Shown here piece after piece: positions 1 through 64,000 of a stretch of DNA of 64,000 bases. The translations under genes and the position numbers were made by a program. The notes under the pieces were generated by a model that was given only the letters and a program-made list of their open reading frames with translations, made no database searches and was not told the DNA's origin. The stretch comes from a virus. Location of the stretch: positions 120,197-184,196 of the IMG/VR virus record IMGVR_UViG_3300038441_000779; one strand, 5' to 3'. Position 1 is the first letter of the stretch, and the number at the start of each line of letters is the position of its first letter.

Positions 1-215
1 TACTCCTGGTGCAAAGAAGTAGCTTCGATTACCACCATCGGAGCCACGATAGAACGCGCCGCGCTCTCGTGAACCGAGGTGGTGGAAACCACATTGTATG
101 CCTGCCTGACATTGTCCGCTGCGTTGGCTGCGGAGGTGATATCTTTGCTGTCTGGGTAGAGTTTGGAGGCCACACCCAGAAACAGAGATCCCAGGTTCAA
201 AACTGCAGAGATCAT
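1..215 (-). CDS. Hypothetical protein, N-terminal part (runs off the left edge)
   Basis: An open frame on the minus strand starts with ATG at 215 and continues past base 1, so only the first 71 residues are visible. It begins MISAVLNLGSLFLGVASKLY, a mildly hydrophobic N-terminus, followed by an Ala/Val/Ser-rich helical stretch ending near VIEATSLHQ. It diverges from the plus-strand gene at 249 with only 33 bp between the start codons. I do not recognise the family. The hydrophobic start and the neighbouring virion-type genes make a structural or ejected membrane-active protein possible, but that is inference. The plus-strand frame across this stretch is its shadow. Confidence 0.6.
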   Translation of the reverse strand, partial: MISAVLNLGSLFLGVASKLYPDSKDITSAANAADNVRQAYNVVSTTSVHESAARSIVAPMVVIEATSLHQE

Positions 216-248
216 GAAAATTTACCTCTATTTGTAAGAGAAAAGACG

Positions 249-1316
249 ATGGCAGATAACCCGCTCAACGGATGGTTTGATGGGACTCCAGGTAACCAGA
301 AACCAGGCCGAGATCTAGATCAGTCCAGCTATGAGGATTGGCTTGACTTTGCGTTCCGAGAGAACGGTGGACCAGGCTACCGATCAGCAATGATCAACAT
401 GTTGCGTGGGGCAAGGATTCTGGGCCCCGGGAACCAACAGGCCCCCATCCCCGACGACACCATAGGATTGGTTTTCATGAACCGTCCTAAACTTAATTTG
501 TCCGACCGAAATATCCAGGAACATCCGCAATTACTTACTCTTATCAGCCCTCCGCAGAATAGTCTTTCTGCTTATATAAAGGGTCTATTAGATCCTAACT
601 GGGCTCGTGGTAATAGCGGCATGGTAGAATTCCTCGATCCCTTGTATCCATGGATCGCCCCTGTAAGTAACCTGATCAAGGTGTGCAGCGGTTTCCCTGA
701 CGTTAGTCTCAACGTGGCCCGCTCCACGCCCGGTATTCGTAAAGAAGTCTATCAGTACGTTGACGGCATCTTGCCAGTTAACTACGACTTCGATATGTCG
801 ATGTCCTTCTTCCCTATCAAGCACAACATCTTGGCGAACATGTTCGATGTGTGGAACCATTACATCGACGGGGTTTCCACTGGTGACGAAGGGATGGAGC
901 CTTATGCTGAAGCGCTTATTCAAAACTATCGTGATTTCGACGCTACTATCTTCACGATCATTCTGAACAAGAACCTGCGTAACGTGGAAGGCATTTACAA
1001 CAACGGTTATTGCTGGCCTAACACTTACCCGTCTGGTGCGTTCAGTTCCATTGACCGTACGCAGGATACCTTGCGCGGCCAGGGGCAGGATGAGCTAGAG
1101 ATCCGCTTCCCTAGTGTGGGTTTCCGTTATAACAACTTGAAGGTGGTGGATCGGTTCAACCGGATCACTTTGGAATTCAACCCGAACATGATGCCAGGTA
1201 TTCGTGAAGAGAACTACCGCAAGCTCGAAGTAGCCGAGTACTTTGCTGGTGGTTACCACGCCTATCCTTGGATCAATCCATTGAACATGGAAATGGAATA
1301 CTGGAGTCCCAAGTAA
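249..1316 (+). CDS. Probable virion structural protein (355 aa)
   Basis: The start is placed at ATG 249 (MADNPLNGWFDG), because the longer open frame upstream overlaps the divergent gene at 1-215. An AAGAG stretch lies just upstream. The protein is soluble, rich in aromatic residues, Pro and Asn, and has no membrane segment or enzyme motif that I recognise. Its stop overlaps the start of the next gene as TAATG, implying translational coupling. Strong codon bias and pairing with a 980-residue protein of similar style suggest a baseplate or tail component. The exact role is unknown. Confidence 0.75.
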   Translation: MADNPLNGWFDGTPGNQKPGRDLDQSSYEDWLDFAFRENGGPGYRSAMINMLRGARILGPGNQQAPIPDDTIGLVFMNRPKLNLSDRNIQEHPQLLTLISPPQNSLSAYIKGLLDPNWARGNSGMVEFLDPLYPWIAPVSNLIKVCSGFPDVSLNVARSTPGIRKEVYQYVDGILPVNYDFDMSMSFFPIKHNILANMFDVWNHYIDGVSTGDEGMEPYAEALIQNYRDFDATIFTIILNKNLRNVEGIYNNGYCWPNTYPSGAFSSIDRTQDTLRGQGQDELEIRFPSVGFRYNNLKVVDRFNRITLEFNPNMMPGIREENYRKLEVAEYFAGGYHAYPWINPLNMEMEYWSPK

Positions 1317-4258
1317 TGGCCATTAGTCAAGATCAACTTATTGCTCTGGCGGATAACCCAGAGCGTGGTATCGATACCATCATCAACGATATCGAGAATA
1401 CCTGGTTCGATAAACGGGTCCAGCTTAACAGTAAAACCCACCCAGCTATCTTTGCTGCGGATCTGATCATTGGCACCTCGTATGGCGTGCTGAACCGTAT
1501 CGACGACTCGATCAGTCGTAACTTTGCAGACCATGCGCGGAACATCTCTGACCTGGCCAAGCACATGGGCGACGAAGAGAAGATCGGTCTGTTCGGTAAC
1601 CCTAGTAACTGCACCATGGTTCTGGGTATTCAGATCAATGCCTTTAATAACCTGGCCAAGGATAAGACCGTTACGGTAGGCAAGGTTACCACCACGTACA
1701 AAATGCTGTTGTTCCCCAAAGATACCGAGATCATCATCAACGGCTATTACTTCGCCATTGAGAACGGCATCGAGATCCGTTACAAGGAGTCTTCGGGTTA
1801 CCAGGTAGTGTATGACGATAGCACACCTAACTCCCAGGCTCCTATCCGTGACAACGTGCTCAAACGTGGCTTCAAAGAAGAGAACGGTCAGATGTTCTTG
1901 GTTATCCAAGTTCCTGTTCGTCAACTCCGCTGTTTGGCTACTGAAGGCCTGACCTCCAACGCCTCGTCTGGTTGCCGTGGGAACATCGAATACCCGGATA
2001 ACCTGTATAACGTTCGTGCCTTTATTCGTCGTGGTTCTAACCCGAACGTGTTGCAGGAAATCAAGGTAGCCTTCGACCAGGATGTGTTCGACCAGAACAA
2101 CACCACGCTGTCGCTGAATATCGACACCACCAACAAGACCTTCAACTACGAGATCCCCGACGTTTATATCCAGGATGGTAGCGGTGTTGGCACAGTCCAC
2201 ATTTATACCTACACCACCAAGGGTGATCTGGTTAAAGACTTCCGTGAAGTACCGTTGAAGGAGATCGTGGTCAACTACCAGGACTACCGTTATGGTGCTG
2301 GGCGTCTTGGTCCTTATTCGGAAGGTTTGCGTAACTCTGGTGCTATCGCTTGGGGTGTCACTGAGATGACCCGTGGTGGTACTAACCCAAGACCGTTCCT
2401 GGAAGTCAAGGAAAGCTTCTTGCAGGGTCGTCGGGTACGTAATCTGCCTATCACCGAGAACAACCTGGAAGGTACAGTAGAAGGCTTCGGCTATAACTCG
2501 GTTAAGAGTATCGATTACCTCACTGGTCGCCAGTACTCGATTACCAAGGAACTGCCTAAGCAAAGCAACAAAGACTTCTACGCTCCTATGGCGTGCTTTG
2601 TGGGTAGTCACCTCACTTCTGCTAACCAGTTGGTGGCAAGTGGTGTGGTGTTGGATAACGGTAAGCGTATTACCATTCCGCACAACGTATTGTTCGACGT
2701 CAGTGCTTATACCACTCAGCTGGTTACCCAGCCGATCAAGGATAAGTATCTGGGCCTGTCCAACGAAGCGCTGGTGGAGCTGGTCAGTAATAAGACCTTG
2801 GTCTACACCCCGTTCTACTACGTGATGGATACCACCAACAACCAGGCGGTATTGCGTACCTATCACCTGGACAGCCCGAAGTTCGGTTACCAAACCTTTG
2901 TGGCCGAGAACGACGCTCTCAACATCGAAGTAGGTGTTGGGCAAATCGACATGGTCCATCAGGAAGACGGTTACCTGATCACCATCGTTACCCAGAGCAG
3001 CCAGAGCTACAAGGAACTGGACAACGATGCGGTCGGTGTACAGATGTCGATGAACATTGTCGACTCTGAGTCGTTGGCTAGCCTTAAGGCTACGTTCTAC
3101 GGTGTTACTGAAGCCGGTGAGCGTATCTGGCAGTTCAAGTTGAAGACCAACTTCGACCTGGACATTAACGACGTACTGTACTTCAACAACCTGTGGATGT
3201 TCGGCCAGCAGCAGTACAGTGTTGGTACTCCGCTCGATATGAACATGACGTTCATCTTCACCATCAGTGGTGACCCTACTGCCACAGACACTCCGTCCGA
3301 TCGCAAGATTGAACAGAGCATGTTTGCTGACAACCAGGTAGCCATTATCGAGACTTCTTATTCGGTTGTTATCGGTAGCCGTCTGGGCAACCTGTACAGT
3401 CGGATTCGTCCATTGGTTGGTGAAGGTCAGTACAAGCGCTATGAACAGGACGTGCCTGAAACCTACCCTGCTGATGTATTGAAGCGGGATGACGAAGGCA
3501 AGTTGATGTTTGACGGCCAAGGTGAAGTCATCGTCGAGCATCGTGCTGGCGAGATCATGTACAACAGCGCTGGCAAGATCATTCTGCGTTACCGTAAGAA
3601 TGACTTCATCCTGGACAGTGCTGGTCAGCGTATCCCTCTGGCACCACGTGAACTCCTGCATCACTTCGACTTCATTGCGTTTGATGCGGCTTACTACTTC
3701 AGTCGTGATGATTACGACAAAGAGTTTGCTCAGGAGACCAAGGACCACTTCGTCCATGTAGTCGGTGCGGATATGAGTTACTTCGACACATTGACTCTGG
3801 ACCGTACTGGGTTGTTCTACCAGCCGCGTAGCAAGATCGGTCCGGTACAAGTGTTGGTCAACAGTAACTACCAGATGTACCTCAAGCAAGACCTGAGTTT
3901 CGTGTTGGTGTACTACTTGACTCAGGGTGGCTACAAGAACCAGAACTTGAAAGACTCGCTGTTGGCTAGCAGTCCTAAAGTGATCAACGAAATGCTGGAC
4001 GGTGCTACAACTATCTCCACCGCAGAGATCATCCAAGCTTTGCGGAACAACGCACCACCTGAAGTAGTGGGCATCAAGCTCAACGCTTTGGCAGGGGATA
4101 GCACAGTAGATATTATCAGTAACGAAGACTCGCTGACCGGTTTCAGTGTTCGTAAGTTGCTGAAGCTGACCAGTGACCAGTTGGTGGCGGTACAAGAGGC
4201 GATCGATACCTCGTTCATGCCTCACGACCGTGCAATGGTAAGTATGGGCCAAGTATAA
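1316..4258 (+). CDS. Large virion structural protein, possibly baseplate/tail (980 aa)
   Basis: The start is set at ATG 1316, overlapping the previous stop (TAATG). A longer frame beginning at 1268 would overlap the upstream gene by 49 nt and is less likely. The protein is long and beta-rich with many short hydrophilic strands, no membrane helix and no catalytic motif that I recognise. Size and composition are like the large baseplate or tail proteins of phiKZ-type phages, but I cannot assign a homologue. It ends 12 nt before a strong hairpin. The opposite strand is open for nearly its full length because of codon bias; I treat that as a shadow. Confidence 0.75.
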   Translation: MAISQDQLIALADNPERGIDTIINDIENTWFDKRVQLNSKTHPAIFAADLIIGTSYGVLNRIDDSISRNFADHARNISDLAKHMGDEEKIGLFGNPSNCTMVLGIQINAFNNLAKDKTVTVGKVTTTYKMLLFPKDTEIIINGYYFAIENGIEIRYKESSGYQVVYDDSTPNSQAPIRDNVLKRGFKEENGQMFLVIQVPVRQLRCLATEGLTSNASSGCRGNIEYPDNLYNVRAFIRRGSNPNVLQEIKVAFDQDVFDQNNTTLSLNIDTTNKTFNYEIPDVYIQDGSGVGTVHIYTYTTKGDLVKDFREVPLKEIVVNYQDYRYGAGRLGPYSEGLRNSGAIAWGVTEMTRGGTNPRPFLEVKESFLQGRRVRNLPITENNLEGTVEGFGYNSVKSIDYLTGRQYSITKELPKQSNKDFYAPMACFVGSHLTSANQLVASGVVLDNGKRITIPHNVLFDVSAYTTQLVTQPIKDKYLGLSNEALVELVSNKTLVYTPFYYVMDTTNNQAVLRTYHLDSPKFGYQTFVAENDALNIEVGVGQIDMVHQEDGYLITIVTQSSQSYKELDNDAVGVQMSMNIVDSESLASLKATFYGVTEAGERIWQFKLKTNFDLDINDVLYFNNLWMFGQQQYSVGTPLDMNMTFIFTISGDPTATDTPSDRKIEQSMFADNQVAIIETSYSVVIGSRLGNLYSRIRPLVGEGQYKRYEQDVPETYPADVLKRDDEGKLMFDGQGEVIVEHRAGEIMYNSAGKIILRYRKNDFILDSAGQRIPLAPRELLHHFDFIAFDAAYYFSRDDYDKEFAQETKDHFVHVVGADMSYFDTLTLDRTGLFYQPRSKIGPVQVLVNSNYQMYLKQDLSFVLVYYLTQGGYKNQNLKDSLLASSPKVINEMLDGATTISTAEIIQALRNNAPPEVVGIKLNALAGDSTVDIISNEDSLTGFSVRKLLKLTSDQLVAVQEAIDTSFMPHDRAMVSMGQV

Positions 4259-4270
4259 AGCTATAAACCT

Positions 4271-4306
4271 TACTACCCCTAGCCCTTAACGGGGCTAGGG
4301 GTAGTA
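4271..4306. terminator. Bidirectional hairpin terminator between convergent genes
   Basis: CTACCCCTAGCCC and its exact complement GGGCTAGGGGTAG are separated by a 6-nt loop. The hairpin sits between the converging genes ending at 4258 (+) and 4314 (-), so it can serve both. Confidence 0.85.
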
Positions 4307-4313
4307 TAGGCCT

Positions 4314-5054
4314 TTATTCCGCGATTACTTCCAAGGTAGAAGCCAACTGGGTCAAGTACTCAGCGAACAAGTACGTGAAGTTGATTTCTGCCAGGTACGA
4401 CTTGGTGCTGTACTGCACACCGGCCAGACTAGGATTGTCGCTACCTTCTTCAGGCTCACGGTTACGACGTTCCACTACCTTGTGATGCGCTTCCTTGAGG
4501 TCAGGGAGGAAGTCCGTGATGAACAGATAGTCCCCGTCTTCCACAAGCTGGGATTCCACCTTGTAGTCTTTCCACGCACTGGCTTCAGCTGCTTCTTCAA
4601 CGCTCAGGGTAAACGAGTTCCAGCGGATGCCCTCGATATAGATGAGGACGTTACGACGGAATTCGTTATGAGCATTCAGCGCCACTTCGTTGTTGGGATC
4701 GAAATGGCTCAGCTGCTTCAGGATTACACCGATGTAGTTCTCGATGTAATGCTGTGTATCCAGCATGAAGGTAATGCCAGGCTTGGTAGGACCGGCGATG
4801 TTATCCAACGCATACCCAGGCAAACCAGCGTAACGAATGATCGAGGAGTTCTCAGCGGGGAACGACGCCGACAACTGAGCTACCAATTTCTTGGCTTCAG
4901 GTGTCTCACCCCAGATACCTTTAATGATCACCCGAGCAGCCCCGAGGGTCACACCTTTGTCCAGCGCACTACGGATCTGCTCGAGGTTACCCGCGCATTC
5001 CTGGATAGCCACTTCTGCGGCGGTACGAGAAGTTACGATAGTTTCCCAGTTCAT
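4314..5054 (-). CDS. Hypothetical protein, likely virion-associated (246 aa)
   Basis: Last gene of the minus-strand run 6998 to 4314. Its ATG at 5054 overlaps the end of the upstream gene by 4 nt (ATGA type), so the two are probably translated together. The protein is mostly helical and acidic, with no signal peptide, membrane helix or known motif. Its partner upstream is a candidate inner-body protein, so a role in the head or ejected complex is conceivable, but there is no direct evidence. A bidirectional terminator follows its stop. Confidence 0.7.
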   Translation of the reverse strand: MNWETIVTSRTAAEVAIQECAGNLEQIRSALDKGVTLGAARVIIKGIWGETPEAKKLVAQLSASFPAENSSIIRYAGLPGYALDNIAGPTKPGITFMLDTQHYIENYIGVILKQLSHFDPNNEVALNAHNEFRRNVLIYIEGIRWNSFTLSVEEAAEASAWKDYKVESQLVEDGDYLFITDFLPDLKEAHHKVVERRNREPEEGSDNPSLAGVQYSTKSYLAEINFTYLFAEYLTQLASTLEVIAE

Positions 5055-6601
5055 ACGGTTTTACCCCAGCCGATTTGTCGAGTGAAGTTGTTGTAGACTT
5101 CCTTGAGGTTCTTCATGTCGGCTTGTGCGTAGTTGTGGAACTCAGCACTGAGCTTTTCCATGAAGGTCTTGGCGTCTGCATCTTTGATGAACATCAAGGG
5201 CTGAGGGCGACCCTTGCTATCTACCAACGGTTTATGACCATTCTTCTTGGCGTCTGCGATCGACTTCTTCATGGTCTCGATGTCACCCAACACGCCACCG
5301 TAGTAGAAGGCGTGCGCACGGTTATGCCATTCGATCAGATTGGTCGCTTGTTTCTGCACAACGATCAGCGCCTGGGACACACTGAAGCAGAACTGGGTAA
5401 AGCTTCGCACCTCGATGGTCATTCGCTGATATTCAGTAATCAACTGATGTTCAGTCGGGATAGACTTGAAGTTGAAGAAGTCGTTCATGTCCTTGATCTT
5501 TGCAGACTCAGACTTGTCGACGATATTACCGAGTTCTTTCCAGTTGATGCCAGACAGGTCCAGCTCGTTATCGGAGATCTGTTGATAACGTGCGTTCAGG
5601 CCCTGGATCGTAGCCATGATCACCGGAATATCTTGAGGAGGCAGCTCCAGCTTTTCGGTGTGGATGGTTTGCTTGAGCTTAGCACGGACTTTGTCGAAGC
5701 CCTCGGTCAGTTCTTCGTTGGTAAACTTGAGCTTATACAGCTCTTCGTAAACCTTGCCGACGATCTCACTGATAGGAGCAACGTCCAACCCAGCTTTGAC
5801 TTCCTGGATAGCTTTGGTAACCCGGTTAACTTCTGGCGAGCTAGCGAGGCTGATAGCTTCACCACGGCTTTTACGAACCATGGTAGCCTTATGCTCGTCA
5901 GCGATAACCTTCTTCAGACGACGGACGTTCTGTTCAACCGAGTTACTAGCCTGGCGCAGTTTGGCTACTGCTTGTTGCAACAGAGGGAGAGCAGCACTGA
6001 GACCATTAATGGAATCAACGTCTTTGTCCATCTTGCTTTTCAGCAGCATGACCTGGAGCACTGGACTCTTACCAGCAGGCAGTTCACCCAGGTAGTTCTC
6101 CACGTTGTACTGACCAACAGGGAAACCCAAACCTTTGAGCGTAGCGGCGAACTCTTCCTTGAGTTCTTCCAGGTTATCGTCGATAGCCTTGGTGATCCTG
6201 GCGCTCTTACGGAAGCCGAAGAACGTCTTGACCCCGTCTACCACCCAGTCGATGGCCATACGGATGTACTTGATGATCCCTTCGATTACCACTTGGAATC
6301 TGTCAGCGATTGCCGAGAAGAAACCTTCAGCACCAGTGCGGGCGTTACGTTCCGATGGGAAAGGGTCGTAGCTGGATGTGTTGGGTAGGTCCATGAGGCG
6401 CGCTACGTCTTTCGACAGCTTGCGCAGCGAGAGTTGTTCAAACCCTTGCATCATGACGGTGCCTTCGTCCTGACCGGTCTCTTTGTAATACTCATCGAGA
6501 TCGATGCGCTGCTTGCCTTCCCCCGGCTGATAGGAATCAGTAGGAGCTGAATTGCCTACCTGTTTGTAGGAATCCAACTGGGAAGTTGGTTCATCACTCA
6601 T
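5051..6601 (-). CDS. Candidate inner-body/ejected virion protein, phiKZ gp95-like by position (516 aa)
   Basis: Long helical protein with an acidic, low-complexity N-terminus. An amphipathic aromatic segment around residues 95-125 (AIDWVVDGVKTFFGFRKSAR) precedes long coiled-coil-like helices. The protein encoded at 10311-11393 has the same plan: acidic leader, a WDWIVKMFKS...FFFGR segment, then charged helices. phiKZ carries paralogous head/inner-body proteins (gp93, gp95 and others) whose leaders are removed by a prohead protease. Relative position and layout here suggest the same family. I did not find a convincing cleavage site. It overlaps its neighbours on both sides (4 and 8 nt). Confidence 0.55.
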   Translation of the reverse strand: MSDEPTSQLDSYKQVGNSAPTDSYQPGEGKQRIDLDEYYKETGQDEGTVMMQGFEQLSLRKLSKDVARLMDLPNTSSYDPFPSERNARTGAEGFFSAIADRFQVVIEGIIKYIRMAIDWVVDGVKTFFGFRKSARITKAIDDNLEELKEEFAATLKGLGFPVGQYNVENYLGELPAGKSPVLQVMLLKSKMDKDVDSINGLSAALPLLQQAVAKLRQASNSVEQNVRRLKKVIADEHKATMVRKSRGEAISLASSPEVNRVTKAIQEVKAGLDVAPISEIVGKVYEELYKLKFTNEELTEGFDKVRAKLKQTIHTEKLELPPQDIPVIMATIQGLNARYQQISDNELDLSGINWKELGNIVDKSESAKIKDMNDFFNFKSIPTEHQLITEYQRMTIEVRSFTQFCFSVSQALIVVQKQATNLIEWHNRAHAFYYGGVLGDIETMKKSIADAKKNGHKPLVDSKGRPQPLMFIKDADAKTFMEKLSAEFHNYAQADMKNLKEVYNNFTRQIGWGKTV

Positions 6602-6998
6602 GGCACGACTCCAGTTCCTTGATCAGGTAACCGACCAGCTCGCTGAAGCCTGGGGCTTTGGAAGCGTCAACTTCGCCTTCCTTGGACCACAGGGTGAACT
6701 GCTTGGCGCACGGCAGGCTACCGGTGTTCGCCATGCTGCCGGCGATCAGGTTGATACGGGTAAGGATCGACTGGTGAATGAAACGGCCGTTGATAGGCGA
6801 AACGCTGTTCCACTTTTCCAGCTGGTGGTAGAGAACCTTTTCCATGTCGGCCGTGAACACGCCACCAGACTTGAAGGCTACCGCCAAACCAGCACGGATG
6901 TAAGCTTCGTTGAGCATGTGGCTTTGTTCTTCTGGACAGAACACACCTTGCTCGGTGTACGCCTTTTTAACTTCCAACACGTGGATGAGATGAGACAT
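6594..6998 (-). CDS. Hypothetical protein (134 aa)
   Basis: Small soluble protein starting with ATG at 6998 behind a clear AAGGAG ribosome site that lies in the 11-nt gap after the metallopeptidase gene. It overlaps the next gene by 8 nt. No motif recognised; it contains two separated Cys residues but no metal-binding pair. The operon position between a membrane protease and an inner-body-like protein suggests a late or virion role, by context only. Confidence 0.7.
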   Translation of the reverse strand: MSHLIHVLEVKKAYTEQGVFCPEEQSHMLNEAYIRAGLAVAFKSGGVFTADMEKVLYHQLEKWNSVSPINGRFIHQSILTRINLIAGSMANTGSLPCAKQFTLWSKEGEVDASKAPGFSELVGYLIKELESCHE

Positions 6999-7009
6999 TG
7001 TTTAGCTCC

Positions 7010-8374
7010 TTAAGCCAAAGATTTGAGGCGTTCCGCCAGTACAATCATTTCGTTGTTACCCAGGGCTTGGGTGAAATGCTCGAGTTCTTGTTTCTTGAAA
7101 TCAGCACCAGCAAACATCCAGCCGGCGAAGCGTTTAACGAAGGTACCTTCATACCAAGGCTTGATGGCCTTGTTGATCTCCAACAGCTTCTCGATGTCGG
7201 CAACCAATTCAGTACGTTCGTTAGCAGGCATGCCTTTAACTTCTTTCAGCTTAGCGATAAGCTGGCGCACGGCATCTTCGAACCGTCGATGGTTGGAGTT
7301 GTACACACCAGAGAAGCCTGGAGTGAAGTACGCCAAGATCAGCGTCAGTACAAAGATGAAGATACCGCCAAGGGCCAACGCAGCACCGGGAATACCCGCA
7401 GCCACCATCAGAACCAATTGGGGGAAGAAGAGCGCGCTGGTAAACAGAGTATAAACGATACCGGCGGTGAACATGTCGAGCAGGATGGTAATGCACCCCT
7501 GGTCCACCAGAACACCGATAGCAGCGATCACACCTTTGCCGCAGCCCATACGGATAGCGTAAACGTCAGCGATAACTTCGCTAGACATCTGTTCTACACC
7601 CAGGGACAGAGCGCGAGTAGTATTCCGCTGGTTGACCAGTTTATTGAAATACATGATCGCAGTATGCTCGTCACTGTTCTGTGCCAGCTCTTGCAATTCA
7701 GCTTGTTTGTCCGGACGGAGGTCCATCACTGCACTCATGTCTTGCAGGACCACAACACGTTCTTCAGGCGATGCCTTGCCTTGATAGAAGCGCAGAGCCG
7801 CTTTACCGATAACGTTATCGGCAGCAACGGTGAACATCAGCGCACAGCCACCGTAGCAGTGGCCTATCTCGTGAGCAATGGCTCCAGTCAGAATCCCAGC
7901 GATCGACACGTTGTACTTTTGAATCTTATCGCTAGGGAAAGTATCCGAAAGGTTAACGTTAATCCGCATGGTGATTGGCAGATCACAGAAGGCACCTTTA
8001 ACCTTGCCAGTACGGAAATCTACTTCCCCTTTGAACACTTTGTTTTTGTTCTGGACGAACCACTTGTAAAGGGTGGTCTCGGTAGACTTGAGGAGCCCAT
8101 CCAGCCCAGCGCTGTTGAGTACATGGTTTGGCGAGAAGTAACCGACGTCTACGGAAAGGTTACCCTCTTCGACCAGCTCGATCTTGACGTTACGGAAACC
8201 AGTGAATTCTTCAATGATGTCCTTAATGCCCTTAACCGAATCCTTGGAGAGAGTATTGGTGTTATTAATATTGTTTTCCAGGAACCCTGAAAGTTTTACG
8301 TAGAAGTCATCACTCTGAAAGTTGATGAATTCCAAACCTTCCCTGGGTTGGGTAAGGAACGACATGGACAGCAT
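7010..8374 (-). CDS. Membrane-anchored zinc metallopeptidase (HExxH), 454 aa
   Basis: Residues 163-175 carry the zinc-protease motif AHEIGH (H168, E169, H172). About 94 residues later comes SSEVIADVYAIR, in which E266 and D270 look like the third ligand and the Exx(A)D element of M48/gluzincin-type peptidases. Two or three strongly hydrophobic segments at about 281-350 should be membrane helices, and a charged C-terminal domain follows. The start is ATG 8374 with an AGGGG site 9 nt upstream. First gene of the run 8374 to 4314, which also holds a candidate ejected protein, so the protease might travel in the virion or act on the host envelope. The substrate is unknown; M48-like placement is inferred from motifs only. 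Confidence 0.75.
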   Translation of the reverse strand: MLSMSFLTQPREGLEFINFQSDDFYVKLSGFLENNINNTNTLSKDSVKGIKDIIEEFTGFRNVKIELVEEGNLSVDVGYFSPNHVLNSAGLDGLLKSTETTLYKWFVQNKNKVFKGEVDFRTGKVKGAFCDLPITMRINVNLSDTFPSDKIQKYNVSIAGILTGAIAHEIGHCYGGCALMFTVAADNVIGKAALRFYQGKASPEERVVVLQDMSAVMDLRPDKQAELQELAQNSDEHTAIMYFNKLVNQRNTTRALSLGVEQMSSEVIADVYAIRMGCGKGVIAAIGVLVDQGCITILLDMFTAGIVYTLFTSALFFPQLVLMVAAGIPGAALALGGIFIFVLTLILAYFTPGFSGVYNSNHRRFEDAVRQLIAKLKEVKGMPANERTELVADIEKLLEINKAIKPWYEGTFVKRFAGWMFAGADFKKQELEHFTQALGNNEMIVLAERLKSLA

Positions 8375-8453
8375 AAGAACACACCCCTCATATTTTTAAC
8401 TGGGTCGCTATGGTTATAGCGCAAAATTCGAGACATAAAATGCAGGCATTTCC
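8375..8453. promoter_or_regulatory. Divergent intergenic region with likely promoters
   Basis: 79 bp separate the start codons of the metallopeptidase (-) and the DNA polymerase N-terminal half (+). The stretch is AT-rich and contains TATTTTTAA, a small palindrome GCTATGGTTATAGC and CATAAAATGC. Opposing promoters must lie here or in the gene ends, but I cannot assign a consensus. Confidence 0.35.
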
Positions 8454-10256
8454 ATGACTCCGAACATTTCACCCATTGTGGCCAAAGTTTGTAAAAGTGC
8501 TGGCTACAGTGAGCACAAATACGACAAAAGCCAAGACCTGTTGTGTGCCAAGATTACCAACATCCACGAGGACGGTAGTCGCTCTAATTCGTTCATCGCA
8601 ATTAAGAACTATAAGCAACCTTTTTGGATTGTGAAGGACACCCACCGGCACTTCAAACAACACAAGGATTACATCAAAGAGTCGATGGTGCGTGAGTACA
8701 ACCAACCACGCTGCCGTATCCCTTTTGAGGTCAAGAAACAACTGTACGGGGCTGCTGATAACAAAGCGTCCATGTACGACGTTAAGAAAGAACAGTTCGT
8801 GTTTGGTTTGGACCAGACTCCACCTGTACACTTCAAGCGTCGGTTCTTTGAGAAGTATGGTGAGATCCAGGAGAAGGAACCATACACTCTAGCGGCATTC
8901 GACGTCGAAGCAGATATGGATGATCCGGAACAACCGATCATCTGTGCTTCGGTAACCATGAAAGATAAGGCTTACTTCGCCGGTGTCCGTGGTTGGTATA
9001 AAGAGGACAACGACGAGGACATCCTAGACAAGCTCAAGGAAGCAGAAGAGAAGTACGTCAAGGAACACGTTGAGCGTCGTAACTGCAAGATCGCTTATGA
9101 ACTGTTTGACACACCTGGTCAAGTAGTAGCCGCCTGTATTGGCAAGTTCCACGAATGGGAACCTGACTGGGTAGCTAGCTGGAACGCAGCATACGACATG
9201 GAAGCTTGCGAGAAGGCCTTGATTAAAGAAGGTTATGATCTCGCTGACGTTTACTGTGACCCGCGTGTACCTAGAGAGTTCCGTTCCTACGAATATAACC
9301 CTGGGCGTACGCACAAGGTTAAAGAGAACGGTGACCGTACTCCTTTGGAACCGCAAGAGAAGTTCCCGAGTGTGCGTTGCCAGGCTACTTGGAAATGGGC
9401 AGATGCCATGTCGGTATATGCTATCAAACGTTTCCCATTCGGCAAGTTGGAAAGCTACTCGCTGGAAGCCATCTCTAACCGTGAAGAAGTTCCTGGTAAG
9501 CTGTACACCGATGAAGGTCGTCAATGGGGCAATGGTTCGCCTCAGTGGCACCGGAACATGCAGCGTTACCAGAAGTACTTGTACTCGATCTACAACATCG
9601 CGGATAACTGGCCGATTGAAGAGATCAACGAGAAGACCTTCGACTTCACTCTCTCGTTACCAATGCTGCTACGCTACTCGGAGTACTTCAACTTCGTGTC
9701 GCAACCTACATTGATCTCGGATACTCTTTCCTTTGTTGCGAAAGAGCACGGTTATGTTTGGGGCAGCACTCCGCCTAAACGTGACACCTACTTCAGTGAT
9801 CGCCTGCCTACTCTGGGTGACTGGATTGCTCTCCTCGATACTGAGAAGAACGCCAGCCAAGGTAGCTTCCTGTTCGAGGGTCTTCTGGATGTTCAGAGCC
9901 AAGGTCGAGGGGCTACTTCTGACTTGGACGTGGAGGGTGCTTACCCAACTGGTACTCTGACTGGTAACGTAAGTAACGCTACCACGATGATGGAAGTGTA
10001 TCGTATCCAAGGGGCTGATGCCATGCAGCTGCGTGAGATCGCTGTTAACTACGCAAGTAGCCCAGCGGCTAACGCAATCGGTTTGGGCCACGCTCTGTAT
10101 CGTTTCCCGAAAGTAAGCGATATGGTAGAGGTGTTCGAACGTTGCCTGCGCGAACGTGGTATGGAAGACGTTCTGTACAAACTGCAGAATGCTGAAGCGG
10201 CTAATGCTCCTGTGATCGACGAAACACTCAACCCTGACCTGCCAATGGCAGCATAA
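8454..10256 (+). CDS. Family B DNA polymerase, N-terminal half: 3'-5' exonuclease plus motif A (600 aa)
   Basis: The exonuclease motifs are in order: Exo I AAFDVEAD (D150, E152), Exo II SWNAAYDME (N244, D248), Exo III YNIADN (Y380, D384). Polymerase motif A follows as SDLDVEGAYPT (D492, Y497), and the protein stops about 100 residues later. Motifs B and C and the thumb are absent here. They occur in the 704-residue protein at 39999-42113 on the other strand, so the polymerase is made from two separate genes. The ribosome site is weak (no clear AGGAG before ATG 8454). The gene stands alone between minus-strand virion genes and ends in a bidirectional terminator. Expected role: copying and proofreading phage DNA inside the phage compartment. 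Confidence 0.9.
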   Translation: MTPNISPIVAKVCKSAGYSEHKYDKSQDLLCAKITNIHEDGSRSNSFIAIKNYKQPFWIVKDTHRHFKQHKDYIKESMVREYNQPRCRIPFEVKKQLYGAADNKASMYDVKKEQFVFGLDQTPPVHFKRRFFEKYGEIQEKEPYTLAAFDVEADMDDPEQPIICASVTMKDKAYFAGVRGWYKEDNDEDILDKLKEAEEKYVKEHVERRNCKIAYELFDTPGQVVAACIGKFHEWEPDWVASWNAAYDMEACEKALIKEGYDLADVYCDPRVPREFRSYEYNPGRTHKVKENGDRTPLEPQEKFPSVRCQATWKWADAMSVYAIKRFPFGKLESYSLEAISNREEVPGKLYTDEGRQWGNGSPQWHRNMQRYQKYLYSIYNIADNWPIEEINEKTFDFTLSLPMLLRYSEYFNFVSQPTLISDTLSFVAKEHGYVWGSTPPKRDTYFSDRLPTLGDWIALLDTEKNASQGSFLFEGLLDVQSQGRGATSDLDVEGAYPTGTLTGNVSNATTMMEVYRIQGADAMQLREIAVNYASSPAANAIGLGHALYRFPKVSDMVEVFERCLRERGMEDVLYKLQNAEAANAPVIDETLNPDLPMAA

Positions 10257-10260
10257 CAGC

Positions 10261-10303
10261 TATAACCCTACCCAGGCTCCCGAAGGGCCTGGGTAGGGTT
10301 ATA
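10261..10303. terminator. Bidirectional hairpin terminator
   Basis: TATAACCCTACCCAGGC and its complement GCCTGGGTAGGGTTATA enclose a 9-nt loop between the convergent ends at 10256 (+) and 10311 (-). The 17-bp stem flanked by A and T serves both directions. Confidence 0.88.
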
Positions 10304-10310
10304 TACACGC

Positions 10311-11393
10311 TTACAGACCGAACAGAGCGATCAAGTCGCCGTGTACGGTACGCAGACGGTGGTTCGATACTTCGATCAACTTCGCAACTTTCACCGCTTG
10401 GTTGACGATAACCCGCAGAACAGCAACTTCTTTCTTGAGCTCTGCTTTGTCCTTACCTTCCTTGGCCTTCTTCATCCGGGCTTCGGTTTGGGTCAGGATG
10501 GTTTGCATCTTGCCTTTACGCTGGTTGAACGCTTCACCCAGAGCCTTCATGGCGTCGACGTTGGCCTGAATAGTTTTGCCGAATGCAACAACCTTCGGTA
10601 CGGTATCCAGGGACAGCGCCTTTTCCAACAGAGGGATGAAGGTGTTGTCTTTAACCAGGATCTTGTCGATCTCGGCTTCCAGCTCGATGTTGAGGTGGGC
10701 AACTGGGTGGTCGGCGCTAGCAACGGTGTTAGTAGCCGAGTGGTATTTCTCGTTCTTATCGTCATTGACGATCTTCTGGAAACCACGTTTAGCAGCAACA
10801 GCGTTCTTGATACTTTGCTCGACCTTCTGCCGACCCTTCTTGTTCATCTTGGCGATCTTCGCCAGGGCAGCCTTGATGGCAGCGCGAGCCTCTTTTGGAG
10901 ACTTGGCTTCCTTCAGAGCTTTGGCAGTAGCCTCGTCACCGTTCTCGGAAGCGATAGCAGCCATTTTGCCGGCTTGCTTCTTCGCGTCTTCGTCGGACTG
11001 AGTACCATTCTCGGCCGCTTGCGCTTCCTTGTTGTTCTCGTCGACTTCTTTCTTGGTGGTTTCTGCTTCTTCAGCATTGTCACGACCAAAGAAGAAGTTC
11101 CACACCGACTTGAACATCTTGACGATCCAGTCCCATGCGGCCTGGATACCACCACCGATGGTGCCAAAGATGCTTTCGTTGCCTTGCAGAGCGTTGAGCG
11201 GGATAACACCATTGGCGTACAGCACGCCTTCCAGATAGCGCTGAGAGGCGGTCAGAGAGATGCTCTCACCACCAGCTACCGCATCCATCTGATCGACCGA
11301 GTCGTCCAGGGCATCCAGCATTACGTTTACTTCAGGGACATCGGGTACTTCAAAAGTAGCCGGGTCCGGTTCGTAGCTTTCGATGTCGATCAT
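10311..11393 (-). CDS. Candidate inner-body/ejected virion protein, phiKZ gp93-like by position (360 aa)
   Basis: The N-terminal 75 residues are acidic. A glycine/aromatic hydrophobic segment around 79-100 follows (IFGTIGGGIQAAWDWIVKMF, then FFFGRD), then a long Lys/Glu/Ala-rich helical region with an acidic low-complexity stretch near 105-140. The layout parallels the 516-residue protein at 5051-6601. In phiKZ the inner-body paralogues gp93 and gp95 sit at comparable places. Role in the virion core or ejection is inferred from layout and synteny; I saw no enzymatic motif. ATG at 11393, 12 nt downstream of the preceding gene. Confidence 0.55.
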   Translation of the reverse strand: MIDIESYEPDPATFEVPDVPEVNVMLDALDDSVDQMDAVAGGESISLTASQRYLEGVLYANGVIPLNALQGNESIFGTIGGGIQAAWDWIVKMFKSVWNFFFGRDNAEEAETTKKEVDENNKEAQAAENGTQSDEDAKKQAGKMAAIASENGDEATAKALKEAKSPKEARAAIKAALAKIAKMNKKGRQKVEQSIKNAVAAKRGFQKIVNDDKNEKYHSATNTVASADHPVAHLNIELEAEIDKILVKDNTFIPLLEKALSLDTVPKVVAFGKTIQANVDAMKALGEAFNQRKGKMQTILTQTEARMKKAKEGKDKAELKKEVAVLRVIVNQAVKVAKLIEVSNHRLRTVHGDLIALFGL

Positions 11394-11405
11394 GATGCGC
11401 TCTTT

Positions 11406-12188
11406 TTACTTGGCGGCTACGAGGGAGTTGAAGTACTTGGTAACGTTCTGCTTGCCAACGTTCTTCATGTGCTGAATCACGAAGGCGATGTCGATACGCG
11501 ACCCCAGGTGATGACGGCTGTTCCAGTTGGTGGCGACCTTGGTCAGGAAGGTAATGTACGCTTCGTAACGGTTGATCGAATCCTGTGGGTACTTACCGGC
11601 CAGGCCACGGATGAAGCGCAGGGCATCACCGGAACGGAACAGCTCTTTGTTCTCGATGATTGCACGCACCAGGGCGTCAGTAACCAGCTTGAACTCGTCG
11701 TAGTCCAGAGAGGTGGAGTTACCGACGGTTTCCATGAAGGTAACCTGTTCTTCGTGTTGAGCCTTGGTGTCAGCGAAGCCCAGTTCACCGCGCAGGTGTT
11801 TCAGGTGCTTGGCCAGGCGAGCCATCATGATGTTGGTAACAGCGGTACCGTTAGCGTTGGTCATGTCGGCGGAAGCAACACGAGCGGCTGGGGTTTCCAG
11901 GTTGGCTTCATCGTTAGGCGCGTCAGCCTTGACGATAGGACCGGCCGGAGGAATCGCAGGAGCGGCTGGAGCAGCTTGTTCCTGTTGTTCAGGCTTGTCT
12001 TCCTGGCCGTCGACCTTTTCGACCACAGGAGCGATGTACTCGCCTGCTTGGTCTTGTTGTGCGAGACCGGCTTCGACAGCCGAAGCATCTTCGGCTTTAA
12101 CGATGATCTCGCCTTCTTTGACTGCGAGTTGTGCCATACCGCCAGCAGGACGGGTGGTCTTGCCAGTTACTTCTTTTTCAGTTGCCAT
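11406..12188 (-). CDS. Hypothetical protein with Ala/Pro/Gln-rich N-terminal half (260 aa)
   Basis: Residues 1-100 are low complexity: Lys/Glu/Val, then Gln/Ala/Pro (EQQEQAAPAAPAIPPAGP), probably disordered. Residues 115-260 form a compact helical domain. ATG at 12188 is followed by heavily biased codons, suggesting strong expression. It is co-directional with the inner-body-like gene 12 nt downstream and is preceded by the terminator of the next operon, so a promoter should lie in 12189-12243. Function unknown; a head or scaffold-type role would fit the context, but this is a guess. Confidence 0.7.
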   Translation of the reverse strand: MATEKEVTGKTTRPAGGMAQLAVKEGEIIVKAEDASAVEAGLAQQDQAGEYIAPVVEKVDGQEDKPEQQEQAAPAAPAIPPAGPIVKADAPNDEANLETPAARVASADMTNANGTAVTNIMMARLAKHLKHLRGELGFADTKAQHEEQVTFMETVGNSTSLDYDEFKLVTDALVRAIIENKELFRSGDALRFIRGLAGKYPQDSINRYEAYITFLTKVATNWNSRHHLGSRIDIAFVIQHMKNVGKQNVTKYFNSLVAAK

Positions 12189-12243
12189 GAGAAAAGCCTC
12201 GACTATTTCGAAATAGTGAATAAAACCTGATGCTGATCAGCAT

Positions 12244-12281
12244 AAAATACCCCCTACCCTTAACGGGGTAGGGGGTATTTT
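12244..12281 (-). terminator. Rho-independent terminator of the 15295-12289 operon
   Basis: AAAATACCCCCTACCC and its complement GGGTAGGGGGTATTTT form a 16-bp stem with a 6-nt loop just beyond the stop at 12289 on the minus strand. A/T ends on both arms mean it could act in both directions. Confidence 0.88.
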
Positions 12282-12288
12282 ACTATGC

Positions 12289-12723
12289 CTACACTTTAAT
12301 CTGTTTTGGATCGATGCCAGCTTTATTCAAGAGATCCAGTTGATCCTTGGGTAATCCTTGTTGTCTAGCTTGCTGTTCCCGTTTGGCTGCCTCTGCTTTC
12401 TCTCGTTTATTAAGTCCTGAACTAACCGCTTCCAAGAATTCGTCCACGACAACGGCAGGGAGAGTCAAGAAATCCTTGGGATCCATGAGCTCCTTCAGTT
12501 TGTGGTATCCGTAGTGCTCGCCAATTTGCTCAAGCGACCACGGATGGAAGAAGTCATTCTCAGCAGAGAAGTACCCAATAGACGAGAAGGGAGTTCGAGT
12601 CTTCTGGTTGTAGTACTCAAGGTTAAGATCAACCATCATCTTCTCATTGAGTGCTAAAGCCTCGGGAAGCATGTGTTTCGTTGAGCGTCCCAACAACTGC
12701 TTGGTAACGCCCTCATGCACCAC
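12289..12723 (-). CDS. Hypothetical protein, GTG start (144 aa)
   Basis: The frame opens with GTG at 12723 (MVHEGVTKQ), 35 nt after the upstream gene. A GGAGGG ribosome site lies about 14 nt upstream, a little far, so the start is not certain; the next in-frame ATG (MLPEALALNE) is 18 codons in. The C-terminal third is Lys/Arg/Glu/Gln-rich and helical (KREKAEAAKREQQARQQ). Third and last gene of an operon with a 580-residue Cys-motif protein and a 261-residue basic protein. In T4-like systems small proteins at such places act in head or tail assembly; nothing more can be claimed. Confidence 0.65.
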   Translation of the reverse strand: MVHEGVTKQLLGRSTKHMLPEALALNEKMMVDLNLEYYNQKTRTPFSSIGYFSAENDFFHPWSLEQIGEHYGYHKLKELMDPKDFLTLPAVVVDEFLEAVSSGLNKREKAEAAKREQQARQQGLPKDQLDLLNKAGIDPKQIKV

Positions 12724-12758
12724 GCTAAACTCGATCTTCCCTCCCGGACGGACGCGCG

Positions 12759-14501
12759 CTATTCGGAGAGGGCTTTTGCCTTTGCTTCCAGACTTTCGGT
12801 TGCGGCGTTCATCATGAGCAACTGGATATGGGTAAAAAAACTCATGATCGGGTCGATCGGAGTGTACCCCAACTTACGTTCTTTCAGACCTTCCGGATCT
12901 TCGAGCTCCGCCTGGTTCTTCTTGCACTTCGGACAGTCGAAGTTCTGAAGGGCGACGAAAGACTTCGACAAGAACGGAGTCTTGTTGATGATGTCTTTGG
13001 TCAGTACCAGGTTCAGATACTTGGACTCCTTGATGACCTCCAAGAGACCTTCGTTGAAGTCGTTCTGGTCACGAGCACGATCGCGATCCAGGACAATGTC
13101 CTTTTCCTCGCTGTTCGGCGGAGCGATACCAACGAAGAGGTTCACCCAGTGGATGTACTCAGTGGCCCCCAGGTCGGTGTAGAGCATGTTGCGCTGGGTT
13201 TCGTACTCTTCTGGATCGATGATCTTGGTACGCAGGTCTGCCAGCATCGGCGAGATACGACCGGAGAAGTAGTCGAAGGTCATGAAAGCGTCTGCCAGCG
13301 AAGGCGAGGCCAGTTCCATGTAGATCGACTTGTCTTCGTTGTACACCTTGGCAGTGTCCAGACCGAAGTTGGCCTTCTTGATCAGCGCCAGCGTTTCATC
13401 CGCGGTGTAGGTCACCTTGTGGTTGAACAGGTTGGCGTAGATCGCAGACTCTTCATCAGTGTCGTGCCAGTCGCGGTGGTGAACGATCTTTTCCGGATCG
13501 ACCAGCTGGAAGTCTTTCCAACCACAGCCAGGCGCAGCACAGATCAACTGCATGTGCACACCCTTGTTGGTGTACGCGCGCAGCAATGAGGTGGTCAGTA
13601 CGTCGATATCCGTCCAGCGGATAATACGAGCCAGCTGGGAGAAGTCACCGATGTCGCTGATGCTCGAGTAAGTGATACGCGAAACGATGAAGTTCCAGAT
13701 CACTCGGGCGGCGGCAACACGAGCCAGGATCACACTGTTGTTGTTGACTTGGCGGACGTAGCCCTTGATCGCCGTCTTGATGTCGTTGATCAGGTTACCC
13801 ATTTCCATCTTCGACGGACGGGTGATGATCAGCTTGGTGAACGAGTTGCGCAGTTCGATATCGAACATCAGCTTCCCGTCTTCAGCATTGATCGACCGGC
13901 GGCGCATGATCTCGGAGTCTTTCAGGTTCTTGGTGTTGAGGCCTGGTTTACGACCGTTGATGTCGGAGGTAACCAAACCACCGCGGTCACAGACGTTGGA
14001 GATGCCTTGCTCACGAATAGCGTTGGAACGCATCTTCACTTCGTCGAGGAACTCGGTGTAGAAGGAGATCATGCGCGAGGCCATCTCTTCTGCATCGTCT
14101 ACCGTCAGGTCTGGGTAGTTCTTCTCGACAAAAGCTTCCCAATCGAGTTCTTGCTTCTTCGCTGCAGCAGAAAACTGCATCGGATCGGCGTCGGCCATAC
14201 GGCGCATGGTCATCAACTGGATAAACGGCTGCATCAGCTTGGCCGAGTTATCACGCGATGCTTTGCTGTTGCCCAGGAACACCGTGATATAACCTTGGGC
14301 GATCTCGTCTTCAGTGAGTTCGCGAACAAGACACGTCTGAGGAATCAGACGCTTCTTCATGGTGGTGTTTTCGGCGGTGTGCACTTCGTTGAAAGTCGCC
14401 GGAGTCACCTGGGGTTTCTGTTCTGCTGGAGCCGCGGCTGGAGCTGGCGCAGCAGCTGCTTCTTCTGCTGGTCGTTGACCGTTAATCTCTTCTGACATCA
14501 T
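12759..14501 (-). CDS. Large hypothetical protein with two Cys pairs, likely structural (580 aa)
   Basis: The start is placed at ATG 14501, preceded by AAGGG; the TTG one codon earlier is unlikely. Residues 10-35 are Ala/Pro-rich. The middle is helical and well structured. Two Cys clusters are visible: CAAPGCGWKDF near residue 327 and DCPKCKKNQ near residue 537, which together could bind one metal ion. Sits between the 261-residue basic protein and the 144-residue protein with short gaps, so the three are one operon. Family not recognised; a virion or assembly protein is most likely from context. Confidence 0.7.
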   Translation of the reverse strand: MMSEEINGQRPAEEAAAAPAPAAAPAEQKPQVTPATFNEVHTAENTTMKKRLIPQTCLVRELTEDEIAQGYITVFLGNSKASRDNSAKLMQPFIQLMTMRRMADADPMQFSAAAKKQELDWEAFVEKNYPDLTVDDAEEMASRMISFYTEFLDEVKMRSNAIREQGISNVCDRGGLVTSDINGRKPGLNTKNLKDSEIMRRRSINAEDGKLMFDIELRNSFTKLIITRPSKMEMGNLINDIKTAIKGYVRQVNNNSVILARVAAARVIWNFIVSRITYSSISDIGDFSQLARIIRWTDIDVLTTSLLRAYTNKGVHMQLICAAPGCGWKDFQLVDPEKIVHHRDWHDTDEESAIYANLFNHKVTYTADETLALIKKANFGLDTAKVYNEDKSIYMELASPSLADAFMTFDYFSGRISPMLADLRTKIIDPEEYETQRNMLYTDLGATEYIHWVNLFVGIAPPNSEEKDIVLDRDRARDQNDFNEGLLEVIKESKYLNLVLTKDIINKTPFLSKSFVALQNFDCPKCKKNQAELEDPEGLKERKLGYTPIDPIMSFFTHIQLLMMNAATESLEAKAKALSE

Positions 14502-14509
14502 CAATACCC

Positions 14510-15295
14510 TTAGTTAATGTCTTTGATGGAGGCGCCTTCGGTGAGCAGCTCTTCCAGATCGCTGGGAGCGTCTTCACCGGCAGGGATGAATTCTTGTTCG
14601 GTTTCGTCAGCCGCATCTTCCGGCGCGTCGATCTGAGTCATGGTGCGATACAGGTGCTGGACCTTGTTCAGACGCTGATCGTGCATGCGCATGGCGAAGT
14701 CCAGATCTTTCTCACCTGGCTCCATGTGCTCACGGGCGTATTCGTTGATCAGCGCACCGTGTTGCTTGAGGGTCTCGTTGTAGACATCCGGCGCAGTGGT
14801 CTTGATCATCTCGACCATGTTGTCCATGTAGTGGACGTAGATATCCGGGAAGTCTTCGAACTTCTGGCCTTCTTCCATGAGGACACGCATGACCATCATG
14901 TCTTCAGCGATCTTGACCAGGGCCTCATCGTAGCCTTCCATGCGCTTGCGATCTTCGACAGTCAGTTCGAACTTGCCTTCGCTGGCGAGGATGTCAGCAA
15001 TTTCGACGGCCGAGTGGATCGGGGCGATCAGGTGGATGGCGTCGAGCATGCCGGTAACGATTTCTTTGTTATCCGGGCCTGCGTCACCACGACCTGGGTT
15101 ACGAGCCAGTTCACGGTACTTCTCGGCGGTGGCCAGAACACCGTTGGCTGCCACTTCGTCGATCAGTTGCTCCTGAGAAGGCACGTCGTATTTACGATCG
15201 AAGCGTGCTACCGAACCGGCGCCAGGTTTCTTGACACGTTTGGCTTTCTTGCGCTTGTCACGTTTGGCGGCCATGCTTTGATTTTTAGTGCCCAT
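14510..15295 (-). CDS. Hypothetical protein with strongly basic N-terminus (261 aa)
   Basis: Residues 8-30 are Lys/Arg-rich (AAKRDKRKKAKRVKKPG), suited to nucleic-acid binding. The rest is helical and acidic, ending in an Asp/Glu-rich tail of about 40 residues. First gene of the operon 15295 to 12289. It diverges from the plus-strand gene at 15334 with 38 bp between starts, so promoters for both directions overlap here or lie inside coding sequence. No known family recognised. Confidence 0.7.
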   Translation of the reverse strand: MGTKNQSMAAKRDKRKKAKRVKKPGAGSVARFDRKYDVPSQEQLIDEVAANGVLATAEKYRELARNPGRGDAGPDNKEIVTGMLDAIHLIAPIHSAVEIADILASEGKFELTVEDRKRMEGYDEALVKIAEDMMVMRVLMEEGQKFEDFPDIYVHYMDNMVEMIKTTAPDVYNETLKQHGALINEYAREHMEPGEKDLDFAMRMHDQRLNKVQHLYRTMTQIDAPEDAADETEQEFIPAGEDAPSDLEELLTEGASIKDIN

Positions 15296-15333
15296 GAATG
15301 CTATGTTCCTTATCGACCTGTGGTGGAAAAGAT

Positions 15334-16290
15334 ATGCTTATTAATGCAGAAGAAGCTGTTTTGGTAGAAGACGACGAAGACCTCGCCGCTTCAATTATCG
15401 GTGGTCCGTGGACTCTCTTTAAACAGAGCATCCCTGAACCCCAAGCCAAAATATTGGTCCAGGCGTTTAATTTAATCCTGCTCGCTGATACCACGGCTGG
15501 CAAGGAGGACGAACTGGATCCCGATGCGCTGTTGGGTCACCCTACCTCTATGTTGCCGGTAGACGTTAACAACTTGCTGGTTGATGATGCTGTAAGCCTC
15601 GTAAACAAGAAAGCGCATATCTACGAGATGCTTATCGACAATACAATGTACTTGCTGCGTAATCTCGGTTTCACATTGGACGAAGATTACGTAACAGCAG
15701 AAATGCTGCCATATCTCTGTAAGATAGGGCACTTCTTCTACGAGATGCAAGGCTACCAAGATTTGATCGGTATTGCTGGTGCTTTGGAGTCGCCAGATAT
15801 CCCTACAGTGGATCGCTTCCTGTTGGTGCTGGAACGTTACTTGGGTGAAGATGCTGATATGACCCCTTACGAGATGCTCATCTCTGACGTCTCGGAAGTC
15901 TGCCTGAAGGCTATCAAAGACAGCCTGGAAGGTGAAGACGTCTCTGTTGGTATCCCAGACTCCCTGATTCAACGTGTGAAGGCGAATCTCCTGGTTCTCG
16001 AAGGTACCCTAGCTTATAACCACATCCGCTCCAATGGACAGCTTGGGGGCTCTCTGGATAGCTTCCTCAACTTCTTCCATAAAGAGCTGCGCCCACTCCA
16101 AGACGAACTGACTGGCGACAACGTACATGCTTACGTCAAGGAACTCATCGGGTTCTATTTGATCAGCGACGTTAACTCCAGCCAGATCAAAGAACGTTTA
16201 CTTACCACTACATACGAGTTGACAGACGACCACCTGACAATGGTTAAAGTAGAATCCCTTATTAATCAGTTGGTATTCCCTAATGAATAA
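15334..16290 (+). CDS. Hypothetical protein upstream of virion RNAP subunit (318 aa)
   Basis: The start is set at ATG 15334 (MLINAEEAVL), with a GGTGG site upstream; an earlier in-frame ATG at 15298 would nearly touch the divergent gene. The protein is acidic and almost entirely helical with no recognised motif. Its end overlaps the start of the RNAP beta-prime fragment by 8 nt, so the two are translationally coupled. It may assist that polymerase, but that is context only. Confidence 0.7.
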   Translation: MLINAEEAVLVEDDEDLAASIIGGPWTLFKQSIPEPQAKILVQAFNLILLADTTAGKEDELDPDALLGHPTSMLPVDVNNLLVDDAVSLVNKKAHIYEMLIDNTMYLLRNLGFTLDEDYVTAEMLPYLCKIGHFFYEMQGYQDLIGIAGALESPDIPTVDRFLLVLERYLGEDADMTPYEMLISDVSEVCLKAIKDSLEGEDVSVGIPDSLIQRVKANLLVLEGTLAYNHIRSNGQLGGSLDSFLNFFHKELRPLQDELTGDNVHAYVKELIGFYLISDVNSSQIKERLLTTTYELTDDHLTMVKVESLINQLVFPNE

Positions 16291-17578
16291 GTTAGCCTTC
16301 CTTAAAGTCTGGCTGGCCAACCAGGGCTACGCAGAGAAAGCCGCAGTTCAATCGGTTATCTCGGTACAGTTCGAAGACGAAGAGTCGGCTGGCGCTTTCA
16401 AGCAGGTTCCTTGGGCAGTATATGTAGAAGAGGGCAAGTACCACGTACTGATCGACGGGGTCCCTAACGTTATCGAAGGGGATGTCTCGCGTCCTCTGTT
16501 TGTTAACGACGACTACATCGATCTGCCGGGTGACTTCCATCCAGTACTGCGTGGTGCCAAGACCGACACTACCTTCGGGTTACTGTTTTTCAACATCGTC
16601 TTGTTCTGGGAAGTCTTCGGTGAGAAGGTCCCGTACATTAACCAGGAGTTCACTACCGGTCTGATTCGTGGCTATTTGTCCGATCTGATGGTAGACAACC
16701 CGAAGGAGGGTGAAGAAGTTCCTCCTGGTAAGGCTTCGGTAGACGACTGCATGAAGTTTACCCGCCATTGCAACTTCCTGGAGGGACTGGGAACCTACTT
16801 CGTGCGTCCTGGTGGCAATGAGATGCTCACCATCAGTCCTAAGGTGCTTAAGCGTAAAGAAGAGCTCCTGGCTCAGCTTAAGGCTGATGGCAAGATGAAC
16901 GACCCGGTAGCCGTTACCAAGGCTATTGATGAACTGGTGCAGATGGACCGCGAAGAGATCATGAATGGTCCCGGCGCTACCTTCATCATTAACGATGCGT
17001 TCATCAGTAACGCCCGTAAGCGTATGTTCATTGCCTTCGGTATCGAGCCTAAGGGTGATGGCTGGGTATTCCTGCACATGTCTCTTGATGAAGGCATGGA
17101 CCCTGAGGAGATGGTTGCATACATTAACACCGCTGTTGCTGGTTCGTACTCGCGTTCCATGTCTACTGGTGAAGGTGGTGCTCAGGTTAAGGAAGTACTG
17201 AAGCTGGTAGGGCGCCGTAAGGTCGCTGCGGTTGATTGCGGTACCAAGCTGGGTGAACCTATCGAGCTTAACCAATTCAACGCTAAACGCTGGGCTGGTA
17301 GCTTCTACATCGTTAATGGTAAGACCGAACCTCTTACCGCAGAAGTGGCCAAGGCAAACATCGGTAAGACCGTCTCTATCCGTACTCCTAACTTCTGTGC
17401 TCAAGATGAAGGTAACTTCTGTGCGCAGTGCTGTGGTACCGGGTTGGGTAAACTGGCTAACCGTTTGAGTGCCGAAGTAGTAACCATCCCTACCAAGATG
17501 ATGTTAGGTCGAATGAAGGCACAACACATTGCTGGCGCCAAGACTACTCGTCTGAATCTGTCTACCGCAATCAAATAG
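16283..17578 (+). CDS. RNA polymerase beta-prime C-terminal fragment, virion RNAP type (phiKZ gp80-like), 431 aa
   Basis: Two blocks match the C-terminal part of bacterial beta-prime. One is VKEVLKLVGRRKVAAVDCGT, equivalent to the region ending VVEDCGT. The other is FCAQDEGNFCAQCCGTGLG followed by MMLGRMKAQHIAG, equivalent to the GVCAHCYG zinc segment and the SIGEPGTQLTMRTFH block. So this is a multisubunit RNAP piece of about one third of beta-prime. phiKZ gp80 is a virion RNAP subunit and lies a few genes beyond the gp75 helicase, as here, which is the basis for the virion assignment. The other virion subunits must be outside the window. Coupled to the upstream gene; ends in a terminator. 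Confidence 0.8.
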   Translation: MNKLAFLKVWLANQGYAEKAAVQSVISVQFEDEESAGAFKQVPWAVYVEEGKYHVLIDGVPNVIEGDVSRPLFVNDDYIDLPGDFHPVLRGAKTDTTFGLLFFNIVLFWEVFGEKVPYINQEFTTGLIRGYLSDLMVDNPKEGEEVPPGKASVDDCMKFTRHCNFLEGLGTYFVRPGGNEMLTISPKVLKRKEELLAQLKADGKMNDPVAVTKAIDELVQMDREEIMNGPGATFIINDAFISNARKRMFIAFGIEPKGDGWVFLHMSLDEGMDPEEMVAYINTAVAGSYSRSMSTGEGGAQVKEVLKLVGRRKVAAVDCGTKLGEPIELNQFNAKRWAGSFYIVNGKTEPLTAEVAKANIGKTVSIRTPNFCAQDEGNFCAQCCGTGLGKLANRLSAEVVTIPTKMMLGRMKAQHIAGAKTTRLNLSTAIK

Positions 17579-17599
17579 CAAAAAAGAAAGGACCTCCCT

Positions 17600-17631
17600 C
17601 TACTCCTACTCCCAAATGGGAGTAGGAGTAG
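17600..17631. terminator. Bidirectional hairpin terminator
   Basis: CTACTCCTACTCCC and GGGAGTAGGAGTAG pair with a 4-nt loop between convergent genes ending at 17578 (+) and 17646 (-). Confidence 0.87.
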
Positions 17632-17645
17632 TAAGGGTTATTGTT

Positions 17646-18245
17646 TTAACTACGTTGGAAAAACATATCGTTCTGGAAAGACAGGGTTACTGGGTCCAGA
17701 AAGTTCCACGGGGTAGGATCATTGTTCAACTCATAATCCTCCAACAGCTTGGCCAAAGTCACATCGGATTTCATATTGGCTACTGACGCCGGGATAATGC
17801 AGAACGCTACACGATCTGGGTAATGCATGGCGACAAATTTGAAGCCTTGGGCTACCAGAGGATCTTCGAACACGAATCTCAAGGCAAGTGTTTCCCCGAT
17901 ATCGTTCTTAGCCTCGATAATCTCGATGGCATCGGCCAGCTTAGTACAAATACGCCCGTGGATATCGGAGTTGCATTCGTATTCCTCTTTGGGGAGGAAC
18001 ACACCGCATTCCACGTTGATCTGCTCGATGACCTCTAGGAGATAATCGATACTGACATCGAATTGATGCTCTGGGTATTCTTGGATGCGTTCCTGATCGT
18101 CAAGCGTATTCATCGCCCCAGGCTTCCCAGCTGCCAGGATGATCATGATAGCTTCGATGAGGATAAACCCCATGAACTCATCGCTGATATCGCTGTACAG
18201 CTCCTCCTTAGCCGCGTGATCCAGTCTGACGACGAAGTTGTGCAT
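17646..18245 (-). CDS. Hypothetical protein (199 aa)
   Basis: Acidic, mostly helical protein with a hydrophobic run near residues 25-40 (FMGFILIEAIMIILAAG) that could be a buried helix or a membrane segment. No motif recognised. Last of three small genes following the helicase (19147 to 17646), each separated by 6 nt or less or overlapping. The position corresponds to the unknown genes between gp75 and gp80 in phiKZ. Function unknown. Confidence 0.68.
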   Translation of the reverse strand: MHNFVVRLDHAAKEELYSDISDEFMGFILIEAIMIILAAGKPGAMNTLDDQERIQEYPEHQFDVSIDYLLEVIEQINVECGVFLPKEEYECNSDIHGRICTKLADAIEIIEAKNDIGETLALRFVFEDPLVAQGFKFVAMHYPDRVAFCIIPASVANMKSDVTLAKLLEDYELNNDPTPWNFLDPVTLSFQNDMFFQRS

Positions 18246-18251
18246 TTCCCA

Positions 18252-18656
18252 CTATCCTTCATCCAAATCGATGATCATCGAAAGCCCGACTGTAGTAATC
18301 GAGTTAATGCTGAACGTCTTACCCTTGTACGGAATGAGCGTCTTCAAAGCTTCCTGGAAGCCAGGACTCTGCTCATAGTTGGCAAACGATCCATACAGCT
18401 CTTGCGCCTCCATCTCGTAGAAACGCTGGATGTCTGCCGGTTTGGTCAGATGTGGTGGCGGGGTCAGGTAATACTCCACCAACTGACGGGCATTGTTCTC
18501 AAACGGGGTCGAGGTCATGATCGATCTGACCCGGCCGTCGAGCAACTTCTGAACCAGCCAGTAGTTATGGCATTCCTCAATCCCTGGGGTAGGGATAAAG
18601 AGTGTCCCGACTTTAGGTTGCATGGCTGGGAAAACTGGTAGGGTTGCAGTACTCAT
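18252..18656 (-). CDS. Hypothetical protein (134 aa)
   Basis: Its ATG at 18656 overlaps the stop of the upstream gene by 4 nt. Short soluble protein with several Pro and aromatic residues (PGIEECHNYWLVQ, YYLTPPPHL). No recognised domain. Part of the three-gene run behind the helicase; likely co-expressed with it. Confidence 0.68.
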   Translation of the reverse strand: MSTATLPVFPAMQPKVGTLFIPTPGIEECHNYWLVQKLLDGRVRSIMTSTPFENNARQLVEYYLTPPPHLTKPADIQRFYEMEAQELYGSFANYEQSPGFQEALKTLIPYKGKTFSINSITTVGLSMIIDLDEG

Positions 18657-19147
18657 GCTGAGGTACCTCGTATGTGTAATACGATGACGTTGCCGTAGAT
18701 GATAACATCCACTTCCCGCGAGTTCACCGACTCGTAGAGGAGGTTGATGTTCTCCTTGTTCAACTCAATGATTAGCTCAAAGAGTTGTGCTGTGGCCTCG
18801 TAATAGTTATTGAATTGGCCGATGGGGTCTTGGATAAACCCCCGTGTTTCCTCCCATGTTAAAAAAGCACCGATATTGGTTTCACCATCAGAGTCATACA
18901 GGATCTCCTTTAGGGGATCGTAGTACCAAGAATCGTCCGTGGCTTCTTCAGGATCAGCGAAGTCCAACAAGAACTTCTCTAGCGCGACCGCAAGGGCTCT
19001 GGTCACAATGTTGCTGTAAGTCCCGACTTCTGGGGCTTGCAGCACTAGGGAGTGGGTCTTTATTTCTTTTGTTTGTCGGCACATGGCGTCTAACTCTACG
19101 TTTCGAGCACGATCGTCCCAACACCTGCGTTGATATAAAAAGCGCAT
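18653..19147 (-). CDS. Hypothetical protein (164 aa)
   Basis: Starts at ATG 19147, 27 nt after the helicase stop, with an AAGGCGG sequence just upstream; an alternative is the in-frame ATG 21 codons later (MCRQTKEIKT). Acidic helical protein with no known motif. Overlaps the next gene by 4 nt. Expression is probably tied to the helicase. Confidence 0.65.
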   Translation of the reverse strand: MRFLYQRRCWDDRARNVELDAMCRQTKEIKTHSLVLQAPEVGTYSNIVTRALAVALEKFLLDFADPEEATDDSWYYDPLKEILYDSDGETNIGAFLTWEETRGFIQDPIGQFNNYYEATAQLFELIIELNKENINLLYESVNSREVDVIIYGNVIVLHIRGTSA

Positions 19148-19174
19148 ACTACCGCCTTATGGAGCCACGCCGCC

Positions 19175-20707
19175 CTAAAGCAGCGCGAGGTCCGATTGGA
19201 GAGTTTTCCAGGTCTTCTGTTTAGCGGCGAAGGCCAACCTGCGTTTCTGCAGGCAATCTCCATGTTTGGGGATGTCCACACAAGCCGGGAAGATAAACCG
19301 TGGGGTAATACGTCCACCGAACTTACCGAGCAAATTGCGTAGTCGTCCGATCATCTGTTTATTACGTTGAATAGAGAACACAGTGTGAAAAGATATACAA
19401 GTAACCAACCCAGGGATATCTTTACCCGTACCGCAACTACCAGGAGTCGTGATAAGGTTCTCGTGCTCCATGTACTTCTTCGGTGTCTTTTTATCCAACG
19501 TACCCAAGAACGTGTCGAAGTCTTCGCCAGGGTATCGCTCCCTGAACTTGTCCCTCATTAATAGACACATCTCCACTAGCGTGAAGAAGAATATGCATTT
19601 GGTACCTTCCTCCTTCACGTCTAAGTAGAACATCCGGTACATTTCATCAGCCAGCTCGAAGTAGAAGTCTGTCAACTCCTTACTCTTGAGGATGGATTTC
19701 TCCAAGGCGATGTCGTTGTAGCTACCGAACTGTTGGGTTTGAACTTTGAACTTACGTACGTTCATGCTGTACAGGTAAGCGATAATGTCGATGTAGTTCT
19801 CCGGGTCAGGTTCTTTAAGCCTGATCTTGATCGGAGCCACAGCGGCATACATCCGGTTAAGGAATGGATCGTCACCTTTAAGCGTAGCCGACAGCATGAA
19901 AGTCTTGTGCACGTTGCCGTACATCATCGACAGACACACTTCATGGAACGACTCGTGAGATTCGTCGATAATACGCAGCCCAGGGTTGATATTAGCGATG
20001 ATCTCGTCGAGGCAAGGTAGATTACCGTCCTTGCGCCGAGCACGCATGTACGTGCTTATACGGGTCGTAGGGAGGATCACAATCTTCGGATTGAGTTTGC
20101 CTTCCTTTATAAGCTCTCCCAAACGCGGGAGGTCAGTGAATTCCCAAACCAAGATATCCTTGGCATCCACATCAAACATCTCAGCCAGGTCTTTCTGCCA
20201 GATCGGGATATAACGAGGCTGGATAGTAATCAGTGCACGCTTGCCCAACTTCATCATCGCATACAGCGACATGTAAGTCTTACCACCACCGGTAGGAGCG
20301 GCGTTAACTTTCAGCGGCCCTGGAGCTAACTGATAGTTGATCCACTCATGTTGGTGCTCGCGAGGCGTGTCGAATTGCTTCTTGATCTTGAACTCTACAT
20401 CAGCGCCAAAGATCTCTGGCTCTTCTTCTATCTTTACCCGGGCTTTGTTGAACCCGAATGTACCACATAACCGCAACAGATCGTCCAGTACGCTCCTTGG
20501 CATCCTGTATTCAGTGCGATCGTTGTTAGTCCGTGCAAACACATGGGTTGGCACCCAGCGCTTCTTACGGCTGTTAGGGATGGCCTCCTGACCATACTTA
20601 GTTAGCTCCGCCTTACAGTACTTGCGGAGTAGGTTCTCGAAATCCATGTGGAAATCGAATATTCGGATGTAATTGTTTGCGAGACTGATCGTAGCAACAG
20701 AACGCAT
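19175..20707 (-). CDS. SF2 DNA/RNA helicase, UvsW-like (phiKZ gp75-like), 510 aa
   Basis: Helicase motifs are clear: Walker A APTGGGKT (residues 137-144), DEAH-type box DESH (248-251), SAT (273-275) and motif VI QMIGRLRN (451-458). An N-terminal domain of about 110 residues precedes the ATPase core. This resembles phage T4 UvsW, which unwinds branched DNA and R-loops during recombination-dependent replication. In phiKZ the gp75 helicase directly follows the RNAP subunit gp74, and here too it follows the beta-prime-C gene, separated by a hairpin. Probably acts on replicating or transcribed phage DNA. Confidence 0.88.
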   Translation of the reverse strand: MRSVATISLANNYIRIFDFHMDFENLLRKYCKAELTKYGQEAIPNSRKKRWVPTHVFARTNNDRTEYRMPRSVLDDLLRLCGTFGFNKARVKIEEEPEIFGADVEFKIKKQFDTPREHQHEWINYQLAPGPLKVNAAPTGGGKTYMSLYAMMKLGKRALITIQPRYIPIWQKDLAEMFDVDAKDILVWEFTDLPRLGELIKEGKLNPKIVILPTTRISTYMRARRKDGNLPCLDEIIANINPGLRIIDESHESFHEVCLSMMYGNVHKTFMLSATLKGDDPFLNRMYAAVAPIKIRLKEPDPENYIDIIAYLYSMNVRKFKVQTQQFGSYNDIALEKSILKSKELTDFYFELADEMYRMFYLDVKEEGTKCIFFFTLVEMCLLMRDKFRERYPGEDFDTFLGTLDKKTPKKYMEHENLITTPGSCGTGKDIPGLVTCISFHTVFSIQRNKQMIGRLRNLLGKFGGRITPRFIFPACVDIPKHGDCLQKRRLAFAAKQKTWKTLQSDLALL

Positions 20708-20725
20708 CTAAGTACCTCTTTGAAA

Positions 20726-20757
20726 CCGTAAGGAAGGGGGTAACCCTCCCTTACGGG
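20726..20757 (-). terminator. Hairpin between RNAP beta-prime-C and helicase genes
   Basis: CCGTAAGGAAGGGGG and CCCTCCCTTACGG pair imperfectly around TAA. It lies just after the stop at 20766 on the minus strand, so it may terminate or attenuate transcription into the helicase. No long T-run follows, so efficiency is uncertain. Confidence 0.55.
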
Positions 20758-20765
20758 AGGTCCCC

Positions 20766-22778
20766 TTACGACACCGCGTGTTGGAAGAAGGTCTCCAGCG
20801 GACTTGGTTGACGATCCTTAACCAGGAAGGTTTTGATGTTGGACAGAACCCCTTGTTGGCCTTCTGCGATCATAAGACCGCCGGCCCCGCGATTCTTGAC
20901 ACACGTCATAAAGTTCTCAAAGTACTTCTCACCACTACCCAACGCCAGCTTGTAGTTGAGCTCAGACGGCTTCTTACAGAGCAAACAAGCCAACATCGTC
21001 TCAGCGTGTACGATGTTGATTCCTTTGGTCTCTTGGTTGATGAGAGTCCAGAACTCTCCCAACACTTCCCCGAAGATCTTCGGAGTAACCGGCTGTGCTT
21101 TCCAGGTGCTGTTGCGCTTGTTGAAGGTCATGAAGTTTTCTACGCGGCCACGATGCGCGTCCAGACTTTCACGGGTGAAGGGCAGTACGAAGATCGGATC
21201 TTTCCAGTTCCAATCCTTGAGATCCACGGCGATGTGTTTCTTGTCCAGGATTTCCCAGCCACGGTCCAGGATGTACTGCAAGAAGCCCAGGGAGAACCGC
21301 GAGTTACGCGAGGCCACCGACGTCTGTGCAGAATGCTGCTGGATAGTTTTACCGCCGATCATGATGTCTTCGATCTCGTACTGGAAAGTAACGTCGCTGA
21401 AGTACGACAACTTATCCAGGCCGATTTCATCCAACACATCCAGAGAACGGAGGTCGGACAGATCGCGAACAATAGACGAGCGCAGGATCAACCGCGTACC
21501 CGGCACACACAGTTCCGACTTGAGGAAGATCTCGTCGCCGTTGGAAGTGATGATGCCACGGTCTCGTGCAGCTGGCTCGAAACGACGAGTTACAGCGTTA
21601 CGGATGAAGTGCTTGGTAGACAGCATCTTCTGACCGAGTGGGTTACAGATAGTAGTAGCAGCGAACATACCAACGTTGGCATCCCGACGCATGATTGCGT
21701 TGTACGGGATACTACCTTTCATGGCGCCGAAACACTTGCCACACGGCATACCATCCACACCTGAGTTACAGAACCCAATAGTGCGGAAGGCGATGGTTTC
21801 GCCAGCTTTGATCTTGCGTACGGTTTTGTGGTCAATCAGTTCCAGCTGACCATCTTCCAACAGGCGATGCTTGCCCAGCATTGCCACGGCCATTTCAGTA
21901 CTGGCGATTCGGATCTCTGCCAGATCATTCGAACCACAGTCATGGGTATGCAGGATACCCTGGATGACCGCTGTAGCCAAGTGAGTCTTCCGGTGGAACC
22001 ATTCGGAGTCCTTCAAGCCACGGCCGTTAGAGATCAGCGACATCCCGGAGGATTTACCGTCACCCAGCACGTCCGTCTGGTTTACGATACCTTCCGCATA
22101 GTTGCTCATGATCGGGTTAGGCAGAATGGTGTTAGGCAGGTCGAATACAGCACCCCGCACAATCGCCAGCTGGTAAGCCTGGTTGATACTAACCCCACCG
22201 GTACGGGCCATCAGTGCCACGGTATTGGTGTTGAGGGACTCAGCGGTCTTGATGTACTCGCTGAACAGCTGTTCCCCATCGTCAATACTTACTTCGCAGC
22301 TCTGTACCTTATTACGGATATCAACGATACCTGGATCCAGCATGAGTTCGTCAACGCACTCTGCACGAGCAGAAAGAATCGAACGTTCACTCATTACAGT
22401 GATCATGTTGTTGAGCTTTGCTTGCCAGGCATGGATCAACCGTTTGACACTGTCCATCTCCAACGGGTCATCGACTTGTGGGCCGACGATACCCAGTACA
22501 TAGTCCAGCGGGATCTTCAAGGTCTTGTCGTTGTAGACAATGTTCTTGTGCTTCTCATCCCGTGGGGAAGGGATCAGCTCGGAGACGTGGTACGGCACCT
22601 CCGGATACTGCCGGTGGATGATCATCCCCTGCCAGGTGAGCATCAGTGCGTACGTATCAGACAAAGCCACGTTGCCTTCGTCGTCAGTTACATCTACAGC
22701 TCTTCGATTGTTACGCCAACGCAACACATCCATTTCGGTAAGGTTGGCAAAGTCCCGGAGATTTACTTGCATGCCCAT
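20766..22778 (-). CDS. Non-virion RNA polymerase beta-prime C-terminal subunit (phiKZ gp74-like), 670 aa
   Basis: The segment IVRGAVFDLPNTIL ... GRGLKDSEWFHRKTHLATA matches the beta-prime bridge-helix/trigger-loop region (RG...GL.D.AL.T..SGYLTRRL in bacteria). Further on, DGMPCGKCFGAM is the zinc-type segment, and MFAATTICNPLGQKMLSTKHF matches the block with SIGEPGTQLTMRTFH. Its ATG overlaps the stop of the beta-C gene (TAATG), so both subunits are made together. phiKZ places gp71-73 and gp74 in the same order. Expected to join beta-prime-N (34832-36454), beta-C, the gp68-like protein and a beta-N outside the window to form the nuclear RNAP for middle and late transcription. Confidence 0.88.
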   Translation of the reverse strand: MGMQVNLRDFANLTEMDVLRWRNNRRAVDVTDDEGNVALSDTYALMLTWQGMIIHRQYPEVPYHVSELIPSPRDEKHKNIVYNDKTLKIPLDYVLGIVGPQVDDPLEMDSVKRLIHAWQAKLNNMITVMSERSILSARAECVDELMLDPGIVDIRNKVQSCEVSIDDGEQLFSEYIKTAESLNTNTVALMARTGGVSINQAYQLAIVRGAVFDLPNTILPNPIMSNYAEGIVNQTDVLGDGKSSGMSLISNGRGLKDSEWFHRKTHLATAVIQGILHTHDCGSNDLAEIRIASTEMAVAMLGKHRLLEDGQLELIDHKTVRKIKAGETIAFRTIGFCNSGVDGMPCGKCFGAMKGSIPYNAIMRRDANVGMFAATTICNPLGQKMLSTKHFIRNAVTRRFEPAARDRGIITSNGDEIFLKSELCVPGTRLILRSSIVRDLSDLRSLDVLDEIGLDKLSYFSDVTFQYEIEDIMIGGKTIQQHSAQTSVASRNSRFSLGFLQYILDRGWEILDKKHIAVDLKDWNWKDPIFVLPFTRESLDAHRGRVENFMTFNKRNSTWKAQPVTPKIFGEVLGEFWTLINQETKGINIVHAETMLACLLCKKPSELNYKLALGSGEKYFENFMTCVKNRGAGGLMIAEGQQGVLSNIKTFLVKDRQPSPLETFFQHAVS

Positions 22779-24997
22779 TACTTGTTATCTCCATCTTCAG
22801 CCTGTTCGTTCTGAATCATTTCGGCCAGAACGGCATCTTCATCCATACCCATCATCGCTGGATTGAACATACGAACTTCTTCAGTACGGTCAGTCGCCAG
22901 TTCTTGACGCAGGCCATAGCCAGAGTCAGATAGCATGCTTGCCGACATCTGTACCGCACCGTTGAGTGAATACTCTTCCGGCTTAACGATCTGATCGATA
23001 TCGAACGGATCCTCCGCACGGATAATCCGGCGGGTAACACGAGTCCGTAGTTCTGGTGAGTTCGCCAGGGCCAGGTTCTTATTGACCTCTTGTGCACCAG
23101 ACTGACTGATACTCAAGCGACCTTCAGTTTCACCTTTGTTACGGTTAGGCTTGTTCTGCAAGATGTCCGAGTACTTGTGTACATCGTTTGGCTTGGTCGG
23201 CATACCGAATGGGTTAGCCAAAGGCAGCGATTGCGCAGACATGTCAGTGCCGAACTTGTCCAACAGCATCATGTGCTGGTGGGTGATCAGTACCGGGTTG
23301 TCGGACATTACTTCTTCGCCCAAGGAGTCAGTGAAGATAACTCGCTCAGGTTTGTACGCGTAGACTTCACGCAATGCACGAATGATCGCTACACCGTACA
23401 GCTTGGTGTTACTTACCACATGCACACTGATCTGGGTCTTGGCTACGTGATCCACGTACTCGACGATGGTCGCCGGTTCGAAGATGGTTTCACGCACCAT
23501 TTCACCAAACTCTGGGAACCCGGTATCGAAGAACTTCAACAGTCTTGCGAATGCCTCTTCGTAATCACCAGCTTTGCGCAGCGCTACAACTTCACGATGC
23601 ACATGCATGTTAATGAAGTTGATGCTCTGCTCCATGAGCATGGAGAAGATCTGCCGGCGGAATGCAGGAACGTTGTTGATGATCACATCTGCAACGGTAC
23701 CGTCAGCATAACGCGGGGCCATGTGTTGTGGGATGATCTTAACGATTACCCCTTTGTCACCGTTCATGCCGGTCATCTTGAACTTGACCTTGCCCGGGAC
23801 CATTTCACGTAGAGTGATGGTCACGTTCCAGTCTTTCAGTTTGACGCGCTTGTTGCCACGGAACAGTGGGTTAACTTTACCCAAGCTACTTTTGGTATAG
23901 TTAGCAAAGGCCAGGCGGATGAAAGTATCCAGCTGGTTAGACAGTGGCAGGTCGTTACCGGCGTTAGCACTCAGACGAGTGTTGTACCAGCGGATAACGC
24001 TGTTCCACATGTCATTCTGCCGACGCTCGTAGCGATCCATCTGCTTGGTATGGGTCTGCTCGATGTAATCAGTGGACCGGTTATTGCTACGGTCCTTCAT
24101 GCGCTCACTGAGTACTTCCACCGCCATCACTTCCGAGTTGATCGGAGCGTAGAACAGGATGTCGTGGTTTAGGTCAGGGGTACGCAGGGCACGTTTGGTC
24201 AGGGTAGTAAGTGCAGTCTTGCTGTTGCGCTTACGGAAGCCCATGACGATACCGTCAGGACGAATACGTTCGCCCGACTCTGGCAGTACCTTTGGATCAT
24301 CATCGGAGCCGTTCAGCATCAATGGAACGTAGTCTTCTTCGTTCCAGCTGAAGTTACGTACGTGCTTGAACATGCATTTAAGCTTTTCATAAGCACAGAC
24401 GTCAGTAATCGCGATACCGTCCTCCTCGTTATAGTGGAACGAGCCTGCACAGACTTTAAGGTCCATGCCGAACATCCACTCCCCGGTCTTACTGATCCGC
24501 GGACTATGCCCGAAGACAGTACCTTTAGGGAAACGAGCACCTTTGTCGATCTTGGCCATGATGGCTTGATCGTAAACATATTCAAAACCGATGTATGTGT
24601 TCTGGGTGTTGTACTTAGGCAGCTCCAGAATGTCATAAGCGTTCAGCTCATCGTTCTTAAAGAGCAGCCACATTGCACTCCACTTGTCAGTTACGTCACC
24701 GCCTACGTTCGGGCTATGCACGTAAAAGACTTCTTCAACGATCATGTTCGATGGTGCTTCAATACGACGGGCACCTTCCGCATACTGGTACTCTGGACCA
24801 GCAATGATTTTGCGTTCACTACGTCCTACGGTATCTACCGATTTAGGGATCATGTTGCCGACCATGTACATACGAGTCGGCGAAGAAATCCACGGGAACA
24901 CTACCAGGTTCGAACACACGCCTTGCAAAGCAGGGTGCATTTCATTCTCGCGCCCCAGATATTGGTACTTAGGGTTATCGCTCAGGTTACCACTCAT
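22778..24997 (-). CDS. Non-virion RNA polymerase beta C-terminal subunit (phiKZ gp71-73-like), 739 aa
   Basis: Residues around 385-430 read VKFKMTGMNGDKGVIVKIIP, then MAPRYADGTVADVIINNVPA. This matches the bacterial beta motif KMAGRHGNKGVIS..P..DMP...DG.P.DI.LNPLG, the lysine-containing segment near the active site. The C-terminus is acidic. Immediately followed by the beta-prime-C gene with a TAATG overlap. Divergent from a 109-residue plus-strand gene; an AT-rich promoter-like element lies 36 nt upstream of its ATG. Synteny with phiKZ gp70-gp71/73-gp74-gp75 supports the non-virion polymerase. Confidence 0.9.
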   Translation of the reverse strand: MSGNLSDNPKYQYLGRENEMHPALQGVCSNLVVFPWISSPTRMYMVGNMIPKSVDTVGRSERKIIAGPEYQYAEGARRIEAPSNMIVEEVFYVHSPNVGGDVTDKWSAMWLLFKNDELNAYDILELPKYNTQNTYIGFEYVYDQAIMAKIDKGARFPKGTVFGHSPRISKTGEWMFGMDLKVCAGSFHYNEEDGIAITDVCAYEKLKCMFKHVRNFSWNEEDYVPLMLNGSDDDPKVLPESGERIRPDGIVMGFRKRNSKTALTTLTKRALRTPDLNHDILFYAPINSEVMAVEVLSERMKDRSNNRSTDYIEQTHTKQMDRYERRQNDMWNSVIRWYNTRLSANAGNDLPLSNQLDTFIRLAFANYTKSSLGKVNPLFRGNKRVKLKDWNVTITLREMVPGKVKFKMTGMNGDKGVIVKIIPQHMAPRYADGTVADVIINNVPAFRRQIFSMLMEQSINFINMHVHREVVALRKAGDYEEAFARLLKFFDTGFPEFGEMVRETIFEPATIVEYVDHVAKTQISVHVVSNTKLYGVAIIRALREVYAYKPERVIFTDSLGEEVMSDNPVLITHQHMMLLDKFGTDMSAQSLPLANPFGMPTKPNDVHKYSDILQNKPNRNKGETEGRLSISQSGAQEVNKNLALANSPELRTRVTRRIIRAEDPFDIDQIVKPEEYSLNGAVQMSASMLSDSGYGLRQELATDRTEEVRMFNPAMMGMDEDAVLAEMIQNEQAEDGDNK

Positions 24998-25032
24998 GCT
25001 ATCTGACTCCTAATTACAACTGTCATCTAATT

Positions 25033-25050
25033 GATGATATAGGTTTAAAA
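25033..25050 (-). promoter_or_regulatory. Promoter-like element upstream of RNAP beta-C
   Basis: Minus-strand TTTTAAACCTATATCATC, 36 nt before the ATG at 24997. It shares TTTyAAACCT plus an AT-rich TATAT-type box with elements near 30.0 and 38.7 kb. The phiKZ early promoter is reported to contain TATATTAC; the match here is partial. Confidence 0.4.
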
Positions 25051-25081
25051 ATGTATACCCACATTAATAGAGGCGGTTACC

Positions 25082-25411
25082 ATGCCTATCGGTTCCCTGA
25101 ACAGCAGTGCTAGTAAAGAGATTTTTTATACGCCTCGTTATAAAACGTTGGTAAGATCCTTAAAGGAAATCCTGCTCAAACAAGCGCAGGCTCTACCTAT
25201 ACCTAACCCCAATGACCGTTTTGCCTATCGTTATGATTTTTATCGGCTACTGCGAGAACTGGGTGTACAAAGTCACATGCATTGGACCATTGCTTTTATC
25301 AATGGCATCGAAGATCCGTTCAAAGATAACAGCTCCAAGGTCGAGATCTTCAACATTCCGGAAAGTATTGTACTTGCCGCTATATCCCGAAGTAATACAC
25401 GACAAGGTTAA
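25082..25411 (+). CDS. Small hypothetical protein in the RNAP block (109 aa)
   Basis: A lone plus-strand gene between the divergent RNAP beta-C gene and the convergent ChmC-like gene. ATG at 25082 has an AGAGGCGG site upstream. The protein is basic in its first 50 residues (PRYKTLVRSLKEILLKQ) and then mixed, with no recognised motif. Its isolation inside an otherwise minus-strand core block suggests separate regulation or later acquisition. It shares a terminator with the facing gene. Confidence 0.65.
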   Translation: MPIGSLNSSASKEIFYTPRYKTLVRSLKEILLKQAQALPIPNPNDRFAYRYDFYRLLRELGVQSHMHWTIAFINGIEDPFKDNSSKVEIFNIPESIVLAAISRSNTRQG

Positions 25412-25424
25412 AAATAACTGAAAT

Positions 25425-25456
25425 CCAGTACTCCCGGCATTAGCCGGGAGTACTGG
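25425..25456. terminator. Bidirectional hairpin terminator
   Basis: CCAGTACTCCCGGC and GCCGGGAGTACTGG with loop ATTA, between convergent stops at 25411 (+) and 25470 (-). Confidence 0.88.
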
Positions 25457-25469
25457 TACAGTCACGCAA

Positions 25470-26948
25470 TTACCAAACGTACGAACCTGCTGCACCACTA
25501 TCTTGTACTACCGAGGTAGTACCGGAAGTAGTAGCCGGACCGGAGAAACCGCCACCCATTTGCAGGGCCATCATCATCTGCGGGTTCATGCCTTGCATTG
25601 CCAACAGAGCTGGGTTCATCATGCCCATGTTGGCCATACCTGGCATACCCATGCCGGCCATACCCATACCAGGAACTGGGATACCTGGGATACCGCCTAC
25701 GGCAGCACCTGGGTTTTCAGTACGCATCATCATGGAACCCGACTTGGTGCAGTAGTAGATCACTGGCACGTTGGTCAGGGTGTTGATAGCGTGGTGGATA
25801 ACCTGGTTGGCATTGTAGTCGATCTCGTAACGGATCCAACGGTCACCGGCCATCATTGCTGGTGGAGTGGTGTTGAAGCCGTTGATGACCGCGCCAGCAG
25901 TTTGCTGTTGGTTACCGTTGTTCTGGTTGACGTTATGCTGCTGCGGTTGAGTCACCGAAGAGTTAACCGAGAACATGCTACCCATGCCACTCATCATTTG
26001 ACTGTGTTGAGCAGTCTCTTCTTGAGTGTTGTGGGTGTTGTAGTCCAACGCCGGGATCTGGTTGTAGATCTCTGGCAGACGCTCCAGGTCTTCAGTCCAG
26101 TTCAGATCGATTGGGTAGATACCCAACTTATCGAAGTCGGCACGGAACAGGTTCTGGATACGGTTCAGCTGTTCGGCGATAGCCTCGAAGCAACCGCAGT
26201 ACGAAACCAGACGAGCCGCGATGGAGTTGGTAGCTTCAGCGACGTACATGTCTGGATCGAGAACCGCTGGCAGGATCACACGGAACAGGTGAGCCGTCAG
26301 CTTGAGGGCTGCTCGGGAGATCGAGTAACCGTTCAGCTCTACGGTTTGGTTGTCACCCTGGCCTTCAGACTGGCTCAGACGTTTGACCACTTCGTTGTAG
26401 ATCGGGAACACCGGCTTGGTCTTGTAGTAGACCCGCTCACCGCTACCGGTACCGCTACGACCCTGGACCTTGGAAACCTTCAGGTGAATGAAGCGGTTGT
26501 CTACACCGTTCTCGTCCACTTCCACACGGAAGCGCTGCATGAGGAGTTTGACTTCCTCGATGACCGCCTTCTTGGTGCCCTTGAGCGGTTCGATGATATC
26601 CAGAATGCCCTGGTTCCAGTTGCGCTTCTCTTTACCGTTGGCGATGCCGATCAGTACGACTGGATACTTCTTGAACAGCTCCAGCATACGGATGACAGCC
26701 ATCCGGCGAATGATCTTGAAGATCTCCGTCTCTTTACTGGTGATGTTTTCACAAGCAGGGTGGAAGAACACCTTGTTCATGGTGTCAGTGGAATCGAGAA
26801 CTTCCGACACTGGCAGATAGACGTTCATGTCATCTACCTTGATTGGGATCTCTTCTTCACCCAACTTGAGCACGATGCGATGATCTGGCTTGATCACACA
26901 GCCCCAGGTCATCAACATTTGCTTGTACAGTTTATTCAGATCATTCAT
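25470..26948 (-). CDS. Candidate RNA-binding shell-associated protein (ChmC-like, phiKZ gp70 position), 492 aa
   Basis: Residues 1-310 form a folded region. Residues 310-360 are Gln/Asn-rich, and about 405-460 are a Met/Gly/Pro-rich low-complexity tract (GMGMAGMGMPGMANMGMM), ending in a Ser/Thr-rich tail. It lies between a PicA/Imp1-like gene and RNAP beta-C, the order gp69-gp70-gp71/73 of phiKZ. In relatives, the protein at this place (ChmC) is described as binding phage mRNA and forming condensates with RNA; the low-complexity tail would suit that. I rely on remembered synteny and composition, not on a sequence match, so the name is tentative. Confidence 0.5.
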   Translation of the reverse strand: MNDLNKLYKQMLMTWGCVIKPDHRIVLKLGEEEIPIKVDDMNVYLPVSEVLDSTDTMNKVFFHPACENITSKETEIFKIIRRMAVIRMLELFKKYPVVLIGIANGKEKRNWNQGILDIIEPLKGTKKAVIEEVKLLMQRFRVEVDENGVDNRFIHLKVSKVQGRSGTGSGERVYYKTKPVFPIYNEVVKRLSQSEGQGDNQTVELNGYSISRAALKLTAHLFRVILPAVLDPDMYVAEATNSIAARLVSYCGCFEAIAEQLNRIQNLFRADFDKLGIYPIDLNWTEDLERLPEIYNQIPALDYNTHNTQEETAQHSQMMSGMGSMFSVNSSVTQPQQHNVNQNNGNQQQTAGAVINGFNTTPPAMMAGDRWIRYEIDYNANQVIHHAINTLTNVPVIYYCTKSGSMMMRTENPGAAVGGIPGIPVPGMGMAGMGMPGMANMGMMNPALLAMQGMNPQMMMALQMGGGFSGPATTSGTTSVVQDSGAAGSYVW

Positions 26949-26963
26949 GGAAAATTGTCCTTG

Positions 26964-28397
26964 TTACTTAATAAAGTATTCACGCAGGTTGTTAAGGAAG
27001 TTGACGGAGTCAGCGACGCCTGCGTCAGTACCTGCAATGTTCGAGCTAGTGCGAGCGAGGTAATACGTAGCATTAACGTACCGCTGGCAGGTGGCTTGGT
27101 CACCGTTGAAGAAGACTTCTACCGAGGTTTCACCAAACAGGTTGCACGTAGCCTTCACACTAACGATGGTGTTGCTATGCTGATAGCCCGTGTTGAACTT
27201 GGTGAAGAACTTGTCCTTGAACATCTGCTTGAAGCGTTCAAGGCGGTTGATCGAATACGGATCGCGTTCTACGATCGACATCCATTCACCAGTTACCATT
27301 TCCACACCGTCTTCCGACATGGTCCCGTTGAACTCTTGGGAGTTGTTGGTAGCGGCGAATACCACGTGAGTTAGGCCCGCACGGATCAACACGTCAACCG
27401 TCAGCATTGCAACTTCTTGTGCTGTGGTTTCGACCATGTTGGTCGCGCCGTAGGCGGTGGAGAACATGGTTTCGTCGATAACCGGGAAACGGTCTTCGTC
27501 GAGCAAGTCGATGTTCATCACCTGGGTGAAGTTCTCGAATACTTCGGCGATCTCGCCCAGCTTGAAGCCTTGGAAGCCTACCCAGCTCCAGGTACCAGTT
27601 GCAACCGACATTGCTTTGAAGAACGGGTTCTCCGACAGCAACGACTCTTGCATGGTGTTGGAATACAGCGTACCCGCCACGCTATCTTGCACAGCCATAC
27701 CGAAGTCTTGGTCGTGCAGTACGTTGCCAGCAATCTTCAACAGCTGCTTGGCGTGGTGAGTGGTATCCAGGTTCTGAGTCTTGGAGACCAGTACAGTCTT
27801 GCTGAGGTCAGCCGCCACGTTACCGGTGTAACCGCCTTGACGGTTCTCTTCCTCGGTGGAGATATAGCCCAGGACTTCGTTACCGATATCCTGTGGACGC
27901 ATAGCCCGCAGCTTCTGCTCTTCCAGCGGGTCACCCATCAGGAACTGCGAGGAACTGGTAACCGCAGTCTTGACCATCGGCATTGCATCGAGACCGGTGG
28001 TGTTCTCAACGTTCACCGACCAGCAGCGTACTGGGATACACAGAGTGGCCGGATCGATACCGTCCATACGCTGTTCGCCGCCTGCCAGGTAGCACAGTAC
28101 TACCAGCTCTTCTTCCAGCAATGCGTTCTGTTGCACAGAGAAACGCAGGAGACACAGACCGCGACGCTGGTTGTAAGTGTCTTCAATGTTTACCACACCG
28201 CGTGGGTTAACAGTCAGACCCCCTGACTGCCCGGCGATGCCGTTGATAGTGGACTCGACGATACCGCCGTTGGCTGCGTCCATTACCATGCGATCGATGT
28301 TCGAGCTCTCCACATTCATGATGTTGTGGCGATGCATGTGCATGTGCACCGGGTTGCCCATACCGATACGAACTTGAGTGAGTACGATGTCTGCCAT
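26964..28397 (-). CDS. Candidate shell import factor (PicA/Imp1-like, phiKZ gp69 position), 477 aa
   Basis: Soluble protein with no membrane segment and no catalytic motif that I can name; it begins MADIVLTQVRIGMGNPVHMH with several His residues. Codons are strongly biased, like other abundant proteins here. It sits between the gp68-like RNAP subunit and the ChmC-like gene, with 15-18 nt gaps, so all three should be one transcript. In phiKZ the gene at this place, gp69, has been described as an importer acting at the chimallin shell. The assignment rests on gene order only. Confidence 0.5.
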   Translation of the reverse strand: MADIVLTQVRIGMGNPVHMHMHRHNIMNVESSNIDRMVMDAANGGIVESTINGIAGQSGGLTVNPRGVVNIEDTYNQRRGLCLLRFSVQQNALLEEELVVLCYLAGGEQRMDGIDPATLCIPVRCWSVNVENTTGLDAMPMVKTAVTSSSQFLMGDPLEEQKLRAMRPQDIGNEVLGYISTEEENRQGGYTGNVAADLSKTVLVSKTQNLDTTHHAKQLLKIAGNVLHDQDFGMAVQDSVAGTLYSNTMQESLLSENPFFKAMSVATGTWSWVGFQGFKLGEIAEVFENFTQVMNIDLLDEDRFPVIDETMFSTAYGATNMVETTAQEVAMLTVDVLIRAGLTHVVFAATNNSQEFNGTMSEDGVEMVTGEWMSIVERDPYSINRLERFKQMFKDKFFTKFNTGYQHSNTIVSVKATCNLFGETSVEVFFNGDQATCQRYVNATYYLARTSSNIAGTDAGVADSVNFLNNLREYFIK

Positions 28398-28415
28398 TGC
28401 GCTGTTCCTTACTAC

Positions 28416-29972
28416 TTAACCATTAACTTGTTTTATGAGAGCCATGTATTCGTTCTTGATTTCGTTTTCCACTTCAATCGAGAACAAATCGCCTGCCGTG
28501 ACTCGGTCATAAATCTCCGGATCGTCCAGCACCCCGTATTCGAGGTTGGACCGCCAAACGCCATTCCCGAATTGGGAAAGGAAACTATCAGCTGCTAACA
28601 ATGCTTCATTATAACCTCGGTTCTCGCTATTGCGGGACTGTACGTCGCAAATGGAGGCAAGGTAGTTCTTGTCTTCATCGCTAAGCTTAAGCCCTTCCGC
28701 CAAGCTCCGGGTACCATTAGGATCATGGATTGCACCCAGAACAGATGGAAGATACTTATAACCTTGTTCACTCAGTTTAACTTGAGCGAGAGCGATGGCC
28801 GCCATGAACTGGGTATAGTTGCATGCTTCCCAGATAAATGCCGAAACTACTTCGAAGTAGGTCAGCTCCAGGATACGCACGATGTGGTTGTGCATGTCGA
28901 AGTCCCAGTTGATCGGGAGGTTGTCGTAAACCTTCTCCACCAACTTTTCATTCTTGATGCCCAACGCAATGCACTGATACTTGAAACGATCTTTGAAACG
29001 TGGTGCGTCGGTTTCATCGAACAGACCGAAGCTGAAGAACTCTGCTTCGGATTCCTGGTCGGAGGATTTAACTTCCTCGGTGATCCCGTACTTGTCATAG
29101 TTGGAGCGTTTGTCTTCCTCGTCCGCTCCCGGCCGATCTTCTTTTGGTTTGAAGATCGTGCTGGTCTCATGCTGCTTGACCGCACCGTTGATACTGTTAG
29201 CGATGTTCTTGTCGTGTTCCGTTTCCGGAATGACTGCACAGCACAGACGATCGAAGATTGCACTGAACAGTACTTTCTCGATAAACGTCTCGCTGCTACC
29301 ACCGCCATCGATCTGAGTTGGGATACCGCGCTTGTCAAACGAGAAGCGGAAGTAAGTGTTAAGCTTCTCCCAACCATACAGCCGAGTTATGTACGGATTA
29401 TTCTTGATCAGCTCGCCGCAAACTACTTCACGGTAGCCGGAGCCCATGGTCTGATCGAAACGATTCAACAGACCGAAGATGATCGGATAAACAGTACGTA
29501 CTACAAATGCCAACTTCACCAGGTTGACGTAGTCGTTGTCCGTTACTGTAGTTTGTTCTGGATAGTCCCCTTTGCTGGCTGCTTCGCTCAGGTTCTTGGG
29601 GATCTTCAGATATTCCGAGTTCTGGATGAACGCGCAATACTTGTCGACGTTTACCAGTTCGAGGATGTCATCGACTATTGGCCGTAACTGATTGATCTCA
29701 GTGTTATAGTCGTAGAACTTCCCGCTCTCGACAATGCTGTGCGCTTTGTCATAGAGATGGAACAACTTGATCTTTTGTTCGGTAGTGAATACCGAATCAA
29801 CATAGTCGTTGAAGCAACTGAAGAGATTGTTCTCTTCTTCAGACTTGTCACGAATTACTTTTTCCAGCTGGACCTTAGCCCGGCCATTGAACAGGATCAA
29901 CTGGTCGTTAAGGGATACTTCGATCGCCTTAATGCCTTTCTTACCAGTCCTTCGAATATTAATCAAGAACAT
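28416..29972 (-). CDS. Fifth subunit of non-virion RNA polymerase (phiKZ gp68-like), 518 aa
   Basis: Length and place fit phiKZ gp68, the polymerase subunit without a bacterial RNAP counterpart. It heads the run that continues with the gp69-, gp70-, gp71/73- and gp74-like genes. Residues 265-310 are charged and probably flexible (KPKEDRPGADEEDKRSNYDK); the remainder is helical. No independent motif proves the function. A promoter-like element ends 29 nt before ATG 29972. Confidence comes from synteny with two unmistakable RNAP genes downstream. Confidence 0.6.
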   Translation of the reverse strand: MFLINIRRTGKKGIKAIEVSLNDQLILFNGRAKVQLEKVIRDKSEEENNLFSCFNDYVDSVFTTEQKIKLFHLYDKAHSIVESGKFYDYNTEINQLRPIVDDILELVNVDKYCAFIQNSEYLKIPKNLSEAASKGDYPEQTTVTDNDYVNLVKLAFVVRTVYPIIFGLLNRFDQTMGSGYREVVCGELIKNNPYITRLYGWEKLNTYFRFSFDKRGIPTQIDGGGSSETFIEKVLFSAIFDRLCCAVIPETEHDKNIANSINGAVKQHETSTIFKPKEDRPGADEEDKRSNYDKYGITEEVKSSDQESEAEFFSFGLFDETDAPRFKDRFKYQCIALGIKNEKLVEKVYDNLPINWDFDMHNHIVRILELTYFEVVSAFIWEACNYTQFMAAIALAQVKLSEQGYKYLPSVLGAIHDPNGTRSLAEGLKLSDEDKNYLASICDVQSRNSENRGYNEALLAADSFLSQFGNGVWRSNLEYGVLDDPEIYDRVTAGDLFSIEVENEIKNEYMALIKQVNG

Positions 29973-30000
29973 TTAAACACACCCCATGCTTACATACCGA

Positions 30001-30020
30001 TTAATAATTTAGGTTTGAAA
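30001..30020 (-). promoter_or_regulatory. Promoter-like element upstream of the gp68-like operon
   Basis: Minus-strand TTTCAAACCTAAATTATTAA, 29 nt before the ATG at 29972. It shares TTTCAAACCT exactly with the element upstream of the chimallin gene. Confidence 0.45.
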
Positions 30021-30044
30021 TTCTCTTGCTGCGCTATAAGACTA

Positions 30045-30071
30045 GCCTAAGCGGGGTTACCCCGCTTAGGC
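30045..30071 (-). terminator. Rho-independent terminator after the SSB-like gene
   Basis: GCCTAAGCGGGG, loop TTA, CCCCGCTTAGGC. It lies about 40 nt past the stop at 30113 on the minus strand. Confidence 0.82.
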
Positions 30072-30112
30072 TTTTATAGTCCTTTATAAAGCAAAGCCCC
30101 TAGTACGAATTA

Positions 30113-30847
30113 TCAGAACGCGATATCGTCGAACTCGTCGTCGAAGCTGGAGTTGTGGTTCGACTGGTTCGGGTTACCTTTGTTCTGGTTGTAACCACCG
30201 TTGCCGTTGGCGCCACCGCTGGTGCCTTCACGAGGCTTCTGTGGTTCCCAGCCTTCCAGTTCCATACGGTCGAGGACCATACGGTGGAAGTTGACCCAGG
30301 CGCGCAGGTACATGCGCGACATGCAGCCACGGTCTTCGACCACTTCGCCGGCTTCGTTCTTGTACATGATGACCGAGCTATTCGGGCCTTTGAAGCGAGT
30401 GGTGACTTTGTAGTCGCCCTTGCTGTAACCCAGGGTGATCTGGCCGGCATCGTCACGAATGATGGTCAGGGTCACTTGGGTGATCGGCGAATCGGACATG
30501 CGCGACGCGCCGCCGGTACGAACGAACTGGTGCTTCTTGACGACCAGTTGTTTGGTCTTGAAGTCAGGGTTGTTCGAAGCTTCGAGCAGAGTTTCGAACA
30601 GAACGTTGCGGTCGTAAGCGCCCAGCTCTACTTCTTTGTGCGGGGACTTAGCGCCTTCCTTGAAGACACCGTCGCTGATCTTCAGAACGATCTTGCCGGC
30701 GTTGGTGACTTCCCACATGAACTGTGCAGGATATTTGCCGCCGTCCATAGGAGCATCCGACGCTGGGTGTGGTTGACGCCAGTCGTTGAGGAAGCTCTTC
30801 TTACGAGGTTGTGGAGTTGGACGGCTGTTGTTTTGCTGGTAGCTCAT
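30113..30847 (-). CDS. Single-stranded DNA-binding protein-like (244 aa)
   Basis: A folded core of about 190 residues is followed by a Gly/Asn/Gln/Ser-rich linker (residues 208-233) and an acidic tip ending DDEFDDIAF. This ending resembles the DDDIPF tip with which bacterial SSB recruits partners. The N-terminus is Gln/Asn/Pro-rich. Codon use is strongly optimised, consistent with the large amounts SSB is made in. No OB-fold motif can be proven by eye. Likely coats phage ssDNA in the replication compartment beside the SF2 helicase and the metallophosphoesterase encoded nearby. ATG at 30847 behind an AAGGATATC site. Confidence 0.65.
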   Translation of the reverse strand: MSYQQNNSRPTPQPRKKSFLNDWRQPHPASDAPMDGGKYPAQFMWEVTNAGKIVLKISDGVFKEGAKSPHKEVELGAYDRNVLFETLLEASNNPDFKTKQLVVKKHQFVRTGGASRMSDSPITQVTLTIIRDDAGQITLGYSKGDYKVTTRFKGPNSSVIMYKNEAGEVVEDRGCMSRMYLRAWVNFHRMVLDRMELEGWEPQKPREGTSGGANGNGGYNQNKGNPNQSNHNSSFDDEFDDIAF

Positions 30848-30951
30848 GAGATATCCTTAAAAATTGCGAGTGCCCGTTATAGATTGTATCTACAGTGAGA
30901 TTACATCTTGTCGGAAGAATGGGTTTCAATGGCTTCTGCAAGCCACTGGTT

Positions 30952-31749
30952 TTAAAGCATCAACATCAAACCTGCTCGTTCCACCCCTTGAGGAAGAGAT
31001 GAAATCGAAGAACGTACCCGGGACATTGTCGAAGCGCTAGTCCAATGACTTTCTTCGGCTATTCGCTTCACCACTTCACGTATACCAGCAATGGATGATT
31101 TGAAGTTAGTCGAGTTATCTCCAAACACCTGGATGGTCAAACGGTTCAGCGGCATGTTGTACAGGTTCTTTCCGCCAGTGAGTTTCGTATTCCAATCTGG
31201 GTAGAGTTTGAGCACCCCCGTATAAGACTCTAAAAGTTTCAACCGAGCTACGCCGTTGGTTTCACACAGATCCACAGGATGGTGTGTCAATACAATGCCA
31301 TTGCCGCTAAAGACAGGCATACCAACATCGGTCTTAACAATCAACTTCTCATACTTCTTGAAAACGATCTCACAGGTCTTAACAATTGTTTCTTCTAGCT
31401 TCTGTTGCTTTTCAGTACCCTTGGTGTGGTCTTTGATATCCGCCTTAGGGTACTTGCTCTTCAAGCCTTTATACGTTGGGTAGTACACCACCATCTTTAC
31501 CGGTTTACCGTTGCGATGGGTTTCGATGTACTTAGCCAAGAAGGTGATGTCTCCTTCCACATCCTTGGCTAACGCCGTAGCGTTGTACTGCTCACTGTCT
31601 TCCTTGTCGTAGCTATCGATAGCGTTCCGTACCAGCGTGCGCAGGTTAAACAGAAGACTGTCGGTATTGGCCAAACTACTAATAGCACCGCCCTCAAGGG
31701 CCATGGAGGTGCCTACCGAAATCCCTAATCCACCGGTTGAGCGGCTCAT
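30952..31749 (-). CDS. Hypothetical protein coupled to the metallophosphoesterase gene (265 aa)
   Basis: ATG at 31749 overlaps the upstream stop by 4 nt. The N-terminus is Gly/Ser-rich (SRSTGGLGISVGTSMALEGG). A Lys-rich central region follows (GLKSKYPKADIKDHTKGTEK), then a folded C-terminal part containing GNGIVLTHHPVDLCE. No known family recognised. Because it is coupled to an SbcD-like phosphoesterase and is followed by the SSB-like gene, a part in DNA repair or replication is plausible. Confidence 0.65.
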   Translation of the reverse strand: MSRSTGGLGISVGTSMALEGGAISSLANTDSLLFNLRTLVRNAIDSYDKEDSEQYNATALAKDVEGDITFLAKYIETHRNGKPVKMVVYYPTYKGLKSKYPKADIKDHTKGTEKQQKLEETIVKTCEIVFKKYEKLIVKTDVGMPVFSGNGIVLTHHPVDLCETNGVARLKLLESYTGVLKLYPDWNTKLTGGKNLYNMPLNRLTIQVFGDNSTNFKSSIAGIREVVKRIAEESHWTSASTMSRVRSSISSLPQGVERAGLMLML

Positions 31750-32876
31750 AAGAATTCCTCCAGAATAGCCCGTGCTGCCGCAGGATCGATATTGTGTTTA
31801 GCCAACTCCTCTTTAACAGAAGGGGCCTCAAACACCGAATCGGGCAAACTAGCCTTGGTTAAAGAAACACCGTTATACGTTGCAGTGCTGAACAGAGCCT
31901 CTTCAAGAATCTCATCCTCATTCTTTTCGTTCTGCGCTTTAAGCGTGAACTGAGGATACTCCTTACTAAGCATGCTGATTACTGGGTTCACCACCATCGC
32001 ACTACCACCCATCACACGGATGTGGGAATGACGGGGCAAATTGCGCTTCTTAATAAAGGCGTGGATATCAGTAATGAGGTCATCAGCCGTGATCTCGGAA
32101 TCTACGTTCATGGTGAGATAAGGCAAAGCGCCTTTGTTCTCCCAGAAGTTAGCTTCAAAGTATTCGGTCTTCAGATCGAAGTCGATGCAGTAACCGCCTT
32201 TCGGATGTTCTTCACCGTGTTTAGTCCGATCGAAACTACCGGAGGTATACAGTTTACCTTTTTGCACAGGGGTATGGATATGCCCAGCTAAGATGCAATA
32301 CTTGGTGATGGACTCCCAGCGCTCCAGGTTGTGGCACTTGTGCCGTAACTTTGGCAGTAGCTGGAATTCAAACGCACCGTGGAAGTGGATCTGATCTACC
32401 TGCTCCAAACCTGCTTCATTTAATACCTGTACCGCTCGTTCCCAGATTTCATCAGGAGTCAGTGCCCCCATGTTGTCTGGGACGTACATAACCGTCAATC
32501 CATCCAAATGCTCGTAGGTCACGATACTCAGGGTATCAATGTAACGAACATCCATGCCCTCAGGGGCTAGGTTAAGGAAGTGTCTAGGTTGTTCCCAGTC
32601 GTGGGAAGAAGTACCAGCCAACCACACGATCGTGATGTGCGGGTTGGCTTTGTACGCATATGCCAGGAAGGTCTTTGCCCAATCGAAAACGACGTGGGTG
32701 TCGGTATGGGGAAGTTCTACCATACGCTCAAAGAAGTCACCGCCAAAGGTAACCATGTCCACCTTACCCAGATCATGGTCCTTACGCAGGAACACGGTCA
32801 GGTTATTCAAGACGTGTCCGGTAGGAGTCGTCTGGTGGAACGTGTGGTGGTCGGAACTCCAAAGCAGCCTAAACAT
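31746..32876 (-). CDS. Calcineurin-like metallophosphoesterase, SbcD/Mre11-type (376 aa)
   Basis: The start is placed at ATG 32876 (MFRLLWSSDHH), with GGGGAG upstream; the longer open frame would overlap the previous gene by 95 nt. Metallophosphoesterase motifs in order: SSDHH (D-x-H type), VTFGGDFFE (GGD), AGTSSHDW (GNHD-like), HFHGAF and LAGHIHTPVQKG (GHxH). This order is that of SbcD/Mre11/T4 gp47 nucleases, although no SbcC-like ATPase is next to it. It could process DNA ends or hairpins, or cut another phosphoester. Overlaps the next gene by 4 nt. Confidence 0.8.
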   Translation of the reverse strand: MFRLLWSSDHHTFHQTTPTGHVLNNLTVFLRKDHDLGKVDMVTFGGDFFERMVELPHTDTHVVFDWAKTFLAYAYKANPHITIVWLAGTSSHDWEQPRHFLNLAPEGMDVRYIDTLSIVTYEHLDGLTVMYVPDNMGALTPDEIWERAVQVLNEAGLEQVDQIHFHGAFEFQLLPKLRHKCHNLERWESITKYCILAGHIHTPVQKGKLYTSGSFDRTKHGEEHPKGGYCIDFDLKTEYFEANFWENKGALPYLTMNVDSEITADDLITDIHAFIKKRNLPRHSHIRVMGGSAMVVNPVISMLSKEYPQFTLKAQNEKNEDEILEEALFSTATYNGVSLTKASLPDSVFEAPSVKEELAKHNIDPAAARAILEEFL

Positions 32877-32898
32877 GTAAAACTCCCCAATTCCTTTC

Positions 32899-33687
32899 TT
32901 AGCACTCGAGCGGATCGTAATCCTGGCCGGCAGGAGTGCCGTTACTTTGTGTTGGTTCTGGCGTCGCGACTGCGCCAGTACCGAAGTCCACATCGAACTG
33001 GCCTTTAACCAGCTTGTTGATGTGATCCTTCTCTTCTTGTGTTACCGGCTCGTTGCGATGAGCCTTGTACAGGATCGGACGGGCGCGCGACAGATCTTCG
33101 GCCTTCACTTGGCCCTGGTTGATGTTGTCCCGGATATAATAGATCTTCTGTTCTACTTCAGGGATAATGTCGTGCTTGGCGTAGTACCAATCGGAAACCA
33201 GATCGGTGATGGTCCGTTGCTTGACGTTGGCCAGACTGGCACCGGAGGTCTTGGTCAGGGCAGCGGAAGCCATCGGGTTATCACGCAGCATGCTGTCGGC
33301 GGAGATCTGCTTGATAGCCATCTCGATGCTGCGGAACATACGGTACTGCTCTGGACCCATGTTGTTCGAGACCAGTGGCGGGATGATCAACATTGGCTTG
33401 TTGTTGGCATCAACCACCATTACCGATTGCAGGCCATCGGCCGACAGTTCCAGCCACTGTTGTACCTTGAAGTAGTTGTGGCCGTGGTAGTTGCCCAGAG
33501 CGAAGCCCATCAGCCAGTCTCTGAGGAACTCTTGCTCGTCGATGACGGTTGCCACGTTGAAAGGCACAGTTTCGCCTTTCATGGTCATCATCCGCTTGCC
33601 GTCCACTTCGGAAACGGTATAGTCCTTCAGCCAGCCGAAGGATTCTTCAATGATGGCTTGTTTGGTACTGCGTGCTTGTTCAGACAT
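32899..33687 (-). CDS. Hypothetical protein (262 aa)
   Basis: The start is placed at ATG 33687 (MSEQARSTKQ), giving an 8-nt overlap with the upstream gene; the longer frame would overlap by 47 nt. Biased codons suggest good expression. Predominantly helical with a C-terminal Thr/Gly/Pro tail. I recognise no domain. It lies 22 nt upstream of the metallophosphoesterase start and belongs to the same run. Confidence 0.68.
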   Translation of the reverse strand: MSEQARSTKQAIIEESFGWLKDYTVSEVDGKRMMTMKGETVPFNVATVIDEQEFLRDWLMGFALGNYHGHNYFKVQQWLELSADGLQSVMVVDANNKPMLIIPPLVSNNMGPEQYRMFRSIEMAIKQISADSMLRDNPMASAALTKTSGASLANVKQRTITDLVSDWYYAKHDIIPEVEQKIYYIRDNINQGQVKAEDLSRARPILYKAHRNEPVTQEEKDHINKLVKGQFDVDFGTGAVATPEPTQSNGTPAGQDYDPLEC

Positions 33688-34090
33688 GTTTGAGTCTCTC
33701 ATCGTCCAGGATACGGTAGTGCTCACCGGTAGTTTCGATTGTGCGCCCTAAATCATAGACTCTGCCGTCACTAATTACTTGAGCGTCGATCTGCACGGTA
33801 TACAATGACCGGGATTCATTGATGTATTTGAAGGTAACGCGGACAGTACGCTGGGTGAAAAGCTCCCCCAAGTACGAGTCGAATTCTTGCTGTGCCTTCT
33901 CTACTAGGGCGTCAGGAGTACGGTTGTATTTCATGAACAGATAATAGAAGCTGGGGACGCTACCCATTATCTTGCCTTGGTTACGACGACTGGTGAACCA
34001 GTAAGTGAAATGGCGGGACAGGGCTTCTTCTACTGACTGGATTTCCCAGCCAATGCCCGTCGACATAGTGCCCACACAGAAATTACTCAT
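33680..34090 (-). CDS. Hypothetical protein (136 aa)
   Basis: Small mixed alpha/beta protein starting at ATG 34090 (MSNFCVGTMSTG) and ending RILDDERLKHV. No recognised family. First gene after the terminator at 34145-34176, so its promoter probably lies in the 34091-34145 gap or transcription reads through. Overlaps the next gene by 8 nt. Confidence 0.65.
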   Translation of the reverse strand: MSNFCVGTMSTGIGWEIQSVEEALSRHFTYWFTSRRNQGKIMGSVPSFYYLFMKYNRTPDALVEKAQQEFDSYLGELFTQRTVRVTFKYINESRSLYTVQIDAQVISDGRVYDLGRTIETTGEHYRILDDERLKHV

Positions 34091-34144
34091 TACGCAATAC
34101 CTACCCAGGGATTATCGTAAAATCGCAAAAAAAAATAAAGAAGG

Positions 34145-34176
34145 TAGACTAAGGGAGGCGAACCTCCCCTAGCTAC
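34145..34176 (-). terminator. Rho-independent terminator after the gene at 34186
   Basis: On the minus strand TAGCTAGGGGAGG, loop TTCG, CCTCCCTTAG, followed further on by a T-rich run (the A-run at 34128-34137 on plus). A classic shape with a tetraloop. Confidence 0.82.
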
Positions 34177-34185
34177 TAACTACTA

Positions 34186-34809
34186 TTACTCGTCTGCTGG
34201 TGGTTCTACTTCAGACGCATCGCGCTTAATGTCGAACAGACCTTTCGCACGGTGGTAGTCCGCCGCATTCCAGGTCTTGTCGATACTGACGATGTCACGG
34301 AATGGCAAAGCCTCGCTACCAGTATCCACGTAGTGGCTATGGCTCAAGACGTTCTTCCCGTCGACGTGTTGCAGGTCCAGTACTCCGTGTCTTGCTTTAC
34401 GGTAGTACGGGTTAGCCGCCCCCACACCTTTGCACATAGCGTGTAGGTCATCGTAGCCTTCGATCTGGCCATCCAGGAATGCCTGCATGTGACCAGGGTT
34501 AGCCATGATGTAGTTGGACATCAAGCCACGAGCACCGAGGATACCATCCGCAGTACCCAGGTAACCGATTTCGAAACGACCTACGTATTCACCATCATCT
34601 TTGCTGGCGAGACGTTTGCCGAGTTCCCAGGCTCTGGAATTAAGGAAGTTATTGAAACCATCCATAATCTTGGTTGCTTGACTAGCCAACCAGCCCCCAG
34701 CGCCCTGCACTGCTTGTACGTTCTGACTGACATACGCTGCGTTCTGTGCCATTTGCTGGTCGGTAAAGCTACCCGACATGGCATAGGCGAACGCATGAGC
34801 ACTGTTCAT
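34186..34809 (-). CDS. Hypothetical protein (207 aa)
   Basis: Starts ATG 34809, 22 nt after the RNAP beta-prime-N stop, and is transcribed with it. An N-terminal Ala/Gln-rich helix region is followed by a mixed domain with a His cluster (SHSHYVD, residues about 156-162). No enzyme motif can be named. Function unknown; the position is in the gp56-gp67 equivalent interval of phiKZ. Confidence 0.65.
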   Translation of the reverse strand: MNSAHAFAYAMSGSFTDQQMAQNAAYVSQNVQAVQGAGGWLASQATKIMDGFNNFLNSRAWELGKRLASKDDGEYVGRFEIGYLGTADGILGARGLMSNYIMANPGHMQAFLDGQIEGYDDLHAMCKGVGAANPYYRKARHGVLDLQHVDGKNVLSHSHYVDTGSEALPFRDIVSIDKTWNAADYHRAKGLFDIKRDASEVEPPADE

Positions 34810-34831
34810 TGTTCAGCCTCCCTAATACTAA

Positions 34832-36454
34832 TTATGCTGCGATTGCGTGCGTGTGCATCAGCGTGTTCAGGTTCATCAGGTTAGTAGCAGTTTGACCTGC
34901 GTAGTCACCCACCTTGAACGGCGTGTTGCGGTCCAATGTCTGGTGATGACCCCAGCCACCGTATGCCTTGGCCTTGGACTCGTTATCGACCAGTACGACA
35001 ACATATTCGTTATCGCCGTCGAAGTCAGCGTTCTGCTGCTTAGTGCCCAAGATCGGCAACTTGATACTTTCGTCTTCCAGGTCCCGGTTAACAAAGAACT
35101 TGAAGGTACGAAGACTCAGGTATTCGATAGACGGGTTACGACCAGATTGAATCAATGCCTTGCAGTTGTTCTCCATATCGGTGAAGAACTCATCAATCAA
35201 CGGATCGATGTGATAGGCTGCCTGCTTGATGCGTTGCAGAGCCTTGTACGGCGTATGACCACGACGATACAAGAAACTCTTGATATGGATCTCGAGCATC
35301 GAGAGAGCCATCTTCCACGGTACGATCAACTTGTCAGGGTCGATAATGCCGGTTTGGGACGTAATAATAGAACGCCCAGTGAAAGGTAATGAGCCAGAGC
35401 CGCAATGTTTACGGTTCAGGCCATGCTTCTCGAACAGCGCTTTCGGGTTGTTGATCCGACGGTACTGTTCAGCCAAAGCTACCAACACTTTACCAACAGT
35501 GTCAGCATTCTTCTGTTTCTCTGCCGCTGTCAACGTGTGACAGAGGTTCGACTTCATGGTGTCAACCATAGTCACATACATTGCTGCAGTGATTGGCTGA
35601 TAGGAGTACGAGAACGTATCCTTACCACTCTTTTCCAGAATCGTGCTATAACGGTTAGGGACCTTCATGTAGTACGGGAAAGCAATATGCTTGTATTTCT
35701 CCCATACTTCCATGTAGGTCGGGCCTTCTTTGGTATCCTTGAAGTGGCGACGACCGTTGCCAATCAGGATCCATTCCATCAGCTTATCAGCATTCCGATA
35801 GAAGCTGTTGATGTTGATCTCAGTGATCCCGAGTTCATTCAACATATTCTTCAGAACGATACCGGTCATGTTCTTGTGCTTGTCGACATCACGTCGATAA
35901 TCTTTATCCAAGAAGTACCAAGGTACGCAGACCTTTGGCGAACCGATTGCAATATTGCTAAAGAAGGTAGAGAGGAAGCCGATGTTTACGAAACGCTCTA
36001 CCCCTTCAGGTGCTTTCAACCAGAGTTTGGTGTCGTCACCTTTGTTCAGGAACTTCTCCGGAGGATCTCCACAAATCTCACAGATCTGCGGACGGTCTTC
36101 ACGGAGACGGAAGTTACCACGCAAGTTACCACACGAACACTTCGCAATGGTCTCGAACGAATTCCCGGAGAACTCCATACGAGTCAAACGACCCAGCAGA
36201 TCCCGGTCCTCTTCGAGCTTGAGATCAAGGTCGTTAAGGTAGATCGGTTTCAGCTTACTGGTGTCATGAAGATAGTCGTAATCTTCAAAGTCCGGGTACA
36301 ACGGTCGCGAATACTGTGGGTCATCAGTCAGCACTCCTCCGAATGGAGCAGCGAACTTAGCCAGGTACGTCATCGGATCTAACGCTTGTTGGCTAAACTG
36401 AGTCAGTGCATCAATGGCCCGCTGGTTAGACGGGGTAATAGCAGGCAAGTCCAT
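34832..36454 (-). CDS. Non-virion RNA polymerase beta-prime N-terminal subunit (phiKZ gp55-like), 540 aa
   Basis: The catalytic magnesium-binding motif NADFDGD is present (residues 475-481; D477, D479, D481). Ahead of it are a zinc-type cluster (CSCGN at 106 and CEICGD at 125) and GRSIITSQTGIIDP, equivalent to the GRSVI.VGP region of bacterial beta-prime. The protein ends about 60 residues after the motif, so it is only the N-terminal part; the rest is supplied by the gene at 20766. It follows the chimallin gene, as gp55 follows gp54 in phiKZ. Separated from chimallin by a terminator, so it probably has its own promoter. Confidence 0.92.
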   Translation of the reverse strand: MDLPAITPSNQRAIDALTQFSQQALDPMTYLAKFAAPFGGVLTDDPQYSRPLYPDFEDYDYLHDTSKLKPIYLNDLDLKLEEDRDLLGRLTRMEFSGNSFETIAKCSCGNLRGNFRLREDRPQICEICGDPPEKFLNKGDDTKLWLKAPEGVERFVNIGFLSTFFSNIAIGSPKVCVPWYFLDKDYRRDVDKHKNMTGIVLKNMLNELGITEININSFYRNADKLMEWILIGNGRRHFKDTKEGPTYMEVWEKYKHIAFPYYMKVPNRYSTILEKSGKDTFSYSYQPITAAMYVTMVDTMKSNLCHTLTAAEKQKNADTVGKVLVALAEQYRRINNPKALFEKHGLNRKHCGSGSLPFTGRSIITSQTGIIDPDKLIVPWKMALSMLEIHIKSFLYRRGHTPYKALQRIKQAAYHIDPLIDEFFTDMENNCKALIQSGRNPSIEYLSLRTFKFFVNRDLEDESIKLPILGTKQQNADFDGDNEYVVVLVDNESKAKAYGGWGHHQTLDRNTPFKVGDYAGQTATNLMNLNTLMHTHAIAA

Positions 36455-36485
36455 AAAGAACCCCTAAAAAGCAAAAATAGAAAAT

Positions 36486-36520
36486 AAAGGCTAGGGAGGC
36501 GCGAACCCCCCTAGCCTTTA
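36486..36520 (-). terminator. Terminator after the chimallin gene
   Basis: AAAGGCTAGGGAGG and CCCCCCTAGCCTTT (plus strand) flank GCGAA. On the minus strand the stem is followed by TATTTTCTATTTTTG, a T-rich tail. Confidence 0.85.
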
Positions 36521-36540
36521 ATCCATTAAAGGCCTAGACC

Positions 36541-38595
36541 TTAGAACAGCGGGTTGAACACGTTGAACAGCTGACCTTGGTTGATCAGCGAGCCGTTCGA
36601 GCCAGCACCGGCGGTAGTTGCCAGACCGATACCTGGAGCGAACGCCAGGCGGTTGGTACGGAACGAACCGAGGTTGTTGGCGACGTTCAGCTGGCCGATA
36701 CCGTCCATAGCCTGAGCCATGGCAGCCATGAAGTCCGGCGCGAAGATCGCGGCGTTGCCGAAGCCGTTGATATGGTTGCGACCGTCGAACAGGGACGAAG
36801 ATTGCTCGATCCGCAGTTTCTGCGAACGTTGCTTGAAGTCTTCGTTCTGGCCGTTGCCGTAAACGATACCCATGTAGTTTTCGATCGCAGCTTTCGAAGC
36901 AACCGAGTTACCAGGCTTGGCGTTGCAGATGAACATTTCATCAACTTCCTGGGTGTTGATGTAACGCTCTTTGTCGTCCTTGCCACCAGGAGTGGTAGCC
37001 AGGCCGTTCACCACGATGGTGTTGGTACCGATCAGGATCGGTTTGCCAGGCACCCAGCCGCGCTTGTGTTCGGCGTTGTCGGCGATGATGGCCGAGAACT
37101 TGTTCTTCGACATGCTGTCGATCAGGGCAACAACAACCTTGACCGCCGCGGTGTTGTCCTGGGCCATCAGCTTGCGCATGAAGTTGATGATCGGAGCATC
37201 CGGACCGTTGGAGATCAGGTTGATCTTGAACACCGCGTGAGCCGACACGTTCTGCTGGATCCAGTTGGTAACGAAGTCGGTGTCGTTGATGTTCTTGTCG
37301 TTCAGAGGAGGACGCAGTGCAGGGTTCAGAGCGTTCTGAGCACCTGGCATGTTCTGCACCATCATCTGGATACGAGTTTCCAGACCGGCCAGCGAGCCAC
37401 GGCCGCCAACGTGAGTCTTACGCAGTGCGTCGGCGAAGACGAACTGGTTGTTGGTGGTCATCAGCGCGTAGAGGCCGAAGAAGAACGGGTACAGACCGCC
37501 GTTGTTGTGCATCATCTCGCCAGCAGTAACCTGGTCGATGGTGATTTCAGGACGCAGCGGACGGTAGGTGCCCGGCCAGATCGAGCCCATGTTGAAGCTG
37601 TTGCCCATGAAGGCTTTCAGGTTCGACATGTAGTCACCGGACTGCGATTGCAGCAGCATTTGCTGCTGGTACTCTTCGTACGTCACACCGGTCAGGGAGA
37701 CCGTGGCGGTGGCACGAGCGATTTCGCGGGTGGTGGTTGGGCTGTAGTTCTGGTTGTTGCCGTTGGCGTTCATGGTAGTGACGATCACTTCCATGTTGGC
37801 TGGCGACAGGGTCTTGCCGTCGGTCACACGACCTGGGATTGCAACGACACGAGCTTCGGCGCAGTTGTCTTTGCCGTACGGGGTGTTCGGTTCCAGCCAT
37901 GGGGACGGAATCGCGTAGCCGCGCTCAACGATCTTCTCGGCGCCGTATACCAGCAGCGCTTTTTCCCACTGACGAGCCAGGTACATGGCGATGCTGTGCG
38001 GCCAGTCTTTCTGGTCACCCGATTCCGGATGGTTCAGCATTTCCATGTCGACGACGATCAGGTTGATGATCTCGACGTTGGAAACGTTCTGGACGGCAGC
38101 GGCGCGCTGGTAGTGCTCTTTCAGGCGATCAGCAAAACCTTTGTTGATCTGAGCGGCCGGGGTGATCGGGATCGATACACGCTGCTGCTGACCGACACCG
38201 GTGTTGATGGTGATGTGCTCGGTACCGATCGAGTTGTCACGGTTGGAGAACAGAGCGCCCATGACGTACATGGTCTGGTCGATCACCGCGTACATGCCGA
38301 GACCTGGCAGCTGGCTCGAGATGTTCGAGGTCAGGTGTTCGATCTTCGGAACGATCTGACGCTGTTGGGCGTCAGTGGTGGAAGTTTGAATGTTCTTGTA
38401 AATCTGATCGTTGAGGACCTCGTAGACCTCAGCAACGATCTTCAGGTTACGGTTATCCGAAACCATGGAGTTCATGCGGAACAGCGCGCCCAGGATGCCG
38501 CCGTCAGCAGGAGCCTGCGGTGCTGCGCTACCACCGGCGTTGTTGTCGCCGTTCCAGCCACCGAATTCCTGACCACCTTCTTTATTGAGAGACAT
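36541..38595 (-). CDS. chmA: Probable chimallin, phage nucleus shell protein (phiKZ gp54 position), 684 aa
   Basis: The start is placed at ATG 38595 (MSLNKEGGQEFGGW) behind AGGAAAAAG; the longer open frame lacks this site. The N-terminal 45 residues are Gly/Asn/Ala-rich and probably flexible, as expected of the interaction arms of chimallin. The rest is a folded two-domain-sized region, with a Gly/Asn-rich flexible C-terminus. Codon use is among the most optimised in the window, suiting a very abundant protein. It lies next to the RNAP beta-prime-N gene exactly as gp54-gp55 in phiKZ, and PhuZ is 6 kb away. An early-promoter-like element lies 89 nt upstream. The identification is by synteny, length and expression signs; I could not verify the GNAT-like fold. 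Confidence 0.72.
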   Translation of the reverse strand: MSLNKEGGQEFGGWNGDNNAGGSAAPQAPADGGILGALFRMNSMVSDNRNLKIVAEVYEVLNDQIYKNIQTSTTDAQQRQIVPKIEHLTSNISSQLPGLGMYAVIDQTMYVMGALFSNRDNSIGTEHITINTGVGQQQRVSIPITPAAQINKGFADRLKEHYQRAAAVQNVSNVEIINLIVVDMEMLNHPESGDQKDWPHSIAMYLARQWEKALLVYGAEKIVERGYAIPSPWLEPNTPYGKDNCAEARVVAIPGRVTDGKTLSPANMEVIVTTMNANGNNQNYSPTTTREIARATATVSLTGVTYEEYQQQMLLQSQSGDYMSNLKAFMGNSFNMGSIWPGTYRPLRPEITIDQVTAGEMMHNNGGLYPFFFGLYALMTTNNQFVFADALRKTHVGGRGSLAGLETRIQMMVQNMPGAQNALNPALRPPLNDKNINDTDFVTNWIQQNVSAHAVFKINLISNGPDAPIINFMRKLMAQDNTAAVKVVVALIDSMSKNKFSAIIADNAEHKRGWVPGKPILIGTNTIVVNGLATTPGGKDDKERYINTQEVDEMFICNAKPGNSVASKAAIENYMGIVYGNGQNEDFKQRSQKLRIEQSSSLFDGRNHINGFGNAAIFAPDFMAAMAQAMDGIGQLNVANNLGSFRTNRLAFAPGIGLATTAGAGSNGSLINQGQLFNVFNPLF

Positions 38596-38683
38596 ACTCT
38601 TTTTCCTTTTACTATCTTCGAAGTTAACTGCATCGCTAGCGGAATACCACATTGAAGATAATTCTTCTTTGTGATTCGTTATA

Positions 38684-38700
38684 GTAATACAGGTTTGAAA
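38684..38700 (-). promoter_or_regulatory. Early-promoter-like element upstream of chimallin
   Basis: Minus-strand TTTCAAACCTGTATTAC. The last eight bases, TGTATTAC, differ by one from TATATTAC reported for phiKZ early promoters. The element starts an AT-rich leader of 89 nt. The rest of 38596-38842 holds no gene; it also carries the promoter region of the divergent plus-strand gene and several short GC-rich repeats (GTGGGAGTCCCTCCCGGAGT) near 38770. Confidence 0.5.
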
Positions 38701-38842
38701 AATTCTTGCCTAGTCAAATGCTATAGGCAGAACCCCCAAATCTGCATCACCAAATTATGAAACTGCGTGGGAGTCCCTCCCGGAGTCGCCCCCAGGAGTG
38801 TAATTTTCTATAAGATAGAAATATCACTGAGAACTTACCGAC

Positions 38843-39937
38843 ATGCATACTCTGACATTTCCCACAGTGGGTAATTTCCAGTACCCAATGAAATACTTCG
38901 CAGGTATGGAAAACCTGCGTCGCGTTACCGGCTTCAACGAAAGAGCCTTTCGAGCATACGTAGATCAGAACCCCTTCAACATGGAGAACCAACACCTTCT
39001 GGTGGGTATCCTCCAGCAGCTAGCCATCGATCCAGAGTGGGATCTGGATTACGTGATTAGCTACACACGGTTCAGGTCGTATAGCTTGGCAACCGTGTTT
39101 AAAATTAACTCGATCAATGGCGTGGGTGAAGTCATCACTGATGGTTTCTACCAAGAGGGCGCCACTGAACTGTGGGGATTGATTGAGCACGATAAGTCTT
39201 ATCCAATCTCCATTCGTCAGGAAGATCTGCGACCCATCGTACCAGTTTACTCCAATATACTGAAGCGTGGGTATAAACTTACTGTAGAACGAGATCCTAA
39301 CAGCCAGGCTAATAAAGGCAAGGTCGCCATCATTGGTTTGAACCTGGTGGAACTCGCCATCGGTTGGTGGATGTACATGCGTGAGGATCGGGATCGTGAT
39401 ACGGGGATCTCAGCTTACCTGTGCAAGTATCCTCTTTATTACGCTCAGCTTATACACAACCAAAGCGTGACTGTTAATATGTTGTACGAGTTCTTTGTTA
39501 AGGGTACTGCCCTCAAGGACATGTACAGCATGGAGCAAGTTAAGTTCACTACGCTTGGTGAAGACCGTCTATATAAGGAATGGTTTAACTTCCGGGTAGA
39601 CTTCCTAACCAGTCGTAAGCTGGATGACATCGGCCACTTGATGGCTAGTGTGGATAACTTGTATCGTCGCAACTACTTTAACTACGAGAGTGGTGGGCGG
39701 AACAAGCTGTTTGTTCAGACCCGTTGGCTGTGGGAGCCGAATGCTATCAAGTGGTACAGCATTTACTTCGCTATCTTCAACGCTCTAGGACACCCTGTGG
39801 GCGACGTTAAAGCTACGCTGCAACGTATCCTCCAAGTAGTGCACAGAAGCTTCGACAAGTGCCCTTCAACTCTATGTAGGGATCATTTCAAAGGGATTTC
39901 CCTGGAACTGTCCCAGCTTGTATCTGAAAACAAATAA
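38843..39937 (+). CDS. Hypothetical protein, lone plus-strand gene between chimallin and DNA polymerase (364 aa)
   Basis: ATG at 38843 with only a weak ribosome site (GAGAACTT). The protein is basic, aromatic-rich and mostly helical, with no membrane segment or motif that I recognise. It is the only plus-strand gene between 25.4 and 50 kb, diverging from chimallin and converging on the DNA polymerase C-terminal half, with its own shared terminator. It might be early expressed from the same divergent region as chimallin. Function unknown. Confidence 0.7.
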   Translation: MHTLTFPTVGNFQYPMKYFAGMENLRRVTGFNERAFRAYVDQNPFNMENQHLLVGILQQLAIDPEWDLDYVISYTRFRSYSLATVFKINSINGVGEVITDGFYQEGATELWGLIEHDKSYPISIRQEDLRPIVPVYSNILKRGYKLTVERDPNSQANKGKVAIIGLNLVELAIGWWMYMREDRDRDTGISAYLCKYPLYYAQLIHNQSVTVNMLYEFFVKGTALKDMYSMEQVKFTTLGEDRLYKEWFNFRVDFLTSRKLDDIGHLMASVDNLYRRNYFNYESGGRNKLFVQTRWLWEPNAIKWYSIYFAIFNALGHPVGDVKATLQRILQVVHRSFDKCPSTLCRDHFKGISLELSQLVSENK

Positions 39938-39952
39938 AAATGGTTTGAAACT

Positions 39953-39992
39953 ATAACTCCTCCTGTCCCCGTTAAGGGACAGGAGGAGTTAT
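39953..39992. terminator. Bidirectional hairpin terminator
   Basis: ATAACTCCTCCTGTCCC and GGGACAGGAGGAGTTAT, a perfect 17-bp stem with a 6-nt loop, between convergent stops at 39937 (+) and 39999 (-). Confidence 0.9.
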
Positions 39993-39998
39993 TGACTA

Positions 39999-42113
39999 TC
40001 AGTGTTCGTCACTCACCAAACGAGTAACCTTGCTGTTAAGGATGTGTAACCCAAGCGACTCGAGAATCGCATAGATCGATTTGAAGTTCTGTTGGATCAG
40101 GAGACGAGTGTCTACGATCGGCAGAATCTCTTTTGGGATACCTCCCATGTCTTCGATCATATCCACCGGGATATAAACCGAAGTAAGTTTAGGGCGCGTA
40201 GTGATGTACTCTTCGAAGTTCTTGGCGAACGCCGGTTCCTTGTCACGGATCGAATCAAAGTAAGCCTTCATCTTGGTCTTGTTGTGCAATGCAAGGTTAA
40301 CCTTGTACGCACGATACGGTAGCTCAGGTGCTGCTCCGTACAGAGTAGAGAAGACGTTCTCCCACAACTCGTGGTAATAGTAGATGGACGACTCAGGATT
40401 GGTGTAAGCGTTCTCAGCCTTGATACCGTTCTTGGTCAACCAGGTAAAACCACTGTTCTCGATATCGTGGAACAAAGCACGTTCGAGGTCGCCGATCTCT
40501 TTCAAGAGTACTGCTGGATCCAGCTGCTTCTTGTTGTAGATCGCGTCCAACACATCCCGCATGAGCTTGTTGGTGAACTCCCGTACTTTAAGTGCGATCT
40601 TCACACCCCGTAGGTGAACCCCTTTAAGCTCCAGCTTAGGCTTAGCGTGCAGGATACCTTCGAGCATCAGCTGCATTGCGTAATAGTGTTTCGACATCGA
40701 CGTAGTTACATACGAGCTGAACAGATACTCGTTCTTCATGTTCAAACGATTGAGGTATCGACGCGATACGTTCATGTTCTTACTGAGACGAGCGTGCTGG
40801 TCTACGGCAATACAACGGATGAAGTACGTCAGTGCGGCGTTGAAGCAAATACCACCTTGTTCGTCATCCACATAATCGTTAATGATCATGTCAACCGAGT
40901 AGATCATCGAGTCGGTGTCGGAGGTCAATACGTTTTCACGCACGATCTCTTTAACGCTGAAGATACCACTCGGCGGGATGTCTGCTTTCAAGAAGGCTTC
41001 AATGAACCGCGCCCACTTGATCTCGAGATCCACGTGATGCTTGTTGAGGAACGCCATCTGATCTTTGTCGGGCTTCTTACCCAACTTGGTGACGATCATG
41101 GTCTCGTAGTCAGAGTTAGCCGGCTTAATGCCGTCCTCTGCTTTGAAACCTTCTGGCATCTCGGGGAGTGCACACCAATCGTTGAAGAACCGCTGCATCA
41201 GTCCCCGGTTGGTGGTATACAGACCACGAAGGTCCATGGTGCAAAGCAAGATGGTCAGCTCGAGTGGTTTCAAGCCTTCCAGGAACATCCTGATGGCAGC
41301 CAAGCTGCTCGGGTTGTTCCAGTAATAACGAGCGCACCGTGTAACCATGTCCATGACTTGGTCAACAGTGGCATGAGCCATGTCGTACTCTTTGATAACT
41401 TCCTTGATCAGCTTACGGTTGGAATAAGCCAAAGTACTCAAGAAGAGTTCCATGGTCTTATCGAAACTGAGCAACAACCGGTTACCTGTAATCAGTCGTT
41501 CGTTGATCAGGTTAGCGGTGGAGGTTACGGCACGGCAGGTACTGGTCAGGGTAGTGTGACCAGACTTGTTGTACAGCGGCGTACCAGAAGACGACATACC
41601 ACCCGATTGGGCGTTGTTGAAGATCTTCAGAGCGTTCTGGATTTCATCGAACGCTTTAGCTGCTTCTAGGTCGTTAACTGCAATGGCGTCTTTCTTCTTG
41701 CCTTTATACAGCCGACGGAACTCAATGAAGGTATCTGTACCGATTGCGTTAACCGATTGTTCATCGTCAGTGTGCTTGTATGCCACAAACGACGGAGAGA
41801 GGATCCAGTTATTCTGTTCTACTGTCTGGAAGAACTCTCGAGCTGGCATTACCGTATTAACACGGTCGCCATACTTGTTCTTTTTGAATACACCAAACTT
41901 CGCTTCTTTAAACCCGTTCTCGTTGGGGATAAAGATCTTTTCGCACAACTCCAATACATAGTCGTAGTCGTACCCGTAAAACACACTCAGGTACAATGCT
42001 GCCTGTACGTGGTACCCTTTGATGATATCACGATTGGGCTTATACTGTTTCGACAAGAAAGGTGACAGATGCACTTCCTTGGCTGGAGTAAGGTTGGTGA
42101 CTTGGGCTGTCAT
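39999..42113 (-). CDS. Family B DNA polymerase, C-terminal half: motifs B and C plus thumb (704 aa)
   Basis: Motif B is LKIFNNAQSGG (K163, N166, G171), with the preceding RRLYKGKKKDA basic region typical of the fingers. Motif C is TSDTDSMIYS (D399, D401). The later KxY-type element is SKHYYAMQ (K475, Y477), followed by KLELKGVHLRG, the start of the thumb. No exonuclease and no motif A are present; these are in the protein at 8454-10256. The two halves together account for one complete enzyme of about 1300 residues, split between motif A and motif B. phiKZ gp44 is the likely counterpart by position. Starts at ATG 42113; about 30 kb separates the two genes. Confidence 0.9.
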   Translation of the reverse strand: MTAQVTNLTPAKEVHLSPFLSKQYKPNRDIIKGYHVQAALYLSVFYGYDYDYVLELCEKIFIPNENGFKEAKFGVFKKNKYGDRVNTVMPAREFFQTVEQNNWILSPSFVAYKHTDDEQSVNAIGTDTFIEFRRLYKGKKKDAIAVNDLEAAKAFDEIQNALKIFNNAQSGGMSSSGTPLYNKSGHTTLTSTCRAVTSTANLINERLITGNRLLLSFDKTMELFLSTLAYSNRKLIKEVIKEYDMAHATVDQVMDMVTRCARYYWNNPSSLAAIRMFLEGLKPLELTILLCTMDLRGLYTTNRGLMQRFFNDWCALPEMPEGFKAEDGIKPANSDYETMIVTKLGKKPDKDQMAFLNKHHVDLEIKWARFIEAFLKADIPPSGIFSVKEIVRENVLTSDTDSMIYSVDMIINDYVDDEQGGICFNAALTYFIRCIAVDQHARLSKNMNVSRRYLNRLNMKNEYLFSSYVTTSMSKHYYAMQLMLEGILHAKPKLELKGVHLRGVKIALKVREFTNKLMRDVLDAIYNKKQLDPAVLLKEIGDLERALFHDIENSGFTWLTKNGIKAENAYTNPESSIYYYHELWENVFSTLYGAAPELPYRAYKVNLALHNKTKMKAYFDSIRDKEPAFAKNFEEYITTRPKLTSVYIPVDMIEDMGGIPKEILPIVDTRLLIQQNFKSIYAILESLGLHILNSKVTRLVSDEH

Positions 42114-42175
42114 TAGGGATGACCTGTTGGAAATACTTAAAAAGGATAACGAGAAAGTACAAAAAATAAAAAGAG

Positions 42176-42213
42176 CTTTACCAAGCCCCTAACTAATAGG
42201 AGGCTTGGTAAAG
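42176..42213 (-). terminator. Rho-independent terminator after the small-gene cluster
   Basis: CTTTACCAAGCC and GGCTTGGTAAAG form a 12-bp stem with a 14-nt loop. On the minus strand it is followed by CTCTTTTTATTTTTTG, a strong T-run. Confidence 0.9.
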
Positions 42214-42223
42214 AGATACAGGG

Positions 42224-42640
42224 TCAGTCGTTTTCGAACGTGTTGATCGTCCAGCTAACGCCCAAGCCAGCAGCGAAGGTTTCCCATGGAGCACGGAACT
42301 CTTCACGCCAGTTAGTCACGTTGATCATTGCCCGGCGCGATTGCACGTACTGGAAGGAGCTGGCGAGGATCCACGGGATACCGATTACTTCCAGTTGCCC
42401 GTTGTTGTTAATGATACCGATGTACCCGTAGGCGGTCGGATCGTTAACTTGGTTTACAGCGTCACGGAAATACGGGAACAGCGCCTGGTGTTTGACGTTC
42501 AGCTCGGGGTCAATGGCCTTGGCCATGATGTAGTTCATGTCCCCTTCCACTTTCACCTGGGTCTTGCCATCCCCGATAAGTCCGTTACGTACAAATTGAA
42601 AGCTGATTACATCCCCTTTCTTGGGGCTAATGTCTGGCAT
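42224..42640 (-). CDS. Hypothetical protein (138 aa)
   Basis: The start is placed at ATG 42640, preceded by TTGGAGAATACC, in which GGAG is the ribosome site; reading from the TTG at 42652 would bury that site. Overlaps the upstream gene by 34 nt. Mixed alpha/beta protein containing PTAYGYIGIINNNGQLEVIG and several Trp residues. No recognised family. Last gene of a run of seven small genes (44814 to 42224) leading away from PhuZ. Confidence 0.65.
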   Translation of the reverse strand: MPDISPKKGDVISFQFVRNGLIGDGKTQVKVEGDMNYIMAKAIDPELNVKHQALFPYFRDAVNQVNDPTAYGYIGIINNNGQLEVIGIPWILASSFQYVQSRRAMINVTNWREEFRAPWETFAAGLGVSWTINTFEND

Positions 42641-42969
42641 GGTATTCTCCAATCGACTTCGATCAAGATTAGCGGAAGCTTCAAAAGATGGTCGCCGTAC
42701 CGGGTTACAATACCAGGTCCTCTAGTAATGGTGTATTCCGTTACTTCTTCAAGACTTTGTAGGTCTTGCATGAGGATTTCAACAAAGTCTGCATCGAAGC
42801 TGGACTCGACGTTTTCGTTGTCGAACTCCATCATTCTTGCAAACTCAGTGGTGATATGCGCTTGGACTCGCTCGAACTCCAAGAAGCTGAGGTCGTCCTG
42901 TTCACCTGCTTGACAGATCAGGTATTGGGTCAGCGCATCGTAATCAATGTGAAGGATACGCTTGAACAT
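42607..42969 (-). CDS. Hypothetical protein (120 aa)
   Basis: Small acidic protein starting ATG 42969 (MFKRILHIDYDAL); no motif recognised. It lies 5 nt from the upstream stop and overlaps the downstream start by 34 nt. Part of the seven-gene small cluster; codon use is less optimised than in the shell or structural genes, suggesting modest expression. Confidence 0.6.
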   Translation of the reverse strand: MFKRILHIDYDALTQYLICQAGEQDDLSFLEFERVQAHITTEFARMMEFDNENVESSFDADFVEILMQDLQSLEEVTEYTITRGPGIVTRYGDHLLKLPLILIEVDWRIPCQTLAPRKGM

Positions 42970-42974
42970 GCGCG

Positions 42975-43292
42975 TTATTCCATATAAAAGAAGACGAAGA
43001 CTGCGGAGTTAGCATGGAAAGTCAAGTTTTCCAGGTACACCGCCCCGTGGTGCAATACAGAAGATTGCAACAACTGCATGGTCGCCATGTAATCCCGCGT
43101 CAGAATCTTGTTGCATTCTTCGATCGGGTGGGTGAAACCTTGGGGGTTAGCCTCAAACGGAATGAGACTAGCCTTTACTCCTACCGCTTCCAGCAACGCC
43201 TTGTACGCACCGCCCAACTCTTCCAGGTTGGTGTTAGGTGGGATCTGGATGTTGTGGGTAAAGACCTTCTTTTCTGGTTGTGGTTGGGTCAC
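42975..43292 (-). CDS. Hypothetical protein, GTG start (105 aa)
   Basis: Begins at GTG 43292 with CTGGAG eight bases upstream, which decides this start. Overlaps the upstream stop by 4 nt. Short protein with Pro/Lys-rich first residues and a hydrophobic C-terminus ending SAVFVFFYME. Function unknown. Confidence 0.6.
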   Translation of the reverse strand: MTQPQPEKKVFTHNIQIPPNTNLEELGGAYKALLEAVGVKASLIPFEANPQGFTHPIEECNKILTRDYMATMQLLQSSVLHHGAVYLENLTFHANSAVFVFFYME

Positions 43293-43666
43293 GGAATGTA
43301 CTCCAGGACGATCGAATAGGGTTTGATACTAATTCCGATAATCGCACGATCTTCTTGCGAATCATGCACGGAAGTGGCAATAGGTATTAATAGTGGTAAA
43401 ACTTCAACGACGAACATCTGCTTAGTAAGCTCATCAAGCTCCATCAGCAGTATGGTATCCTTGGTTAGCTCTTCGTGCACATCGTGCTCGTTAGCCAGCC
43501 AGATCTTTACTAGGAACGTCAGCAAGGTGATTGTCTCACTCTCGCTTACACCATACTTGTGAAAAACAGATTGAACCATCCCCAGAGGAACAGTTGCTAC
43601 TTCAGTCTTCAAAGTAAAGCTCCTCAATAGGGGGTTCATCTCTGGGCACCAAGAAATCTCTTTCAT
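43289..43666 (-). CDS. Hypothetical protein, start uncertain (up to 126 aa)
   Basis: Frame from ATG 43666; later in-frame ATGs at 43639 and about 43582 are possible and would reduce the overlap with the upstream gene (65 nt if the first is used). Acidic helical protein with a Leu/Ile-rich centre (LTKDTILLMELDELTKQ). No recognised family. Coupled to the GTG-start gene downstream. Confidence 0.55.
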   Translation of the reverse strand: MKEISWCPEMNPLLRSFTLKTEVATVPLGMVQSVFHKYGVSESETITLLTFLVKIWLANEHDVHEELTKDTILLMELDELTKQMFVVEVLPLLIPIATSVHDSQEDRAIIGISIKPYSIVLEYIP

Positions 43667-44039
43667 CAATGCCCACTAGAACGTTCATATTTGGCATCAG
43701 CTTGTAGCCACACCGATACTCGAATGCGGTTTTCGGTATGAGGCAAATCAGCTGGTTGAACAAGTAAACTTTACCATCGTGAATGATGTCATCTGCATCA
43801 TCATTCAGCAGGTTCTTACGAAACAGGTTCCAGTCGTAATGACGGGTATCAAAACGCACACCTTCTGGAGCGAACTTGAAAGTTTCTTCGATGGTTGCTT
43901 CCCAAAGACCTAGCGCCAATTCATTCCAGCGGCTAGGAGGAAGATTGCCGACTATGAGGTTAGCCGTTTCTTCTCTGATCTTTTCGTACAAAACACGGGC
44001 GTCGATCTGACAATAGCGGAGATCTAATCCCAGACCCAT
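43602..44039 (-). CDS. Hypothetical protein overlapping the preceding gene (145 aa)
   Basis: The start is placed at ATG 44039 (MGLGLDLRYC); an upstream in-frame ATG at 44072 (MKSMSSTNH) is also possible. Either way the first 80-113 nt lie inside the 3' end of the upstream gene in another frame, an unusually long overlap for this genome. No recognised motif; C-terminal acidic end PPIEELYFED. A frameshift joining the two frames is an alternative. Confidence 0.55.
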   Translation of the reverse strand: MGLGLDLRYCQIDARVLYEKIREETANLIVGNLPPSRWNELALGLWEATIEETFKFAPEGVRFDTRHYDWNLFRKNLLNDDADDIIHDGKVYLFNQLICLIPKTAFEYRCGYKLMPNMNVLVGIDERDFLVPRDEPPIEELYFED

Positions 44040-44505
44040 TATTAGATGATTTGTTGAACTCATTGATTTCATCCATACTTGGTGTATCAGTAATGACGTC
44101 CATGATGGATTCCTTTTCAGCTGGTGTGGGGTTCATCTCCCAACCCAGCTTAGTAGCTGTTGCTTCCAGATCCATAGTGAGTGTCGCCGTAACATATGCC
44201 AAGCCTACTTCTTTATGCTCGAGCTTAACGACTACACGAGGATCCCAACCGGCTGCTTTAAGGATCCGCTGGATCTTAGCAACGTAGCTGATGAAGACTT
44301 TATCCGGAGCTACCATACCAAAGTTATCTTCTGCATAGCAGTAGATATTGTCTTCGATAGTTTCCCGGACTTCTTTATCGGTGGTGTTAACGTAATCAAC
44401 TGCAGCCTTGATAAACCCTCTGGCAATCTCCAGTCGTACAACCAGAGGCTGAGAACTCTCTAATATGAAATCATTAGCGAGCGCCATTATGTCGATGGTA
44501 ACCAC
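43960..44505 (-). CDS. Hypothetical protein, GTG start, odd C-terminus (181 aa)
   Basis: GTG 44505 has GGGGAATACT just upstream; an alternative ATG is 6 codons in (MALANDFILE). The first 150 residues look like a normal folded protein. The last 27 (beginning SSNNGSGIRSPLLSDRR) look like an out-of-frame reading of the next gene, which overlaps here. This could be real overlap, a recent frameshift, or programmed frameshifting. Function unknown. Confidence 0.55.
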   Translation of the reverse strand: MVTIDIMALANDFILESSQPLVVRLEIARGFIKAAVDYVNTTDKEVRETIEDNIYCYAEDNFGMVAPDKVFISYVAKIQRILKAAGWDPRVVVKLEHKEVGLAYVTATLTMDLEATATKLGWEMNPTPAEKESIMDVITDTPSMDEINEFNKSSNNGSGIRSPLLSDRRPCFVRKDQRRNG

Positions 44506-44517
44506 AGTATTCCCCAG

Positions 44518-44814
44518 TCAGTAATCAAACGCGATTAATAGATGAACTCGTTCTTTACCTGATGCGGTGATAGTCACGTAAGCATCCCGAGGGATACCTG
44601 TAAGCTTGGCAACTATCTGTTCACGGACCCCTTCGAAGTCGTGCCCATGCATGCGGTGATAAATACGTTGTTCGTTGAAGTTAGTAAACCCTTCGTCCAT
44701 TAAAACAGAAATAACGTCAGTAACGTCTATTTTCCGTTCTAAGAGCTTTTTACCGTCACCAATAGGGCGACCTAGGGTAAACTGCCTTAAATCAATAGAG
44801 AAGCTTCTAGGCAC
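44518..44814 (-). CDS. Small hypothetical protein, GTG start (98 aa)
   Basis: Begins with GTG at 44814 behind GAAGGGGTCTAGAAGGT. Short basic protein (MPRSFSIDLRQFTLG) with no recognised domain. First gene of the small-gene run after the PhuZ terminator, so a promoter should lie in 44815-44880; an AT-rich stretch containing CAATCATATTGTGATAC on the minus strand is there. Confidence 0.6.
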   Translation of the reverse strand: MPRSFSIDLRQFTLGRPIGDGKKLLERKIDVTDVISVLMDEGFTNFNEQRIYHRMHGHDFEGVREQIVAKLTGIPRDAYVTITASGKERVHLLIAFDY

Positions 44815-44881
44815 CTTCTAGACCCCTTCGTTAAACATAGTATCACAATATGATTGGAAACCAGTGAAAAACAACTATAAC

Positions 44882-44915
44882 CCTAAGGGTAGGAGCTAGC
44901 GCTCCTACCCTTAGG
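44882..44915 (-). terminator. Terminator after PhuZ
   Basis: CCTAAGGGTAGGAGC and GCTCCTACCCTTAGG pair around TAGC, just past the stop at 44930 on the minus strand, followed by TTATAGTTGTTTTTC. Confidence 0.87.
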
Positions 44916-44929
44916 TACAGTCACAGCTG

Positions 44930-45931
44930 TTACAGCAGAACGCCGTTAGCGTCGGCACCAGCGCTCATGTCTTTCTGAGGGACATACACGCCCTGGTTGA
45001 TCGACTTGCGCTTGGTCAGCTCATCCAGTTGCTCTTGCAGTTTGGCGGTGGTTTCACCGTGGTCGAACAGCATGTGCAGTTGGGTGATCTCGCCTGGCAG
45101 GACGGTGTTCTTGGCGAAGACGCCAGTGGAACGCACCACCGCACCTGGGAAGGTAGCGCTGATGTTGTCCTTGTTGTCGAACAGGCTGACGGTAGCAACC
45201 GGGGTGGCAGCTTTGTACTTGGTCGGATCATCGTAGAACGAGATGTGCGACAGGACCGGAGGAACACCGTAGAACTTGGAGCAGTTCAGGATGTTGGCCA
45301 GGTCGCTGATATCTTGCTCGTCGTTGTCCTGGCTGGCGAACAGGGAGAACAGGGAGATCTTGTTGATGACCTCTTTGTCGATTTGACCGCGAGTCTTCTC
45401 TGGAATGTTGCGGAACTCCATGTAACCGATGGTGGAGTTCAGGTAGTTCGGCTGAGCCTGGATCGCCATCGACTGTACGGTACGGATGGAGTTTTCCATT
45501 TCGACCTGAGTGGTGTGGTCGGTGATGATTGCCAGTACCACCGAATGGCCGTTCTGCTTCAGCCAGCGGACAACCAGGGTAGCCAGCATGGAGCCCGAAC
45601 CACCGGCGCCGGAGCAGACCACGACGTTGAAGACGCCAGGGGTGTACTTGTTCATGACGCGTTCAACGAACGGCTGAGCTTCAGCGTAGTTGGTCGACTT
45701 GACCTTACCGGAACCCTGGGCCAGTTGTTGTGGATTGCCGGACGCAGGAACACGTTCCAGAGGGATACCCAGTTCTTCGGGCAGACGGTTGTTGCCGGAC
45801 GCATCGAGAGCGACGTAGGAAGCGTTCTTCACGCGATCAGAAGGGCTGCTGGTCTTCAGCAGTTTGGCGATGTTGATACCAGCGCCGCCACAGACGATGA
45901 AGTTCAGTTCTTGCTTAGCAGTCATATCCAT
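44930..45931 (-). CDS. phuZ: PhuZ, phage tubulin/FtsZ-like GTPase (333 aa)
   Basis: The tubulin-family GTP loops are present: CGGAGINIAKLL near the N-terminus (residues 14-25) and the signature CSGAGGSGSM at 106-115, the GGGTG(S/T)G equivalent. The length is close to known phage tubulins (about 315-340 residues). PhuZ filaments form a bipolar spindle that centres the phage nucleus and carries capsids to it. Codon bias is strong. Start ATG 45931 (or 45925, two codons later). Its own terminator follows, and an exact TATATTAC box lies 67 nt upstream, consistent with early transcription by the virion polymerase. The C-terminal tail needed for polymerisation in relatives is not obviously acidic here. 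Confidence 0.9.
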   Translation of the reverse strand: MDMTAKQELNFIVCGGAGINIAKLLKTSSPSDRVKNASYVALDASGNNRLPEELGIPLERVPASGNPQQLAQGSGKVKSTNYAEAQPFVERVMNKYTPGVFNVVVCSGAGGSGSMLATLVVRWLKQNGHSVVLAIITDHTTQVEMENSIRTVQSMAIQAQPNYLNSTIGYMEFRNIPEKTRGQIDKEVINKISLFSLFASQDNDEQDISDLANILNCSKFYGVPPVLSHISFYDDPTKYKAATPVATVSLFDNKDNISATFPGAVVRSTGVFAKNTVLPGEITQLHMLFDHGETTAKLQEQLDELTKRKSINQGVYVPQKDMSAGADANGVLL

Positions 45932-45995
45932 ACTCTCTTCTACAATTGGTATTACGAAACTGTGGTGAGCAAATCATTTGTGATCTACTACGCCT

Positions 45996-46018
45996 AAGTA
46001 ATATAGTTCCAAAAAGTT
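45996..46018 (-). promoter_or_regulatory. Early-promoter-like element upstream of phuZ
   Basis: Minus-strand CTTTTTGGAACTATATTACT contains an exact TATATTAC (45998-46005), the core reported for phiKZ early promoters, 67 nt before the phuZ ATG. Confidence 0.6.
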
Positions 46019-46069
46019 ATTGGGCTACATAACTTGGGCTCTTAGTGAAAATGCAAAAAAGAAAAGACC

Positions 46070-46101
46070 CTACCTTATCCCCTATTAAAGGAATAAGGTA
46101 G
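46070..46101 (-). terminator. Terminator at the end of the tRNA/ncRNA region
   Basis: CTACCTTATCCCC and GGAATAAGGTAG form an 11-12 bp stem around ATTAAA. On the minus strand it is followed by GGTCTTTTCTTTTTTGC, a T-run. It would end the minus-strand tRNA transcript. Confidence 0.75.
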
Positions 46102-46563
46102 GCACCAAGTGGTGTCGGTAAAAGCATGAGTACCAAAGACCGACACCAAGATAGGAACCCCCTTCCCTGATGAATTAAGCCGAACCCTAAAACGACTAAG
46201 TTCGGTCTTCAGTATAACATGTTTCCATAGTTGCAAAAAAATAAAGAATAGGCCCCACCCAATACTCCTAGACCAACTGTCAATGACGGCTGGGATCAGA
46301 GTATTAGATGAGGGGAGGTTTTCAGTGGCTGCCCTTACGGGGTCGCCCAACCAGTGCAACGAGGCAGACGAAAATACTGGTTGTTGCTTAAGGACCTCCT
46401 AACCTAAGCTGGAGCAGCGCAGCAGGTCGAAGATAAAGCAAGGATGGCATCCCCTCAAAGTCATACTGCCGGCCAGGCTGCCTGAACTAAACGAGAGGAT
46501 ACCTGATGAACAAGCAATGGGGTGTGCTTATTCACCTACACGGCCGCTAGACCATGTTTGGAG
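46102..46563 (-). other. Structured region without convincing genes
   Basis: No credible protein gene. Several inverted repeats suggest RNA structure. GGTGTCGGT ... ACCGACACC spans 46112-46148. GCCGAACC ... ACTAAGTTCGGT is near 46168-46206. AATACTC ... GAGTATT with outer CCCC/GGGG arms spans 46253-46316, followed on the minus strand by a T-rich run (46235-46248) that makes it terminator-like. GGAGGT ... ACCTCC encloses 46313-46399. The elements may be processed leaders or small RNAs of the minus-strand tRNA transcript; none matches a family I know. Confidence 0.4.
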
Positions 46564-46647
46564 GGGAGCTGGTCGGACTCGAACCGACGACCTATGGGTG
46601 AGGGACTAGTATCACCCACCGCGCTAACCAACTGCGCTACAACTCCC
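46564..46647 (-). tRNA. tRNA-like gene with enlarged anticodon arm (identity unclear)
   Basis: 84 nt. The acceptor is GGGAGTTG with CAGCTCCC. The D-arm GCGC/GCGC encloses AGTTGGTTA. The canonical T-arm is GTCGG-TTCGAGT-CCGAC. Between the D-arm and AGGTC, the anticodon arm reads GTGGGTGA, loop TACTAGTCCC, TCACCCAT: either an 8-bp stem with a 10-nt loop or a 5-bp stem with a 16-nt loop. A normal tRNA has a 5-bp stem and a 7-nt loop. The anticodon cannot be read with confidence (GAU or CUA are candidates). CCA is not encoded. Confidence 0.6.
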
Positions 46648-46652
46648 ACATT

Positions 46653-46728
46653 TGGCTCCGTAACCAGGACTCGAACCTGGGACCCACGCATTAACAGTGC
46701 GTTGCTCTACCGACTGAGCTATCACGGA
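46653..46728 (-). tRNA. tRNA-Asn (GUU)
   Basis: 76 nt with encoded CCA. The acceptor is TCCGTGA/TTACGGA, the D-arm GCTC/GAGC, and the anticodon arm ACGCA-CTGTTAA-TGCGT reads GTT. The T-arm CCAGG-TTCGAGT-CCTGG is canonical. Lies 5 nt from the preceding tRNA-like gene, in the same orientation. Confidence 0.95.
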
Positions 46729-46737
46729 AGAAATCTT

Positions 46738-46803
46738 GACGGTCCAATTCGGACTTTTACCGCACTTACACAAGAGCTTGCGGCTCAAGGGAGCCCGACC
46801 GTC
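46738..46803 (-). ncRNA. tRNA-shaped element with perfect 7-bp closing stem
   Basis: 66 nt closed by GACGGTC/GACCGTC. Inside are a D-arm-like hairpin GGCTC-CCTT-GAGCC and an anticodon-arm-like hairpin CCGCA with TGCGG around a 14-nt loop. A final AGTCC-GAATT-GGAC hairpin competes with the closing stem. There is no canonical T-loop. It sits between tRNA-Asn and tRNA-Trp. It may be a decayed tRNA, a processed spacer, or a deliberate structure; it is not called a functional tRNA here. Confidence 0.4.
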
Positions 46804-46867
46804 CGGGCGCCGAGTGCTTTCTTTACCTACCAGGGTTCCTTGATCAATGGTCCTTTGTAAGTTAATG

Positions 46868-46943
46868 TGGCAGTCCAGTCAGGAGTCGAACCTGAAACCT
46901 ACGGCTTTGGAGGCCGTTGCTCTGCCAGTTGAGCTACTGAACC
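46868..46943 (-). tRNA. tRNA-Trp (CCA)
   Basis: 76 nt with encoded CCA. The acceptor GGTTCAG/CTGGACT includes G-U pairs. The anticodon arm is ACGGC-CTCCAAA-GCCGT and reads CCA. The T-arm is TCAGG-TTCGACT-CCTGA. Canonical throughout. Confidence 0.94.
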
Positions 46944-47025
46944 AAATAGGTCCTTCCCGGGAGGGAAGGAAGGGTGCAACCGGGTTTCCTGCTTCAGTGT
47001 ATATTTCTTTACAAACCTTTTAGCT

Positions 47026-47109
47026 GGGGGAGGTGGATTTCGGACCCTACCACCATTTCACACGGTACTAGAAAATTCCCGTGTGGAGTTTAAGCTTAAC
47101 TTACCCCCC
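47026..47109 (-). ncRNA. Cloverleaf-like RNA with oversized loops
   Basis: 84 nt closed by GGGGGG/CCCCC. It holds three internal hairpins in tRNA order: AGTT-AAGCTTA-AACT (4 bp), CACACGG around a 13-nt loop to CCGTGTG (7 bp), and GGTGG around the 13-nt loop TAGGGTCCGAAAT to CCACC (5 bp). The D-loop lacks GG and the T-loop is not TTCGAAT. The shape is tRNA, but the loops are not. A related T-arm-like hairpin recurs near 47510. Confidence 0.45.
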
Positions 47110-47224
47110 GTTTACACTGACGCGATTGCGGCGAGCCGACCTGACCGTCGGCTAATACCAGGATAAAGATCCCGGTTCGTTGCGGCTGTAGGAAGCCGTT
47201 GAGAAACCTACAGTCGGAACAAGA

Positions 47225-47364
47225 CAGAGAGTGCACGATTCGAACGTGCGGACCCACATCCCGTAAGTTGCAGATAATGGGTACATCCGGTTTCTACGCC
47301 CCAACCACGCCGTGGCTAGGTTAAGCGTACCACCAGACTCCTTAAACCACTCGGACAACTCTCT
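47225..47364 (-). tRNA. tRNA-like gene of the class II type with about 50 nt extra
   Basis: 140 nt. The acceptor AGAGAGT/ACTCTCT is perfect with discriminator G. The D-arm TGTCCGAGTGGTTTAAGGA is typical of Ser/Leu tRNAs. The T-arm GCACG-TTCGAAT-CGTGC is canonical. A Ser/Leu tRNA would be about 87 nt. Here the anticodon/variable part is about 50 nt longer, and no standard anticodon arm is evident (TCTGG/CCGGA or GTGG/CCAC stems are possible). This could be an inserted intron-like segment, a giant variable arm, or a damaged gene. Confidence 0.55.
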
Positions 47365-47370
47365 AGAATA

Positions 47371-47447
47371 TGGCGCGACCAGAGGGACTCGAACCCTCGA
47401 CCATCCGCGTGACAGGCGGATATTCTAACCGGCTGAACTATGGCCGC
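47371..47447 (-). tRNA. tRNA-Asp (GUC)
   Basis: 77 nt with encoded CCA. The acceptor is GCGGCCA/TGGTCGC. The anticodon arm is TCCGC-CTGTCAC-GCGGA and reads GTC. The T-arm is GAGGG-TTCGAGT-CCCTC. Canonical, and 6 nt upstream of the class II-like element in transcription order. Confidence 0.95.
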
Positions 47448-47848
47448 GAAAAACTGCTTTGTTACATATGATACAAACACCGAGTAAAAAGTTAAGGAGG
47501 GGTGGATTCGGATTGTTACACCCTAGCCCGTCCCCTCCTGTCCTCTGGATCACGTAAACGAGGTGCACCTCCGATACGTGTAAAGAGCCGCCTCAATAAG
47601 CTTGTTAGGATCCGGGCCTGCATCCTTGGGAGGACGGAGGGGCGGAAACGAGCAAGGGTAAGCTTATCGTGACTAAGGGCGTTTGACATGGCCCCCATAG
47701 GTTTAGCTTAGAGAAACTTGTCATCGTAACTCATCGCATCATAGCAATCCGGCTCCACCTTAAGGTTCCGGATGATCTCTCAAGGAGATTCGGTTTAGGT
47801 GTCGAGAAAGCACACCTGTTGTATATAATGGAATTATGCAGTAACCAA
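47448..47848. other. Region without recognised genes, several hairpins
   Basis: About 400 nt at the head of the tRNA transcript. GGAGGGG with CCCCTCC (near 47496-47538) encloses a T-arm-like hairpin resembling that at 47026-47109 (TCCGAAT preceding CCACC on the minus strand). AAGCTTA appears twice (near 47600 and 47657), and GGTGCACC is at 47562-47569. A promoter for the minus-strand RNAs should be here; TGTATATAATGG at 47820-47831 is AT-rich but on the plus strand. No protein gene is convincing. Confidence 0.35.
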
Positions 47849-48619
47849 TTAATTTTTTCTGGTCATCGGCATTATGCTCCAGGTACCATTTTCTTGACTT
47901 AATGAAAAAGCTGTACAGTCGCTATAGGAAATCAGCTGACATCCAGCCTGCACAGTTCTGAGTTCGTAGTAATCGAACTCACCGACGCCCAGCTTAAAAA
48001 TGGGCTTAAACCCGTCTGTAGTGATAAGCCCGTAAATAACACCGGCGGCATGCAGTGTTCCGAGTAAACCATTGTGTCGCGGTTTCTCGGTTATGTGTAG
48101 CCAGTACGGTCCTTTTGAGATAAACTCGGCTTCGGTTATTGCGGTCATTACAGAACGGATTACTTCATGGTGTTGCTCAGTGAGGCCACTTCTGTTTGGT
48201 ATGTTGAAGAATGTCTGTGGTTCGCTACCCTGGATAGACCCGCCATGCAACACACTGCGCATCTCCTCGGACATCCCAGGATAACGGAATGCGGGATCGC
48301 GGTCTTCAGGTTTAACTCCAAAAGCTTCACGGAGTGGCTGCATGACCGTCTCTGTTGCTTGTGCGGCAGCTACAGCCCTGGGGATGCCTGTCTCCAGTTC
48401 GTGCAGCGTACGGTCGAGCAACAACACCCCTTGGTCGTTGAGAACGATTACGTCACCATCGATGTTGACGTGCCGGCTTTTGTAATCACCCAAAGCCTCT
48501 ACAACCAAACGTGGCGAACCATTTTCGTTTTTAGGGTATACCCCGAACTGTACCGCCCCGTCAAAGGTAATGATCTTGACCCCTAAATCCGGTCTGATAA
48601 CCTTTACGATAATGCCCAT
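47849..48619 (-). CDS. Hypothetical protein; N-terminus related to the upstream gene (256 aa)
   Basis: ATG 48619 overlaps the stop of the upstream gene (TAATG). The first 65 residues (MGIIVKVIRPDLGVKIITFD) align by eye with the whole 77-residue upstream protein (MGLIIKIHRADNSLERVIVK), including the later VDFEG/VNIDGD and LYSDTG/LNDQG stretches, so this is a duplicated small domain plus about 190 further residues. The extension contains HITEKPRHNG and a hydrophobic AAGVIYGLITT. No known family. Less optimised codons suggest an accessory gene. Confidence 0.7.
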   Translation of the reverse strand: MGIIVKVIRPDLGVKIITFDGAVQFGVYPKNENGSPRLVVEALGDYKSRHVNIDGDVIVLNDQGVLLLDRTLHELETGIPRAVAAAQATETVMQPLREAFGVKPEDRDPAFRYPGMSEEMRSVLHGGSIQGSEPQTFFNIPNRSGLTEQHHEVIRSVMTAITEAEFISKGPYWLHITEKPRHNGLLGTLHAAGVIYGLITTDGFKPIFKLGVGEFDYYELRTVQAGCQLISYSDCTAFSLSQENGTWSIMPMTRKN

Positions 48620-48852
48620 TATCGCCCAGCCCCTTTCACATGATCTGAGTGAGTGGTGCCCAGGTGCGTGCCGGTATCACTGTACAGTTCTACCCGACCT
48701 TCGAAGTCCACGTCGGATTTTTCATCCTTGTTGAAACGCATAAACGGTTTGTGACCAGCGCCTTTGTGGAAAATCACATCCACACAACCTTCTTTGACGA
48801 TAACTCGTTCCAGGCTGTTGTCTGCCCGATGAATCTTGATAATCAAACCCAT
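48619..48852 (-). CDS. Small hypothetical protein, paralogue of the next gene's N-terminus (77 aa)
   Basis: ATG 48852 follows the ribosome site GAGGAGAGTAGTC. A compact beta-rich domain by appearance, beginning MGLIIKIHRADNSLERVI and ending GTTHSDHVKGAGR. Translationally coupled to the gene at 47849, whose first 65 residues look like a second copy. Function unknown; the pair probably arose by duplication followed by fusion to a new domain. Confidence 0.68.
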   Translation of the reverse strand: MGLIIKIHRADNSLERVIVKEGCVDVIFHKGAGHKPFMRFNKDEKSDVDFEGRVELYSDTGTHLGTTHSDHVKGAGR

Positions 48853-48887
48853 GACTACTCTCCTCGAAATACTAAAATGCGCTATAA

Positions 48888-48918
48888 TACCCTACCTACC
48901 GCAGTGGTAGGTAGGGTA
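48888..48918 (-). terminator. Terminator after the Ntn-hydrolase gene
   Basis: TACCCTACCTACC, loop GCAGT, GGTAGGTAGGGTA; a perfect 13-bp stem between the stop at 48935 and the ATG at 48852 on the minus strand. Confidence 0.86.
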
Positions 48919-48934
48919 CCACTAAACGTAGACC

Positions 48935-49552
48935 TTAGGCTGCCTCGCCCTTGGCTTCTTTCTTACCTGGCTTACCTTCGCCCTCGATCTTTTCTTTGGG
49001 CTCTTCCACCTTTGGCTTCAGATGCTCAGGACGCACGCTCGGCGCCGCAGGGATTTCCCCGAGTTCGAAAGTGACCACTTCCCCGCCGCTGAACGCATCC
49101 AGCTTGTTGGCCACCTTGATAGCGCCTGGGGCGTCTTTACCCACCACCATAGCCGCCATGGCGAAACGCATGCCGCTGCCAGCTGCTACCGGAGGAGGCA
49201 TAGGCAACAGGAACTGTTCTTCCCCGCGCTTCTCCTTGTTGGCGTAAACGTTCCAGATGAAGCAGTCGTGCTTCTCGGTGATGATGAATGCTTCGAAGTC
49301 GAGTTCGTCCAGGTGCTCTACCCGGCTCTTGTAGTCGATGCCCTTGCGCAGATGCTCTTTGATGTAATCAACCGACTTGGCCTGACCACACAAAGCAAAA
49401 GCGATTACCTTAACCCCGTTAGCTTCCCAGTACTCAGTAGCATCGTCAGGAGTGTAGATCTTCTTGAAAGCCCCAGGCATCACCATGTTGTGCCCACGAG
49501 TAACCTGAGAATCCGATGACAGTTTCTTCCCGTCAAAAGCTATGGTTGTCAT
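48935..49552 (-). CDS. Proteasome/HslV-like Ntn hydrolase with charged tail (205 aa)
   Basis: The start MTTIAFDGKKLSSDSQVTRG matches the proteasome-beta/HslV pattern TTI.....KV..ASD.QVT. Thr2 would be the nucleophile after Met removal. The D of SSDSQVT (residue 14) and K30/K31 of AFKKIY sit where HslV has its Asp and catalytic Lys33. GSGMRFAMAAMVVG (124-137) is the equivalent of GSGG.YA.AAA. The last 45 residues are Lys/Glu/Pro-rich, unlike HslV. No ATPase partner such as HslU is encoded here. It may be a stand-alone peptidase, or an inactive relative used for assembly. ATG at 49552. Confidence 0.78.
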   Translation of the reverse strand: MTTIAFDGKKLSSDSQVTRGHNMVMPGAFKKIYTPDDATEYWEANGVKVIAFALCGQAKSVDYIKEHLRKGIDYKSRVEHLDELDFEAFIITEKHDCFIWNVYANKEKRGEEQFLLPMPPPVAAGSGMRFAMAAMVVGKDAPGAIKVANKLDAFSGGEVVTFELGEIPAAPSVRPEHLKPKVEEPKEKIEGEGKPGKKEAKGEAA

Positions 49553-49772
49553 TTACGTTGTTTCCTTCCTCGAGTGAACCTGCTGTTTTGTTCAACCTAG
49601 CACAGATAAGCAATAAGATAACCTACTAGATTAAAATTACTTCTCCTAGCTCTACCCCAGTAATGTAGATCCTAAATATTCCTAGGTTGCGTAATAAACC
49701 CTACCCAAGCCCCTCCAGGAGCTAAGGTATATTAAATAATTATTTTCTTAATTTCAAATACATTCTATAAGG

Positions 49773-49792
49773 TGTATGTATGTATGTATGTA
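49773..49792. repeat. Tandem TGTA repeat (5 copies)
   Basis: Five perfect copies of the tetranucleotide TGTA, directly followed by the GGCGC...GCGCC hairpin. The only short tandem array of this kind noticed in the window. Confidence 0.85.
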
Positions 49793-49885
49793 AGGCGCTA
49801 CGCGCCTATGGGTACTATGCTAAAGCATATAGAAGCTAGGTCGTCGTCATCTACAAGTAGAAGACTCCTCGTCTAGACATCCCCC

Positions 49886-49950
49886 CGGAATAGATACTCT
49901 CTTCGTTTCATTCGCCTAGGGGCTCATTCCACTACGTTCGCATCTATTCC
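49886..49950. repeat. Inverted repeat GGAATAGAT ... ATCTATTCC flanked by C-runs
   Basis: The 9-bp arms (49886-49894 and 49942-49950) are perfect and enclose 47 nt. Runs of C flank both sides (CCCCCC before and CCCCCC after). The inner part contains shorter complementary bits (CTCTTCGTTTCATTCG; TAGGGGCTCATTCC). It may fold as an RNA or serve as a protein-binding site. Confidence 0.7.
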
Positions 49951-50001
49951 GTCCCCCCTTCAAAATCTCGAAGGTGAAACGGCAATTAACATAACATATA
50001 T

Positions 50002-50023
50002 AAACCTGGTAAAAATATCTTAC
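50002..50023 (+). promoter_or_regulatory. Promoter-like AT-rich element upstream of the 50090 operon
   Basis: AAACCTGG then TAAAAATATCTTAC, preceded by ACATATAT, 67 nt before ATG 50090. Shares AAACCT with the minus-strand elements near 25.0, 30.0 and 38.7 kb. Confidence 0.4.
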
Positions 50024-50089
50024 TTACTAGCTAGGGGTAACACCCTGGTTAGTAGGGGATGCTATAGGCCGTCTTAAAGGTAACTAGAC

Positions 50090-50938
50090 ATGAACGCAGT
50101 TCAATATGCAATTAACCGCTTGTTCGGTAGTGACATCGATGACTACCTGCTCAAGCTAGCCTTTGAGAAGAACCCCAACACTAACTGGTCTGGTAACTGG
50201 TACAACACAGTTAACGCTACCACGGTAGAACAAGGAGTCCTCGAAAAGGTTATCCACCGTACTGTACTCCCTGCGTGTAACGCTCGGGGTGGTAAGACTG
50301 AATACATCGACTTGAGCGGTAGCCGTATCCGTGACCTGGGTAACGGCTGTGTTGAAGTCAACGTACCAGATATCGTTACTGGTGGTCGCAAGATCATTTC
50401 GGTAGCGGAAGTGTATCTGGGAAGCATGACCTCGGCTACTGGTATGCTGGGGGTAGGCATCAACGACTCGGCTCTCTGTGGCCAGGGTTCGATCTCGGAC
50501 ATGACCCAAAGCTTGCTGGACAGTATCTCGCCTAGCCGGACCATGCCGATCACCTACACCAACCTGCACATGACCGGGCACAACTGCTTTGTTATCTTCG
50601 GGCTGAACACCGGCACGTTCTCCATGTCGGCTAAAATGACTTTGGAGTACGACGAAGGCCTAAGCAGTATCTCTACTCGTCACCATGAGCTCTTTGCTGA
50701 CTTGGTAGAACTCGCTGTTAAAGCGTACATCTTCCGCACCTGCCGTCGCCCTACCAGCGAAGCTATCAAGCGTAGTGGTGTTTCCTTGGATGACATCAAG
50801 GACGACATCTCCAACTACCGTGACTCCTGGGAGCAGTACAAGGAGATGGTCAAAACTACCTGGACCCAGGCTATGGCTTGGAGCGACCGCCTGAACGTGA
50901 CTAACACTATCAGGTCGTCTGTCCCTCGCCGTATGTAA
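50090..50938 (+). CDS. Probable virion or head-tail protein (282 aa)
   Basis: ATG 50090 with AAAGGTAA upstream. The first two thirds look beta-rich (GGKTEYIDLSGSRIRDL, then VNVPDIVTGGRKIISV), and the C-terminal third is helical. No enzyme motif or membrane segment. Followed after 9 nt by the 441-residue gene and then a 97-residue gene, all ending at a terminator shared with terminase. Next to terminase one expects head, neck or assembly genes, so a structural role is plausible. Confidence 0.65.
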   Translation: MNAVQYAINRLFGSDIDDYLLKLAFEKNPNTNWSGNWYNTVNATTVEQGVLEKVIHRTVLPACNARGGKTEYIDLSGSRIRDLGNGCVEVNVPDIVTGGRKIISVAEVYLGSMTSATGMLGVGINDSALCGQGSISDMTQSLLDSISPSRTMPITYTNLHMTGHNCFVIFGLNTGTFSMSAKMTLEYDEGLSSISTRHHELFADLVELAVKAYIFRTCRRPTSEAIKRSGVSLDDIKDDISNYRDSWEQYKEMVKTTWTQAMAWSDRLNVTNTIRSSVPRRM

Positions 50939-50947
50939 GGAACTACC

Positions 50948-52273
50948 ATGACAGCATTTGTCCCCTTCAGTTGGTTTGAGCCGCTAAGCGACCACGGACC
51001 AGGTTGCGTTGATGGCATGGAGGCGCTCTTCAGTGATATCAACTACAAGAGCACCAACGCCATCCTCCCAGTGTGTGAGAAGTTCGGTACTTACTTGGAC
51101 ATCACCCCGCAATGGGCTTTAGCACTGCGCCGCTATGTTTATAACTTCATCACCCGTCGGGTAGGTCTGGTGGATTACCAAGAGTTCTTTGGCAGTCCTT
51201 ATCTGGGTCTTCAGAAAATTACTTTTACCACTGGCGACCGTAACCTATGGTTCAGTGAAATCTTCGACGTCGATGAAGAAGAGCTGAAAGAGAACCTGCA
51301 CGAAGTACAGTCCATTCAGAAAGAGTGGAACGTAGTGGGGGATGTGTTCAACATTACCATCCCCTATCTACTGTATCGTGTTCACCATTCCAAGCTGGAT
51401 GCCAAGACCAAGCATCAGGCCATGGTGGACATCATCTGCATGTACCACTACAAGTGCTTCACCAGCATTATCCACAACGACTACCCCTACCAAGCACGGA
51501 AGGAAGTGGTTCTGGAAACCTACAACCGTCTGAGCCTGAAATACGACATCAAGCGTTACGGTAGCTGGCGTGCATTGATCGAGGCTCGTGCTGAGTTCAT
51601 CATCGACCCCAAGACCGGTATCCACTTCGATGCCTTTGCCAAAATGGACGATGATAAAAAGATCGTCTACATGGTAGGTGACATCCAGAACCGGTTCCGT
51701 CGTTTGATCAACGACATCAACAAAGTGTTCCACGAAGTAAAGAACAAGACCAACATTGTCTCCATTGAAGGAGCCAAGGTTAACCTCAAGGATGAGTTGA
51801 CCATTAAGTCGGTGTCGAAGGAAGTTAGTCAGTACAACTTGTATATCGAACGTATCCTTACCGAGGAGACTTCTTTCTACAAACCTGAACTGATTAACTA
51901 TGCCTCTTCCGTATTGGAACACCCGAATACCGAGAAGCTAGGGTTCTTGGTGCAGTCGTTCCCTGGGGCCTACAACAACCCCCGAGACAAGCACTGCAAG
52001 AAATTTGTGGACGCTGTAATTACCCACATGTTCGAATACCTTCACAGTAACGGCATCAAGAAGACTAACGTCTACGAAGTGCTGGTTCGTCTCCGCGGAG
52101 CTTACGGGGCTCCCAAGAGTAAGAACGATACTGTTAAGGACGTTCGTAACTTCGGTGAAGACATCGTCAAGTACCTCACTGGTATCAAGACTCCTCAGAC
52201 AGTGCAGTCGCTCCGTGCTGGCTTGAGTCTGTATATCGTTCTCCGCATCCTATCCAAAGACTACTACGAGTAA
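50948..52273 (+). CDS. Hypothetical protein (441 aa)
   Basis: ATG 50948 with TAAGGA upstream. Largely helical and charged, with Trp/Tyr-rich segments in the first 200 residues and a coiled-coil-like stretch around 250-300 (INDINKVFHEVKNKTNIV). No recognised domain. Middle gene of the three-gene plus-strand operon facing terminase. A role in assembly is possible, but nothing in the sequence proves it. Confidence 0.65.
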   Translation: MTAFVPFSWFEPLSDHGPGCVDGMEALFSDINYKSTNAILPVCEKFGTYLDITPQWALALRRYVYNFITRRVGLVDYQEFFGSPYLGLQKITFTTGDRNLWFSEIFDVDEEELKENLHEVQSIQKEWNVVGDVFNITIPYLLYRVHHSKLDAKTKHQAMVDIICMYHYKCFTSIIHNDYPYQARKEVVLETYNRLSLKYDIKRYGSWRALIEARAEFIIDPKTGIHFDAFAKMDDDKKIVYMVGDIQNRFRRLINDINKVFHEVKNKTNIVSIEGAKVNLKDELTIKSVSKEVSQYNLYIERILTEETSFYKPELINYASSVLEHPNTEKLGFLVQSFPGAYNNPRDKHCKKFVDAVITHMFEYLHSNGIKKTNVYEVLVRLRGAYGAPKSKNDTVKDVRNFGEDIVKYLTGIKTPQTVQSLRAGLSLYIVLRILSKDYYE

Positions 52274-52279
52274 ACACAC

Positions 52280-52573
52280 ATGAGCATCTCCCAGGTCAAA
52301 GTCGAACGCACCAGCGAAACCCACGTGCTGGGTACTGCACAACTGGCCCACTCTAAAGGAACTGAAGAAGTTCATTTCGTGGCGCCGAAGCCAGCAGAAG
52401 AAAACTTCGACGGCGAACAAAAACTGGATCACGAAGCCCGTTACTTCTCCAGTCCCCTGATTGCCCGCACCAGCTGGGAAGACCTGTCGAAGAGCGTTGA
52501 CATCGTGCCCGCCTTTACCGGCCGTAGTCTGACCCTGATGCAAGAGCACCTCGCCAAGAACTTCAAGGCGTAA
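52280..52573 (+). CDS. Small hypothetical protein (97 aa)
   Basis: ATG 52280 lies 6 nt after the previous stop; the ribosome site is weak, so expression may rely on coupling. Hydrophilic, with heavily optimised codons, ending LTLMQEHLAKNFKA. Small, well-expressed proteins next to terminase are often head decoration or small terminase-like factors, but I see no helix-turn-helix and leave it unnamed. Confidence 0.62.
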   Translation: MSISQVKVERTSETHVLGTAQLAHSKGTEEVHFVAPKPAEENFDGEQKLDHEARYFSSPLIARTSWEDLSKSVDIVPAFTGRSLTLMQEHLAKNFKA

Positions 52574-52579
52574 TAGTTC

Positions 52580-52615
52580 TATACCCTCCTGGCCTTTGCG
52601 GGCCAGGAGGGTATA
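52580..52615. terminator. Bidirectional hairpin terminator
   Basis: TATACCCTCCTGGCC and GGCCAGGAGGGTATA, 15-bp stem with a 6-nt loop, between convergent stops at 52573 (+) and 52621 (-). Confidence 0.9.
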
Positions 52616-52620
52616 GTCCT

Positions 52621-55600
52621 TTATGCTGCGCGTTTATGTTGCAGGATGCGTTTGGCCCTTTCGACTTTGGCGTTTTCCAGCAGGGTATCCACGGTCAACA
52701 GCTTCGCAGTATCTGGTGGGAGCAGCTTAGACATCTTGTGAATCTCTGCCTCCAGCCTGAGTGCTAGGATGTTGTCGTTGGTCTTCAACAACTCTTCCGT
52801 GAGGTTATGAATCCGCAACCGCACGTTCTCGAAGAATTGCATGATGCTTGGATCCACTGGCTTCTCTTCCTTGTTCTTACCGACGTCCAAGAGGTTCTTG
52901 GTATCAGTAAGTGCCAGTGCTGCGGTAATGCCGTAGTAAGGCTTGTTACCACCCAGCTTGATGAACCAGTAGGTGAGCAACCAAGCAATTACCAAGTCGT
53001 CGTGTTGTTTGCTATCGTGGTCGATCCGGTCGCCCTTAGTCCTTAGGTTGATCAGTTCGTCCGCCAGCTTGTCGTAGTTGATACCGTAACCAGTTACCGC
53101 CACTGCTTCCTGAATCAACCCATACAACACTTCACGCGATTTAGCCGTCGTGTTAAAGCCGAACAGGTGTTTGAGTTTCAGGTAAAAGTTCTTGTCGCGG
53201 TAGCTGAACTTGGTGTTCTGTACCATCTCCAACTCTTTCTGGTGCAGAGCCGGGTTCTGATACACCTGGTTGTAGATCCGGGTAAATGGATCCATGCCTT
53301 TACTAGGCAACAGAATCAACAGACTGTCGATCATGTGGTGGGCGTAGTTACGCTCAATGACCAACACACTGTTCTGCAACACTTGCAGCATATCCACGAT
53401 AATGGCTGTAACGTCGTCGAGCATGGCCAGAGCATATCGACCTACCCCTACGACTCTACCCGTCTTCATGGAACGGATGATCATGGTGCAGGCGTCTTTG
53501 TTAACCGCCGACGAAGTATCCACCCCAATGATGAAGTGGTCGTTGTATTCCTTCTTGCTCATCTCCATGAGCTTTTCTTGTGTAACGAAGAAGTCAACGA
53601 ACAAACCGCTATTGCGATACTCCTTACTCCAGACCCGATCGCGTTTGACGTTGTTAATGGCTTCCCGCGTCACGTCGTCAAACAGTCGGTTCTCACCATC
53701 TTCCACCCACATCAACAACAAGTCGATCTTCGCCTTAGACAGACTAAGGTTCAGTTCGTCAATGGTCTTCTTTACCCAGTCCTTGTTCTTGCCAAGTTGT
53801 AGGTAGTTGTAAACCATCGAAACAGCAGGAGCGGTAGTACGTTCTGGGGATGCCTTGATCAAGCGGTCCTTGAGATGGCTCTCGCTGTACGAGTCGAAGA
53901 ACTTCTCACGCCATTCGGTAGCCGACATGAGTTTCTTGAACATGAAATCGCCACTTGGGTGGAGAGTCGTGTTCGGGGTGGTGATGTACCCAATACCGTA
54001 TGGGATGCCAGCTTCGCGACAGAGTTCCATTTCCGTCAATGCAGAAGGCATCGCACCGTTGATGATCTCCTCGATCCACTGAATGTAACCTGGTTCGTCG
54101 AGGAAGGTAGTGCCTACGGTCAAACCCCGTCCAACGTCGCCAGCGGCATCTTTACCGATCTGTGGTACGTTGATGGTCAGGGTGTTTACCTTGTCGTCAC
54201 CAAAGGCTTTGTAGTTGAGGTACGTACCTGCGTCTTTGTCCTTGTACGTGGGGTTAACCAAATACGTCGGGATACAACTACGCATCCGTTTAACAGCATC
54301 AATGAACTGTGCACGGTTATCACTCTTCAGAGTAATTACGTGGGTCTTGTAACCACGACCATTGATGTACGTCAACCAGAAGTTGATCACCTGCACCGAT
54401 ACAGTGTTGTGGGTAACAATGAAGTCATCCGTTACGTACAGATGTTCTTCGTTATCCACCTCGATGCAAGTACACTCATCGTCACCAGCATAAGTGATAC
54501 TTTCAACGAACAACTGGTTAGGAGCAGTTACTTCCTTTCCCTTGGTAAAGCGATAGTAGTCGATACCTTCAGGCAGTGTGATTAACACACCGTCTTCGAC
54601 CTTCTTCGCTGTACCACCCAGACTACGAGCCAGGTATTGGAGTTGCTGTACTATGACCTTGTTGTCCGTCTGGTAGAGCATACCCTGTGGGGTAGCCTCC
54701 CCGCGGTCGAGAAACGCCTGCAGCAGCTCCACACGGTCCTTTATAGGACCTTCCAGGTAGTCTTGCGGTACGCCCGGCGATTGACTGATGGTCATCTCAT
54801 CTTTGTTGGCCATTTGCAGGTAATAGTTATCACCTTCGACGACAAACTTCAGATGTTTAGGCAACTTGGTCATCAAATAACTGACGAGTTTGTCAGTAAC
54901 GTGACTCAGCTTGATCTTGCCGTCGACATAATGGTTAGCAAACAACAACCCCATCACATATGGACGCATGCTGCGTTTCTGTTGAGGGCCGTCTTCCGGT
55001 TCAATCAACGGCAGCTCGATCTTGATACCCTTCTTGATACGGGTAATCATTTGCGCTGTGGAATACTCATCCCAAATCGCATTATCGTTCAACGTGTTGG
55101 AATAGTCAGCCACGTTCCACAGGTGTTCGGCGCCAGCGTCAGTAGAACGCCCGTCAGAGCACTTAACTGTGTATAGACGCTTCGTACCCTGGGGGTGGAT
55201 GCCAATGACCGTGGTGACCTTACCAGAGCGGTCTATGACGTCATCGCCAATACGCAGGTCTTTGATCTTGACCCAGCAGTGCCCTGGTAGTTGATTACCG
55301 TTGCGGCTTTTAGCCTTAACCCGCACCTTACTACTGTTACGCTGGAACTTGCCCTGTTGACGAGGCATGATCATGTAAGTGGTAATGTGGTTCAGGTAGT
55401 TCCAGATGAAACTGATGTTCCCCCGGTTAGCCTGGAAGAACCGATCACTACGTACCTTACATACTTCCCGCAGGAAGTACCAGAAGTTGGTTCGTGATTC
55501 CTCCATGATCCACGCGGTCTGCTCGTTAGTCAGATCTTCAGCGTATGGATCTACCCCTTTCAACATGGGGTTGTTCAATTGCAAGCAGAAGAAGTAGTTC

Positions 55601-55905
55601 TTAATTCCCTGCTTACGGAAAATCTCAGCGGTACGTAGGAAACTAGTGTTCTTAGTATCCAGGTCCGGCACCGCACGATAACGAGCAAAGTCTTTCAGGA
55701 ACCGAGCGGTACGGATGCTGTAGAGACTGTCTTCGTTATAGTGCGCCAGCAGTGTTTCGTCGTCCGTACGTGCGTGAGACTCCACACGTTTGATCTGGTC
55801 GTCAATCAGAACCTTGGGGAGGTTATGCGCTCCTAGGTAGTTCTGTAGATTTTTCGCCGTCTCGAGTAACTTAGCATACTCCTCATTCACGAGAATTACC
55901 CCCAA
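52621..55905 (-). CDS. terL: Terminase large subunit precursor containing an intein (1094 aa)
   Basis: Packaging ATPase-nuclease. N-extein residues 1-186 end in MPRQQGK. The C-extein begins TVSVQVINFW, so splicing restores the Walker A element RQQGKT of T4 gp17-type terminases. Walker B is TTFLDEPGY. The nuclease (RNase H fold) acidic residues appear in IGVDTSSAVNKD, LVIERNYAH and DHDSKQHDDLVIAW. Mature length would be about 780 residues, near phiKZ gp25. Residues 187-500 are the intein, described separately. Without splicing the ATPase would be interrupted in its P-loop and inactive. Start ATG 55905; between two terminators, so it forms its own transcription unit. Confidence 0.93.
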   Translation of the reverse strand: MGVILVNEEYAKLLETAKNLQNYLGAHNLPKVLIDDQIKRVESHARTDDETLLAHYNEDSLYSIRTARFLKDFARYRAVPDLDTKNTSFLRTAEIFRKQGIKNYFFCLQLNNPMLKGVDPYAEDLTNEQTAWIMEESRTNFWYFLREVCKVRSDRFFQANRGNISFIWNYLNHITTYMIMPRQQGKFQRNSSKVRVKAKSRNGNQLPGHCWVKIKDLRIGDDVIDRSGKVTTVIGIHPQGTKRLYTVKCSDGRSTDAGAEHLWNVADYSNTLNDNAIWDEYSTAQMITRIKKGIKIELPLIEPEDGPQQKRSMRPYVMGLLFANHYVDGKIKLSHVTDKLVSYLMTKLPKHLKFVVEGDNYYLQMANKDEMTISQSPGVPQDYLEGPIKDRVELLQAFLDRGEATPQGMLYQTDNKVIVQQLQYLARSLGGTAKKVEDGVLITLPEGIDYYRFTKGKEVTAPNQLFVESITYAGDDECTCIEVDNEEHLYVTDDFIVTHNTVSVQVINFWLTYINGRGYKTHVITLKSDNRAQFIDAVKRMRSCIPTYLVNPTYKDKDAGTYLNYKAFGDDKVNTLTINVPQIGKDAAGDVGRGLTVGTTFLDEPGYIQWIEEIINGAMPSALTEMELCREAGIPYGIGYITTPNTTLHPSGDFMFKKLMSATEWREKFFDSYSESHLKDRLIKASPERTTAPAVSMVYNYLQLGKNKDWVKKTIDELNLSLSKAKIDLLLMWVEDGENRLFDDVTREAINNVKRDRVWSKEYRNSGLFVDFFVTQEKLMEMSKKEYNDHFIIGVDTSSAVNKDACTMIIRSMKTGRVVGVGRYALAMLDDVTAIIVDMLQVLQNSVLVIERNYAHHMIDSLLILLPSKGMDPFTRIYNQVYQNPALHQKELEMVQNTKFSYRDKNFYLKLKHLFGFNTTAKSREVLYGLIQEAVAVTGYGINYDKLADELINLRTKGDRIDHDSKQHDDLVIAWLLTYWFIKLGGNKPYYGITAALALTDTKNLLDVGKNKEEKPVDPSIMQFFENVRLRIHNLTEELLKTNDNILALRLEAEIHKMSKLLPPDTAKLLTVDTLLENAKVERAKRILQHKRAA
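54406..55347 (-). mobile_element. Class 3 intein with degenerate LAGLIDADG-type region (314 aa)
   Basis: In-frame insertion at terminase residues 187-500. Block B is SDGRSTDAGAEHLWNV, with the Trp of class 3 inteins. Block F contains ECTCIEVDNEEHLYVT, with the Cys. Block G is FIVTHN, followed by Thr as the first C-extein residue: the WCT triplet. The first intein residue is Phe, not Cys or Ser, which fits class 3 chemistry, where the block F Cys attacks first. The middle part (MGLLFANHYVDGKIKLS; LLQAFLDRGEATPQG) resembles two LAGLIDADG motifs. The first lacks the catalytic acid position, so homing activity may be lost. Confidence 0.88.
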
Positions 55906-55919
55906 GCGGTTAAAAAGGT

Positions 55920-55954
55920 AACTAACCTACCGGGGGATACCCGGTAGGTTAGTT
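55920..55954 (-). terminator. Terminator between structural gene and terminase
   Basis: AACTAACCTACCGGG and CCCGGTAGGTTAGTT with a 5-nt loop; it follows the stop at 55967 on the minus strand and precedes the terminase ATG. Confidence 0.87.
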
Positions 55955-55966
55955 TGTACGTAAGAT

Positions 55967-57685
55967 TTACACAGTAACGATTACACCGGTGGAAGCCAGT
56001 TGCAGCTCCTTACCGCTACCATCACGATTCACCCACACAATGTACCAAGTTTTGCCTGGTTGCATGGAGATAGTGATCGGCAGATCCTTGTTCCAGTCAG
56101 CCAGAGGGTACAGCCATTTACGGCCATCCTCGTGCATCAGGTAGAAGTGCGTTGGGCTAGGAGCCTTCTCCTCGTTCCAAGTATCGTAACTTGGGTAGAC
56201 GCCCCAGAACAACGCATTCAGCCAATCCACTTGCTTGGTGAAACCGTTGGTAACGTTGGCCTTACTGCTGGCACCGTTGTTGGTAGCCTTCAGGTTCAGA
56301 GCTTGATAGGTAGGCTTGTCGAAGACGAAGCTCACGTCAAACTTCTTACCGGCAGTATTGAGGTCACGGTACAGCACGATCTCGGTGTACTGGACGAACG
56401 TAGCACTCACGTAAGTAGGCGCCACGTCCCGCAGGTTGATGTTGAAGATCAAGCTCTGCGCCACACCGTAGGAACTCGGACGCCAGGCAGGGCTTTGATC
56501 GTTCATGGTAACCTTGTCGGATACGTCGATGAACGTCTTACGATCCAGGTCATACAGGAAGTGCTGCAGTCGGTAACCGTTGATCGCAGTATCCCATTGC
56601 GGGTAGGTGTACAACCGTGGGGCGTAAGCACCATCCACGTTACCTGCTTCCAGGGAATACGTACGACGTTCGAACAGCGGGCTACCAGGACGGGCCTCGT
56701 AGAACTGCTCGTTAGGCGACAGCTTGTAGATCAACACCACTTCGTTGGTCTGACCAGGGAAGGTTGGACGGTGTTCCTGCAAACCTTCCAGAACGAACTT
56801 CTCACCGTTAACCGGCATTGGTCCAGAAGTAGTACCGTCGCTGTACAGCACCTCAGCACGGAGTTCCAGTGCCAACAGGTTAACGTTGATTGGAACGATG
56901 ATCTTGCCTGGCTGGTTACTGTTACTGAACCATGGAGCCAACAGACGGATCTCGGTAACGTACTTGATACCAACGCGGTGGTCTTTCATGTACGCCGAAT
57001 GCTGTACTCGCACCAACTGTCCAGGAGGAATGAAGTTACCCCCTTGGTCGAAGAATGCCAGGAAGCATTGAGTGCCGTTAACCAGCGACTCCTCGTTCTC
57101 AGTCACACTGAACTGGCCAGTGGTCTTGATCTCCAGGTTGGTCCGATCCACGATCTCCGCCAAAGGCGTCGGGATCTTGTTGGTCTGCATCACCCCACCC
57201 TGGTCATACACCGCGGAGATAATCTTTCCTTCATCGCCTGGGGTATTACCTTTGTAGAGCAATGCGTAAGCAGCACCCGGCCGCATGATGGTCGCGTCGA
57301 CACGAGCCACGTTTGGACGCACACTGAAGTCAACAGCCAACAGTGCCTCGCCAAGCATTGGACCGCCCTTAATGCCGAACACCCAATCCTGCTCGAGGAC
57401 GTTCTCATCATTAGGGTTGTTGTTCTGCCAAGGCACCAAGGTAGCTTTGAGGGTACCCTCGTAGTCCACTTTGGCACAGCGATACCAATAACCTCGATCA
57501 ACGTCGAGAATCAACTGGTTCTCGAAAGGAACCACGTAGTTATCTTTTTCCGAAACGTCGTGGATATCAGGGTTGTACATATCCTCAATATAGAGGATAG
57601 TCCGGCGCTCTCCTTGGTTGCGTTGTGTGGGGGCAAGTGCCGCCACCGCGCCCGTGGCGGAGCTGTTCGGTTTACTATCGAACAT
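55967..57685 (-). CDS. Virion structural protein near tail genes (572 aa)
   Basis: Beta-rich protein with optimised codons, beginning MFDSKPNSSATGAVAALAPT. No transmembrane helix or enzymatic motif. Its ATG overlaps the end of the 892-residue gene by 11 nt. In phiKZ, structural genes gp26-gp28 lie between terminase (gp25) and sheath (gp29), which is the arrangement seen here. Tail or baseplate-associated role is inferred. The nearly full-length antisense frame is a shadow. Confidence 0.68.
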   Translation of the reverse strand: MFDSKPNSSATGAVAALAPTQRNQGERRTILYIEDMYNPDIHDVSEKDNYVVPFENQLILDVDRGYWYRCAKVDYEGTLKATLVPWQNNNPNDENVLEQDWVFGIKGGPMLGEALLAVDFSVRPNVARVDATIMRPGAAYALLYKGNTPGDEGKIISAVYDQGGVMQTNKIPTPLAEIVDRTNLEIKTTGQFSVTENEESLVNGTQCFLAFFDQGGNFIPPGQLVRVQHSAYMKDHRVGIKYVTEIRLLAPWFSNSNQPGKIIVPINVNLLALELRAEVLYSDGTTSGPMPVNGEKFVLEGLQEHRPTFPGQTNEVVLIYKLSPNEQFYEARPGSPLFERRTYSLEAGNVDGAYAPRLYTYPQWDTAINGYRLQHFLYDLDRKTFIDVSDKVTMNDQSPAWRPSSYGVAQSLIFNINLRDVAPTYVSATFVQYTEIVLYRDLNTAGKKFDVSFVFDKPTYQALNLKATNNGASSKANVTNGFTKQVDWLNALFWGVYPSYDTWNEEKAPSPTHFYLMHEDGRKWLYPLADWNKDLPITISMQPGKTWYIVWVNRDGSGKELQLASTGVIVTV

Positions 57686-60353
57686 TATCGTTTACCTCGT
57701 AATGCCCTTCAATAGAGCAAACGGAATTAAGGAAAAGGTCATTCGCCTTACGGATGAACACGAACTCTTTAGCGGTTACCACAGGAACATTGAAGTTCGC
57801 GTATGGCATGATCGCAAAGTAACGCAGGTCGTATTCCAAGATGACCGGGTCATACTTCAACCACCAGATGTAGTTCTTGACCAAGTCCTTCACTTGTTGA
57901 TCGCTGAAAGTAGTTTCCCCTTCCCCGAAATCAGGAACAACCAGCAACCGGTTAAGGATTGCGTTGGTGACTACGTTCAAGAATGGACTGTACAGACGGT
58001 ACTTGTCTTGCAGGTTAGGTACTACTGGAGTACCACGGCCCACAGGACGCACCGGAGTCCCTTGCTCGTAGAGGATCTCTTCTGCGTTGTTACGAGGCTT
58101 CGGCAGATACTCGGTCAGGTAATCGCTCACCCGCTGGTCGGTCTCCCGGCTGCGCTTGCGCATTGGGAAACTCTTGAAATCCTCTACCCATTTAACCGGG
58201 CAGTAGATATGCTTGACACAGTACGGACGACCGTTCAATTCACCCCACTGATCATCTGGTACTTCGCGCTCAGCGCGGGGTACTTCGTCGGTCAGGTAAA
58301 GGGCTCCATTAATAACTGTACGAGTAACTCGATCACCGCGCAAGTTATAACGATCGAAGCGGCCAATAACCCCGCCGTCCACGAACCCAAGCTCGGTGTC
58401 AGCGTTAGGTCTAACCAAATTATCGTAGAAACCATGCGCTCGTACAGTGATCTCTTGTGCCCCATCGACAATAAACTCCTTATTGTTAATGTAGCAATAT
58501 TGGTTATCCCAAACCCAGTCCACGTTCTCGATGAGCGGATGACCATTCAACCACAGGTCCACTTCCGCGAAACTGTAGGGGAAGATCTGCCCACCACCGG
58601 CATAGATCTCAGTAAGAGCAAAGGCCAAACTGTGATCGATGTGCTCCAGGGTAAAGGTGTACGCCAGGGTCTTCTTGTTGGTTGCCAAGATCCCCCGTTG
58701 GTTAACACGGTCCAGCCCTTTCCAGGAAACCCGGCCATTGGAGATAACGTAAATCTTGTCATCCCCGGTAACGTCCTTCCACGGACCAACGATCTTCTTC
58801 AGATCGATGTTGTAGTCGGATACGTAAACCCGCAGGTCGTAAGTAGAGCTAACCACAGTATCCACGTTGGTTACCGTGATATCCACCGTTCGACCGAAGT
58901 GACCGATAGTGAACTCCACCAGCTTACAGTTGGTATGCACCGGACTGTAGTACCGTGCATTGGTCTGGTTGTAGTAACCAACCAACTTACCGTTCTCGTC
59001 GTGTTCCCATGCCGTGCATTTCTCACGGTAGGTTTCTGGGATCTCCACCCCACGACCACCCAAGAGGTATTCTGCTCGGATAGGGGTTTCGCTCAGCACA
59101 CGAGTAGCAGCGTTGTAACCGATGGCTGGGTTAGCCTTAGCCCGAGTGATCTCCCGATACTGCAACCGGGTAAAGCTCAGTACCGAACCAGACTCCAGGC
59201 CATTAGCCGTCCACTCAGGCACCAGAGCACGAGGACCGGTCATGGCACGGAGGATATCCGCATCAGGCATGCGGTACAGATAACGGAGACGCTGGTGGTC
59301 ATGAGGCCACTGGTATTCCCAATCGCTCTTACGCACCAGTACCGTGATCTGAATATCATCTACCTTGGCCAGGTCCGGATGATAGGTAGCTGCGTTCTGA
59401 ATGAACTCGTCGGCAATCGCCACGTCACAGTGAGTCAACTGGCGTACAGCGGTAGCATCGTTTCGAGGCAACAACAGACCACGGTTGTTACGTGCAGTCA
59501 GGTAATAGTCGTTGTCGTCGAAGTAGCGAATGGTGAAATCACCCTTGACCTTAGGCGGATGGATAATCAGCTTACGCTTCTTGTCCAGATCCGAATGGAA
59601 GTCTTTCAGGTTCTTGTACGCGTAAGTCTCTACCCGCACTACCGAAGGATCGTGCCAGATCTCAACGATGTCACCTTGCGCCAACCCAGGAATAACGTTA
59701 GGAGCTCCTTTAAAGAAAGCCCCGTTATGGAACACCCCGGTGTAACCAGGCTTGGCCTTCAACCAGGTGTAACGGCTCATGAAGATAGCCATTTCATTCT
59801 GGTTAGCGTAAGTCATGGTTTCGTAGACAAACGGGTTATCGTCGTCTTCGCTGTGCTCCCACTTGTCCACTGGACTGCTAGGAGTGTAGCAACGGAACCA
59901 CATTTCTTGGCTGTAGGGGATGGTGTATTGCTTGAACTTCTCGAAAGCAATCAGCACCAAACCGTCGTAGGTGTGCATGACCCAAGCATGGCTTCGGCTG
60001 TACATCGACCCTTTAGCGTTGTAGAGATCCAGTTGGACCCCACGCTTACGACACAACCGCCCCAGGTTAACCCAACGGTCCAGTGGGTTCTTACCGAGCA
60101 CACTGTTCTTGAAGTTCCAGTAACCAGGAACCAGGCCAGCCGCACTGAACACGTGGAAAGTACGATCTTCCCGTGGCAATGCGCGCCAGCGATTCATGTA
60201 ACTGTAGTTCTGGACCACGCCTGCGTCAGGAGTAACCCGTACCAACTTAACTTGATATTGTCCGTTTTCCTCTGGGTTACCCCAGATATGACTTTGCGCA
60301 TACTCCACCAACGGAGTGCCGTCTTCTGGACTTCTTTGGCTCATCCGGTTCAC
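57675..60353 (-). CDS. Large virion structural protein near tail genes (892 aa)
   Basis: Long, beta-rich, aromatic protein with no membrane helix. The C-terminal part contains repeated Tyr/Asp/Val patterns typical of tail or fibre-like structural proteins, but no repeat or motif I can name. ATG 60353 overlaps the upstream stop by 4 nt, and its end overlaps the downstream start by 11 nt, so three genes are translationally linked. The position fits phiKZ gp27. An antisense frame of 916 codons is rejected as a codon-bias shadow. Confidence 0.7.
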   Translation of the reverse strand: MNRMSQRSPEDGTPLVEYAQSHIWGNPEENGQYQVKLVRVTPDAGVVQNYSYMNRWRALPREDRTFHVFSAAGLVPGYWNFKNSVLGKNPLDRWVNLGRLCRKRGVQLDLYNAKGSMYSRSHAWVMHTYDGLVLIAFEKFKQYTIPYSQEMWFRCYTPSSPVDKWEHSEDDDNPFVYETMTYANQNEMAIFMSRYTWLKAKPGYTGVFHNGAFFKGAPNVIPGLAQGDIVEIWHDPSVVRVETYAYKNLKDFHSDLDKKRKLIIHPPKVKGDFTIRYFDDNDYYLTARNNRGLLLPRNDATAVRQLTHCDVAIADEFIQNAATYHPDLAKVDDIQITVLVRKSDWEYQWPHDHQRLRYLYRMPDADILRAMTGPRALVPEWTANGLESGSVLSFTRLQYREITRAKANPAIGYNAATRVLSETPIRAEYLLGGRGVEIPETYREKCTAWEHDENGKLVGYYNQTNARYYSPVHTNCKLVEFTIGHFGRTVDITVTNVDTVVSSTYDLRVYVSDYNIDLKKIVGPWKDVTGDDKIYVISNGRVSWKGLDRVNQRGILATNKKTLAYTFTLEHIDHSLAFALTEIYAGGGQIFPYSFAEVDLWLNGHPLIENVDWVWDNQYCYINNKEFIVDGAQEITVRAHGFYDNLVRPNADTELGFVDGGVIGRFDRYNLRGDRVTRTVINGALYLTDEVPRAEREVPDDQWGELNGRPYCVKHIYCPVKWVEDFKSFPMRKRSRETDQRVSDYLTEYLPKPRNNAEEILYEQGTPVRPVGRGTPVVPNLQDKYRLYSPFLNVVTNAILNRLLVVPDFGEGETTFSDQQVKDLVKNYIWWLKYDPVILEYDLRYFAIMPYANFNVPVVTAKEFVFIRKANDLFLNSVCSIEGHYEVNDNVR

Positions 60354-61264
60354 CCATTGAGGTCGTAGGTATAATCGATCTTGAGTTCAAAGGTTTTCAA
60401 AATGTCCTTGTTGTACTTGGGATCCAGCGCCAAGCCGAGAGGAGTTTTGTTGTAGCCTTTAAATACGATCGCCCCATAAACAAATGCAGTAAACAAACAA
60501 GGTGCCTCAGTAGCAGCACCAACCACATGACGACCCAGGGCAGCGAAAGTAAAGCCACTGACCAAATGCAGGAAGTCTTTGAAACTAACAGTCTTCAACT
60601 TGTACAAGGTTGGGTTTTCGATAATCGCCTTGTGCAGTTCTACCATTGTCGGTAGACGGCCCAGGTCTTCGATAACACCCAACACGAAACCTTTATCAGT
60701 ACCGAAGATCTCACGGACCACGTTAACGGTCACCAATTCGAGATCGGAGTTAACCGGTTCTTCCAACCCGATGAAGTAGTAGGCCAGCAACACCTTGAGG
60801 GTGAGTGCCTCTTCACTTGCCATTGGGTTACGACCGATCATGCTGCTGCTACCCAGGTTACCCCGGTTAATGATCAGACTACCCAACGAATCGGCAAAAG
60901 CTTTAGTAGCGACGTTACGTGCTTGCTTCAGCGGAGTCAGATTACCCGTCGCCACGTCTTGCTGCAAGAACGCTGTTAGCTTCATTACAGTCATTTCGTT
61001 GGAGTTAGTAACCTGATTGTTGCTCTCATTACGGTAAGGACGCTCGTCATATACCGTAATCATCTTCCGGTTGTACGCTTGGAACGTCAACGGGAAAGCG
61101 AAGACTTCGATGGGCAACTTATTTTCGTGAGTGATCACGAACACCCCGTCTTTCTTGGTCGGGGTAAGACTTTGACTGATGTGCAAGGCCTGAATGGTGG
61201 CCTCTACTTTGTTAGCCACGCGGTATGGCTTTCCAAAAGTAGTGTTGTACGCGTCGATTTGCAT
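60350..61264 (-). CDS. Virion structural protein upstream of the tail gene block (304 aa)
   Basis: First gene of the minus-strand run 61264 to 55967. ATG 61264, 117 nt from the divergent sheath gene. The first 80 residues are beta-rich with a Lys-rich loop (TPTKKDGVFVITHENK); the remainder is helical. No recognised family. The position relative to sheath fits phiKZ gp28. Confidence 0.66.
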   Translation of the reverse strand: MQIDAYNTTFGKPYRVANKVEATIQALHISQSLTPTKKDGVFVITHENKLPIEVFAFPLTFQAYNRKMITVYDERPYRNESNNQVTNSNEMTVMKLTAFLQQDVATGNLTPLKQARNVATKAFADSLGSLIINRGNLGSSSMIGRNPMASEEALTLKVLLAYYFIGLEEPVNSDLELVTVNVVREIFGTDKGFVLGVIEDLGRLPTMVELHKAIIENPTLYKLKTVSFKDFLHLVSGFTFAALGRHVVGAATEAPCLFTAFVYGAIVFKGYNKTPLGLALDPKYNKDILKTFELKIDYTYDLNG

Positions 61265-61381
61265 CGCTGAACCTCATCGAAATAATATGTTATGTGCCAG
61301 TGATAAAACACACTGAACGGCCCATAAAGGCTTGCATACGATTGTTTTAGGACCCCCTTCCGAACGTTCAAGAGGTTCAAC
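61265..61381. promoter_or_regulatory. Divergent promoter region between tail genes
   Basis: 117 bp between the 304-residue gene (-) and tail sheath (+). AATATGTTATGTGCC contains two TATG units; TATG is the core reported for phiKZ late promoters, though such a short motif is common by chance. The sheath ribosome site CAAGAGG lies 6 nt before its ATG. Confidence 0.4.
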
Positions 61382-63553
61382 ATGACTAGTCTTACTAGCA
61401 TCGTCCCGGGGAAGGTGGATAACCGGGGGATCAACGATGTCTCGATTCCCGATTATACCCCTGCCCAGACAACTCGTCCGCTTCACGCGCCCGTCATCCA
61501 TGGTGTTTTCCCGAAGGGTCAACTGGCTGACGTAAACGGCATTGTCTGGGTTAATACCAGCCAAGTCGGTGCGGTGTTCGGCGACATTACCGATCCATCT
61601 TCCGCTTTCTACTCTCCGACCTCGATCCTGATTCAACGGCTCGTCGCCGGTGGCCAGGCCAGCATCGGCATTCGTCGCTTGTCGGCGAACAACGTAGTAG
61701 CGCGTACCGCTCTGTCGGCCTTCGTTAAGAAGGTTACCGTACAGGATTACCAGCGTGACATCACTGGTAAGTTCGTGCGTGACGCTCAAGGCGATCTCGT
61801 ACCTAACGAAGGGGTTACCTTCCAAGGTCTGGAAATCGAGATCAAAGTCGACCCTGAAGCCAAAACCAAAGGCGTTGGCGAACTGATTCGTCGTAAGATC
61901 GCTGGCACTCCACCAGACGGTCAAGACCCAGGTACTCCGGACATCGAAGTGTTCCCACTCTTCGACGGTATCGGCGGTGTGGGCGACGAGTACAACAAAG
62001 GCGGCATGAACTTCGGTGTGGACAACCGCGCCTTCCAGTTCGGCGAAATCGCTGATTTCGTTAAAGCCACCGGCGTGTACCCCTTCAATCTGCGTCAGTT
62101 CACTGACACCGACAAGGGCAAGCGTAACTACGCCAAGACTCCTCGTGGTCGTGAGACCGTTGAAGCGACCCTGTTCGACGCCCTGTATCAGAGCACTCGT
62201 TACAACCTGAAGCGTGCCTTCGGTGAGTTCACTGGTACTAACGTCAACCGCAAGGTTGTTCCGATCCCAGCTCCGTACTCCGGTGTCCACGTGTACCAGG
62301 AATCGATCACGGCCCTGTGCCAGTCGCTGTACGCGATCGAATCCCAGCACAACGACAACCTGGTCGAAGTTTCGGTTATGCCGTATCGCCAGATGAACCC
62401 GTTCACCTGCGTCGACCACAACGGTGCTCCTTATTACGCCATCACTACCCCTGACACTGTCAACTGGGATCTGTCGGCGGCAATCAAGATCACTGGCGGT
62501 ATCTCGCCGTTCTTCGACAACGAAGGCAAACTGCCGGACTACGTGACCAAGTCGGAAGTGGACGATCCGTTCAACGTTCTGACCAACGTCAAGTTCCCGG
62601 TGACTCGTGACGAAGCCTGGCAGGTGCAGAACAACCTGATCGCCAGCGATCTGGAAGTTTACGTTGACAGCATCGAAACTGCCAACTACACCCGTAACCG
62701 CCAATCGTTCTTCTGGGACATCGGTTACTCGCAGGACGTCAAGGATCAGGCAGTTCGTCTGCTGGGTAGCCGTAAGGATATCCTGGTAATCCCGTGCGCC
62801 ACTATCTGGCGTCCAGGCAAGACCAACAATGTAGAACAGCTGTACTCGCGTTCGGCCCAACTGAACAACCAAGTACGCATGTTCCCTGAGTCCGAGTTCT
62901 GGGGTACCCCGTCGACTCGTTCGTCGATCAACCTGATCGAGGCTTACGCCATCGATGAACCGCTGGGTGAAGTTTACTCGGCCAACATCGACCTGGCTTA
63001 CGCCTACGCGCTGTTCGCTGGTAACGCACAGGGTATCATCGTGCCTTCGGCTTCGCCGTCGCATGCTGACAACCGTATCCTGCGTACCATGCACTCGCCG
63101 AACATCGAGTTCGAGGGTGACGTGCAATCGGCTGAGAACTTCAACCGTGGTTGCATCACCCTGCGTCCGTACGACTCGGGCGAACGCCTGTACCGTCCGG
63201 CGCTGGTAACCGTCTACCCTAACGTAGACTCGGTCCTCAAAGACCAGGTTACTGCCTTCCTGTGCGTCTGCATCGAGAAGATCTGCCAAGATGAGTGGAA
63301 CCGTGTATGCGGTGACACCAACCTGTCGGCAGCGAACTACGTGTCGGTGTTCAAGGATAGCGCAGAGCGTCAGTGTCGTGACCGCCTCGGTTCGCTGGCA
63401 CGCAACATCCGCGTTGAACCTTCCTACTCGGAAGGCTCGGTAGGCAGCAAAGCAATCCTGAACACTCGTGTTCATGCCTACTTCAACAAGGGCAAATACC
63501 AAATGACGCTGGATCTCTTCGCCCACAACGAAGAAGAACTGGCTAACGCCTAA
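61382..63553 (+). CDS. Contractile tail sheath protein (phiKZ gp29-like), 723 aa
   Basis: The length is close to phiKZ gp29 (about 695 residues). The middle carries PYDSGERLYRPALVTVYPNV and the C-terminal domain ends with the insertion-type segment expected of sheath proteins (VHAYFNKGKYQMTLDLFAHN). Codon use is extremely optimised, fitting a protein present in hundreds of copies. The next gene, 15 nt downstream, looks like the tail tube, reproducing the gp29-gp30 order. ATG 61382 with AGAGG. The minus-strand open frame of 897 codons over this gene is a shadow. Confidence 0.8.
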   Translation: MTSLTSIVPGKVDNRGINDVSIPDYTPAQTTRPLHAPVIHGVFPKGQLADVNGIVWVNTSQVGAVFGDITDPSSAFYSPTSILIQRLVAGGQASIGIRRLSANNVVARTALSAFVKKVTVQDYQRDITGKFVRDAQGDLVPNEGVTFQGLEIEIKVDPEAKTKGVGELIRRKIAGTPPDGQDPGTPDIEVFPLFDGIGGVGDEYNKGGMNFGVDNRAFQFGEIADFVKATGVYPFNLRQFTDTDKGKRNYAKTPRGRETVEATLFDALYQSTRYNLKRAFGEFTGTNVNRKVVPIPAPYSGVHVYQESITALCQSLYAIESQHNDNLVEVSVMPYRQMNPFTCVDHNGAPYYAITTPDTVNWDLSAAIKITGGISPFFDNEGKLPDYVTKSEVDDPFNVLTNVKFPVTRDEAWQVQNNLIASDLEVYVDSIETANYTRNRQSFFWDIGYSQDVKDQAVRLLGSRKDILVIPCATIWRPGKTNNVEQLYSRSAQLNNQVRMFPESEFWGTPSTRSSINLIEAYAIDEPLGEVYSANIDLAYAYALFAGNAQGIIVPSASPSHADNRILRTMHSPNIEFEGDVQSAENFNRGCITLRPYDSGERLYRPALVTVYPNVDSVLKDQVTAFLCVCIEKICQDEWNRVCGDTNLSAANYVSVFKDSAERQCRDRLGSLARNIRVEPSYSEGSVGSKAILNTRVHAYFNKGKYQMTLDLFAHNEEELANA

Positions 63554-63568
63554 GGAGGGTGAGTAATC

Positions 63569-64000
63569 ATGGCTGCTGATTCCAATCTGCCGCACCGGAC
63601 CAGTGAGACGCTCCTCCCTGTGAGCGACCCATTCGTCCAGGCTATGGACATCGGGGACCGTCCCGTCATCAACCCTGCAGAGGGTGGACAGTACGGCTGG
63701 GCTGGTAACGTATTCGAGTACGTTTCCACCCAACCCCACGTTTCCCAACAAGCGTTCTGCATCGTGTTGTCGACTCCAGCCGGGTTCTCCCGGCTGCCAG
63801 CCGGCGACCAGCTGCACTCGCTGTGCAAATCGTTCTTCGAGAACCGCACGCGTATCTTCGACGGTCTGTCCGACCAAACGCAGATCAGCTTCGCTGACAT
63901 GCGCTGGACCGGTCACCGGATGGCGATCGCTGTTGGTGCTCAGCGTACCCTGGGTGCTGTGACCCACACCGGTTACGACGTCGAAGGTGAACCATTCACC
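63569..64000 (+). CDS. Tail tube protein (phiKZ gp30-like), N-terminal part (runs off the right edge)
   Basis: ATG 63569 with a strong TAAGGAGG site; 144 codons are visible and the frame is open to the window end. It begins MAADSNLPHRTSETLLPVSD and continues with a compact beta-rich sequence (FCIVLSTPAGFSRLPAGDQL). Very optimised codons and a 15-nt gap from sheath support the tube assignment, which rests mainly on order. Confidence 0.68.
   Translation, partial: MAADSNLPHRTSETLLPVSDPFVQAMDIGDRPVINPAEGGQYGWAGNVFEYVSTQPHVSQQAFCIVLSTPAGFSRLPAGDQLHSLCKSFFENRTRIFDGLSDQTQISFADMRWTGHRMAIAVGAQRTLGAVTHTGYDVEGEPFT

Follow-up and report, generated by a model that had tools for sequence, protein, structure and literature searches.

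The window analysed here, one strand of 64,000 nucleotides, is the final 64 kb of a 184,196-base IMG/VR virus record, and it carries a long open reading frame on its minus strand (Table 1) whose product is a terminase large subunit (PHROG phrog_2, E 2e-42). The translation aligned end to end with gp011 (TerL) of Pseudomonas phage EL and with its counterparts in other EL-type jumbo phages, the exteins being 70% identical to those of EL gp011 over 775 columns, and this homology over both exteins marks the predicted product as a large terminase subunit of the phiKZ/EL type. The Walker A motif was assigned from homology, from the PRQ-x-GK[T/S] pattern and from PHROG TerL matches; a profile search of the C-extein against solved terminase structures gave no convincing match. 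The start of terL is uncertain: the TTG lacks a clear ribosome-binding site and the GTG has a G-rich stretch upstream. On the minus strand, a 15-bp stem-loop with a T-run after it (55920-55954) is likely a terminator separating the upstream gene (55967-57685) from terL. Elsewhere in the window, five tRNA genes (Ile, Asn, Trp, Gly, Asp) are clustered on the minus strand at 46563-47447.

Table 1. Features of the terL locus, in positions of the window and in the order in which they are translated.
Feature	Positions	Strand	Remarks
terL precursor ORF (N-extein, intein, C-extein)	52621..55905	minus	1094 aa; TTG start, or GTG at 55890
N-extein	55348..55905	minus	last residues ...MIMPRQQGK (Walker A through Lys)
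Class 3 intein, 314 aa (strongly supported)	54406..55347	minus	sequence, profile, predicted structure, same-site relatives
Position 1, Phe (no nucleophile)	55345..55347	minus	39 same-site relatives compared
Block B His75-Leu76-Trp77 (H B:10; W B:12 of the WCT triplet)	55117..55125	minus	His and Trp invariant 39/39
Remnant LAGLIDADG homing-endonuclease domain, intein residues 115-270	54538..55005	minus	fold kept (predicted), catalytic residues lost; PI-SceI E 2e-10
Degenerate LAGLIDADG motif 1, MGLLFANH	54931..54954	minus	catalytic Asp replaced by Asn138
Degenerate LAGLIDADG motif 2, LLQAFLDRGE	54697..54726	minus	catalytic Asp replaced by Gly216
Cys294, block F F:4 (E-C-T-C-I-E-V), predicted first nucleophile	54466..54468	minus	invariant 39/39
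Block G Thr312-His313-Asn314 (G:5, G:6, G:7)	54406..54414	minus	invariant 39/39
C-extein	52624..54405	minus	from the +1 Thr to the TerL end; the +1 Thr would be the Walker A Thr once spliced

The terminase sequence is interrupted exactly between the Lys and the Thr of Walker A (PRQQGK|F...THN|TVS, with flanks MIMPRQQGK and TVSVQVI). A preliminary description of this DNA had placed an intein here, and its coordinates proved exact, as did its 314 residues, the Phe at the first position and the Thr-His-Asn at the end. It had also given about 780 residues for the spliced product, in line with the 780 that we compute from the TTG (775 from the GTG) when the insertion is left out. The same junction is uninterrupted in the Vibrio phages pTD1 and VP4B and in Kosakonia phage Kc263, which read PRQQGK-TVTAQ or PRQSGK-TVGMQ, and phiKZ-type phages have an unbroken PRQTGK-SV at the insertion point. 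PDCC-1, in which the intein is present, and pTD1, in which it is absent, have exteins that are 89% identical, and around the junction they share the same residues and nearly all bases. Because these empty-site relatives have an unbroken junction, the 314-residue segment is, by alignment, an in-frame insertion and not a domain of the terminase. The preliminary description had named an alignment revealing a normal domain of homologous terminases as the outcome that would speak against an intein, and the alignment revealed these empty sites instead. An ordinary lineage-specific domain that is never removed would agree with the presence of the segment in every EL-type TerL sampled; nevertheless, the empty-site homologs keep Walker A whole, the segment has a predicted intein and endonuclease fold, its splicing residues are invariant, and inteins of the same family follow the Walker A Lys in many unrelated ATPases, so that we give this explanation almost no credence.

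Class 3 inteins, a minority type, are recognised by Trp at B:12, Cys at F:4, Thr at G:5 and Ser or Thr at +1, and do not require a nucleophile at position 1 (PMC5222942; PMC7891396). The predicted window intein has all of these features (W77, C294, T312 and a +1 Thr, with no nucleophile at position 1), and its C-terminal His-Asn followed by Thr (THN then T) is what would be expected of an intein in general. H75, W77, C294, T312, H313 and N314 were found to be invariant in all 39 distinct same-site inteins, and the WCT triplet of the preliminary description was thus confirmed residue by residue; the +1 residue in these inteins is Thr. Since this invariance holds despite amino-acid identities to the window intein of down to about 28%, the alignment excludes a chance origin of the signature. 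Position 1 among the same 39 inteins is Y, M, A, F, E, L, P, Q, N or D, and never C, S or T. The bulky residues found there (Phe, Tyr, Met, Leu) offer material for the study of class 3 splicing, the wider family having mostly Ala.

The window sequence alone gave marginal matches that were both below cut-off (Pfam Hom_end_hint, E 0.01; NCBIfam intein_Cterm, E 0.45), and, as such single-sequence scans are weak for this intein, profile and structure comparisons were used. A profile built from 52 relatives matched, among PDB entries, a gp41-1 variant carrying the WCT motif (E 3.5e-17) and the class 3 DnaB inteins 6rix and 6bs8 (E about 1e-12), and its nuclease region matched PI-SceI (E 2e-10). The AlphaFold model of the intein reached a pLDDT of 94 and a pTM of 0.92 when the input held the 52 sequences with six extein residues per side, and a pLDDT of 69 with 3 sequences. 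In Foldseek searches with this model, VMA/PI-SceI inteins matched its full length and class 3 DnaB inteins its splicing domain, at target TM-scores of 0.73-0.77. Both the profile and the modelled structure therefore point to a Hedgehog/intein (HINT) fold. Taken together, sequence, structure prediction and empty-site relatives strongly support the view that a class 3 intein sits within Walker A of TerL.

Additionally, the central part of the intein resembles a LAGLIDADG homing endonuclease whose motifs have degenerated. The preliminary description, right about a class 3 intein, had overlooked both this degraded region and the orthology to the EL intein described below. The same-site inteins of Klebsiella phages Miami and N1M2 have intact motifs (LGVLLGDG / LGALIGDG for motif 1 and LLDTDG / LMDTDG for motif 2), and among the 39 same-site inteins the catalytic Asp is retained in three at motif 1 and in three at motif 2. 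An active LAGLIDADG enzyme would have two catalytic Asp, and neither is found in the window intein; its nuclease is predicted to be dead, although the model of its fold has high confidence. Across the set 21 window residues are invariant: the splicing parts (158 positions) hold 20 of them and the remnant (156 positions) one. In most close pairs dN/dS (NG86) was about 0.03-0.34 in the remnant and about 0.02-0.2 in the splicing parts, and in most close pairs of the wider clade it was about 0.01-0.08 in the C-extein, lower than in the remnant, all of these values being approximate because dS is noisy and often near saturation. The fold of the remnant thus persists under purifying selection, its approximate dN/dS being well below 1. 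A degenerate endonuclease half might also be taken as a sign that the whole intein has decayed and no longer splices, the gene being a pseudogene or packaging being carried out by another ATPase. We regard this as very unlikely, since every splicing residue is intact, the reading frame is open across 1094 codons and the C-extein has the low dN/dS given above.

The distribution of the intein points to its history. It is present in 36 of 36 IMG/VR loci of the IMPRQQGK (EL) type, with none empty, in a sample that consists of the best 80 matches of one scan, near-duplicates included; in the same sample, empty sites occur only in the LILPRQQGK, ILMPRQSGK and phiKZ types. Extein and intein distances are strongly correlated (Mantel r 0.91, or 0.93 without the Vibrio-type rows; 0 of 5000 permutations), and the main groups are common to both trees. 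The branches of the intein tree that do not match the extein tree (L030, L033, FishSpeaker, RisingSun and the L031/L049/L055 group) reflect some recombination or weak resolution. Between closely related phages in the group L031, L049, L055 and L058 the nuclease remnant is about 65% identical, compared with about 82-91% in the splicing parts and 90-98% in the exteins, and another pairing of the remnant reaches about 89%, which suggests that the interior of the intein was exchanged by recombination among them. Given its presence at every one of the 36 EL-type loci in the sample, and its co-divergence with the terminase, the intein seems in this clade to be passed on vertically and to be dead for homing. 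The predicted intactness of the endonuclease fold would be compatible with an enzyme that remains active and an intein that is still invading; this is, in our judgement, highly improbable given that both catalytic Asp are replaced (Asn138, Gly216), that the EL-type clade is without any empty-site allele among the loci sampled and that the intein co-diverges with its extein.

The explanation that best accounts for the whole, and that we hold to be very probable, is a class 3 intein that splices in the TerL of an EL-like jumbo phage, is dead for homing and has been kept by vertical descent. In the precursor, the ATP-binding loop would be split by the intein, so the packaging ATPase would presumably be inactive, with no normal ATP binding; a like argument has been made for the unspliced precursor of the DnaBi1 intein (PMC6195587). 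The steps that we propose for splicing follow class 3 chemistry (PMC5222942, PMC4031507). If it reacts as characterised class 3 inteins do, Cys294 would attack the Lys-Phe peptide bond to give a branched thioester at block F, the N-extein would then be transferred to the +1 Thr, and Asn314 would cyclise with the assistance of His313. The exteins would finally be joined as PRQQGK-TVSVQ in a protein of about 780 residues, the +1 Thr becoming the Thr of Walker A. As for its origin, the ancestral intein would have carried a LAGLIDADG homing endonuclease and spread through homing, and in the EL-type clade the catalytic residues of the nuclease would have been lost, the intein being inherited vertically with terL from then on. 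An old invasion followed by nuclease loss and vertical retention is the simplest account of these data, and we infer that the intein has been kept because deletions that remove it exactly would be rare within so essential a motif and because failure to splice would be lethal. The homing-dead state, apparently fixed across a clade of jumbo phages, is the aspect worth following: here a class 3 intein that seems to have lost homing has stayed, with its splicing residues intact, at one site in an essential motor, and this well-sampled natural example can serve to examine why inteins persist when they no longer home.

A different reason for its retention would be regulation. The preliminary description had proposed that splicing might act as a timing or redox switch for DNA packaging, a proposal for which we found no support. 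Several observations would fit a regulated, redox- or timing-dependent splicing that gates packaging: the insertion obstructs Walker A, the whole EL-type clade keeps the intein without a functional homing nuclease, the endonuclease remnant is under purifying selection, and oxidation reversibly inhibits DnaBi1, a class 3 P-loop intein of M. smegmatis (PMC6195587). Furthermore, in 24 of the 39 same-site inteins C292 forms a C-x-C pair with the nucleophile Cys294, and it is the only recurrent second cysteine among them, two residues before the nucleophile. However, a redox partner cysteine of the DnaBi1 type, searched for by alignment, is absent from the window intein, where the regulatory Cys48 of DnaBi1 corresponds to Leu58. 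C292 itself is replaced by Ala, Ser or Thr in the remaining 15 of the 39, and the other cysteines of the window intein, C24 and C63, are not conserved. Five mycobacteriophage TerL inteins were quick to splice in a reporter (PMC5050341), and vertical retention would be expected regardless for an insertion in an essential motif. Retention through regulated splicing therefore seems unlikely. We are equally doubtful of the broader proposal of a domesticated, homing-dead class 3 intein in EL-type jumbo phages whose splicing delays or conditions the active packaging ATPase and whose dead but folded endonuclease is kept by selection.

Lastly, the window intein was compared with known systems. It is an ortholog of the intein in gp011 of phage EL (YP_418044.1) and thus a known kind of element and not a new one: in EL and its Elvirus relatives the gene, the insertion site, the WCT signature and the degenerate nuclease are as in the window. 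The two differ by sequence divergence only, with 46% identity in the intein and 70% in the exteins, and EL has Gln at position 1 where the window intein has Phe. The TerL intein of EL is contained in the public EL genome record and is presumably the one catalogued in InBase as 'phiEL ORF11'. The records give each EL-type terL gene as one long protein, in some cases under the name 'DarB-like antirestriction' or 'helicase', and annotators would do well to exclude the intein from any comparison of terminases. A second, related WCT intein of EL lies in gp039, which encodes the RNA polymerase beta subunit (L148 / L208; EL 45470-46543), whereas a search of the window record for inteins at E <= 0.001 gave a single match, the TerL intein.

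Inteins of the same class 3 family, usually with an AQPLDAK- start, lie directly after the Walker A Lys in IMG/VR sequences and bacterial genomes (L115-L207), and N-termini such as AQPLDAKI were found right after this Lys in the relative scan. Their hosts are unrelated ATPases, DnaB-like (RPSMGK), AAA+ (EPGVGK) and many others, with Thr or Ser at +1. The preference for the Walker A Lys site is a habit of the family, since the same family follows this residue in so many unrelated ATPases. A related intein sequence was also seen in plasmid records (H191-H195): it lies in a conjugation gene annotated as traD (KR827394.1), and four enterobacterial plasmids have it at matching positions.

The DnaB inteins of M. 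smegmatis and M. chimaera (6bs8, 6rix) share the class 3 signature and the splicing-domain fold with the window intein. DnaBi1 likewise sits in the P-loop of an ATPase, with the P-loop Ser as its +1 residue (PMC6195587) where the window has Thr; it is a mini-intein without a nuclease domain and has Cys48, whereas the window intein has an endonuclease remnant and a Leu at that place. Terminase inteins have been noted in other jumbo phages (PMC5259590, PMC7412058) and described in mycobacteriophages, where representatives were shown to splice (PMC5050341). Among the latter, which are inserted in the ATPase domain of the terminase, TerL1-a lies between the P-loop Lys and Thr, as in the window, and TerL1-c and TerL1-e are class 3 inteins that were among those shown to splice, although their sites are in a helix and in Walker B, unlike the P-loop site found here; the endonuclease of TerL1-c is still active (PMC5050341), whereas that of the window intein is predicted to be dead.
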